NCBI GenBank assembly: GCA_001790815.1
Contig: MGDU01000021.1
Coordinates: forward strand, 1-44,861
Direction: 5' to 3'
Length of the DNA stretch: 44,861 nucleotides
Origin: Candidatus Uhrbacteria bacterium RIFCSPHIGHO2_02_FULL_46_47
Lineage (GTDB): Bacteria; Patescibacteriota; Patescibacteriia; GWA2-47-26
The position numbers and the translations under genes are program-made. The notes under the pieces were generated by a model, which did not search any database, was not told the origin of the DNA, and saw only the letters and a list, made by a program, of their open reading frames with translations. Positions 1 to 44,861 of this stretch are shown one piece after another. Position 1 is the stretch's first letter. The number at the start of each line of letters is the position of its first letter.

Positions 1-1928
1 TTATCTAATCCGTAATGGCGCATGAGCATATCGGGCGTTCCGGACTGACCAACCCATTCCTTCTCTGGAAGATGACTAATTTCCAAATCGGTAGTTCTTT
101 CATCCTGGATATATTCGCAAATCGCTGAATAAATTCCGCCGTAAGGGGAATGTTTTTCTACAACCAATAATTTCCTGGCGGTGTGAAATACCGCGCGTAG
201 AGTTTCTTTGTCTAAGGGTTTAATGGTAGACAAATTAATCACCCCGACATCTAGAGCATGTGTTTTGTAGAGGTCTTTGGCGGCTTCAATCGCAAACCAG
301 GTATACGGAGAACCAGCCACAATAATGTTGGCGTCCTTACTAAGATTTGCTAACCAGCCCGTCTCGGTGCGATCCTGCCACTTTTCCGTCCGCGGATCCC
401 AGGTTTTATTTATCCCGATTTTACATCGTACATTTTCCTCAAAAACAAGCGGCATTTCCTCTCTGGCTACAAAAAGGAATTTATAACCCGGGGTTAACAG
501 GGCCTCACGGGTCAGCGCTTTTGCTTCATTATAATCCGCGGGCGCCAGAACAATGGAGTTGTAGAAACTCCGCGCAATAGCGTAATGATTGTAAGGAGTG
601 GCGGACATACCATCCTGCAATAATCCGTCCTGCGTCCCAACAATAAGCATATTCTTGCCAAACGGGGCGATATTTTGAAAAATCTGATCAACTGTCCTTA
701 ATAGGACAAAATTGGTAAAAGTCATAATAATCGGCGTCTTGCCGGAAAACGCCAGACCCGCGACCGCATCCATGGCATGCGGTTCCTGCACTCCAAAGTT
801 GTAAACCCGCTCCGGAAAGGCCTCTCTTATTTTGGACGCCCTGGTGGAGATAGCCAACTCCGGAGCGATAACCACCAATCGATCATCCCCTTCTCTCATC
901 AGCTCCAGGATCGCTTCTGCCGGCGCGGCGCGCGGCGCCTTTTCCCGTGGGAAAAGCTTCAAGGATTCTTCCCGCGCGCGTTTTTCCCGTTCCCTGAAGA
1001 TCTCGTCTTTTTCCTCGTCGCCAATTCCGAGTTCCCGACAGGCCTCCATAAACTGCTCCTTATCGGGAGGGGCGCCATGAAAATGATTATTATTCTCCAT
1101 TAAAGAAATGCCTTTCCCCTTTATGGTCCGGGCAACAATGATCGTTGGTCGTTTTTGTGAGATCATCTTCAGATGTACTCCAGACGGAATTAAACGGCGA
1201 TCTAGTGATGGCTCATCCCGATGGAACTTTGCCCACCACAGGGAAAAAAGCAACGCCTCCACATCATGACCGTCATCAACAGTAATAACATTCCAACCGC
1301 AACTTGACCAGCAATCCACCAAATTACCGACATCCAAAGTTTTGCTGGTTTCGCAATCGTTGCCAAATCCATTATCGTCGCAAAGAACTGTCAGATGAGA
1401 AAGCTCATGAAAGGCAATTTGTTTCGTCGCTTCCCAAATTTGCCCCCCCTGCATTTCAGTATCTGATAAAATGCAAAAAACTGGTAACGGATTTTCCGGA
1501 TTATCCAATCTCTTGGCAATCGCAGTCCCGGAGGCCAAGGAAAGACCGTGGGTCAAAGAACCAGAGGGATAAAACCCTGGAATACCAGGGGTTTCGTTTG
1601 TCGGGGGTTTAACATGCCCCTGAAATGGACTGCCCAGCATTCGGTACTTATCCAGCTCTTCCCGCGGCTGACGACCTTGCTCAACAAGCCAGGCGTACAA
1701 ACAGGCCGCCGCGTGCCCTTTAGAAATAACTACAGGAGGCAAGCCCATCTCGGGATAATATGTCGCATGGTGTTCGAAAATTGAAACTAAAAGCTCCACC
1801 ATTGAAAGCGCGCCGCCGGCATGTCCAGAATTGGCCACAAAAACCTGCCGCAAAATATTCTTTCTCATGCTTTTAGCCAACAGTTTCAATTTTTCTAACT
1901 TATCACCGTTCATTTTAAATTGTTCCAT
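1..1928 (-). CDS. tkt: Transketolase (TPP-binding and pyrimidine domains), 3' end truncated by the window edge; exact start uncertain (1913/1928/1958 all in frame)
   Basis: Minus-strand frame is open from ~1958 to the window edge; reads ...MRKNILRQVFVANSGHAGGALSMVELL... at the N-terminus and ...GQSGTPDMLMRHYGLD at the left edge, typical of transketolase. Absent from the ORF track because no stop lies in the window. Confidence 0.82.
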   Translation of the reverse strand, partial: MEQFKMNGDKLEKLKLLAKSMRKNILRQVFVANSGHAGGALSMVELLVSIFEHHATYYPEMGLPPVVISKGHAAACLYAWLVEQGRQPREELDKYRMLGSPFQGHVKPPTNETPGIPGFYPSGSLTHGLSLASGTAIAKRLDNPENPLPVFCILSDTEMQGGQIWEATKQIAFHELSHLTVLCDDNGFGNDCETSKTLDVGNLVDCWSSCGWNVITVDDGHDVEALLFSLWWAKFHRDEPSLDRRLIPSGVHLKMISQKRPTIIVARTIKGKGISLMENNNHFHGAPPDKEQFMEACRELGIGDEEKDEIFREREKRAREESLKLFPREKAPRAAPAEAILELMREGDDRLVVIAPELAISTRASKIREAFPERVYNFGVQEPHAMDAVAGLAFSGKTPIIMTFTNFVLLRTVDQIFQNIAPFGKNMLIVGTQDGLLQDGMSATPYNHYAIARSFYNSIVLAPADYNEAKALTREALLTPGYKFLFVAREEMPLVFEENVRCKIGINKTWDPRTEKWQDRTETGWLANLSKDANIIVAGSPYTWFAIEAAKDLYKTHALDVGVINLSTIKPLDKETLRAVFHTARKLLVVEKHSPYGGIYSAICEYIQDERTTDLEISHLPEKEWVGQSGTPDMLMRHYGLD

Positions 1929-1962
1929 ATTCTGATGACCAGTTATGTTCCTATTCATTTTA

Positions 1963-2739
1963 TTAAAGCGTAAACTCGGCTAATAGCGGAAAATGATCGG
2001 AAAGCTGATTGGTTTCCTCGGTTCGCAGTATTCGCGCACTTTTTAAACTGCTACGGAGAGGATCGGTAATAAACAGATAATCAAGCCGCAGTTTTGTAAA
2101 ATGATTCTGGTCTTTACAATACGCGGTCGGAACGGAATACTCAAGGGCTTTAGCGGGCTCGTGGACGGCATCAAAAAAACCGGCATCCATTATTGTTTGA
2201 ATAACTTCCTTGCGGAGTTTTTTCCCCCCAAACTTATCCATCCCGGCTTTCCGCATATCCTCCAGGAGCTGGCCGTCATTATAGCGATCCAATGGCGAAA
2301 GAGAATTAAAGTCGCCCATAAAAATAGTCGGCTCTTCCCTCTTTACATATTTGGAAATGACGCCGACTTCTTTAAGTCGGATATCCTCACTAAGGTGTGA
2401 TAAGTGCGCCACAATCACTGCAAGCGCTATGTTATCAAAAACAATCGTTACTTTCACTTTGGCCATCCCCAGGCCTTCGCTTATATCCGCCGTCTGGTTA
2501 AAGGGATGTTTTGAAAATATCCCGACATGGAAATTATTCGCCGATTTGTAGAATGCCTGAACGGGAAAATTCGTCTGTTTTACAAACATTTTCAATTTTG
2601 CAAAATCATCCTTATCCCAATCATAAAGCTCGGAGAGCCCCAGCACCTCGGGATTCTCGCGGTTGATAAAGCTGACAATCCTCTTAAATCGTTCGGGTTC
2701 TTGGCAACCTTCAAAAATATTGAGGAACATTATTTTCAT
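1963..2739 (-). CDS. Endonuclease/exonuclease/phosphatase family protein
   Basis: 258 aa; motifs NPEVLGLSE, FMGDFNSLSP, LSDHFPLLAEF. Confidence 0.85.
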   Translation of the reverse strand: MKIMFLNIFEGCQEPERFKRIVSFINRENPEVLGLSELYDWDKDDFAKLKMFVKQTNFPVQAFYKSANNFHVGIFSKHPFNQTADISEGLGMAKVKVTIVFDNIALAVIVAHLSHLSEDIRLKEVGVISKYVKREEPTIFMGDFNSLSPLDRYNDGQLLEDMRKAGMDKFGGKKLRKEVIQTIMDAGFFDAVHEPAKALEYSVPTAYCKDQNHFTKLRLDYLFITDPLRSSLKSARILRTEETNQLSDHFPLLAEFTL

Positions 2740-2745
2740 AGTCGT

Positions 2746-3513
2746 CTAGGATTTGATATTCAACCAGTTTGCAAATTCCTTAAACGATAAACAATTTTTA
2801 TTTGGGGCTTTTACTCGCTGAATAATTTTATCTACTTCTCCGCAATCAAATTTATCTTCAAATAAACTCCGCATTGGAGGGAAAGCAAATAATTCTTCGT
2901 ATTTAAATTTTCGCTCCGGATTTTCCTTGGAAGCTTTGGCCGGATGGAGCGATCCCCAGTTTCCATAAGCGACGGGGATGAGGTTGGCTCGCAGTCCAAG
3001 TTCCTTCATGGCGTAACCCAGCATCAAAAGAAAGCGGGGCAGATGATAAAGCGGCTCTACCACAAAGACCTCTTCGGGAGAAAGCGCCTTCAACACATGC
3101 GACAATATCAAACCCTGATGTCCCGTATGCAGAGAAAGCGAATCAATCAGTACGCGCCGCTTGATGTCATCATCCTTCCAGCCCATAGATAGCAACTCTT
3201 GTTCTAATCCTTTGTAAAGATCAATTGCTCCAATGTCATCAATGACTCCCTCTCGTCCATAAACACCCCCGCTAATAAGAAGAGTAGCGTTGTCGTACCG
3301 CGAAAGCAATTTTTTTACATTTTCCAAACCTAGTAACCCGTCGGTTTCTCCCCAAATAATTACTTGACTCCACTGTCGGTCTTGCTTTGGCGGAAACGGT
3401 TTCTCCTTCATGATCCACTCTACAAGATCGACTAAATCTTTCCAGGTATCATTGATAGACTCGAGTCCGGGTTCAAGGCGTTTTTCGTTTTCTGCTATAA
3501 GCGGGGTGATCAT
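2746..3513 (-). CDS. YdcF/ElyC-like (DUF218) family protein
   Basis: 255 aa; VIIWGETDG..., LLISGGVYGREG, VLIDSLSLHTGHQG pattern resembling DUF218. Confidence 0.55.
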   Translation of the reverse strand: MITPLIAENEKRLEPGLESINDTWKDLVDLVEWIMKEKPFPPKQDRQWSQVIIWGETDGLLGLENVKKLLSRYDNATLLISGGVYGREGVIDDIGAIDLYKGLEQELLSMGWKDDDIKRRVLIDSLSLHTGHQGLILSHVLKALSPEEVFVVEPLYHLPRFLLMLGYAMKELGLRANLIPVAYGNWGSLHPAKASKENPERKFKYEELFAFPPMRSLFEDKFDCGEVDKIIQRVKAPNKNCLSFKEFANWLNIKS

Positions 3514-3564
3514 GATATTTCTTGAGTTGCTGAAAAATTAATTTAGCATGTTCTGTTATCTCTT

Positions 3565-4491
3565 TCAAATCCCCTTCTCCACATACAAATTGAGCCATTC
3601 TGAAAAATACACCAGACGGTTCTCATTTCTATGATACTCGCGTTCGGGATATTCTCGATGCCGTTTTGGTTTATGCCAATATAAATCAAGAGACGCCTGA
3701 TCAACAACAACAATGTGTTGAGCATAGGTCTCCCATGAATCCTCGAGAGTCCCTTTTAGCGTCCGTCCAATCCGCTTGAGAAATTCGGAAAAAAGATAAT
3801 GTTCTGGGATGAATATTTTATCTCTTGGCTGATCTCTGACCAATGCAACATCGAAATACAATAACATATCTTCGATAGCGCCAGACATAAACGTATCCGA
3901 GGCATGATAGAGTTTATACTTAAATGTCGCAAAGCACAGATTAACGATACGCTGTTTTTGAAGAGGGTAATGATGATTAAGCGGAAAAGTTTTTATTAAG
4001 TTCAGAAGGAACTTCCGACTATTGGGATTGTAAACTCTTTGATCCGTGCGATTCTTTATCACATAATCAACTCCGCTGTCCTTTGCGCGCTGGATGCCAG
4101 CGGCCGTGGAAATAATTTGAAAATTTACATTAGACGGCCCGGGGTAAGTCGGTTTTTTATTCAAAAGAACTTCGGCGCCTTCTTTTCGTAATCGATCAAG
4201 ATATTCCGCGTCTTCATCATCCCAGGTTGAAACAATAACCGGCGTGTTTGGAAATATTATCCGATAAAACTTTAGGGTTTCTAGGGTAAAATCCGCCTCT
4301 TTCACAATCGGTCCCTGCAAAACTACCGCGAGGTGTGCATTATCAGTAGACGCATCGCGTACTAACGCGTAATCCTTCGCATACATCGGACGACGATGCA
4401 AGGTCGTTAATTGACCTCGCATTCTCTCAATAATCCGCCATAAAAAAAATAATTTTTCCTTCACCCTAATCAATACGAAAGTCCTTTTCAT
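3565..4491 (-). CDS. WavE-like LPS/glycan synthesis protein
   Basis: 308 aa; LAVVLQGPI...ETLKFYRIIFPNTPVIVSTWDDED...YVIKNRTDQRVY, typical of the WavE family. Confidence 0.65.
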   Translation of the reverse strand: MKRTFVLIRVKEKLFFLWRIIERMRGQLTTLHRRPMYAKDYALVRDASTDNAHLAVVLQGPIVKEADFTLETLKFYRIIFPNTPVIVSTWDDEDAEYLDRLRKEGAEVLLNKKPTYPGPSNVNFQIISTAAGIQRAKDSGVDYVIKNRTDQRVYNPNSRKFLLNLIKTFPLNHHYPLQKQRIVNLCFATFKYKLYHASDTFMSGAIEDMLLYFDVALVRDQPRDKIFIPEHYLFSEFLKRIGRTLKGTLEDSWETYAQHIVVVDQASLDLYWHKPKRHREYPEREYHRNENRLVYFSEWLNLYVEKGI

Positions 4492-5864
4492 ACTGAATTA
4501 AATTTTTTAAGAAATATTTCCAGGTCTTCTGGCGTACCAAGGCTCCACATTTTATTTATCGGGAACATGCGGATCTTTTTATTCTCCTGAATAAGTTCAT
4601 TGAACACCGGGCAAATGTAAAACTCGTTATTGACACGGAGATTTTTTTGGACCATTGTCTTTGCGGCCTTGACAAAATCCAGACCTTGTTTGTAATAATA
4701 GATCCCCGCTGTTGCATCATCGCTAATCGGACATTTCTCGGCAACTTCCTCAACAAATCCATTTTTACCTCGTCGCGCAAAACTCCAGCGGGGATGAGTG
4801 GATTTAAAAGTTACGATACCGCCATCGCATTCCTCATGTGCCATGGCGTAAAAAAACGCATTGCTATCCCATTCGATGACTTGGTCTGCATTCGCAATCA
4901 CGAGTGGCCGATCATTATTGATATACTGCTCGGCTAGAAGCGCCGTACACGCCGCCCCTTCCGTAATCCCCTCCGTCTGTATAACTCTACATCCCGGCGC
5001 AATAAGATTCAACAAGTACCCCATCTGATACTTTTCAAAATGTTCCTTTCTTACAATGAACACAAAATTGCCTTCCGTATTTAAGTTTTCCACGACCCAT
5101 TGAATCATCGGCTTACCCCCAATTTCAATCAAGGGTTTAGGGAAAGTGTATCCGCGTTCCTGAAATCGTTTTGCCGCGCCGGCCATTGGTATTAGAATTG
5201 TGGCATCGCGCCCTTGCCACTTTGGCATAAACTTACGCGTTTCCGCATGATGTTCGGCCTCTGCTATTGCTTCCTTAATACGCTCATACACTACCTCTTC
5301 TACGCCCTTTACAGCGCAAAGATAGGCGCCCGCGTCTATAGCCGCCTGACGGCCATAATGCGAATCTTCTACTACCAGACATTCCTTCGGTAGCGCTCCC
5401 GCCCTGATCATGGCCGTTAAAAATACTTCCGGATGAGGCTTGGGACGGCCGACATCTTGATTGGAAAGATAAAAATCCACATATTCCAACAATCCTCGGC
5501 GTAAAAGCATCATCTTGGTGGATTCTCTAATGGCATTGGAACAGACAATAATCGCGTATCCTTCCTCGCGCAGGCGCTTAAGCACCGAGCGCATCCGCTC
5601 ATCCGCGTCCATTTTATTAATAATCTCCCAGGTCTGTTTTTGTTTTTCCTTCCAGATGGAATCATGAAGTTCGCTTGGAAGTCCTTTCTGCTCGGTAAGC
5701 ATCTGGAGTTTCTTTGAGGTGGGCAAGGCGTCGTAGGTTGAAAGGTGCTCCTCGCGAGTAATTGCATACCCAAACTTTGCCAGGGCATTATTCATGGCCT
5801 CATAGTGTAACTCCCGCGCCTCCACCAACACCCCGTCAAGATCAAAAATGATATACTTAATCAT
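4488..5864 (-). CDS. Bifunctional HAD phosphatase / sugar-nucleotide transferase fusion
   Basis: ORF 4488..5921; likely start at MIKYIIFDLDGVL (5864) preceded by AGGAAAG. N-terminal HAD motifs DLDGVL and KPHPEVF; C-terminal NTP-transferase PMAGAAKRFQERGYTFPKPLIEIGGKPMIQWV. Confidence 0.8.
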   Translation of the reverse strand: MIKYIIFDLDGVLVEARELHYEAMNNALAKFGYAITREEHLSTYDALPTSKKLQMLTEQKGLPSELHDSIWKEKQKQTWEIINKMDADERMRSVLKRLREEGYAIIVCSNAIRESTKMMLLRRGLLEYVDFYLSNQDVGRPKPHPEVFLTAMIRAGALPKECLVVEDSHYGRQAAIDAGAYLCAVKGVEEVVYERIKEAIAEAEHHAETRKFMPKWQGRDATILIPMAGAAKRFQERGYTFPKPLIEIGGKPMIQWVVENLNTEGNFVFIVRKEHFEKYQMGYLLNLIAPGCRVIQTEGITEGAACTALLAEQYINNDRPLVIANADQVIEWDSNAFFYAMAHEECDGGIVTFKSTHPRWSFARRGKNGFVEEVAEKCPISDDATAGIYYYKQGLDFVKAAKTMVQKNLRVNNEFYICPVFNELIQENKKIRMFPINKMWSLGTPEDLEIFLKKFNSV

Positions 5865-5885
5865 AGCTTTCCTGTGATTATTGGA

Positions 5886-5921
5886 ATTTCTATAATACCA
5901 AATCTCCATACGGCCAGTCAA
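5886..5921 (-). promoter_or_regulatory. Candidate sigma70-like promoter for the HAD-NTase gene
   Basis: Minus strand TTGACT - 18 nt - TATTAT upstream of the start at 5864; -35 flanked by inverted repeat ACGGCC/GGCCGT (5910-5915/5926-5931). Confidence 0.4.
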
Positions 5922-6020
5922 GTCAGGCCGTGCAGGGTGGCTGTATTTAACACTACTAGAACATATCTGACGCGGAAGCTCTTTTCTTTTTTAAAAACTT
6001 AACCTATACTGTGTATACTT

Positions 6021-6737
6021 ATGTTACTAATCCCATCCCGTATCAAAATCAAAGGAATCTTGATTGACCTAGACGACACACTCTATCCTTATCCGCTTTG
6101 CAATGAGGCCGGGATTCAGGCAACCGTAAGTTATCTTGCCAGCAAGCTTAAAAAACCGTCAGAACAGGTCCGGCAAGCATTCTTGGATGGCCGCGCGGCG
6201 ACAAAGGAACTCCTCAAAACTGCGGCCGGGGAACTTGCGGCTTCACATCATCGTCTGCTTTATCTTCAAAAAGCAATTGAAGGGATGTCGGGCAGGACCA
6301 ATCCGGAATTTACCCTTGTTGCCGAGCAAGTTTTCTGGGAGGCGTATCTTGCCCGCATGGTACTTTTTCCGGGAGCACTGGAGTTTCTTGAACGCGCCAA
6401 GGCGCAGGAAAAAATGATCGCCATCATAACGGATATGACGGCCCAAATGCAACTTAAAAAAGTGGTTCAGCTGGGCATTGCACACCTTGTAGATTTTCTG
6501 ATAACTTCCGAGGAAGCCGGGCGTGATAAACCGGATCCTGCGGCGCTTCATCTCGCGCTCAAAAAAACCCGCCTGTCTCCCCACGAGGTAGTTATGGTCG
6601 GCGAAGATGAGGCGCATGATATTGCCGCGGCGCACGCGGCGGGTATTACAGCAATTGCCATCCACAAAAATCCCACTGACGCATCAGTTCCTTTTGCTAA
6701 AAATTTTCAAGAACTTATTAAGATTCTGGATGTATGA
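6021..6737 (+). CDS. HAD family hydrolase
   Basis: 238 aa; GILIDLDDTLYPYP, IITDMTAQMQLKK, KPDPAALHLALKK...VMVGEDEAHDIAAAHAAG. Confidence 0.8.
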   Translation: MLLIPSRIKIKGILIDLDDTLYPYPLCNEAGIQATVSYLASKLKKPSEQVRQAFLDGRAATKELLKTAAGELAASHHRLLYLQKAIEGMSGRTNPEFTLVAEQVFWEAYLARMVLFPGALEFLERAKAQEKMIAIITDMTAQMQLKKVVQLGIAHLVDFLITSEEAGRDKPDPAALHLALKKTRLSPHEVVMVGEDEAHDIAAAHAAGITAIAIHKNPTDASVPFAKNFQELIKILDV

Positions 6738-7327
6738 TTATTGTCCGCCATCGCATCAACACTATCAAAGAATTAAACAAGGTGCCGGAACAATATGGCG
6801 TAGAAATTGATGTGCGCGGCTACGCCGACAAACTGATACTCAACCATGAACCTCTCCGCTTAGGAGATGAATTGGAAGAATATCTAAAGCACTTCCATCA
6901 CCGCTTTATTATGTTTAATATAAAAGAAGCTGGCGTAGAGGAAAAAACGATCGCGTTGGCAGAAAAATATAATGTGCAAGATTACCTGCTGATGGATGTT
7001 GAATTTGACTTTATTTACAAAGCCTCGCGCCAAGGATTTCGTAAAATGGCAATCCGCTATTCCGAGGAAGAATGCCTTGATACGGTACTAAAGTACAAAG
7101 AAAAAATAGATTGGGTCTGGATGAATACTTTTACAAAACTTCCCCTTGATGAAGGGACGGTTGAACAACTTCAAGGATTTCAAGTAGGGCTGGTGTGTCC
7201 AGAGCGCTGGGGCAGACCGCACGATATTCCGGTGTACATTGAGCGCATGAAGCGGCTCAACTTTCGCCCGGATCTGGTCATGACTGCCGCGCCGTATGTT
7301 GAGCTTTACGAAAAAAGCGGGCTATGA
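6734..7327 (+). CDS. Short glycerophosphodiester-phosphodiesterase-like (PLC-like TIM barrel) protein
   Basis: 197 aa; VEIDVRGYADKLILNHEPL resembles the GDPD active-site signature; ATGA overlap with the upstream HAD gene. Confidence 0.5.
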   Translation: MIIVRHRINTIKELNKVPEQYGVEIDVRGYADKLILNHEPLRLGDELEEYLKHFHHRFIMFNIKEAGVEEKTIALAEKYNVQDYLLMDVEFDFIYKASRQGFRKMAIRYSEEECLDTVLKYKEKIDWVWMNTFTKLPLDEGTVEQLQGFQVGLVCPERWGRPHDIPVYIERMKRLNFRPDLVMTAAPYVELYEKSGL

Positions 7328-7333
7328 TAATTG

Positions 7334-8101
7334 CTACCTATACTTTATCGCGTACTCACTCTTTGCAAAAACATCCAAATCTTCGGGCGTGCCTAGCGTA
7401 AGCCATACTTCTGCGGGGACGGTTTTTACGCGCTTCCCTGCTGCAAGGAGTTCATTATATGCCGGACACATATAAAACTCTTGATTCGAACCATGTCTAA
7501 GATTTTTTTTAATCATTTGTTCGGCCGCCCAGACAAAATCCCGGCCTTGCGTAAAATAATAAATCCCGACGGAAGCGTGAGTAGAGATCAGCTCCTTCTC
7601 CGCGGTACGAATTACCTGGCCGCGTTCATCCGTCTGTGAATACGAAAAAGCCGGGTTAGTAGATTCAATGGTAGGAATGAGTCCGGCGATCTCCCCTTTG
7701 AGCGCTTGCTCGCGCGCTTGTTTAAATTTCTCGCACAAAATAAAATGGTCGCAATCCATAAACAAAACATCTTCCTCCGTATCAATTAACGGTTTGGTTA
7801 AAAGCGCGGTACAAGCTGCGCCTTCAGTTACCTCGGGGGTAAAACATACTGCAATTTCCGAACCAATTATTTCCCGGAGTTTTTTACTAATCTGATTTTG
7901 ATCTTCTTGCTCTTGCAAACAGACAAAGATGCAATCTTTGGGGTCAAAATAAACCATTCTTTGAATAGTTTCAATCGCCCAGGCCACCATGGGTTTTCCC
8001 GCCACCTCAATAAGCGGCTTGGGTAGCGCAAATTCCGGACGCAGATGCGCGACTTTCTGAAACCGACTCCCCCGACCAGCTATTGGAAACACTACCTTCA
8101 T
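7334..8101 (-). CDS. Sugar nucleotidyltransferase (paralogue of the C-terminal half of 4488..5864)
   Basis: 255 aa; VVFPIAGRGSRFQKVAHLRPEFALPKPLIEVAGKPMVAWAIE; shares TEGAACTALL, GIYYFTQGRDFVWAAEQMIKKNLR and LGTPEDL blocks with the fused protein. Confidence 0.8.
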   Translation of the reverse strand: MKVVFPIAGRGSRFQKVAHLRPEFALPKPLIEVAGKPMVAWAIETIQRMVYFDPKDCIFVCLQEQEDQNQISKKLREIIGSEIAVCFTPEVTEGAACTALLTKPLIDTEEDVLFMDCDHFILCEKFKQAREQALKGEIAGLIPTIESTNPAFSYSQTDERGQVIRTAEKELISTHASVGIYYFTQGRDFVWAAEQMIKKNLRHGSNQEFYMCPAYNELLAAGKRVKTVPAEVWLTLGTPEDLDVFAKSEYAIKYR

Positions 8102-8108
8102 ACCATGT

Positions 8109-9782
8109 TTACTTAATCACGGTGACTCCCCCGTCCATATTAACTTCATAGATTCTGTCGGCATGCTGTTTCACAGAATCACGGTGCGACACCACGATTA
8201 TGGTTTTCTTGCGTTTCAAAGAAAACAATAAATCATGAATAAAAATCTCGGTGGCGGTATCCAAATTGCTGGTTGGTTCATCAAGAATTAAGAGTTCCGG
8301 ATCGCGGTAAAGCATCCGCGCCATCAGCAGGCGCTGGCGCTGGCCTGCGGAAAGATTGCCTCCGCGCGCGGAAATTTCAGCATTGATTCCACCGGAGTAT
8401 TCTTTCACGTGCTCAAGAAGTCCAACATCATTGAGTAATCGTTCAACTTTTACAAGATCAGGGTTATCCTCAAGAAATGCCACATTCTCAATCCAAGTGC
8501 CGGACACCACTACGCTCTCCGGCCTCAAAAGGGCTAAATTTTTCCTCCACTGCCGCCAATCCAACTCATCATAACCCACCTGTCCCAACCGCACCAATCC
8601 CTTGTGCGGGTTGCAGAATCCGCAGATTACGTCCAGGATGGTACTTTTACCCGTACCGCTTTTGCCGACGATACATACTAGCTCGCCGAGCTTTACCTCA
8701 AAATTCACATCCTGAAGCAAATTTTTTGAATCATTGTAGCGCAATTCCACGCCCTTAAATACCACACTGGCGTCTTTGGGTAAAAATCCCGGTCGCGGAG
8801 CAGGTATCAATTGCTCCCATCTCATGATATCCAGTTTGATGTCCGCCGGGCTTTTCACTACAATTTCGCTAAATTTACTGATCGTGGTATTGATTTTGGG
8901 AGCGGCGCGGTAAAATGCATAAAGTATCAAGAGAATAGTCGCATTGGGTATGTTAAAAATAGTTTTCCAGATAAACACGGTTGACAAACTAATTAAAAAC
9001 AACAACGGCTGATAGGATTGATGCATTACGGCATCGACCTGGGCATTGCGAGTTAGGGATTTGAAGGCCTTTAAAACCAACTGTTCCGCGCGATCTAAAA
9101 AAATCTTTTTTTTACCGAGAAGCAGTCCCCGCAGATCCGAGAAAAATTCCGAGATGTGCTGGGCAACTTCCAGATTTTTTTGCTTGGCGATCTTGGTATA
9201 GCGCACGCGCATCCTTAACGTGACCGATTGCATTAAAAGCATGATGACCGCCAGAGGTACCAACAAAAAAATCGCGTAGTAGGAAATGAATAGCACGATC
9301 ATTATGTAAAATAAGCACAATATACTATCGCTCAATAAATTTGCGACGGCGTGACGAATACTGGTTGAATACGACAGATTACGCACAATCATGGTTTCGG
9401 CCTCGCCAGGATTGAGTTTTGCGCTTTGTTTAAATTCAACCGCTAAAATATTGCCCAAAAAATCGCGAGTTAATTTTTTTGACCACTTAACCATGTCATT
9501 TAGAAAAATCGTTTCGTTTAAAATACCCATCAGCAGCTGCACTACCACCAATACCAAATAGGTCCCAATAATAACTGTCGGGCTGACGCCCTGAACTAAC
9601 TTAATTACCGGCGCGGGAAGGCCGGAAATTTCCTCCCCCAACAATATCCCTACCGCGGGTACGAGCGACGAGATCCCAACAAGTTCCAATATTCCAATTA
9701 TCACCGCCACAATCACCACCCGCGTATAAGTACGCGGATGTTCTTTAAAGTACGAATAAACGAGTAGCAACCCGGTTTTCAT
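8109..9782 (-). CDS. ABC transporter, fused permease/ATPase (MsbA/PglK-type glycan exporter)
   Basis: 557 aa; Walker A VGKSGTGKST, signature LSAGQRQRLLMAR, Walker B LLILDEPTSNLD; N-terminal TM segments. Confidence 0.9.
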   Translation of the reverse strand: MKTGLLLVYSYFKEHPRTYTRVVIVAVIIGILELVGISSLVPAVGILLGEEISGLPAPVIKLVQGVSPTVIIGTYLVLVVVQLLMGILNETIFLNDMVKWSKKLTRDFLGNILAVEFKQSAKLNPGEAETMIVRNLSYSTSIRHAVANLLSDSILCLFYIMIVLFISYYAIFLLVPLAVIMLLMQSVTLRMRVRYTKIAKQKNLEVAQHISEFFSDLRGLLLGKKKIFLDRAEQLVLKAFKSLTRNAQVDAVMHQSYQPLLFLISLSTVFIWKTIFNIPNATILLILYAFYRAAPKINTTISKFSEIVVKSPADIKLDIMRWEQLIPAPRPGFLPKDASVVFKGVELRYNDSKNLLQDVNFEVKLGELVCIVGKSGTGKSTILDVICGFCNPHKGLVRLGQVGYDELDWRQWRKNLALLRPESVVVSGTWIENVAFLEDNPDLVKVERLLNDVGLLEHVKEYSGGINAEISARGGNLSAGQRQRLLMARMLYRDPELLILDEPTSNLDTATEIFIHDLLFSLKRKKTIIVVSHRDSVKQHADRIYEVNMDGGVTVIK

Positions 9783-9796
9783 GATAAGTGCGTTTT

Positions 9797-10663
9797 TTAC
9801 GTTTTATCGGTATATTTTTTATGAATCTCGAAATTCACTCGGCCAAGCGCGCTTTTTAATAGGCCCCCGATACCTTGAGCCAAGCGTAGAAGAGGCGCTT
9901 CTTTAAGAAATGGGAAACCGTCCACACTACGACCGGCGGAGCGGTTCTGCGAATGTGTTTTTACATATTCGGTAAGCAAGCGGGTCTTATCCGGACCGTT
10001 TTTGCGGAGCAAAACCGCGCGTAGATAATGCAGGCGCGGATCACGCCCGGGATCGCAGGATAGAAACCCGCGCATCGTATCAACAAGATAGGGCGTCGGG
10101 GCAAATCCGCGCGGACGCGTACGCCCGTAGAGATCGCGCAACTTACTACCGTCATCATATACATGCACGGCCCCGTAAGGCATAATCGCTTCCAAAAATG
10201 CAATGAGCTCCGCCTGCACACCGCCTGCATCGGTAAAGTGGGAGTAATACGACACCCTCCCAATCCGCTCCGGAGCGCCAAGTTCAATACACCGCTTTAA
10301 ATTAATAACAATAAAATCCGCGTCAATATAAGGCGCTTTTGGACTGAACAATCCGGCTTTGGCATATATTTTTCCGACGCGAACTGAAATTGCCGCCTGC
10401 TGTACTCCTTCGCTTTGAATTAAATTTTTTAACGCTTGCGGACTAATTGCCCAAGCGCTGCGATAAGATAATAGACAAAAATCCATCCGGCACTCCCTAG
10501 CGAAATTAAATATCGCAGTAAAAGTTTCGGCCATGCCGGAAACTTTGAGCTGGAGAGCATCTACTAAATCAAAATATTCTCTAAATGATTGTCCAGTGTG
10601 CACAGCTCTAGCCAACTGATATTCCCCATCGCTAATATTATTCCAAATCATCCCGACATTCAT
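9797..10663 (-). CDS. Hypothetical protein in the glycan locus
   Basis: 288 aa uninterrupted ORF, 1-2 nt from neighbours in the operon; no family recognised. Confidence 0.6.
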
Positions 10664-10664
10664 A

Positions 10665-11357
10665 TCAACGTTTTAATAAGGCCTCGGTAATGTATAGATC
10701 AAGTTCACTATCAATATCGATTGATCTTTCGGTCGGCATAATATAGCCGTAGGAATTCTCCGCGTACAAAGTCTTGTGCTTTAGGAGATACTCCCACTCC
10801 GCTAGGTAAATCGCTCCGTTTAAACGAAAAAACTGCTCGAGGGCTTGCCGCGGCATATTGACATTCTCCTTAATAAAACCCTGCAGAGACAGATCTGGCG
10901 GCAAAGTATTCGCCCAAAGCGGAGAGTGTTCAACCTTGCAGACCGAAACGACTGATTGTGCCTGCTTATCCTCCATGAACGCTAGCGCCCCGCGAATATC
11001 TTCCGCGGTACGTAGTGGCGAGGTCGGCTGTAAACACATCAGCAGATCGTATTGCTTATCATGCGCGGCGAACCAATCCATCGTGTATAAAATTACTTCC
11101 ATCCCCTTTACCATGTCCGATGCCAACTCGGCCGGCTCCATAAACGGAACTTCAGCCCCGTATTTTTTAGCAACCTCGGCAATCTCTTGATTGTCAGTTA
11201 CTACTGCGACACAATCAAAAACTCCGCTTCGAAGCGCGGCCTCTATTGTCCAGCCGATAAGCGGCTTACCCGCAAGCATTCGCACGTTTTTCCGCGGCAC
11301 TCCTTTGCTCCCTCCTCGAGCCGGAATTACGCCTAAAATACTATGCTGATTATACAT
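10665..11357 (-). CDS. Acylneuraminate cytidylyltransferase family (NeuA/LegF-like)
   Basis: [36 protein letters not shown]...[16 protein letters not shown]; likely start MYNQHSILG (11357), overlapping the upstream stop. Confidence 0.85.
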
Positions 11358-12438
11358 AGCCGTTATTCTCCAAAGTTTTCGTTGATCGTTTGTAGGCATC
11401 CCATTGCCCTAAATCAAGCCAATCCCGGCCATATACCGGATACACACTGACATCTTCTTTAGCCGCAACCGCGTTGATTAATTCATTCATATCCATAAAA
11501 GTCCCGGGGGTAAGATATGTAAATATCCTCGGCTCCATTACATACATACCCGTATTGATAATCACGTCATGGGAAGGTTTTTCATGAATCTTATCCAGCT
11601 TGCCGTTGGCAAGCGTTAATACCCCAAACGGAATATCAATCTCATTATGACAACCGACGGCGGTAAGCGCCGCGCCGCGTTCCTTGTGCCACTTCAAAAC
11701 TTCGGCATAATCAACATCGAGAATTGTATCACAATTAACCACAAAAAATGTATCCGTAAGGCGGTGACGCAGTAAAGAAAGACTGCCCGCGGTACCTAAA
11801 TAATCTTCTTCTTCAACCCAGTCAATTTTATAATCAGAAGGAAATTGTTTTTCTTTCAAAAATAATTTAACGTATTCTTTTTTATAATTTAGCGTAAAAA
11901 GAAATTTGTGAAAACCATACTTATAAAAACGGCTCATTATAAACTCTATCGCGGGCTTATCGCCCACCGGGATGAGCGGCTTTGGAAATATCTTAGTAAA
12001 TACATCGAGTCGCGTACCCTTGCCGCCAGCCATAATTACTATCTCGTGTTCTTGAATTTCATGCACTTTCTTAGTATCCGCCGAAGCGATAATATCCGTC
12101 CATTGAATAATATCACGTACTTTCCCCTGCTGATCAATCAAAGGAACTAGCGGGATATTGCGCTCCAACATCAACTCTCTCGCTTGTTCTTTTGCCGTCG
12201 AATCCTTAAAATCAAACGCAATATATTCGCAAAACATAATCTTCTCTACGGATTCATTAAATCCGTATCCCGCGAGCAACCCGCGGCGTATATCTCCATC
12301 AGAAATGATCCCCATCAGCCGCTCGCCTCCATCAACTATAAAAAGCATTTTACGGCCTGTATCATTGAGATGTTTAATAACATCTTTTATTGTAACAGTA
12401 GAGGGTATACAAATCGCCCGTATCTGATCTTGTGTCAT
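11350..12438 (-). CDS. CBS-pair + nucleotidyltransferase (PtmE-like GlcN-1-P guanylyltransferase family)
   Basis: 362 aa; CBS region (GIISDGDIRRGLL, VPLIDQQGKVRDII) followed by VIMAGGKGTRLDVFTKIFPKPLIPVGDKPAIEF. Confidence 0.75.
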   Translation of the reverse strand: MTQDQIRAICIPSTVTIKDVIKHLNDTGRKMLFIVDGGERLMGIISDGDIRRGLLAGYGFNESVEKIMFCEYIAFDFKDSTAKEQARELMLERNIPLVPLIDQQGKVRDIIQWTDIIASADTKKVHEIQEHEIVIMAGGKGTRLDVFTKIFPKPLIPVGDKPAIEFIMSRFYKYGFHKFLFTLNYKKEYVKLFLKEKQFPSDYKIDWVEEEDYLGTAGSLSLLRHRLTDTFFVVNCDTILDVDYAEVLKWHKERGAALTAVGCHNEIDIPFGVLTLANGKLDKIHEKPSHDVIINTGMYVMEPRIFTYLTPGTFMDMNELINAVAAKEDVSVYPVYGRDWLDLGQWDAYKRSTKTLENNGYV

Positions 12439-13103
12439 ACAATTTCTTTTATCATCATAAATGCCTCGGCGTGATTTACTCCCGCAATCGCGCCGCGCAG
12501 TGTCGCAAGCGCTCTGATATTTTCTTCACTCCTTGGAAACGGCGGATTGCCCAGTTCGCCTTTATATAGTCGCATAATTTTTATCTTCTCTTCTAAATAA
12601 GAAGATATGTCAGAAAAACTGTTTGGTACGAATGTGTCGGATTGGTATGGCGCGGTAAACTCGGTTTCGGAAAGGACCTCATAGGAAAGTACGCGCTTAA
12701 TGCCTGGCGCGCGAAATGTTTTGATCGCGCCAAACACCGCGGCAAAAGTAATCCGATGATCGGAATGAGCATCCGACCTATTGGGAAGATATACCGTTTC
12801 GGGTTTTACCTCCGCGACTACTCGCGCAACCTCGGCTATGATATTCCGCAACGGAATCGTATCAAGGGTAGTAGTTGCGAAGTCGAGCATAAAGGTTTTT
12901 TCAAATTTATAGGACTTGGCTATGGATTCAATCTCCTCCTTGCGCGCGCGTATACGATCCTCGCTATATCCAACCTCCTGTGTCATCTTGGTTATAATCA
13001 ACCAGTACACTTGATTGCCAACCGCCGTGTGTTTTAGAAGAGTTCCTCCGCAACCCAGCGTCTCATCATCAGGGTGGGGAGATACTACGAGTATGCTAGC
13101 CAT
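12435..13103 (-). CDS. PIG-L family N-acetylglucosamine deacetylase-like
   Basis: 222 aa; ILVVSPHPDDETLGCGGTL and YLPNRSDAHSDHRITF. Confidence 0.88.
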   Translation of the reverse strand: MASILVVSPHPDDETLGCGGTLLKHTAVGNQVYWLIITKMTQEVGYSEDRIRARKEEIESIAKSYKFEKTFMLDFATTTLDTIPLRNIIAEVARVVAEVKPETVYLPNRSDAHSDHRITFAAVFGAIKTFRAPGIKRVLSYEVLSETEFTAPYQSDTFVPNSFSDISSYLEEKIKIMRLYKGELGNPPFPRSEENIRALATLRGAIAGVNHAEAFMMIKEIV

Positions 13104-13116
13104 ATAAACGATTAGC

Positions 13117-13155
13117 TCCCCCCTCTTAAGGTAAGAGGGGGCAGGGGGAGTTATG
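13117..13155. repeat. 39-nt palindromic repeat (family 2), copy 1
   Basis: TCCCCCCTCTTAAGGTAAGAGGGGGCAGGGGGAGTTATG; 38/39 identical to 28382-28420 inside AHCY. Confidence 0.9.
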
Positions 13156-14332
13156 AGATACCGGCAAGATTCTTTTTAACTAGCCATTGCTTATCGCTTA
13201 GATCTACTGATCGTAGCACATCTCTAATTTTTTCCGAAGTCCGGCCATCGCCGTAAGGATTTTTAAGATTGGCCACCATTTTCCGATACTCATCATTTCC
13301 GCAGGATTTGTTGACCGCCTGTATTATTGCGGCGTGTTCATCCGGCACAAACTCAACATTTCCTGCATTCAATCGCCCTTGTTGTCTATTACCAATATTG
13401 ATAACCGGAAGTTTATAGAACGGCGCCTCAAGAATACCCATACTGGAATTACCCGCCAGCGCTCGAGCGTGTCGCATAAGATTTACGAAGACCTCTCGCT
13501 CAAGGTTTTTATAAAACTTTATGAATGGCTTATCTTTGTAGGCTTGAATCGCCTCTATAATATCGCACGCACCCGGATCAGTGTTTGGATGGATGGCAAT
13601 TACTTTATATCCTGATTCCTTGCAAAATTGTTCAAGCGCTTGGAGGGTGATATGCATTTGATGTCCGGCATCTTTCCATTCCGAAGATAACGGATTTCTA
13701 ATCAACACTATATATTTACCGTCATTGATATCGACTCCCAATATACCACTCATCTCGATTAAACTACGCTGGGGAGTCGTGCGAATAGTATCCAGTGCCG
13801 GATCACCAACATTGAAAATCCGAAATTCCTCTTCGCCAACCCGTTGCAGATTCTTTGCGTACGCGTCTGCCAGAGTAAAATGAATATGCGCTAGTTTTGA
13901 AACTGCGAATCGTATAGGGTCGTCGGCGTTTCCATATACCGGATCTCCTCCGCCAAGGTGTGCAACTGCTACATCCATATAATTTCCAACCAACGCGGCA
14001 GCGATACTCTCTTCTCTATCTCCGACTACAAAAATAACATCCGGGTTTTCCCTCTCAACCGTCTGCGCAAGCGCATGTGTCAACATTCCAACCCCTTTGA
14101 CGCGCTGGGTCGTCCGATTAGTCATTAAAAGACTATCGAGCTTATCAACAACGTGAAACCCGTCCGCTTCAATCTCCCGCAGAGTAAGTCCATGCCAGTC
14201 GGACAAATGCGCTCCCGAAACAACGACGCGAACGTCAAACTGCTTATCTTGACGCAGTAAATCAATGACCGGATATAAAATATAGTATTCGCTTCTGATA
14301 CCAGTTAACGCTAGAATTTTTTTTATTGACAT
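13151..14332 (-). CDS. UDP-N-acetylglucosamine 2-epimerase (hydrolysing), NeuC/LegG-like
   Basis: 393 aa; ALTGIRSEYYILYPVI, VVGDREESIAAALVGNYMDVAVAHLGGGD, ALAGNSSMGILEAP. Confidence 0.88.
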   Translation of the reverse strand: MSIKKILALTGIRSEYYILYPVIDLLRQDKQFDVRVVVSGAHLSDWHGLTLREIEADGFHVVDKLDSLLMTNRTTQRVKGVGMLTHALAQTVERENPDVIFVVGDREESIAAALVGNYMDVAVAHLGGGDPVYGNADDPIRFAVSKLAHIHFTLADAYAKNLQRVGEEEFRIFNVGDPALDTIRTTPQRSLIEMSGILGVDINDGKYIVLIRNPLSSEWKDAGHQMHITLQALEQFCKESGYKVIAIHPNTDPGACDIIEAIQAYKDKPFIKFYKNLEREVFVNLMRHARALAGNSSMGILEAPFYKLPVINIGNRQQGRLNAGNVEFVPDEHAAIIQAVNKSCGNDEYRKMVANLKNPYGDGRTSEKIRDVLRSVDLSDKQWLVKKNLAGIS

Positions 14333-15117
14333 AAATCATCTAATTCACTTTCATTTAATTTGGATTGGTCGGAAACGTCGCCGGGTATCTCCTGAACGCG
14401 CTCGACGCCCCCTTTTACAAGTTCTTCTCTTTGAATATTTCCCTCCATTAAAATCTCCAAACTCTTACTGCCACAATTGAATAAAAGATCGACAATGCTT
14501 AACTTCGAGATGAATTCTCCCCACTGTTGAGGATACTTTGGATAATGATAATCTTGGAAATACGGCTGGACGCCGGCGCCTCTGAAATCGTCCATCTTGG
14601 CGTACCGCTTGCCAAAAGCTCCAAAAATATAAGAGATAGCTCCTAGTTTTTTACACATATCGAGCACCAGATCAGATCCCTTGCCCTCAAATTTCATCTC
14701 CGAGGCCTTGCAATACCTAACCTTGATGCCAAGCTCTTTTAAAAACCATGAAAGCATATAATCAGTAAGTTCGGAAAAATATTTCCAGTCGCGCTCATAC
14801 GTATCTTTAAAAAAATCCGCGTAGCTGTCCCAGAATGGAGCATGCTTATAACTAACCATGAGCGATTTAAAATGTTTTGATCTCCAATCAATTGAATTGT
14901 TAATCTCCATCTGCCCGATCTGTTTTTCTCTATAGCCGTGGGTCAAGAGCGGAACAGTGAGAAATTGTTCTCCTTGCGAAGTTTTGATAGTGTTCCGATT
15001 AAACCCCCTTCTCCGGTACTGGGCGATATCAAAAGAACAAAACGCATCGCTCAAAGCAATCTTGTGAAAAAACGCAAGCCAAGGAAGATAAGTTGGCTGA
15101 TGGGCAGTAAGAATCAT
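14323..15117 (-). CDS. WbqC-like family protein
   Basis: 264 aa; N-terminal LTAHQPTYLPWLAFFHKIALSDAFCSFDIAQYRRRGFNRN typical of WbqC-like proteins. Confidence 0.8.
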   Translation of the reverse strand: MILTAHQPTYLPWLAFFHKIALSDAFCSFDIAQYRRRGFNRNTIKTSQGEQFLTVPLLTHGYREKQIGQMEINNSIDWRSKHFKSLMVSYKHAPFWDSYADFFKDTYERDWKYFSELTDYMLSWFLKELGIKVRYCKASEMKFEGKGSDLVLDMCKKLGAISYIFGAFGKRYAKMDDFRGAGVQPYFQDYHYPKYPQQWGEFISKLSIVDLLFNCGSKSLEILMEGNIQREELVKGGVERVQEIPGDVSDQSKLNESELDDLCQ

Positions 15118-16244
15118 AGCACTGAATTCTTGAACTGCGCGGCTATAAAGTAGGCCGCGTCTTTACTAATCCCGAGATGAATCGGCAAACAGATATGTCT
15201 CCCTACGCGACTCTCCGCGTTCGGATACGGACCTTCTTTTGTGTCATACAGCTTCTGAAATGCCGGCTGAAGATGAACCAGTGGCTGATACGGCCAGTCA
15301 ATAGCAATATCTTTTTCTCTCATTCTCTCCCGCACCTTATCACGATTAAGGCCCGGCTGCAAGAATACAATAAACCGCCAGTAAGCATGCCGAACTGTAC
15401 CTGGAAACTGCGGAAATGCAATCCGGCCTTCTTTTTCAAGCGAACGCAATTCTTCTTGATATATCCGGGCAATCATGTTGCGATGCGCCACAAACTCATC
15501 CAGCCGTTTAAGCTGAAAGCGTCCTAAAATTCCTTGGAATTCCGTCATGCGCCGATTGCCGCCTATTTCCGAATACTGCTCTTGAGGCGCATCCACATCA
15601 ATTCCTAGGTGAATTAAGCTACGGCACAGTTTCGCGACTGTCTCATTATTGGTCGTAATCATTCCGCCATCACCAGTGGTCATTACTTTCGTAGAAAAAA
15701 AAGAAAAACATCCGGCATCTCCAATCGCGCCGGCGCGCACTCCTTTAATTTCCGCTCCGGAGGCATGCGCCGCGTCTTCAATCAGCAGTATATTACGCTC
15801 TTTAAGATAATCGCGGATCGCAAAAATTTCTGGGTGAATCAAGCCGGCAAAATGCACAACAACGACAGCTTTGGTCGCCGGAGAAATCTTGCGCTTCAGA
15901 TCCTCAAACGAAAGCAGGAAATTATCATCCGTGTCACAAAACACCGGCCATGCCCCAACGGCAACCGCGCTTGAGGCGCTTGAAAAAAAGGTCTGTACCG
16001 GGACAATTACCTCATCACCTTTGCCAACACCAAACGCCTTAAACACTACTTCCAGCGCGGAGGTGCACGAATTTGCCGCGACCGCGTATGGTACTCCCGT
16101 ATATGCCGCAAACTCGCGTTCGAATTCCTTGACCTGCGGCCCTTTAGTAAGCATTCCTTCGCCGGCAAGAATCTTCCCGAACTTTTTCAAAATTTGTTCA
16201 ATATCCTCTTGGGGGAAAAATGGTAAGGCGGTAGTGTATTTCAT
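15114..16244 (-). CDS. DegT/DnrJ/EryC1/StrS aminotransferase
   Basis: 376 aa; NSCTSALEVVFKAFGVGKGDEVIVP, LLIEDAAHASGAEI, FSFFSTKVMTTGDGGMI. Confidence 0.9.
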   Translation of the reverse strand: MKYTTALPFFPQEDIEQILKKFGKILAGEGMLTKGPQVKEFEREFAAYTGVPYAVAANSCTSALEVVFKAFGVGKGDEVIVPVQTFFSSASSAVAVGAWPVFCDTDDNFLLSFEDLKRKISPATKAVVVVHFAGLIHPEIFAIRDYLKERNILLIEDAAHASGAEIKGVRAGAIGDAGCFSFFSTKVMTTGDGGMITTNNETVAKLCRSLIHLGIDVDAPQEQYSEIGGNRRMTEFQGILGRFQLKRLDEFVAHRNMIARIYQEELRSLEKEGRIAFPQFPGTVRHAYWRFIVFLQPGLNRDKVRERMREKDIAIDWPYQPLVHLQPAFQKLYDTKEGPYPNAESRVGRHICLPIHLGISKDAAYFIAAQFKNSVL

Positions 16245-17152
16245 ACATCGCGGAGTATATCTTTAATATATTGTCGTATTCCTTCTTCTATCCTCATTGG
16301 CGCAAATGCTAATCGGTTTTTTGCCTTTTCAGTATTAATACGCACATCCCATGGGGGTGAAGATGGTTTATCAATCGGCACGATCGGAGAGGATGAACCC
16401 AAAGCATCTTTTACATGTTGCGCAATCTTGGCCATCGGCAAAGAATTCGCGCTTCCGGCCAAAAACATTTCAAACTGCGCTAACTTATCTTTATTCTCTG
16501 CTACCTTACATAGTGCCTTAATTGCGTCACCAACATATAGAGCATTGCGGGCGGTCTGGCCATTGCCATATACCTCAATTGGCGTGTTGGCTCGGGCTAG
16601 TTGGACATAGGTGTAGATCATGCCTCCTAGATGATTGCGGCCGTAAAGCGATGGAAAACGCACTACTATTGCTTGCACATTCGTTCGTTGCAGTTCAATC
16701 TCAATCAGCCGTTCGGCAATATACTTGGTAAGACTGTAATAATTGTTGGGGGTGGGAGGCACATCTTCGCAAAGCTCCTTGTCCAGTGCGCCCCATACCG
16801 CGATTGTTGAGGCATAGATAAGCTGACTGGCGGACTGCTTGGCCAGCGCAATCACATTGCGCGTAGTTATAACATTGCCTTTGTAAAAATCGTCAAAGCT
16901 AATGTTGGGCGAGGAGGGCTGCTGCGCGGCAAGATGAAAAATTGTGTCAACCTTATACTCTGAAAGCGCAACTTCAACATCCTGTGTTAAATCAAGTCTA
17001 CGCAAAATAAACTGTGGGTCTTTTACCACTCGATCGGATAAAAATCCTTGGTCGCGCCGTCCAATGCCGATGACCCGCTTTCCCTGATCAAACAGCGCCT
17101 CCACCAGCGCACTCCCTAAAAATCCAGTTGCTCCGGTAACCAATACGGTCTC
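16241..17152 (-). CDS. NAD-dependent epimerase/dehydratase (SDR)
   Basis: VLVTGATGFLGSALVEALF, YYSLTKYIAERL; likely start METVLVTGA inside ORF 16241..17185. Confidence 0.85.
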   Translation of the reverse strand, partial: ETVLVTGATGFLGSALVEALFDQGKRVIGIGRRDQGFLSDRVVKDPQFILRRLDLTQDVEVALSEYKVDTIFHLAAQQPSSPNISFDDFYKGNVITTRNVIALAKQSASQLIYASTIAVWGALDKELCEDVPPTPNNYYSLTKYIAERLIEIELQRTNVQAIVVRFPSLYGRNHLGGMIYTYVQLARANTPIEVYGNGQTARNALYVGDAIKALCKVAENKDKLAQFEMFLAGSANSLPMAKIAQHVKDALGSSSPIVPIDKPSSPPWDVRINTEKAKNRLAFAPMRIEEGIRQYIKDILRDV

Positions 17153-17163
17153 CATACTTTCTT

Positions 17164-17895
17164 CTATATTTTTACAATTAAACATTGTAGACCAGACATT
17201 TCAATGATTGGTTCTGGCTTATCTTTGAAAAAATCATCAAATGCTTTTCGGACTCCCGGCGCATTGATATAATCATGCGATATTATGATTCCGCCTCTGT
17301 TCATTCTGGGATAAAAAAACTGCAAACTAGCTGCTGTGGGCTCATGCAAATCTAAATCGAGATGTACAAATGAAAATGTCTTATTCTTTATCGGCTCGGC
17401 AGTGGAGGGAAAAAGACCCTTATAAAAATACACATTTTCATATTCCCCAAGATAATGTTTCACCTGTTCCAGTTGAGCGGAAAATTGTCCTTTATGAAAT
17501 TGGTTTGGATTATCCATAGCATGTAACTCGGGTAAACCTTCGAAAGTATCAAATAAATAGAGAGTTTTGTTTCCTTTGGCTTCACAGATTAATTTTGCAG
17601 ACCCGCCCCTATAACTGCCCACTTCTGCAATATCTCCATCTATCTTTTCTGTTCTTTTGACCGCCATAAATATCTGATAGGCCTCATTATCACCTAACAG
17701 CATTTCATTTTCCTTTTTAATCTTTCTAACTAAACGCAATACTTCTGACCTCTGCGGATCATTGTAATAAATAATCACTCCGTTCTTCAATGCGAAAGCG
17801 TAACAAGCGAGTCCTACGATAATCTTTCTTGGAAAGGCCAGCCATTTTGCTGTTGCTAACCATTTGATGATTTTTTTTGCAATTTTCTTTATCAT
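17164..17895 (-). CDS. TylF/macrocin O-methyltransferase-like class I methyltransferase
   Basis: 243 aa; GDIAEVGSYRGGSAKLICEA, LYLFDTFEGLPE, FVHLDLDLHEPTAASLQFFYPRMNRGGIIISHDY. Confidence 0.82.
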   Translation of the reverse strand: MIKKIAKKIIKWLATAKWLAFPRKIIVGLACYAFALKNGVIIYYNDPQRSEVLRLVRKIKKENEMLLGDNEAYQIFMAVKRTEKIDGDIAEVGSYRGGSAKLICEAKGNKTLYLFDTFEGLPELHAMDNPNQFHKGQFSAQLEQVKHYLGEYENVYFYKGLFPSTAEPIKNKTFSFVHLDLDLHEPTAASLQFFYPRMNRGGIIISHDYINAPGVRKAFDDFFKDKPEPIIEMSGLQCLIVKI

Positions 17896-17908
17896 AACTT
17901 AGTTAGAC

Positions 17909-18973
17909 TCTAGAATCTAACGCAACACCTATGATACCGTGGCGGTATTATCGGTAACGCGTTAGATCTATGAATTATCATCGTTTAAGTGAGGGTGAGC
18001 GAGAGGAGATCAGCAGAATGCTCGCTCAAGGATGTTCGTTTGGAGATATTGCCCGTTTCCTGGGCAGGTCTGTGAGCACCGTGAGCAATGAGGTCTCGGC
18101 CGGAGGATGCAATCGGTATGTATACCGAGCAGCCACTGCTCACAGGCGTGCCCAGAGAAAAGCCAGAAAGAGAAAGCTGTGGAAACGCAAGATCCTTCTG
18201 GAACCTCGTATGCGCAGGTATGTGCAGGCGAAACTTCGCCTGCGTTGGTCGCCTGAGGAAATTGCTCGCAAGATTGCCAAGGAGTATCCTTTAGATATGA
18301 CTATGCGCATATCTCCGGAAGCGATCTACTCCTACCTCTATGTCCTGCCAAGGGGTGCGCTCAAGAAAGAACTCCTGGCGTGCCTGCGACGGGAACGAAA
18401 ACGACGGCATACACGGAGAAGCCATGCGCAAGAGGCCGTAGGGAGAGGCCAAATCCTCGATATGCTCTCCATTGAAGAACGACCGGCAGAGGTTGCCGAC
18501 CGGATCATCCCCGGCCACTGGGAAGGCGATCTCCTGATTGGCAAGAACAGACAATCCGCGCTCGGTTCACTGGTAGAACGCACGACCCGTACCACGATTC
18601 TCGTACCTCTCAAGGACAGAACTGCGGAAACGGTACGGAAGGCGTTTGCAAAAGAGGCCAAGAAGATTCCCTTGCATATGCGGCTCTCTCTGACGTATGA
18701 TCAAGGCAAAGAGATGGCAGGACACAAACTCTTCACTAAAGACACGCGGATGCAGGTGTACTTTGCTCATCCGGCGTCCCCTTGGGAGAGAGGCACGAAT
18801 GAGAATACCAACGGCCTGATCCGACAGTTCTTCCCGAAAGGCACTGACTTTTCAAAGATCTCCCGTCGAGAGGTAAAGCATGTGCAACACCTGCTCAACG
18901 GCAGACCTCGAAAGGTGCTTGATTACGCAACACCCTATGAAATATTTAACGTACTATTGCGTTAGATTCTAGA
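17909..18973 (+). mobile_element. IS30-family insertion sequence (1065 bp), intact
   Basis: 17-bp perfect terminal inverted repeats TCTAGAATCTAACGCAA (17909-17925) / TTGCGTTAGATTCTAGA (18957-18973), flanked by 3-bp direct repeats GAC (17906-17908 and 18974-18976), around an intact transposase. Confidence 0.92.
17970..18965 (+). CDS. IS30-family transposase
   Basis: 331 aa; IPGHWEGDLLIG, LTYDQGKEMAGH, SPWERGTNENTNGLIRQFFPKGTDF (IS30 DDE signature). Confidence 0.96.
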   Translation: MNYHRLSEGEREEISRMLAQGCSFGDIARFLGRSVSTVSNEVSAGGCNRYVYRAATAHRRAQRKARKRKLWKRKILLEPRMRRYVQAKLRLRWSPEEIARKIAKEYPLDMTMRISPEAIYSYLYVLPRGALKKELLACLRRERKRRHTRRSHAQEAVGRGQILDMLSIEERPAEVADRIIPGHWEGDLLIGKNRQSALGSLVERTTRTTILVPLKDRTAETVRKAFAKEAKKIPLHMRLSLTYDQGKEMAGHKLFTKDTRMQVYFAHPASPWERGTNENTNGLIRQFFPKGTDFSKISRREVKHVQHLLNGRPRKVLDYATPYEIFNVLLR

Positions 18974-18980
18974 GACCACC

Positions 18981-19850
18981 TTATTTAAATAGTTTCCTGG
19001 CGTGTATAACCAAGGCAAACCCCGCGAAGCGCCCAATGACGCGCTCAAAACTACTCAAGGACATAACATCGGCATCTCCTAAATGTACCCGGCGCCGTTT
19101 CCATATATGATAAACTCCCGGAAACAGATCAGGCCAGTGGAAAGAATGTTTACGCAAACCAATAATTTCAAACTCCTTAAACAACTGTCGCATCTGCCGC
19201 CCGGAATACACTTTCGTCATTGGATTTAATCTATCTTCCTTGGTATTCCAAGCCAGTTCAGTCGCATGCCCGAGCCAATTGCGGCCGTGCCGAAAGATTC
19301 CGCCAAAAATAATACCGCGCATCAAAAGTAAGCTGACCAGATACTGAAAAGACCACTTTGCGTAAAGCATCACAACCGCGTTCCCTCCCGGTTTAAGCAC
19401 GCGCCGTATTTCGTCAATTGTCTTTTGCGTGTTGGGAGTATGATGCAATACACCGCTGGAAAATACCACATCAAAACTATTATCGGGAAACGGTAAATTC
19501 TCCGCGTCGGCCTGTACCGCGTTTCCGGCAAGACCAAGCAGATCAAATTTAGCTTTGGTAATCGCAACCGCCTCATCCGTTAAATCCGAAGCGGTTACCT
19601 GCGCTCCATCAAGCGCAAAAAGTATACTGCTTGATCCCGCGCCGCAACCGATTTCAAGGACAGCTTTACCCTTTAGCCCAATCTTTTGCATTTCCCGTAC
19701 TTGCTCCCCTTCTTCCATCTCTAAAAGCATTCTTATCGCGCCGAGCTCTTGTAAAAATCGCTCACGGCTTTGTACACTTTTATCCGCCTGGCCGCGTTTT
19801 CCCCATCCCTTTCCCCAAAATTCCTTCATCTCTTGTTTTAGTGTATTCAT
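18981..19850 (-). CDS. Class I SAM-dependent methyltransferase
   Basis: VLEIGCGAGSSSILFALDGAQVTASDLTDEAV...FPDNSFDVVFSSGVLHHTPN; internal start MNTLKQEMKEFWGKGWGKR preferred over the 19940 start. Confidence 0.85.
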   Translation of the reverse strand: MNTLKQEMKEFWGKGWGKRGQADKSVQSRERFLQELGAIRMLLEMEEGEQVREMQKIGLKGKAVLEIGCGAGSSSILFALDGAQVTASDLTDEAVAITKAKFDLLGLAGNAVQADAENLPFPDNSFDVVFSSGVLHHTPNTQKTIDEIRRVLKPGGNAVVMLYAKWSFQYLVSLLLMRGIIFGGIFRHGRNWLGHATELAWNTKEDRLNPMTKVYSGRQMRQLFKEFEIIGLRKHSFHWPDLFPGVYHIWKRRRVHLGDADVMSLSSFERVIGRFAGFALVIHARKLFK

Positions 19851-19863
19851 ACTGTGAAAAAAT

Positions 19864-21249
19864 TTAGGCGGGCGAACAAAAAGTCCTAACCGCCGGGTGA
19901 TCTTTTGCTTCTCTCTCCATCTTATCAAGAGCTGCATCAACCCGCGAATCTTTCAAACGATAAAAATCCCTAAGCGTCCTAAAATTGCCCCGCTTATAAA
20001 AGCGGCATTGATTCCTAAAATAATATGCGAGCGGTGCCAGCCAGAGCGGCACTTGATGAGGAATAGGAAGGGATTCTTTCCAAACCTCCTTCCGAACTTC
20101 TTTAAAATCTTCCAAATCGTGGAGCACATCATCCGTGATGACTTCATGCGCGGCTTTTTGATAAGGCCAATTATAGAGATCGCTTAAAAGCCGCGCGACT
20201 TCTTCCTTTGATTGTGGCGCGACGGACAGTTCTCCCGTATGTGCCGCGCGTATTTTCTCAAAAAGCTCGTCCTCGGTTTCCGGCAAATGAAACGAGGCGA
20301 CAAATTTCTCAAATCCGCCCGCGACCTTATCAACATGGCGAAACAAATGTTCCTGATCCATGGTACCCACAATTGAAATTACCGGTATGCCTTCAATATA
20401 CGCCTCCAGCCCGGTTGTTGACCAAGAAGTCATGAGCAGATCTATTCGAGATAACCACTCCGACAACGGAACGTTTAACATCACTTTCACCCGCTTGGGG
20501 TAGCGCTTTTGCAGAAACATATACTCTTTTTCATCCTCAAACGGACTTGGCCGGAAAATAACCTTTCCGGGAAAATCTTCAAGAAAACGCTTTAGATATC
20601 GCATCGAAAGCCGCAGCGTTGCCTGATCAAGCCAGCACATATCTTCAAAATGCCGGCGCGGAGGCAACCAAGGAAACGAAAAATCTTTGTGGAAATCGAA
20701 AAGGGCTCGCGCGTAATGCGGTTCGCCGTAATACGCGCTGGTGGTTTTCGCGGAAAAGGCCACGCCAAGGGTAAACTCTTTTGGATCAGTCGGAAGCGCG
20801 CGCGTACGGACATGATGGCGATAAACATCCAACCGAGGACTTCCCGCGACCGTCAGTTGATCGTCCCGAAACATGCCGGTCTCTAAAAGCGAATTGCGAA
20901 CATAGTCACTCCAAACATAACACCTGCGTACCCATTCAACGGAATCAATACGTTCGTAGGCCTCTCCCTTAAAAACCGCCAACATGCTTTCCTTGGTTAG
21001 ATACGCGCCTTCAGCGGGAAATACATAGATACGCGAACACTTGGAAGCCGGTTTGGCAAATGACATATTGGCACGGTTGGCCATTACGCCATGCGGTTTA
21101 AACCGCCGTAGATTCGGCACCATATCAAGAAGCGTGGACAGCCGCGCGTCCGCTCCTTTTTTCAAAAACGCGCGCTGCAACATCCGGGTGGCTATAAAAT
21201 CTCGACGAGCATTATCGGCGACCAAAAGAATTCTTTTTTTCATAATCAA
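19864..21249 (-). CDS. Surface carbohydrate biosynthesis protein (CDP-glycerol glycerophosphotransferase-like fold)
   Basis: 461 aa; N-terminal KRILLVADNARRDFIATRML; RIDLLMTSWSTTGLEAYIEGIPVISI resembles this family. Confidence 0.5.
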   Translation of the reverse strand: MIMKKRILLVADNARRDFIATRMLQRAFLKKGADARLSTLLDMVPNLRRFKPHGVMANRANMSFAKPASKCSRIYVFPAEGAYLTKESMLAVFKGEAYERIDSVEWVRRCYVWSDYVRNSLLETGMFRDDQLTVAGSPRLDVYRHHVRTRALPTDPKEFTLGVAFSAKTTSAYYGEPHYARALFDFHKDFSFPWLPPRRHFEDMCWLDQATLRLSMRYLKRFLEDFPGKVIFRPSPFEDEKEYMFLQKRYPKRVKVMLNVPLSEWLSRIDLLMTSWSTTGLEAYIEGIPVISIVGTMDQEHLFRHVDKVAGGFEKFVASFHLPETEDELFEKIRAAHTGELSVAPQSKEEVARLLSDLYNWPYQKAAHEVITDDVLHDLEDFKEVRKEVWKESLPIPHQVPLWLAPLAYYFRNQCRFYKRGNFRTLRDFYRLKDSRVDAALDKMEREAKDHPAVRTFCSPA

Positions 21250-21255
21250 TTCAAC

Positions 21256-22254
21256 CTAAACATTGTAGATGTCATTTTTATAACGATTGAAATTTTCGGT
21301 TATCCGGAACCACTCAATAGTCCGGCGCAATCCTTCCTGTAAAGAAACCCCGGAGGTCCATCCGGTCAATTCCTTAATACGCCGACTATCGCATACCAGG
21401 CGCTCCACCTCGCTTCGCTCCGGCCGTTGACGCACGTCGTCTTTTGCAATCATCACCTGAACTCCCATCAGTTCAAATATCTGTTTTGCAAGATCGCCAA
21501 TGGAAATCTCCGTACTTGATCCGATATTAACCTCTTTACCCACCGCGGCATCGCAACTTCCAAGCGCCACTAATCCCCGACAGGTATCCTCAACATAGTT
21601 GAAATCCCTGGTTGGAGTAAGCGAGCCGAGCTTAATCTCTTTTAACCCGGCGAGTACCTGGGTCACAATCGTGGGGATCACCGCGCGCGCCGATTGACGC
21701 GGACCATAAGTGTTAAACGGGCGGGCAATCGTAACCGGCGTTCCAAATGAACAGTGAAAAGATTCGGCCAGACGATCTGCTCCCAGCTTTGCGGCGGCAT
21801 ATGGCGATTGGGTCTGAAAGGGATGACTTTCATCAATGGGTACATACCGCGCCGTTCCATATACCTCGGAGGTGGACACGATTACTACGCGCGATAAATC
21901 CAACTCCCGAGCAGCCTGCAATATATTAAGCGCTCCCTTAATATTCGTATCCACATAAGCGTCCGGACTATGATATGAAAAAGGGATCGCAATAAGCGAA
22001 GCCAGATGAAAGACCGCGTCAACCCCTTTTACCGCGGTACGCACCCCGTGCGGATCCCGTATATCGCCTGCAATAACTTCTACATTCTTGAGCAACTCCT
22101 TGGGAAGAGTATCCAGCCACCCCCAAGAATTAAAGGAATTGTAAAACACGAATGCGCGCACGCGACATCCTTCCTTGAGAAGGAATTCCACGAGATGACT
22201 CCCGATAAAACCGTCAGCACCAGTTACCATGACTTTTTTTTCTTTTAATTCCAT
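21256..22254 (-). CDS. legB: NAD-dependent 4,6-dehydratase, LegB-like
   Basis: 332 aa; VTGADGFIGSHLVEFLLKEGCRVRAFVFYNSFNSWGWLDTLP...GDIRDPHGVRTAVKG...IAIPFSYHSPDAYVDTN, characteristic of LegB. Confidence 0.85.
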   Translation of the reverse strand: MELKEKKVMVTGADGFIGSHLVEFLLKEGCRVRAFVFYNSFNSWGWLDTLPKELLKNVEVIAGDIRDPHGVRTAVKGVDAVFHLASLIAIPFSYHSPDAYVDTNIKGALNILQAARELDLSRVVIVSTSEVYGTARYVPIDESHPFQTQSPYAAAKLGADRLAESFHCSFGTPVTIARPFNTYGPRQSARAVIPTIVTQVLAGLKEIKLGSLTPTRDFNYVEDTCRGLVALGSCDAAVGKEVNIGSSTEISIGDLAKQIFELMGVQVMIAKDDVRQRPERSEVERLVCDSRRIKELTGWTSGVSLQEGLRRTIEWFRITENFNRYKNDIYNV

Positions 22255-22290
22255 AGATGAGCAATGTTACAATGTTACTCCTCCCTAAAT

Positions 22291-22339
22291 AAAAAAGCAA
22301 GGGGACCGTGTCTATACCGAATTTACACGATACCCCTTG
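22291..22339 (-). terminator. Candidate rho-independent terminator/attenuator between neuB-like and legB-like genes
   Basis: Minus strand CAAGGGG TAT CGTGT ... ACACG GT CCCCTTG immediately followed by CTTTTTTATTT. Confidence 0.65.
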
Positions 22340-22349
22340 ATCTCGCCCT

Positions 22350-23351
22350 CTACATTTCAATTAGTTCATCGGCGTTAAAATCACGCCTGGCCCTTTGACC
22401 AAGCACCCAATCCCACTCCATCGCGCTTATCCCGCTACCGGGCCGTTTAGTAGTAATGTTATCTTCGCTAAATACCTCGCCTTTAACAATGTCATAAGAA
22501 GCAACGATACTTTTTCGCGCCACCGCTTTTAGCACTTCCTCCCGTGCGGTGGGGCGCTTTACCCCATCGCCCAGCGCTTTTTCAACATTGCGAATTGCGC
22601 AAACCATCGCTTTAAGTTCTGCCGGCTCCAGCGAAGCTTTATGGTCTGGGCCTTCCATATTGCGATCAAGCGTAAAGTGTTTTTCAATTACTTGCGCGCC
22701 CAAGGCGACTGCCGCAACTGAAATTTCAATGCCAAGCGTATGATCAGAATAACCCACCTTCACTCCCAGCACATCACGCATCGTTATCATCGCACGCAGA
22801 TTAACGTCTTCCATGGCAGTTGGATAATCAGTGTGACAGTGAAGCACCGTGATTTTGTCTTTGGGAGTACCGGCAAATACAAGCACATCAAGCGCGGCAC
22901 GCGCCTCTTCAAGCGTTGCCATCCCTGTTGACATAATAATTTCACGACCAAGCGCTCCGATTCTGCGCAAAAGCGGCAAATTGGTAATTTCGCCAGAGGC
23001 AATCTTGAATATAGTCATGCCCAGCCCAGCCAAAAAATCCACGCTTTGAAGATCAAACGGCGTGGACATGAACATGATTCCTGTCTTCGCGCAATGCGCA
23101 GCAAGCTTGCGATGTGCGTCAGGCGAAAGTTCAAGAGCGCGTAGCATCTCGGCTTGCGAGTCATTAGTCCCGGTGTTGGCCACCTGATAGGACGCTTTCT
23201 TGGCCGTACGCGTCACGAGCGTCTCCGCCCGAAACGTCTGAAACTTCACCGCATCAGCACCAGCTTCCTTAGCCACATCAACCATGCGCTTGGCAATCGC
23301 AAGCTCACCATTATGATTAACCCCGGCTTCGGCAATGATAAATGTTTTCAT
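22350..23351 (-). CDS. N-acetylneuraminate/legionaminate synthase (NeuB/LegI-like)
   Basis: 333 aa; FIIAEAGVNHNGELAIAKRMVDVAKEAGADAVKFQTF, GYSDHTLGIEISVAAVALGAQVIEKHFTLDRNMEGPDHKASLEP. Confidence 0.93.
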   Translation of the reverse strand: MKTFIIAEAGVNHNGELAIAKRMVDVAKEAGADAVKFQTFRAETLVTRTAKKASYQVANTGTNDSQAEMLRALELSPDAHRKLAAHCAKTGIMFMSTPFDLQSVDFLAGLGMTIFKIASGEITNLPLLRRIGALGREIIMSTGMATLEEARAALDVLVFAGTPKDKITVLHCHTDYPTAMEDVNLRAMITMRDVLGVKVGYSDHTLGIEISVAAVALGAQVIEKHFTLDRNMEGPDHKASLEPAELKAMVCAIRNVEKALGDGVKRPTAREEVLKAVARKSIVASYDIVKGEVFSEDNITTKRPGSGISAMEWDWVLGQRARRDFNADELIEM

Positions 23352-23980
23352 ACTGATTTTTTAGCCGGTACGCCAACATAGGTGCCGGGCCCAAGACAAT
23401 CTTTCGTAACTGCCGCGCCGGCGCCGATAATACAATGATCGCCAATGGTTTTATATTGAACCACTGACGCGCCCACGCCAATAAGTGAATACGCGCCGAC
23501 TTTGACACCCCCGCTTAAAGTAACCCCCGGCGCAAGATGCGTAAAATCTCCGACCACGCAGTCGTGATCAACAGATGCTCGCGTATTAATAATTGCATAA
23601 CGCCCGATGTGCGTGCCGGAATTAATCACCACTCCATCCATGACTACGGTCCCTTCTCCGATTTGCACCTCTTCATTTATAACCGCATGTGGCGAAATAA
23701 TCGCTGGCATCGTGAACTCAAGCCCGCGCAATTTCTCAACCAACCGCTCACGCAAATCACCATTTCCTAGATATCCAATGCCAAGCACTGCAGAAAGTTG
23801 CGGATGGTCTTTTTTAAGACGCGGCAACACCTCATCCTTTCCAAGATAAGCCATACCCAACAGTGGGCCGCGGGTTTCACTGTCGGTATATCCAAGAATT
23901 TCAAAGGTGCCGAGTTTTTTTATCATACTGGCAACTACTTTCGCGTGCCCTCCGCCTCCAATAATTACAATCTTCTCCAT
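23348..23980 (-). CDS. NeuD/PglD/LegH-type sugar O/N-acyltransferase (left-handed beta-helix)
   Basis: 210 aa; IIGGGGHAKVVASMI and hexapeptide repeats (GEGTVVMDGVVINSGTHIGRYAIINTRASVDHD). Confidence 0.88.
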   Translation of the reverse strand: MEKIVIIGGGGHAKVVASMIKKLGTFEILGYTDSETRGPLLGMAYLGKDEVLPRLKKDHPQLSAVLGIGYLGNGDLRERLVEKLRGLEFTMPAIISPHAVINEEVQIGEGTVVMDGVVINSGTHIGRYAIINTRASVDHDCVVGDFTHLAPGVTLSGGVKVGAYSLIGVGASVVQYKTIGDHCIIGAGAAVTKDCLGPGTYVGVPAKKSV

Positions 23981-23986
23981 AGTATT

Positions 23987-25135
23987 TTAAGTAAAATAGC
24001 TTTTGACCGCGGCGGACACCGCTTCTAGCTGTTCATTAGTAATATTCACACTGCAAGGAATATTAAGACAACTTTCCCACGCCGCCCTGGCACAAAGAGC
24101 GTCTCCGCCATATACCATAGATTCTTTATACATCGGTAGCGTATGAATCAAATTCCAAATCGGTCGGGCCTGAATACCTTGAGCAATCAGATAGGCAAGC
24201 AACGGCTCTTTCATATCTGCCGCAACCTGAATAGTTGAAAGCCAGTAATTGCTTTTTGCCCATGATGCTTCTTGTAAAACCTTCAGCTTCCCGGCGAATC
24301 CGTCAAAAAGTTCGCGATAGCGGTTGGCAATTTCGCGTTTGCGGGCCGCATACTCATCCAGTTTTTCCAGCTGGGCTACCCCGAACGCCGCCTGGATATT
24401 TGTAAGCCGATAATTGTAACCAATCTCGTCATGATCGTAGCGCAGGGGATCTTTTTTAGCTTGCGTGCTTAAATGGCGCACGCGCTTGGCCCATTCTTCA
24501 TTATTGGTAACGATCATCCCTCCGCCGCCGGTGGTAATAATCTTGTTGCCATTGAATGAAAGGCATCCGATGTCCCCAAGCACGCCGGCCTTTTTCCCCT
24601 TATATTCCGACCCCAAACTTTCCGTCGCGTCTTCAATCACGCATACTTTATACTGGCGGCATACTTCCGTGAGCGCATCCATATCCGTAGGGTGTCCCAA
24701 GGCATTTACCGGAATTACCGCGCCGACCCGTTGGCCGGTCTTTTTATAGTAGGTCATCCCGCTACCGCGTTTTTCACATTCACTGTTTAAAAACTGCGCG
24801 ATTTGATTTACATCCAGGCAGAGTGTTCCCGGGTCGCAATCAAAAAATATCGGAGATGCTCCAACATAGCGCGCAACATTGACTGGGGCGACAAAAGTCA
24901 AGGTAGGTACCAGCACGATATCGTCTTTTTTAACTCCCGCGATAATCAGCGCGAGGTGCAGGGCGGCCGTGCCATTGACTACTGCCACGGCATGCGCGAC
25001 GCCGAGATACCTGGCCACCCCATCTTCAAAGCGATTCACAAAACTACCAGCCGAAGAAACCCAGCCGGTATCCAAACAATCTTTAATATAGCGCCATTCA
25101 TTCCCGGCCATTACTGGTTCAGCAAGCGGAATCAT
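23987..25135 (-). CDS. legC: LegC-family aminotransferase
   Basis: 382 aa; IPLAEPVMAGNEWRYIKDCLDTGWVSSAGSFVNRFE...NGTAALHLAL...IEDATESLGSEYKGK. Confidence 0.82.
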   Translation of the reverse strand: MIPLAEPVMAGNEWRYIKDCLDTGWVSSAGSFVNRFEDGVARYLGVAHAVAVVNGTAALHLALIIAGVKKDDIVLVPTLTFVAPVNVARYVGASPIFFDCDPGTLCLDVNQIAQFLNSECEKRGSGMTYYKKTGQRVGAVIPVNALGHPTDMDALTEVCRQYKVCVIEDATESLGSEYKGKKAGVLGDIGCLSFNGNKIITTGGGGMIVTNNEEWAKRVRHLSTQAKKDPLRYDHDEIGYNYRLTNIQAAFGVAQLEKLDEYAARKREIANRYRELFDGFAGKLKVLQEASWAKSNYWLSTIQVAADMKEPLLAYLIAQGIQARPIWNLIHTLPMYKESMVYGGDALCARAAWESCLNIPCSVNITNEQLEAVSAAVKSYFT

Positions 25136-25149
25136 AATTCTTACACTTA

Positions 25150-25971
25150 TTAATAAGTCTTGAGATCCAGCAAATAGTGATTGGTTTCATGCAGTTTAAA
25201 TCCGACTTTCTGATATAAACTATTTGCCGCAACGCGCTTGGGATTAGTTGTAAGCTCTACCATCTCCACCCCTTGTCCCTTAGCCCAGCGCAAAAGATCA
25301 TGCAGAATTTTTTCGCCCAGCCCTTTCCCGCGCTGCGTTGGATCAACAATCATATCCTCAACTACGGCTTGCCGGCGGAGCATCGTTTGCCGCGGAAAAA
25401 TCCAGCCCATACCAACAAGTTTCCCAGCTTCATATACTGTGCTGACATATCCATCCCGTATGGCTTTGTAGAGCGATTGTTCATTAACCGTGGCGCTGGC
25501 GTCAAGCTGTCCAACAAGTGCGCGTACATCTTTAAGGTCATATACAAACCTTTCCTTAAGGTACGCCAGTATCTTTTGATTTGAATCAAACGCAATGGTA
25601 TTAAGCTCGCGCAGTGGAATCCAGGAAACTTCGGAGTTTTCATGATTCAGCGTTATATTCCCTTCAATCTCAACAAGATAGGCAAAGCTCAAAACTGGAA
25701 ACTCATAAGTTTTGTACGCGGCGTTTCCGGAAAATGCCCCCAGATAGGTAAGCTTACTTTCAACATTAAGCTCTTCTTTAAGTTCCCGCTTTAGCGCTTC
25801 CTCTGGCGTCTCATTCTTTCCCACATATCCGCCGACAAAATCCCACTCCCCCTTAAACGGTTCTTCGTTGCGCTTGGCCACTAGTAATTTTCCGTCACGA
25901 ATCACCACTGCGGTCGCGCTCAACTTCGGATTTTCAAATGAACATAAAAGGCAGTCGCACTTCATAGACAT
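25150..25971 (-). CDS. NUDIX hydrolase - GNAT acetyltransferase fusion
   Basis: 273 aa; Nudix box GGYVGKNETPEEALKRELKEELNV; C-terminal GNAT VEDMIVDPTQRGKGLGEKILHDLLRWA...NSLYQKVGF. Confidence 0.85.
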   Translation of the reverse strand: MSMKCDCLLCSFENPKLSATAVVIRDGKLLVAKRNEEPFKGEWDFVGGYVGKNETPEEALKRELKEELNVESKLTYLGAFSGNAAYKTYEFPVLSFAYLVEIEGNITLNHENSEVSWIPLRELNTIAFDSNQKILAYLKERFVYDLKDVRALVGQLDASATVNEQSLYKAIRDGYVSTVYEAGKLVGMGWIFPRQTMLRRQAVVEDMIVDPTQRGKGLGEKILHDLLRWAKGQGVEMVELTTNPKRVAANSLYQKVGFKLHETNHYLLDLKTY

Positions 25972-27293
25972 TTGTAAATTATATTGTTATGCGCCTTAAG
26001 CTCTTTAAGATAGTGGCTCTTTACATCCACCAGTACTCCGCGGGCATTGCCGCTGTAATGATTAACCAGATCATTGAGCGGCATGTCTTTAAATTGTCGA
26101 TGGAGCGTGGCCAAAATAATTCCGTCTACTTTTCCCATGGCACTCAAATCCGCCACATACTCCACGCCGAACTTTTCTACCTCTTCTTGGTAAAGATTTG
26201 GATCATGCGCCAGCACACTTACTCCGTAGGATTTAAGTTTCCTAATCGTATCCCCAATTTTTGAATTCCGCGTATCACGAATATTTTCCTTGAACGTAAG
26301 CCCCAAAACAAGCACTCGAGATCCCTGTACCACTTTACCCGCTTCCACCAGTCCTAAAATAGTAAGATCAGCAACATACTCCGGCATCCAATCATTAATG
26401 CGTCGACCGGCAAGAATAACCTCCGGGTTGTATCCTAACTCTTGCGCTTTGTGAGTAAGGTAATATGGATCAACTCCGATACAATGTCCGCCAACCAGAC
26501 CCGGCTGATATTTATGAAAATTCCACTTAGTTCCCGCGGCCTCAAGTACATCACGGGTATTAATTCCCATGCGGTTAAAAATTAAAGCCAATTCATTCAC
26601 AAGCGCAATATTAAGATCACGCTGCGTATTTTCAATTACCTTCTCCGCCTCGGCCGTTTTGATATTGGGGGCTTTGTGCACTCCGGCCTTGCATATTTCG
26701 CCATATACCGCCGCAACTAACTCAAGCGTCTCCTTATCTATGCCCGAGACCACTTTAACCGTGGTGGTAATCGTGTGTTCAGTATCCCCCGGATTAGTCC
26801 GTTCGGGAGAATAGCCAACATACCAATCCCGGCCACATTTCAGTCCTGAATTTTTCTCAATAAGTGGGACACAGACTTCCTCGGTAACTCCCGGATACAC
26901 TGTAGACTCATATACCACCACCGTACCGGCTTTGATATGCTTTCCGATTGTCTCCGAAGCTTCAATCACAGGAGTGAGATCGGGCGTCTTTGCATTTGTG
27001 ATTGGAGTAGGTACGGTTACAATAATAAAATTAGCGCGCGAAAGTACGGAGGGGTCAAGAGTATATTCAACTTTAGCCGCGGCCAAATCCTCATCCGGGA
27101 CATCTTTGTTCGGATCGTGTCCTGCTTTGAGCGAATCAATGCGTCCTTTGCTTTTATTCAATCCTATAATCGGCGCAAAATGTGATTTCCCAAATGCCAC
27201 CGCCAGCGGCAATCCTACATAACCAAGCCCCACAATAGCAATTTTTACTTCTTCCAATTTCGGCACCATATGTTCATTAAAACATGAAAGCAT
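25962..27293 (-). CDS. Nucleotide-sugar dehydrogenase (UDP-HexNAc dehydrogenase type, WbpA/TviB-like)
   Basis: 443 aa; VKIAIVGLGYVGLPLAVAF, VVYESTVYPGVTEEVC, GGHCIGVDPYYLTHKAQELGY. Confidence 0.9.
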   Translation of the reverse strand: MLSCFNEHMVPKLEEVKIAIVGLGYVGLPLAVAFGKSHFAPIIGLNKSKGRIDSLKAGHDPNKDVPDEDLAAAKVEYTLDPSVLSRANFIIVTVPTPITNAKTPDLTPVIEASETIGKHIKAGTVVVYESTVYPGVTEEVCVPLIEKNSGLKCGRDWYVGYSPERTNPGDTEHTITTTVKVVSGIDKETLELVAAVYGEICKAGVHKAPNIKTAEAEKVIENTQRDLNIALVNELALIFNRMGINTRDVLEAAGTKWNFHKYQPGLVGGHCIGVDPYYLTHKAQELGYNPEVILAGRRINDWMPEYVADLTILGLVEAGKVVQGSRVLVLGLTFKENIRDTRNSKIGDTIRKLKSYGVSVLAHDPNLYQEEVEKFGVEYVADLSAMGKVDGIILATLHRQFKDMPLNDLVNHYSGNARGVLVDVKSHYLKELKAHNNIIYKCL

Positions 27294-27336
27294 TAAATCA
27301 TTGTTTTCATGCTCTCGTGTTTTTATGTTTTCATGA

Positions 27337-28860
27337 TTAGGTTCCTTCTTCCCATGAACTTAAATACTTTCTTTGTTCATCTGTAAGTTCATCCTTGCGT
27401 ATTGCCATTGCATTGAGCTGAAGTTGCGCAATAGTATCGTCAATTTCAGGGGGAAGGGTATAGACTTTCCCCTCACCTGACCTTCGGTCTTCCTCTCCCC
27501 CAGGGAGAGGGCGGGGTGAGGGCGCAAAATTGCGTACTAACCATTCGCATGCCAAAGCTTGGCCGCAAAACGAAAGCGACATTACTTCCGACGGATGCCC
27601 CTCTGCCGCAGCAAGATTTACCAGTCGCCCTTCACCGGCAACAAAAATCACCTTCCCCTCACCTGACCTGCGGTCTCCCTCTCCCGTAGGGAGAGGGAGG
27701 GGTGAGGGAATTGTATACTCATCTAACATATCTCTCACCCTTCTGACATTGACCGCCATCTCACGCAAACCTTGCAAATCAATCTCCGCGTCAAAATGTC
27801 CGGAGTTCGCCAATATTGCTCCTGACTTCATTTTTGCAAAATGTTCCGGACGCAAAACATGTTTATCGCCGGTGACGGTGATAAAAATATCACCAAGTGC
27901 CGCGGCATCTAGAAGCGGCATCACCCTAAACCCATCCATCACGGCTTGCAGGGCGCGAAACGCATCCACTTCGCACACAACTACGTTTGATCCCATGCCT
28001 TTTGCACGAAGTGCTACACCCTTTCCGCATGAACCGTAACCGCAAACCACCACAGTTTTTCCTGCCCACAAAATATTGGTGGCGCGCGTAATACCGTCCA
28101 GCGTTGACTGCCCAGTGCCATAATAATTATCCATCAAATGTTTGGTTTTGTTGTCATTTACCGCCACCACCGGATATTTAAGCGCACCATCGCGCTCCAT
28201 AGCGCGCAAGCGGATCAGTCCAGTCGTGGTTTCCTCCGTACCGCCAATAAGATGTGGGATCAAATCCGGATGCTTTTTGTGAATTTCCCCCACCAAATCG
28301 CCTCCGTCGTCAATGGTGATGAGACATTGTCGTAACCCCTCCTCGCCTCCCCGCGCCCTTTGGGGAGGAACCAAACCAACATCCCCCCTCTTAAGGTAAG
28401 AGGGGGTAGGGGGAGTTATGTCACTTGGCATTTGGTTATTGGAATTTGTTTGTAATTTGGAATTTGTGATTTGGAATTTCAAAACCTCAATCACCTGATT
28501 CAAGTTCTCATAGTACTCCTCATTCGTTTCGCCCTTATGTGCAAAAACTGCCACACCTTCTTGTGCAAGCGCGGCCGCCACATCATCTTGGGTTGAAAGC
28601 GGATTGCAACCGGTAATTGCAACCTGCGCGCCTCCGGCGCGCAAGGTACGCACCAGCATCGCAGTTTCTTTAGTTACATGAAGCGCCATGCCAATCGTAA
28701 GCCCGGCAAACGGCTTTTCACGCTCAAAACGCTTACGCACCTCTAAAAGCGCGCCCATGCGCCGCTCGGCCAATTCCATCTGCAATTGCCCCTGCGTCGC
28801 AAGTGCAATATCTTTTACTTTATATGCTTCCATATAGTTGGACGATTCTATCAAAATCAC
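27337..28860 (-). CDS. ahcY: Adenosylhomocysteinase with repeat-derived in-frame insertions
   Basis: 507 aa; ITGCNPLSTQDDVAAAL, TIDDGGDLV, TTTGLIRLRAM, VVCGYGSCGKGVALRAKGMG, GEGRLVNLAAAEGHPSEVM. Confidence 0.93.
   Translation of the reverse strand: MILIESSNYMEAYKVKDIALATQGQLQMELAERRMGALLEVRKRFEREKPFAGLTIGMALHVTKETAMLVRTLRAGGAQVAITGCNPLSTQDDVAAALAQEGVAVFAHKGETNEEYYENLNQVIEVLKFQITNSKLQTNSNNQMPSDITPPTPSYLKRGDVGLVPPQRARGGEEGLRQCLITIDDGGDLVGEIHKKHPDLIPHLIGGTEETTTGLIRLRAMERDGALKYPVVAVNDNKTKHLMDNYYGTGQSTLDGITRATNILWAGKTVVVCGYGSCGKGVALRAKGMGSNVVVCEVDAFRALQAVMDGFRVMPLLDAAALGDIFITVTGDKHVLRPEHFAKMKSGAILANSGHFDAEIDLQGLREMAVNVRRVRDMLDEYTIPSPLPLPTGEGDRRSGEGKVIFVAGEGRLVNLAAAEGHPSEVMSLSFCGQALACEWLVRNFAPSPRPLPGGEEDRRSGEGKVYTLPPEIDDTIAQLQLNAMAIRKDELTDEQRKYLSSWEEGT
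27469..27522. repeat. Palindromic element (family 1) in ahcY, encodes PSPRPLPGGEEDRRSGEGK
   Basis: CCCCTCACCTGACCTTCGGTCTTCCTCTCCCCCAGGGAGAGGGCGGGGTGAGGG. Confidence 0.9.
27655..27708. repeat. Palindromic element (family 1) in ahcY, encodes PSPLPLPTGEGDRRSGEGK
   Basis: CCCCTCACCTGACCTGCGGTCTCCCTCTCCCGTAGGGAGAGGGAGGGGTGAGGG; near-identical to 27469-27522. Confidence 0.92.
28335..28370. repeat. Palindromic element (family 1-like) in ahcY, encodes PPQRARGGEEG
   Basis: CCCCTCCTCGCCTCCCCGCGCCCTTTGGGGAGG. Confidence 0.7.
28382..28420. repeat. 39-nt palindromic repeat (family 2), copy 2, in ahcY, encodes ITPPTPSYLKRGD
   Basis: TCCCCCCTCTTAAGGTAAGAGGGGGTAGGGGGAGTTATG; 38/39 identical to 13117-13155. 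Confidence 0.93.
28424..28480. repeat. Short-word degenerate tract inside ahcY (TTTGGAATTTGTGATTTGGAATTT words)
   Basis: Repeated TTGGAATTTG words; encodes LKFQITNSKLQTNSNNQ. Confidence 0.75.
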
Positions 28861-28869
28861 GCCTTATGG

Positions 28870-30093
28870 TCAAACTGCATCGCCTTTTTGCAAATATCGC
28901 ATAATTTCTTTTGCATACGCCGGGGCGCCACTCGCTCCCGGAGAATTATAGTTTAGGATATGCAGTGAATGAGCAGTTTGCACTTCCACCACTTCTGGCA
29001 CAAACTGTCCCTTCTGATCAACAAGCGAGGCGCGCACGCCAGCAGTTCCACGCGTCACACAATCCTCCACGCGCAGATCAGGAAGAAATTTCTGCACGCG
29101 TGAAACCATTGCACGTGGAGATAACACACTGCGCCACTCCTGTGCGCACAAACGCAAAAATTCCGGGTTCACACACAATCTCAATTTATTTATAACTGGC
29201 CGCTCGGCGATTTTGCTCCACACCTTGCCCAACCCGCGATAGGCATACGCCCCAAACACCGGCACCGCGGTCGGCCCAATCTCCGTTCGCCCATCGTGGC
29301 GCACCACAAAATGGGGGTCCAAAAAAGAAAATTCGCTGTGGCGCGGTACGCAGTAGATATTGCGGCTCGCCAACCGTGCGCTTGCGCCTCCCACAATTAA
29401 ATATTCTCCGCGGAAATTAAGATCCGCATAATCACGCGCCACTCCCATCCAATGGGCAATCTTGAGCGCGGACCCGCCGGCACAATTTATAAGATAGCGC
29501 GTGCGGGTGATCTCTCCATCGCCGCACTCAATCTCAATGCCAGTGTGATTTTCGCGCACCCGATTGACCGCCTTCCCCATTATAAACTGCACACCCTGCT
29601 GTTTGGCATCATCCCGCAACGCGCGGGTGAATGCTCCAAAATCAACAGCTGTGTCTGTGCTACATAACAGCGCTCCGACACAACGCACTTTCGGCTCAAT
29701 CGTGCGTACTTCCTCCGCACTTAAAAGCCGCGCCTCCTCGTCAGCCATGCCGTTTTGAAGCGACCAGTCCTTATATTTTTTTAATCGCGCATATTCTATA
29801 TCATCAAGCGCCGCCTCCAGCGTACCTACCTCTTTCCACGGCAATCCTTTTGCGCGGGCGTATTCTTTCCAAAATCCATACGATTCTTGCGCGCAACGGG
29901 CAAATTTTCCTTTAGTTTCTGGATCAAGATAAAACGGGCGATGTAGAACGCCCGTATTTCTGCCGGAAGTATGTTGCGCCACCTCATTTTCTTTTTCAAG
30001 CACTGCAATTTTCGTTCCATCACTTTCTTTTGACAACTGATATGCCAATGCCGTCCCCAAAATCCCCCCGCCAATAATTGCAAAATCATACAT
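28870..30093 (-). CDS. FAD-dependent oxidoreductase, L-2-hydroxyglutarate oxidase (LhgO)-like
   Basis: MYDFAIIGGGILGTALAYQLSKE...HTSGRNTGVLHRPFYLDPETKGKFARC. Confidence 0.82.
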   Translation of the reverse strand: MYDFAIIGGGILGTALAYQLSKESDGTKIAVLEKENEVAQHTSGRNTGVLHRPFYLDPETKGKFARCAQESYGFWKEYARAKGLPWKEVGTLEAALDDIEYARLKKYKDWSLQNGMADEEARLLSAEEVRTIEPKVRCVGALLCSTDTAVDFGAFTRALRDDAKQQGVQFIMGKAVNRVRENHTGIEIECGDGEITRTRYLINCAGGSALKIAHWMGVARDYADLNFRGEYLIVGGASARLASRNIYCVPRHSEFSFLDPHFVVRHDGRTEIGPTAVPVFGAYAYRGLGKVWSKIAERPVINKLRLCVNPEFLRLCAQEWRSVLSPRAMVSRVQKFLPDLRVEDCVTRGTAGVRASLVDQKGQFVPEVVEVQTAHSLHILNYNSPGASGAPAYAKEIMRYLQKGDAV

Positions 30094-30115
30094 ACACGCC
30101 ATTCCGCATTCTTCA

Positions 30116-31027
30116 TTATGCATTTTTCATTCCCGCAAACCATTCCCTCGTCCGTTTCAACCCTTCTGCAAACGGCACCTGCGGTTCCCATTCTAAAAGC
30201 TCTTTGGCGCGCGAAATATCCGCCAGCGTATCGTGCGGCTCAATCCGCGGCGCAATATGCTTGGTTGGCCCGGAGATGAATTCGGCTACTTTATTGATGC
30301 TGTAATTTTTGCCTGTACCGATATTGATCACCTCCCCTTGGCCCACCCGCGGCGAGGCCATTGCAATTAAATTGGCGCGCACGACATCATCTATATAGGT
30401 AAAATCGCGCGTCTGGGTTCCATCCCCCGTAATGGTCAGCGGTTCTCCTTTGGCCTGCTGTTCTAAAAAAACCGGGATGACCAATTTATAGGCGCCTTCC
30501 AGCGGCATCCGCGGACCATAGATGTTAAAATAGCGCAGTGATACAGTTTGAACTTTCCAGATGCGGGCCGTAAGCTTCAAATATTCTTCACCGACATACT
30601 TTTGCAAGGCGTACGGACTTTTGGGATTGGGCAGCGTATTCTCCGGCGTTGGAAAAATTTCAGTATCACCATAGATTGACGAGGAGGAGGAAAACACCAT
30701 CCGTCGCACGGACGCATCACGCGCCGCAATGCAAACGTTTAGGGTTCCGCCAATATTGATTTCATTGGATTCCAGCGGTTTTTCAATGGACTCTTGCACG
30801 CGGGGAAGCGCGGCCGCATGAAACACGCCATCAATGTCCTTAAAAGCCGACGCGATGGCGTTCGAATCAGTAATGCTGGCTTCCACCATCTCCGCGCCTG
30901 GCGGAACATTTCCCCGCTTGCTGGTTGCAAAATTATCCAGCACGCGGACTTTATCGCCACGGTTAAGCAAGGCCTCCACAATATGCGAACCGATAAACCC
31001 TGCTCCGCCGGTAACTAAATAGTGCAT
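30116..31027 (-). CDS. NAD-dependent epimerase/dehydratase, UDP-glucose 4-epimerase-like
   Basis: 303 aa; YLVTGGAGFIGSHIVEALL, SSSSIYGD, SPYALQKYVGEEYLKL, FTYIDDVVRANL. Confidence 0.88.
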   Translation of the reverse strand: MHYLVTGGAGFIGSHIVEALLNRGDKVRVLDNFATSKRGNVPPGAEMVEASITDSNAIASAFKDIDGVFHAAALPRVQESIEKPLESNEINIGGTLNVCIAARDASVRRMVFSSSSSIYGDTEIFPTPENTLPNPKSPYALQKYVGEEYLKLTARIWKVQTVSLRYFNIYGPRMPLEGAYKLVIPVFLEQQAKGEPLTITGDGTQTRDFTYIDDVVRANLIAMASPRVGQGEVINIGTGKNYSINKVAEFISGPTKHIAPRIEPHDTLADISRAKELLEWEPQVPFAEGLKRTREWFAGMKNA

Positions 31028-31160
31028 GTTGGTGAATTATGAATCAAGAATTATGAATCATGAAATTGAATTGTTTTTTTAACCAACCCAATTCATAATT
31101 CCTAATTCCTAATTCCTTATTCTCGCCAATGTGATTCCTAATTCATACTTCCTGATTCCG
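31028..31160. repeat. Intergenic short-word degenerate repeat tract
   Basis: GAATTATGAATCA...GAATTATGAATCATG ... AATTCATAATTCCTAATTCCTAATTCC; words reappear in inverted orientation around a T7 run. Confidence 0.7.
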
Positions 31161-31164
31161 CGTG

Positions 31165-32229
31165 CTACACGAGACTCTCTCCATAATTGGTTTTATATCT
31201 TAGCAATACTTGTCTCCACGTAAATCCGTGCGTTTGCGTTCCATATTTCTCCACGGTGTATACCGCCACTGTTGACGCGAGTTTACCTACTTTATCATAC
31301 GGCAATCCAAGTAGCAATCCTTTAATCAATCCTGCGCGATACGCGTCTCCTGCGCCGGTAGGATCGCTCGTATTCTTCGGTTTCGCCGGAGGAATAATGA
31401 ATTTCATAATTCCACCATCACCCTGCCCTCTCCCTAAGGGAGAGGGAAGCCGCAGGCCGGGTGAGGGAAATCGGGAGGGGTTACTTGCTTTAATGATCGA
31501 ACCTTTGTCGCCTAAGGTAGTGACGAGTATGCTCACCTTCTGTAATAATCCGCGTTCTGTCAAGCCAGTTTTTTTCAAAACCATCGCCAGTTCATAATCA
31601 TTTGAAATAAATACCCGCGCGCCCGTAACTCCTTGTTGCAAATCTTTTCCGGAAAGCGCGGGGATTGCTTGTCCCGGATCATAAATATAAGGCACGCCAT
31701 ACTTTTTATACAACACCGGCAAAGTTTTCATATCCTCCAAATTCCCCGGGCTTACAATCGCCATCTTCGCCCCTTGCGCTACACGCTTCACGTTACACGT
31801 TACACGATTTGCCATCGCTCCCGGATAAAACGCGGTGATCTGATTATCGGATTTATCGGTCATAATATACGCCCCTGCCGTTGGCAAATCTTGCACTTGC
31901 CGCACGCATGAAAGATCAACCTCGTAGCGCGGCACTTTATGTGCCGCCAAGCGGGGCATAAAGCCCCGCGCTACGCGATGAAGTGATTGAAACCACTTCC
32001 TATAATCACCAAAATCCTTTCCTACACTTGCAAGAATTGTCGGCTTCTCCCCAAGCAAGGCCAAATTATACGCGATATTTCCTGCGGTGCCTCCAAAATT
32101 CCGCTCCATTTTATCAATCAAAAAAGAGACGGAGAGCACATGGAGTTTTTCCGGCAAAATATGATCCCGGAAATATCCGGGAAAATCCATAATGTAATCG
32201 TAGGCAAGTGATCCTGACACCAGTATCAT
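31165..32229 (-). CDS. PfkB-family carbohydrate/adenosine kinase with repeat-derived insertions
   Basis: 354 aa; RNFGGTAGNIAYNLALLGEKP, LVTTLGDKGSII, DPTGAGDAYRAGLIKGLL. Confidence 0.87.
   Translation of the reverse strand: MILVSGSLAYDYIMDFPGYFRDHILPEKLHVLSVSFLIDKMERNFGGTAGNIAYNLALLGEKPTILASVGKDFGDYRKWFQSLHRVARGFMPRLAAHKVPRYEVDLSCVRQVQDLPTAGAYIMTDKSDNQITAFYPGAMANRVTCNVKRVAQGAKMAIVSPGNLEDMKTLPVLYKKYGVPYIYDPGQAIPALSGKDLQQGVTGARVFISNDYELAMVLKKTGLTERGLLQKVSILVTTLGDKGSIIKASNPSRFPSPGLRLPSPLGRGQGDGGIMKFIIPPAKPKNTSDPTGAGDAYRAGLIKGLLLGLPYDKVGKLASTVAVYTVEKYGTQTHGFTWRQVLLRYKTNYGESLV
31415..31467. repeat. Palindromic element (family 1) in the PfkB gene, encodes PSPGLRLPSPLGRGQGDGG
   Basis: CCATCACCCTGCCCTCTCCCTAAGGGAGAGGGAAGCCGCAGGCCGGGTGAGGG. 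Confidence 0.9.
31923..31975. repeat. Palindromic element (family 3) in the PfkB gene, encodes RVARGFMPRLAAHKVPRYE
   Basis: CGTAGCGCGGCACTTTATGTGCCGCCAAGCGGGGCATAAAGCCCCGCGCTACG; two nested hairpins, outer arms CGTAGCGCGG/CCGCGCTACG. Confidence 0.88.
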
Positions 32230-32346
32230 AAAAACATAAAATCATTAAAACATTAAAACACAAAATCACTCGTCCATCTTTGCTCTAAATTGCTGTTTGT
32301 AATCCATATCATGTTCTTGTGCTCTAGTGTTTTAATGCTCTCGTGC
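32226..32346. repeat. Intergenic short-word degenerate repeat tract
   Basis: AAAACATAAAATCATTAAAACATTAAAACACAAAATCAC ... TGTGCTCTAGTGTTTTAATGCTCTCGTGCTC; shares ATGCTCTCGTG with 27309-27319. Confidence 0.7.
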
Positions 32347-33717
32347 TCAAGGTCTTCCAACAGAAATATAAGTAAAGCCAAGGTCGCGCATTGATTTTGG
32401 ATCTAAAAGGTTGCGGCCGTCGAGTACGATCGGCTGGCGCATTTTTTCTTTCATGGTGCCCCAAGGCAAATCCCGAAACTCAGACCACTCCGTAAGAAGC
32501 AAGAGTGCATCCGCATCTTTGGCAACTTCTTGCGGAGCCGGACAAGTAATAAGTTCAGGCAGGGCGGCGCGTGCATTTCCTTCCGCGTGCGGATCATACG
32601 CGCGCACCTGCGCTCCTTCTTTAATAAGCCAGGCGGAAATATCCACCGCGGCAGATTCCCGCACATCATCAGTATTGTTTTTAAATGCAAGGCCAAGAAT
32701 GCCGATTTTTTTGCCTTCAAGCGTGCCAAGCGTTTGCCGTATTTTTTGCAAAAAATGCCGGCGTTGCGTTTGATTGACTTCAATCACAGCTTTGAGCAAT
32801 TTAAAATCATAATCATGCCAAAACGCGATAGAATGGAGCGCTTTGGTATCCTTGGGAAAGCAAGCTCCGCCATAGCCAATGCCGGCTTTTAAAAATGCCG
32901 GACCAATGCGCGGATCCATTCCCATGCCGCGTGCCACCTCATCAACATTTGCCCCGACTTCGTCGCAAAGATTGGCGATCTCATTGATAAAGGAAATTTT
33001 TGTTGCCAAGAAAGCATTACTGGCGTACTTAAGCATCTCCGCAGTGGCAATATCGGTAACCAGACGCTCACCCGGCAATCCTTCGTGCACTTTGAGGAGC
33101 ATATCGCGCGCCCGATCCGAGTCAACGCCGATTACGACGCGATCGGGATTCATTGTGTCATGCACGGCCGAACCTTCGCGCAAAAATTCCGGACACGACG
33201 CCACATCAAAGTCACATTTTACATTTTGCATTTTTAATTTTACATTCTCCTCAATAACCTTCCGCACCTTCTCCGCTGTCCCCACCGGCACTGTGCTTTT
33301 ATCTACGATGACTTTGTATGTCTCCTCACCCGATCTCGCCTTCGCTCGATCACCCTCTCCCTTAGGGAGAGGGGAGGGTGAGGGTCCCCAATTTTCCGCA
33401 ACTTCCTTCGCGGCCGCAAATACTTGCGACAAATCCGCCTCGCCAGAAGGCAAGGGCGGAGTGCCTACGCACAAGAAAATCACCTCGGCCTTTGGCACAG
33501 CTTCGGCATAAGAAGTAGTGGGAATAAGCCGGCCACTGGCCACGCCCTCGGCCACGAGCTCAGGCAGTCCGGGTTCATAAAACGGCACTTGCCCGCGTTT
33601 GAGCATTGCCACTTTCTCCGCGTCTTTGCGCACAGCAAAAACCGTATGTCCAAGTTTGGCATACACCGCGGCTGAAGTGAGCCCGACATAACCGGCGCCG
33701 ATAATTGCTATTTGCAT
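32347..33717 (-). CDS. ugd: UDP-glucose 6-dehydrogenase with repeat-derived insertions
   Basis: MQIAIIGAGYVGLTSAAVYAKLGHTV start (33717); KSTVPVGTAEKV, CPEFLREGSAV, FLKAGIGYGGACFPKDTKAL. Confidence 0.93.
   Translation of the reverse strand: MQIAIIGAGYVGLTSAAVYAKLGHTVFAVRKDAEKVAMLKRGQVPFYEPGLPELVAEGVASGRLIPTTSYAEAVPKAEVIFLCVGTPPLPSGEADLSQVFAAAKEVAENWGPSPSPLPKGEGDRAKARSGEETYKVIVDKSTVPVGTAEKVRKVIEENVKLKMQNVKCDFDVASCPEFLREGSAVHDTMNPDRVVIGVDSDRARDMLLKVHEGLPGERLVTDIATAEMLKYASNAFLATKISFINEIANLCDEVGANVDEVARGMGMDPRIGPAFLKAGIGYGGACFPKDTKALHSIAFWHDYDFKLLKAVIEVNQTQRRHFLQKIRQTLGTLEGKKIGILGLAFKNNTDDVRESAAVDISAWLIKEGAQVRAYDPHAEGNARAALPELITCPAPQEVAKDADALLLLTEWSEFRDLPWGTMKEKMRQPIVLDGRNLLDPKSMRDLGFTYISVGRP
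33324..33384. repeat. Palindromic element (family 1) in ugd, encodes PSPSPLPKGEGDRAKARSGEE
   Basis: CCTCACCCGATCTCGCCTTCGCTCGATCACCCTCTCCCTTAGGGAGAGGGGAGGGTGAGGG. Confidence 0.92.
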
Positions 33718-33720
33718 AAA

Positions 33721-33810
33721 ATGATACGAATCTACTAATTTTTGGCGAATCAACGAATATGCGAATTCGTATATTTGTAGATTCGTCACTCATTCGCTGA
33801 TTCGTATCAT
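33721..33810. repeat. Intergenic short-word tract bounded by a perfect 12-bp inverted repeat
   Basis: ATGATACGAATC (33721-33732) ... GATTCGTATCAT (33799-33810); internal CGAATC/GATTCG/CGAATTCG words. Confidence 0.88.
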
Positions 33811-36417
33811 CTACTGCGTTACGATGTTGATTAACTTCCCTTTCACAAATATCACATCCTTGACTTCTTGTCCATGAAACCACTTGGCAACTTTCTCATT
33901 TTGAAAAGCCAGCACCTTGGCTTCTTCCTCTGAAATATCTACCGACACGCGCACAAGATCGCGCACTTTCCCATTGACTTGAATCACGAGCTCAATTTCC
34001 TCATCCTTCACAAGCGCGGGGTCATATTTGGACCACGGTTGCTGACACAACATACCCTCACCCTCCCCTCTCCCTAAGGGAGAGGGTGGCCGTAGGCCCG
34101 GTGAGGGGCGATGTATTCTGTTCCACAACTCCTCCGTAATGTGCGGCGCAAAAGGATGCAACAAAGTCAATAATAACTCATAACTCGTAACACTTAACTT
34201 ATCTTCTTTACTCATCTCATTCACCAGCGTCATCATTGCAGCAATCGCGGTATTAAACTTCATTGCCTCAATATCCCCAGTTACTTTCTTTATTGTCTTA
34301 TGCAGAAGTCGCTCAACACTGGTCTCGCTTATCTTGCTGGTCTCGCTTATCTTGCTTCCCAATTGCCACACTTTCTCCAAAAACCTCTGCACCCCGGCAA
34401 TAGATTTTGTACTCCACGGCACGGCTTGATCAAACGGCCCCATAAACATTTCGTAAAGCCGCAGGGTATCAGCCCCATATTGTTTTATGATATCATCGGG
34501 ATTTACCACATTGCCCCGCGACTTGGACATTTTTTCGCCATCTTCACCAAGAATAATCCCGTGGCTGGTGCGCTTTTTGTACGGCTCGCGCGTCGGTACC
34601 ACTCCAATATCATACAAAAACTGATTCCAGAAACGTGAATACAACAAATGCAGTACCGTATGCTCCATCCCGCCGTTATACCAGTCCACCCCTCCCCTAA
34701 CCCCTCCCACAAGGGGAGGGGGATTTCCTATTGCTTCCTCTCCCTTGATGGGAGAGGATTGAGGTGAGGGTGATCCCATCCAATACTTCAATTTCTCCAT
34801 GGACGCAAACTCTTTATTATTGTGCGGATCACAATATCTTAAAAAATACCACGAAGATCCAGCCCAATTCGGCATTGTATCGGTTTCCCGTCGTGCCGGT
34901 CCGCCGCAGCGCGGACACTTTGTCTTGACCCACTTTTCCATCGCCGCCAGCGGCGACTCACCCGTATCTGTGGGTTGATATTTTTCCACCTTCGGCAGTT
35001 TTAATGGTAATGCACTTTCTGGAATAGACACCCACTCCTTACATTTGTCACACCACACAAGTGGAATCGGTTCGCCCCAATACCGCTGGCGAGAAAACAC
35101 CCAATCACGAAGTTTGTAGGTAACTTTTCGCGTTCCACCAACCGACTCCGTAATTTTCCATTTTGCAGTTTCATGGGCTAGCCCATTGAACCGCCCAGAG
35201 TTTATAAGAATGCCCGGGCCAGTGTAGGCACCACCATCACCCTCCCCTCTCCCTGAGGGAGAGGGAAAGTTTTTAGATCCGCCTCTACCCGCGGGAGAGG
35301 ATGGCCGTAGGCCAGGTGAGGGGGAAACCACCTCGCGCACCTTTAATCCAAATTTCTTCGCGAACTCAAAATCGCGCCCGTCGTGCCCGGGCACGGCCAT
35401 GATGGCGCCAGTGCCATAACCAGCCAAAACATAATCCGCCACCCAAATCGGGATTTCTTCTTTGGTGGCAGGATTAATTGCTTTGATTCCCTTTAATTCC
35501 ACTCCTGTTTTTTCACGCTCCACATTCATCCGCTCTTGTTCTGTTTTCTTTTTCACCGTATCAATATACTTTTCCACCTCATCCCAATTTTTAATTTTTA
35601 ATTTTACATTCTTAATTATCTTGTGCTCCGGCGCCAGCACCATATATGTTGCGCCAAACAAAGTATCCGGCCGCGTGGTAAAAACCTCAATCTTGTCTGT
35701 GAACTGTGAACTGACGACTGTGAACTGCAAAAGCGCACCAGTGCTTTTGCCTATCCAATTCTCCTGCTGAACTTTCGCACGCTCAATATAGTCAACGTCT
35801 TTCAGTCCTTCCAAAAGTTTGTCGGCATATTTAGTAATTGCCAGCATCCATTGTTCTTTTTCACGCTTCTCCACTGCCGTACCGCAACGCTCGCAACAGC
35901 CATCCACTACTTCTTCATTGGCCAATCCGATTTTATCTTTGGGACACCAATTAATAGTCATCTTTTTTTTGTATGCCAGACCGTGCTTAAAAAATTGCAA
36001 AAAAATCCACTGCGTCCATTTATAATAAGAAGGGTCGCTGGTCGTTACTGCTCTGTCCCAATCAAAACTAAACCCAAGCATTTTTAACTGCTTAGTAAAA
36101 TTGGCAATATTTTCTTTAGTAATCTCGGAGGGCGGTCGCCCGGTTTTGATGGCGTAGTTTTCCGTTGGCAAGCCAAACGAATCAAACCCAATCGGAAAAA
36201 GCACGTTATATCCTTCCATTCTGCGTTTGCGCGCGATAATATCCATCGCGGTATAGGAACGCGGATGCCCCACATGCAAACCTTCGCCGGAAGGATAAGG
36301 AAATTCTATCAGCGCGTAAAACTTCGGCCGCGGATCATTGTCCCTCGCAACAAATACACCTTCCTTTTCCCACTTTTTTTGCCACTTTTTTTCTATTTTG
36401 AGATGATTATACTTTTT
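33811..36417 (-). CDS. leuS: Leucyl-tRNA synthetase with repeat-derived insertions
   Basis: KWQKKWEKEGVF, FPYPSGEGLHVGHPRSYTAMDIIAR, VFTTRPDTLFGATYMVLAPEH, EKMSKSRGNVVNPDDII. Confidence 0.96.
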   Translation of the reverse strand, partial: KKYNHLKIEKKWQKKWEKEGVFVARDNDPRPKFYALIEFPYPSGEGLHVGHPRSYTAMDIIARKRRMEGYNVLFPIGFDSFGLPTENYAIKTGRPPSEITKENIANFTKQLKMLGFSFDWDRAVTTSDPSYYKWTQWIFLQFFKHGLAYKKKMTINWCPKDKIGLANEEVVDGCCERCGTAVEKREKEQWMLAITKYADKLLEGLKDVDYIERAKVQQENWIGKSTGALLQFTVVSSQFTDKIEVFTTRPDTLFGATYMVLAPEHKIIKNVKLKIKNWDEVEKYIDTVKKKTEQERMNVEREKTGVELKGIKAINPATKEEIPIWVADYVLAGYGTGAIMAVPGHDGRDFEFAKKFGLKVREVVSPSPGLRPSSPAGRGGSKNFPSPSGRGEGDGGAYTGPGILINSGRFNGLAHETAKWKITESVGGTRKVTYKLRDWVFSRQRYWGEPIPLVWCDKCKEWVSIPESALPLKLPKVEKYQPTDTGESPLAAMEKWVKTKCPRCGGPARRETDTMPNWAGSSWYFLRYCDPHNNKEFASMEKLKYWMGSPSPQSSPIKGEEAIGNPPPLVGGVRGGVDWYNGGMEHTVLHLLYSRFWNQFLYDIGVVPTREPYKKRTSHGIILGEDGEKMSKSRGNVVNPDDIIKQYGADTLRLYEMFMGPFDQAVPWSTKSIAGVQRFLEKVWQLGSKISETSKISETSVERLLHKTIKKVTGDIEAMKFNTAIAAMMTLVNEMSKEDKLSVTSYELLLTLLHPFAPHITEELWNRIHRPSPGLRPPSPLGRGEGEGMLCQQPWSKYDPALVKDEEIELVIQVNGKVRDLVRVSVDISEEEAKVLAFQNEKVAKWFHGQEVKDVIFVKGKLINIVTQ
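34055..34108. repeat. Palindromic element (family 1) in leuS, encodes PSPGLRPPSPLGRGEGEG
   Basis: CCCTCACCCTCCCCTCTCCCTAAGGGAGAGGGTGGCCGTAGGCCCGGTGAGGGG. Confidence 0.93.
34687..34772. repeat. Composite palindromic elements in leuS, encode PSPQSSPIKGEEAIGNPPPLVGGVRGGV
   Basis: CACCCCTCCCCTAACCCCTCCCACAAGGGGAGGGGG plus CCTCTCCCTTGATGGGAGAGGATTGAGGTGAGGGTGA. Confidence 0.85.
35232..35323. repeat. Composite palindromic elements (family 1) in leuS, encode PSPGLRPSSPAGRGGSKNFPSPSGRGEGDGG
   Basis: CCATCACCCTCCCCTCTCCCTGAGGGAGAGGG then CTACCCGCGGGAGAGGATGGCCGTAGGCCAGGTGAGGGGG. Confidence 0.9.
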
Positions 36418-36482
36418 CATACATTTGTAAAATTGTATCACTAAATTGATAAAAAAGAAATGTCCGGCCCTATTATGGCATA

Positions 36483-36637
36483 TTTTGCACTACTGTACTA
36501 TGCAAAAAGTCCCGATTTTGCTTACTACAACATGCAAACTGGTCTAAAGACTGCATAGTAATCCACAATAAAGCCCTTGCATTTATTATGGCTATATACT
36601 AAAATAAGCTAAAGGACGGAATTATTACGACCTTTAG
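36483..36637 (+). promoter_or_regulatory. abiE upstream region with candidate AbiEi operators
   Basis: Inverted repeats TTTTGCA/TGCAAAA (36483-36489/36501-36507) and CTAAAGG/CCTTTAG (36609-36615/36631-36637), plus GTCTAAAG near 36542. Confidence 0.45.
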
Positions 36638-36640
36638 ACT

Positions 36641-37228
36641 ATGAAATACGAAAAAAAGTCTATTTCTGACATATTGCGATCTGCCAAGACGGTCTTTACC
36701 TTTAAAGACATTTCTTTGATTTGGGGAGACAGCGATAAAAAAGCCACGATTGACGGAGTTAATTACTATGTAAAAACCGGTGAGTTGTACCGTATCCGCC
36801 GGGGTATTTATGCCAAGGATAAGAACTACGACAAATTGGAATTGGCGACCAGAATATTTACGCCTTCCTATGTGAGCTTTGAGACGGTCTTAGCTCAAAC
36901 CGGCATCAACTTTCAGTTTTATAAAAAGATTACGGTTGCGTCGTACCAAACGCGCGAGATTGAAGTTGACGGGCAGGTATACTCCTACAAAAAAATTAAG
37001 GATTTCGTTTTGACCAACCCTGCCGGTGTTGAGCATAAAGACGAAACTTCCTTTGCCGGTCCGGAGCGCGCATTTTTGGACACGATCTATATTCACAAGG
37101 ATTATCATTTTGATAATTTGGGCTCTTTGAATTGGGATAAGATTTTTGAAATGTTACCTATCTATAAAAACAAGCGAATGGCGAAAAAGGTTAATGAGTT
37201 CTTCGATCACTATAAAGCCACGAAATAA
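36641..37228 (+). CDS. abiEi: AbiEi-family antitoxin/transcriptional regulator (type IV TA)
   Basis: 195 aa; N-terminal wHTH-like region, YRIRRGIYAKDKNYDKLELATRIFTPSYVSFETVLAQTG typical of AbiEi; 2 nt before the AbiEii ORF. Confidence 0.85.
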   Translation: MKYEKKSISDILRSAKTVFTFKDISLIWGDSDKKATIDGVNYYVKTGELYRIRRGIYAKDKNYDKLELATRIFTPSYVSFETVLAQTGINFQFYKKITVASYQTREIEVDGQVYSYKKIKDFVLTNPAGVEHKDETSFAGPERAFLDTIYIHKDYHFDNLGSLNWDKIFEMLPIYKNKRMAKKVNEFFDHYKATK

Positions 37229-37230
37229 TT

Positions 37231-37935
37231 ATGACTAATACTACTTTTGATATATCGGTTCACAAAAATATTCTCTTCCAGATTCTGAAAGATATTTATT
37301 CCGATACCACGATCGCGCCCTTGCTGGGCTTCAAGGGCGGTACGGCCGCTTTGATGTTTTTTGCGCTGAACAGGTTCTCTGTTGACTTGGATTTTGATTT
37401 GTTGGACAAAAGCAAAGAAGATTATGTTTTTGACCGAATTGAGCAAATCGCCAAAAAATACGGCTCGATCAAAGAAATGGGGCGAAAGCGTTTTAATTTA
37501 TTGTTCGTGCTCTCGTACGAAGACAATGCCCGCAAGATAAAAATTGAGATCAATCGTCGGGCATTCGGGTCCCGCTATGAGTTAAAAACAAACTTGGGAG
37601 TCTCCATGCTGGTCATGGCGAGAGAAGATATGTTTGCTCACAAGTTGATGGCTATGCATGAACGGGTCGGCAAAACCAGCCGTGATATTTATGATGTCTG
37701 GTTTTTTCTGGAGCATCGATGGACTATAAATAAGGAGATCGTAGAGAAGCGGGCTGGTATGACATTTCCCGAATTGATGCAGAAATGTATTGGACAGTTA
37801 GAGAAAATGAATAACCGTAATATCTTAGACGGCTTAGGAGATTTACTGACCGAATCTCAAAAAGACTGGGTGCGGGCAAAATTGCGAACCGAGACAATCT
37901 TTTTATTAAAAGCTTGGTTAGAAAGCGAAAAATAA
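37231..37935 (+). CDS. abiEii: AbiEii-family nucleotidyltransferase toxin
   Basis: 234 aa; FKGGTAALMFFALNRFSVDLDFDLL, AREDMFAHKLMAMHERVGKTSRDIYDVWFFL. Confidence 0.9.
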   Translation: MTNTTFDISVHKNILFQILKDIYSDTTIAPLLGFKGGTAALMFFALNRFSVDLDFDLLDKSKEDYVFDRIEQIAKKYGSIKEMGRKRFNLLFVLSYEDNARKIKIEINRRAFGSRYELKTNLGVSMLVMAREDMFAHKLMAMHERVGKTSRDIYDVWFFLEHRWTINKEIVEKRAGMTFPELMQKCIGQLEKMNNRNILDGLGDLLTESQKDWVRAKLRTETIFLLKAWLESEK

Positions 37936-37938
37936 AAT

Positions 37939-38142
37939 ATGCCAAAGGAAATCGCCAACAAAACCAAAGGAGAGACCTACTACAAATGCACTCATTGCGG
38001 AGATGAGATTTACTGGAATACGCACAAGAAAATGATTATGTGCAAATGCGGGGCTCTCGGAGTGGATGGATGCGAATTTTATGTGCGGCTCATCGGCGAT
38101 GAGGCCGATCGAGAAGAAATTAAAAAGGTAAGAAAATTATGA
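37939..38142 (+). CDS. Small zinc-ribbon-like protein
   Basis: 67 aa; YYKCTHCGDEIYWNTHKKMIMCKCGALGVDGCEFYVR; 3 nt after AbiEii, ATGA overlap with the next ORF. Confidence 0.7.
   Translation: MPKEIANKTKGETYYKCTHCGDEIYWNTHKKMIMCKCGALGVDGCEFYVRLIGDEADREEIKKVRKL
37945..38011 (+). repeat. Direct repeat copy 1 (zinc-ribbon coding segment)
   Basis: AAGGAAATCGCCAACAAAACC...CTACTACAAATGCACTCATTGCGGAGATGAGATTT, near-identical to 39442-39509. Confidence 0.92.
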
Positions 38143-38436
38143 AAATAAAAGATCTGCCAAAAATTGTTCCCTGTTTGTCCAAGAGCAAAGCGATTGGCAA
38201 CAAACAGCAATCCGCCTCTGGCGGAATAGGCCACGAGAGAAGCTTGTCGCAAAAGAAGATGACGGGCGTTGAGATTATGGATCATGTCATTGTTTCCAAA
38301 AACAGCCGCTTCAGCTTCAAAGAAAAAAAATTACTATGAACGTTTTGTTTATATCTACCCTGCTAATGTAAACAAAAGCGCTGAAAAAGTTTATATTACT
38401 CAAATAGAACAACTAATTGATAATATGCACATATGA
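38139..38436 (+). CDS. Small protein split over two frames at an A8 run (38139-38339 and a 50-aa ORF 38284-38436)
   Basis: ATGA overlaps with the upstream zinc-ribbon gene and the downstream BRO gene; fusing frames at the A8 tract gives ...SRFSFKEKK/NYYERFVYIYPANVNKSAEKVYITQIEQLIDNMHI. Confidence 0.45.
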
Positions 38437-39284
38437 ACGAAGAAAATAATAGTATTGTAGAAAATACAAAAATCGCATTGTTTAAGGGCAAGAAAATCCG
38501 CAAAATACTTTTTCAAAATGAGTGGTGGTTTTCAGTTATTGATGTCATAGAAGCACTTACGGATAGTGATCGCCCCAGTGTTTATTGGACAGCAATGAAG
38601 GCGAGGGTTAAAGATGAGAGCGAATTTCAACTATCTACAATTTGTAGACAGTTGAAATTACTGGCAGAGGACGGCAAAATGCGCGAAACAGATTGTGCGG
38701 ATACAGAAGGCATTTTCCGTATCATTCAGTCAATTCCATCGCCAAAAGCCGAGCCATTTAAATGTTGGCTGGCAAAAGTCGGCTATGAACGAGTGCAAGA
38801 AATAGAAAATCCGGAATTGGCAACGAAGCGGACAAAAACACTGTACAAACTCAAGGGGTATCCGGAAGATTGGATAGAAAAAAGGATGCGCGGTATTGCG
38901 ATTCGTGAAGAACTGACTGATGAATGGCAAAAACGAGGAGCTAAGGAGCAGAAAGATTACGAGATTTTAACGGCGGAAATATCCAAAGCCACTTTTGGTA
39001 TTACTCCAAGTGAATATAAAAAAGCCAAAGGATTAAAACGAGAAAATTTGCGCGACCATATGGATGATTTTGAGCTGATTTTTAATATGCTTGGTGAACG
39101 CGCCACAACCGAAATTCACCGCACGGAAGATTCAAAAGGCGTGCCAAAGTTAAAAGCAGATGCGAAAGCAGGAGGAGATATTGCCGGTGGAGCAAGAAAA
39201 AAGCTGGAAGAGCGGCTTGGCCGGTCTATCGTAACAAAGAAAAATTTTATGAAAAACCCCGAAGGTAAAAAGAAGTTGAAATAA
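38433..39284 (+). CDS. BRO-N domain (phage antirepressor / DinD-like) protein
   Basis: 283 aa; KIRKILFQNEWWFSVIDVIEALTDSDRPSVYWTAMKAR...; C-terminal half conserved-looking. Confidence 0.8.
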   Translation: MNEENNSIVENTKIALFKGKKIRKILFQNEWWFSVIDVIEALTDSDRPSVYWTAMKARVKDESEFQLSTICRQLKLLAEDGKMRETDCADTEGIFRIIQSIPSPKAEPFKCWLAKVGYERVQEIENPELATKRTKTLYKLKGYPEDWIEKRMRGIAIREELTDEWQKRGAKEQKDYEILTAEISKATFGITPSEYKKAKGLKRENLRDHMDDFELIFNMLGERATTEIHRTEDSKGVPKLKADAKAGGDIAGGARKKLEERLGRSIVTKKNFMKNPEGKKKLK

Positions 39285-39288
39285 TGTT

Positions 39289-39504
39289 ATGAATACTCAA
39301 ATCAAAAACCTGGAGGACAGACTATGGGAGGCGGCGGATCATATGCGCGCCAATTCTCCCTTGCGCCTCAACGAATTTGCCGAGCCGGTTTTAGGTTTGA
39401 TCTTCCTGAAGTTCGCTGGCGTGAAATTCAGCAAAACCCAGAAGGAAATCGCCAACAAAAATCAAAGAAGAAACTTACTACAAATGCACTCATTGCGGAG
39501 ATGA
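39289..39504 (+). pseudogene. N-terminal remnant of a type I restriction-modification methyltransferase (HsdM) fused out of frame to a second zinc-ribbon copy
   Basis: LEDRLWEAADHMRANSPLRLNEFAEPVLGLIFLKFAGVKF is HsdM N-terminal; it then enters the repeat at 39442-39509 in the wrong frame and stops. Confidence 0.8.
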
Positions 39505-39509
39505 GATTT
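39442..39509 (+). repeat. Direct repeat copy 2 (frameshifted zinc-ribbon segment)
   Basis: AAGGAAATCGCCAACAAAAATCAAAGAAGAAACTTACTACAAATGCACTCATTGCGGAGATGAGATTT; 1-nt insertion relative to 37945-38011. Confidence 0.92.
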
Positions 39510-39531
39510 TTGACCATGGCGAATTATTGAA

Positions 39532-42500
39532 ATGACTATGGATTTATCACAATTACCATTTCAAGCAAAAACATTAAAGAGAGCCATAACTCCTGACAAA
39601 TATAGTTTGTATCGGGCGGCTCTTGAGTGGGACCTGGTAGAACCCATTGTCATTGAAGATAGAGAAGATATGCGATCGGAAAGTAAATGGCGCGATCGTG
39701 TTGAACCATACCATCATCAAGTTACAAACCTTATTTCTTTTTGTCGTCGTCTTCCCGTTACTTTATTAGCAGATGATGTAGGGCTTGGAAAAACAATTAG
39801 CGCCGGACTGGTTGCTAGTGAACTTATTTCGCGGGGGAGAATTTCAAAAATATTAGTCGTTTGTCCTAAAATCCTTCGTGAGCAGTGGAAGGAGGAATTG
39901 GATATAAAATTTGACATCCCTTCAGTTATCGTGACTGGCAAAGAGCTTATTACAGCAGAACCTCCGGAAGAACCAGGAGCCGTAATAACAACTTATAACA
40001 CTGCTCGATTATACCTCGATAGAATAAAGCAAGACGGCTTCGACATGTTGATACTCGACGAAGCACACAAATTACGCAACCTCTACGGTGTTGACCCAAC
40101 ACCCCAAGTTGCGCAAAGATTTCGGAAGGCGCTATCGGACAGATTATTTAAATACGTGTTGATGCTAACAGCTACCCCGATACAAAATCGGCTTTGGGAT
40201 CTTTATTCTTTGGTAGATTTATTGACTATTGCACGAGGACATGAAAATCCCTTTGGTAATCAAGGCACATTTGCTCGAAAATTTATAGCTGATAGTCGGA
40301 CTACGGCGCGTCAACTTAAACCCGAAATGCGTGATGAATTCCGGTCAATTGTATACGGGTATATGTCGCGTGTACGTCGGGGTGATGCAAAACTACACTT
40401 TCCAGAGCGAAAAGTGCAGCTCCATAAAGTTGACCCATCTGACAAAGAACTTGAGCTTTTCAAAGTAATTGCTAAGCCGATTCAACAACTCAACTATCTT
40501 TCACAAATAGTAATTCTGCAGGCGCTTATCAGTAGTCCTGAGGCTTTAGTTAAGTTACTTGCAGGGATGGCGGCGAAGGATACCGCACCAAAATCATTAG
40601 CAAAGGATGTGAAAGAGATCGCAAAAGATATTCACACCACGACGAAACTAAAAGGACTAGGTGCCTTAATTGAAAAATTAAAAGCAGAGCAACCAGACAC
40701 ATGGCGCGTGGTTGTATTTACTCGATGGAGAGAAACACAAACTGCGATTCAGAATTTTCTTGAAAAGCAGAAAATTTCATGCGGACTTATAAATGGCGAT
40801 TCCAATACAAGAAACCAAGAAACTATTACAAGATTCAAAAAAGATTTGCCAGAAGTCCACGTTATTGTCTCAACTGAAGCTGGTTCTGAAGGAGTTAACT
40901 TACAAGCTGCAAATGTTCTGGTCAATTATGATTTACCCTGGAATCCGATGATAGTTGAACAGCGAATTGGTCGCATTCAACGTTTGTCCTCTAATTTTGC
41001 AAACGTATCTATTTTTAATATCGTATTGAAAAACACTTTTGAGGAATACATCGTTGGCCGACTAATGGAAAAATTGCAGTTGGCCTCGCATGCAATCGGA
41101 GACATCGAAGCGCTACTTGAGGCGTCAGGAATAGATGAGAGTGAGGAAAACGGTTCCAGTGGTTTTGAGGAGAAGATTCGACAGTTAGTTGTCGCTTCGT
41201 TGGCTGGTAAAGATGTTGAGCAAGCAACACGCAAAGCAGAAAAAAGTATTACGGATGCCAAAACAGAGCTAGAGCGAGAAGAGAAGAATATTAATTCACT
41301 GCTTGGGGGTATGGGCGATACATTAGATTCCAGTCCTCGTTGTCCGAAATTACCACAAGCAGAGCGGTCAATGGATGCTCGAGCTTTTGTGTTGACGGCA
41401 TTAACCGAGTTGGGAGCAAAACTAAAGAAAGAACCAGAAGGCTTATATATCTCACAACTCGCTGGGAAAAGAGAACTGATCCGTTTTGATAACAACAACC
41501 TAAGTGAAAAAGGCGAAAGTGTTTTGTATGCCCCTGGCACTGCAACATTTGAGCGTCTTGTGAGTAAAATTACAAACACAGGTTTACACTTAGTTGACGA
41601 CAATGATCAAAAACCACTTCTCCGCACCGAAGATATTGCAAAAAAATGGTCTGAAAGTTTTGGGGCTTCCTTCAAAATAATGGACGTTCAAGATGTATCA
41701 AGGTGTTTTACTGGTAAAGCTCTGTTACGAGTTCGCGCAACTGTGGCTCACGATAGTTACGAGCGACTGGTTGAAGTAGAATGTGCCCCAAATGAACATT
41801 TTAATTTCGTCACAAAGACTGGGCTTGAACCGATTGGAGACCAAATAGAAAATCCTACGTCTATTGGCGCGCTTTCCAAGAAACTAGCAGAAAAAGCGAT
41901 GCAGGATCCAAATATTTTAGATTTTTGTCGTTTTTATACCGAAAGAAGAGAACAAGAAGTTGCTTCGGCTGGCAGTGACATACGCAAAAAGAAGAAGCTC
42001 GAAGATGAATTTACTCCGAGACTTGAGATTTCTTTAGTTGGTCTTGAGGGAACGGTTCATAGAGATTTAAAAACTCGGGTATTTTACAGATTTGATGCAG
42101 ACGGTGAATATAATAGCTTGCTGACTATAACTCCTTCATTGGAAAAAGTGATTGCGCCAGAAATGGGTAAATGTATGAAAACAGGAAAGATAGTGCCGCG
42201 GGATTGCTTAAGCCAGTGTGCGATTACTAAACAAATAGCGTTACGACATCTACTTGCTCAATCAGAAATAAGCGAACGATTTGCTTATCCAGAGCATACT
42301 GTTTTATGTGCGTTTAGCCACAAGCGTGTTTTGATTGATGAGGCGGAAAAATCAGCTGTTACAGGAGAAATGGTTGCGAAAAAATTTCTAAAAACGTCTC
42401 TTTTGAGTGGTAAACACGCTGAGCCACAATACTTTGGAATATGTGAATTTACTAAATCAGAAGTTCTCGAAAGTGAATTGGCGGTGAGTCAAATTTCTGG

Positions 42501-43059
42501 AAAAAAGTACCGAATTGATGAGCAGTTAAAGTCAGTTGTTTCGGGAAAGACTGGTCATAAGCAAGAGTTTGTATCAAGCAATATATCTAGTGCTCATCTT
42601 CTTGAAGCGGAAGCTATACGCTCCATTATCGGCAACTTTTGTTCTCCGCCGGAAGCAAGACCCTGCTCATGGAGTGGTCGCAAATGTCATCCAGAAGATC
42701 TAAAGAACTGTGAATTAACAGGTGTATCGATATATTCTGAATATATATCTGCGCAACCCCCTTCTCGCTTAGAGTTATTATTTAATCTTTTGAATGGAAC
42801 TAGGAAAAAATCGGATAAGCCCGAATTATGGCCAACGATAAGTAGTTATGTATCTTCTTCACTTAAGGGTGGTAAATGCAAAGTTGAAGCCGCGGAATTA
42901 TCGCCTGGCGGCAAAAATTTAGCAGTTACGCTAGAAGTTAGAACATGGATTGGTCTAAAAATCCGTCATGCGGGCTTGATCTACTCTTTTCAAGATAATG
43001 CGACTATTGGGCGCATTGTAACCGGAAAACGAGGAGATAATGGGTGGGTTCAATCTTAA
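39532..43059 (+). CDS. SNF2/SWI2-family helicase-like protein with C-terminal Cys/Ser-knuckle repeats
   Basis: 1175 aa; [85 protein letters not shown]. Confidence 0.93.
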   Translation: [1175 protein letters not shown]

Positions 43060-43064
43060 ATACT

Positions 43065-44555
43065 ATGCCTATTACACTTACAAAAACCGACTATATTCTT
43101 TATAGGGAATGCCCGAAGAATGTTTGGTATAAAATCCATAAGCCGGATGTATATTCTGAATCGGAATTGTCGGAGTTTGAGAAATCAATTATGGAAATCG
43201 GCAATGAAGTTGAGTTGGTAGCGAGAAAATTATTTCCAACCGGAATTTTGATTGAGCGCAGGGATGCAAAAGCACAAGAAACCACTCAAAATTACATCGC
43301 AAAAAAGCAAGAAGTATTATTTCAGCCAATCTTTGTTAAAGATGACTATTTGGCGGCTATTGATATATTAAAGTTTGAACCAGAGACAGATAGCTATTCA
43401 GTATATGAGGTTAAATCAACAAATGATGTTGACAATAAAACTCATTATCACGACCTATCTTTCCAAATAAATTTGCTTAAAAAACATGGTTTGAAAATAG
43501 ATAAGGCATATATTATTCATCTAAATTCCGGATATGTTCGTTCTGGCGAGATTGATATTACAAAACTTTTCAAAATTGTCGATGTAAGTAGCGAAGTAGA
43601 AAGTATCGCTGAAAGTGTAGCCATTGAATCAGTAGAAGCACTCAAATATCTTTCGCAAGATAACGAACCGAATGGTTATTGCTGTTGTATATACAAAGGT
43701 AGATCAAAACACTGCTCGACATTTCAACATGCCAATCCAGATGTTCCAGAATATAGTGTTCACGACATAGCACGCATAGGAAACAGTAAGGCAAAGCTGA
43801 AGGAATTAATTGATAACAATATTTTTCATCTCAATACAATCCCGTCCCATATCAAGCTAACCGACATTCAGCAGGGCCAAGTTGACACATATATTTTGAA
43901 TAAGGTTTTGGTTGAAAAAGATAAAATCAAAGCAGAGTTTGATACTTTAACATTCCCCCTATACTTTTTAGATTACGAAACTTTTCCGGCAGCAATTCCA
44001 AGATTTGACGGCTTTTCTCCTTACAATCAAATACCGTTCCAATATTCCGTTGATGTTTTGAAGTCGCCAGAGAGCAAACCGGAACATTACGAATTTTTAC
44101 ACGTTGCTTCCGATGATCCGAGTAAACTATTTGCTGAATCGTTGCAAAAACATTTGGGTACAACTGGGAGTATTATTGTTTGGCACAAAGGGTTTGAGTG
44201 CGGAAGAAACGACGAGATTGCAATTAGAATTCCTGAAATGAAATCGTTTATGGATTCCTTGAAGGGGCGCGTTTATGATTTGGAAGATATTTTTAGAAAA
44301 CAATATCACATACACCGAGACTTCAGGGGTGGCACTTCCATAAAAAGAATTTTGCCCGTTCTTGTTTCCGAATTATCCTATAAAGAACTTGAAATACGAG
44401 ATGGAGGAAGTGCCGCAGATACCTGGAATAAAATCGTAAGCGGTAATTTTAACGACACAGACAAAGAGAAAGCCGTAAATGATTTAACAATATATTGTGG
44501 GCTTGATACTTATGCAATGTATGCGATATGGCGAGCTCTTCATAAGCTTCTATAA
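43065..44555 (+). CDS. DUF2779-like protein: N-terminal PD-(D/E)XK/Cas4-like nuclease and C-terminal DEDD-type exonuclease-like region
   Basis: MPITLTKTDYILYRECPKNVWYKIHKPD start; AAIDILKF...YSVYEVKST; LYFLDYETFPAAIPRFDGFSPYNQIPFQYSVDVL; IYCGLDTYAMYAIWRALH. Confidence 0.8.
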   Translation: MPITLTKTDYILYRECPKNVWYKIHKPDVYSESELSEFEKSIMEIGNEVELVARKLFPTGILIERRDAKAQETTQNYIAKKQEVLFQPIFVKDDYLAAIDILKFEPETDSYSVYEVKSTNDVDNKTHYHDLSFQINLLKKHGLKIDKAYIIHLNSGYVRSGEIDITKLFKIVDVSSEVESIAESVAIESVEALKYLSQDNEPNGYCCCIYKGRSKHCSTFQHANPDVPEYSVHDIARIGNSKAKLKELIDNNIFHLNTIPSHIKLTDIQQGQVDTYILNKVLVEKDKIKAEFDTLTFPLYFLDYETFPAAIPRFDGFSPYNQIPFQYSVDVLKSPESKPEHYEFLHVASDDPSKLFAESLQKHLGTTGSIIVWHKGFECGRNDEIAIRIPEMKSFMDSLKGRVYDLEDIFRKQYHIHRDFRGGTSIKRILPVLVSELSYKELEIRDGGSAADTWNKIVSGNFNDTDKEKAVNDLTIYCGLDTYAMYAIWRALHKLL

Positions 44556-44558
44556 AAT

Positions 44559-44861
44559 ATGGTCAAAGATTTTCAAAAAATAGTATGTCCGACTTGCAAA
44601 GCTGAAATCTCGCTTAATGAGGCTATTACTCATCAGTTACAGGAAACGATAAAAAAGGAGATGATGGAGGAACAGCAAGTTAAAAATGTTGAGTTTGCAA
44701 AAAGGGAAAAAGAGATTACTGAAAAAGAAAAAACGGTTACTGAATCAAGAAAATCAGTAGAAAAAGAAGTAGCCGAGCAAACAGAAAAAGCCAAGATTGA
44801 ACTAGAAAAAGAAATCAGAAGCAAACTCTCAAAGGAAAAAGACGGCGAAATTAGTGCTTTA
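44559..44861 (+). CDS. DUF2130-like protein, N-terminus only (truncated by window end)
   Basis: MVKDFQKIVCPTCKAEISLNEAITHQLQETIKKEMMEEQQVKNVEFAKREKEITEKEK...; zinc-knuckle plus coiled coil, open to the window end. Confidence 0.7.
   Translation, partial: MVKDFQKIVCPTCKAEISLNEAITHQLQETIKKEMMEEQQVKNVEFAKREKEITEKEKTVTESRKSVEKEVAEQTEKAKIELEKEIRSKLSKEKDGEISAL

Follow-up and report, generated by a model that had tools for sequence, protein, structure and literature searches.

A candidate translocase-nuclease defence cassette at the end of a Patescibacteria contig

The window (the whole stretch of DNA analyzed here, 44,861 bases) is the entire contig C21 of a 1.02-Mb Patescibacteria genome assembled in 27 contigs. 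The finding concerns its plus strand between position 36,641 and position 44861, where the contig ends. The ORFs to the left of 36,442 are on the minus strand; the last of them encode proteins resembling UDP-glucose dehydrogenase and leucyl-tRNA synthetase, as judged from reading the sequence and not from HMM matches. An Rfam scan across the window gave no matches. The plus-strand stretch carries the following features.

36641 to 37228, plus strand: AbiEi antitoxin-like regulator (PADLOC AbiEi, E=3e-61), an intact neighbour outside the cassette.
37231 to 37935, plus strand: AbiEii nucleotidyltransferase toxin (Pfam 7e-19, PADLOC 1e-81), an intact neighbour.
37939 to 38142, plus strand: DUF7695 zinc-ribbon peptide of 67 aa (Pfam E=2.6e-9).
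38139 to 38339, plus strand: 66-aa small ORF, a RadC C-terminal remnant and debris (Pfam RadC E=0.001 over the last 26 model residues, short of the Pfam cut-off).
38433 to 39284, plus strand: Bro-N domain protein, PADLOC candidate PDC-S13 (Pfam 1e-13, PADLOC 1e-117), an intact neighbour.
39289 to 39441, plus strand: HsdM N-terminal remnant (HsdM_N 4e-8), whose frame runs on into the next fragment.
39442 to 39509, plus strand: start of a DUF7695 gene, a truncated second copy (direct repeat of 37945-38011).
39519 to 39535, plus strand: tail of a lost Xre-type HTH gene (homology begins at 39519 against locus L003 and at 39521 against L004).
39532 to 43059, plus strand: RapA-like SNF2 translocase (1175 aa; translation probably starts at the ATG at 39538).
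42172 to 42756, plus strand: 15-residue tandem repeat array within the SNF2 protein (aa 881 to about 1075).
43044 to 44555, plus strand: DUF2779 protein combining a Cas4-like PD-(D/E)XK nuclease with a DEDDy 3'-5' exonuclease (translation probably starts at the ATG at 43065).
44559 to 44861, plus strand: N-terminus (101 aa) of a probable DUF2130 protein with a CPxC zinc knuckle and coiled coil, cut by the contig end.

All ORFs named in an earlier, sequence-only reading of this DNA are present on the plus strand at about the positions it gave, and its family calls were borne out by Pfam and PADLOC or, for the contig-cut DUF2130 gene, supported by matches to the N-terminus. That reading had also treated the nine genes as a single compact operon, an arrangement ruled out by the upstream fragments, the homology boundaries and the direct repeat. 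The segment before SNF2 is instead a recombination mosaic of intact defence genes and gene fragments, because the DUF7695 start is directly repeated, an HTH gene survives as a tail, and AbiE and Bro-N are unlinked to SNF2 in relatives. In both L003 and L004, an intact Xre-type HTH gene lies a few nucleotides upstream of SNF2 (HTH_3 in L004, E=2.5e-18), whereas the window retains the tail only. The type I restriction-modification set is likewise incomplete: about 50 aa of HsdM_N are left, fused to other debris in an ORF spanning 39289-39504, with the fusion point placed from the direct repeat. AbiE, DUF7695, Bro-N and HsdM, proposed earlier as members of the unit, show no linkage to SNF2 in the relatives examined, and some of this material is debris.

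The SNF2 protein contains SNF2_N (1e-28) and Helicase_C (1e-20) domains with conserved GLGKT and DEAH motifs; its Walker-A lysine is K87 (window numbering). Profile and fold searches place RapA nearest to it, aligned over about 950 columns, and RapA is also its best PDB match, with the core and the following domain aligned (predicted structure: mean pLDDT 86, pTM 0.61). No PADLOC or NCBIfam model claims the protein. All named families score far under their curated cut-offs: in NCBIfam bits against cut-off, DrmD 217/610, DpdE 178/500, PLD-helicase 162/1100, RapA 118/576 and ZorD 68/1500.

The repeat array that follows has the consensus [CS]xx[ST]G[KR]xxLxxEL, and its units are predicted to form a short strand-turn-strand (pLDDT around 85). 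This 15-residue repeat is undescribed, being absent from Pfam and from PDB sequences. Strict motif counts are 8 in the window, 21 in L020, 34 in L054 and 64 in L050; with degenerate units included, the window has about 12 repeats and L050 more than 80. The L050 array also has super-periods of 3, 6 and 12 units, as would follow from repeated duplication, and searches with the 1,565-aa tail of L050 gave nothing above cut-off in Pfam and no PDB sequence at E<=1. The window array lacks part of the units that most relatives have. Related repeats occur in two further Planctomycetota proteins, some of them mixed with CxxC zinc-ribbon motifs; because of this mixing, an origin of the repeat from zinc-ribbon-like units is plausible, if unproven.

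The downstream protein matches PF11074 with 127.6 bits against a cut-off of 23.3 (E=4e-37), and Cas4 weakly. Among the residues invariant in 11 homologues are E57, D107, K124, D310, E312, D412, Y484 and D488 (window numbering), with K124 assigned to the PD-(D/E)XK site and D310, E312, Y484 and D488 to the DEDDy site. An AlphaFold model (mean pLDDT 74, 11 rows) matches Cas4, the Cas4-family protein ACE1 and MGME1, and DinG more weakly. The earlier assignment of DUF2779 as a nuclease is right, in the form of a Cas4-like nuclease plus a DEDDy exonuclease. The DUF2779 and RNase_H_2/COG2251-like subfamilies join in iterated profile searches and share the invariant residues; a domain classification independently lists both among DUF83-containing presumed 3'-5' exonucleases (PMC3985635).

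For the last gene, the contig stops before the DUF2130 domain (PF09903) would begin, so that Pfam is blind to it. The 101-aa N-terminus finds nine other Patescibacteria genes, and its earlier identification appears right because all four of these genes that were scanned encode DUF2130 proteins. A D...ExK pattern, judged by eye to be conserved in relatives, predicts DUF2130 to be of PD-(D/E)XK type; the catalytic half of the window gene lies off the contig.

A single scan recovered 66 loci with relatives of the SNF2 protein, most of them full-length and about 50-90% identical. Full-length members occur in Patescibacteria, Nitrospirota, Pseudomonadota, Acidobacteriota, Lentisphaerota and Planctomycetota. 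Among 287 genomes of the window's phylum, the genome of the window is the only one with a full-length match, the remaining matches being generic helicase cores. A range of many phyla at such identities, yet with a single carrier among 287 genomes, argues for horizontal spread. The closest relatives of both SNF2 and the nuclease are in Patescibacteria genomes (Liptonbacteria, Giovannonibacteria). Phage carriage was considered and dropped: the plasmid and isolate-phage collections gave no full-length SNF2 match, and IMG/VR gave generic SNF2 cores only (24-36% identity).

Two of the relatives delimit the transferred unit. Between the window and L004, also from Patescibacteria, homology consists of one contiguous 5,031-base block (80% DNA identity) reaching from the start of SNF2 through DUF2779; the flanks are unrelated. 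We take this SNF2-DUF2779 block as the cassette, which, from these boundaries, appears to be mobile. Against L003 (82% identity) homology ends at 43078, which is 14 nt into the nuclease gene as counted from its likely start; beyond that point L003 has an RNase_H_2/COG2251-like nuclease instead of DUF2779. Judging from the alignment, this boundary marks an exchange of nuclease partner.

Adjacency of the two genes recurs in Patescibacteria. Nine Patescibacteria loci have a readable full-length SNF2, and in eight of them a nuclease gene is no more than 0.9 kb from it. Contact is direct in seven (the window, L003, L004, L005, L008, L019 and L045), and in L018, where TGA is read as a sense codon, the nuclease gene is convergent and about 0.87 kb away. 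The ninth, L009, has DUF2130 in place of the nuclease. Outside these nine loci, a nuclease adjoins SNF2 in L013, L015, L025, L026 and L056; in L012 the distance is 7.9 kb, and in L006 a nuclease fragment is present. Most pairs are separated by 0-76 nt or overlap slightly. Genomes have 0-4 nuclease-family matches, as a rule one or two. For a single copy placed at random among about 900 genes, seven direct contacts in nine loci have P of about 1e-17, a value that ignores shared ancestry and the clustering of genes in defence islands. On the SNF2 tree, adjacency changed at least 7 times, in a labelling that counts L006 as adjacent and leaves out L018 and L056, on a tree with some deep branches open and long Planctomycetota rows.

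The same tree shows how often SNF2 occurs by itself: 34 of its 46 rows have no nuclease close by (one being L009, with DUF2130), and most loci outside Patescibacteria carry neither nuclease nor DUF2130. The nucleases are therefore recurrent and not obligatory partners, and the SNF2 protein may function by itself or together with partners located elsewhere. DUF2779 itself is found in 57 of 380 phylum genomes (about 15%), generally without this SNF2. DUF2130, with 0-3 copies per genome, adjoins in five loci (the window, L008, L009, L025 and L032), three of which are full triads; the order SNF2-nuclease-DUF2130 is common to the window and L025, and the L008 triad runs DUF2130-SNF2-nuclease. Of the earlier proposal that SNF2, DUF2779 and DUF2130 form a unit, the recurrence in other genomes stands, that is, SNF2 with a DUF2779-type nuclease and in places DUF2130, and no already named system in the PADLOC and NCBIfam models claims the grouping. 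What does not stand is a fixed triad, as DUF2130 adjoins in those five loci only.

The surroundings of SNF2 point to defence islands. Its immediate neighbours matched 107 PADLOC models for 74 proteins and 137 for 69 proteins, including HerA, IetS, a CBASS cyclase, Old, AriA, SngC and BREX parts. Genes more than 6.5 kb from SNF2 (72 genes) matched 47 models, mostly methyltransferase and PglX, a coarse control in that it counts families and not loci, one protein can match many models, and the distant genes lie partly inside islands.

On balance, we lean toward reading the 3' end of the window as a translocase-nuclease defence cassette that moves horizontally and has inserted into a Patescibacteria defence island. 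In such a cassette, the SNF2 protein would load onto invading DNA, or onto a DNA-bound protein, through its RapA-like domain and repeat array, and would then translocate and deliver or feed DNA to the nuclease or nucleases for degradation. Because the cassette has no methyltransferase, the choice between self and non-self would have to rest on the RapA-like domain and repeats, on DNA ends or structure, or on a trigger protein. The Xre-type HTH gene may have been the original controller of the unit. A broader proposal, speculative and rather doubtful as a whole, is that the cassette belongs to an unnamed defence family built on a RapA-like SNF2 translocase. Its expandable array of 15-residue repeats, from roughly 12 units to over 80, would form a surface for sensing or docking that grows and shrinks, and the protein would pass invaders on to nucleases that can replace one another (DUF2779, COG2251-type, DUF2130).

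It is possible, though somewhat unlikely, that SNF2 acts as a stand-alone RapA-class defence or stress/repair factor, with the nuclease and DUF2130 as mere island neighbours. This would agree with the solitary SNF2 genes at most loci outside Patescibacteria, with a sequence strongly conserved whatever its neighbours, and with the independent life of DUF2779 in many genomes. It accounts less readily for the short gaps and overlaps, the repeated independent changes of adjacency, the eight of nine Patescibacteria loci and the exchange of nuclease subfamily exactly at the gene boundary, which exceed what clustering in islands would be expected to produce.

A housekeeping role, in which SNF2 recycles RNA polymerase as RapA does or repairs stalled forks and the nuclease is a repair enzyme, seems improbable to us. 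RapA is the best solved-structure match, and Cas4/DEDD nucleases do occur in repair, but SNF2 is patchy within its phylum, has been exchanged between phyla, sits among variable, defence-rich neighbours, and reaches only 118 of the 576 bits of the NCBI RapA family. The RadC, HsdM, DUF7695 and HTH fragments directly upstream, together with the repeat units missing relative to most homologues, might instead suggest a decayed, nonfunctional end of a defence island. We consider this very improbable: the reading frames of SNF2 and DUF2779 are unbroken over 4.9 kb and retain their catalytic residues, and the same units are missing from L003 and L004, which are intact.

If the cassette reading is right, a host phylum whose defences are poorly known, Patescibacteria, gains a candidate system, and DUF2779 and DUF2130, families of unknown function, gain a testable setting. 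The several-fold variation of repeat copy number in a protein of defence islands would also offer a plausible sensor surface.

Comparison with described systems begins with RapA (HepA) itself, from which the window protein differs in its repeat array and in a distribution unlike that of a housekeeping gene. DISARM (DrmD) and Dpd (DpdE) likewise have an SNF2 helicase of the RapA-like class in a defence-island setting and are among the best HMM matches, but the unit has no DUF1998 (DrmB), PLD (DrmC), methyltransferase or deazaguanine genes, and matches to the DrmD and DpdE families show no sign of the 15-residue array. DrmA, DrmB, DrmC and a methyltransferase are absent from the nine window ORFs, which run up to the contig end, and are not recurrent around the homologues. 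The earlier likening to the DISARM helicase thus holds for the RapA-like SNF2 class and fails for the family, with DrmD at 217 bits against 610. For Zorya, no ZorA/B is found among the window ORFs, and ZorD reaches 68 bits against 1500.

In the literature found, whose coverage is partial and makes this weak evidence, a pairing of SNF2 with DUF2779, DUF2130, TM0106 or COG2251 in defence is undescribed. SNF2 proteins of RapA architecture are paired with a nuclease in BrxHII of BREX type 3, in 'BR' systems and in ArmA of ARMADA (PMC12839542, PMC12458937). The cassette differs from these in having no methyltransferase, PglZ/BrxC-type or YprA-type partner, and in a predicted nuclease that is Cas4-like plus DEDDy and not a Vsr, HKD or other PD-(D/E)XK fusion. 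PglZ, a BrxC-like ATPase and a methyltransferase are absent from the window ORFs scanned, and BrxD and BrxHI each lie beside a single SNF2 homologue only. Families F.13 and F.17 (COG2251/DUF2779) show the same architecture of DUF83 (Cas4-like) plus RNase H-like 3'-5' exonuclease in a domain classification, the available part of which mentions no SNF2 partner for them (PMC3985635).

The helicase-PLD system NF042964 likewise joins an SNF2 helicase and a nuclease as one conserved module, but the nuclease of the cassette has its own gene and a different fold, and the SNF2 protein of the cassette scores 162 bits against 1100. We take NF042964 to be, probably, the single-protein system of Sather et al. 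2023. Set beside these systems, the cassette, for which the libraries searched contain neither a name nor a model, would be a compact, widely transferred addition to SNF2-centred defence systems.

In two further Patescibacteria genomes, the gene for a DUF2779 nuclease (a Cas4-like PD-(D/E)XK and DEDDy exonuclease protein) overlaps a retron-like reverse transcriptase gene, by 11 nt at locus L225 and by 26 nt at L226.

L225:3793-6343, minus strand, nuclease and reverse transcriptase pair (PADLOC RT_VI, E=1.5e-40)
L226:3893-6623, minus strand, nuclease and reverse transcriptase pair (PADLOC RT_VI, E=2.5e-67)

Genes for a DrmD-like SNF2 protein and a type IIG-like methyltransferase lie near these pairs, and the L226 reverse transcriptase appears to carry an Xre-like HTH at its N-terminus. 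No retron RNA was found at these loci with Rfam. DUF2779 may be a retron-type effector.

At the Gracilibacteria locus, an SNF2 gene and a convergent nuclease become visible only when TGA is translated as an amino acid under table 25; gene prediction by ORF callers set to table 11 overlooks the locus. In two Planctomycetota SNF2 homologues, the C-terminal array of 15-residue repeats is enlarged to dozens of units, with super-periods of 45, 90 and 180 aa at L050. The same units, interspersed with CxxC zinc-ribbon motifs, occur in two further Planctomycetota proteins. One of these is a 450-aa ORF in which visual inspection revealed no obvious SNF2 domain.

L018:366-6757, SNF2 gene and nuclease (translated with table 25)
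L050:4899-12296, SNF2 homologue, 2465 aa
L054:9908-15646, SNF2 homologue, 1912 aa
L183:619-1968, protein with 15-residue units
L182:1-2718, protein with 15-residue units

In the window, the gene for a DUF7695 zinc-ribbon peptide, directly 3' of AbiEii, has a partial duplicate 1.5 kb downstream. The window also contains repeated palindromic elements of about 54-60 nt, with the core CCCTCTCCCTNAGGGAGAGGG.

37939-38142, DUF7695 peptide
27464-27708, palindromic repeat element
31414-31467, palindromic repeat element
33326-33384, palindromic repeat element
34054-34107, palindromic repeat element
35233-35322, palindromic repeat element

Some elements are inserted in frame within the leuS-like ORF (33811-36441) and one lies inside the ugd-like ORF, adding peptides of the PSPGLRPPSPLGRGEGEG type to the ORF products. 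They are reminiscent of Rickettsia palindromic elements.
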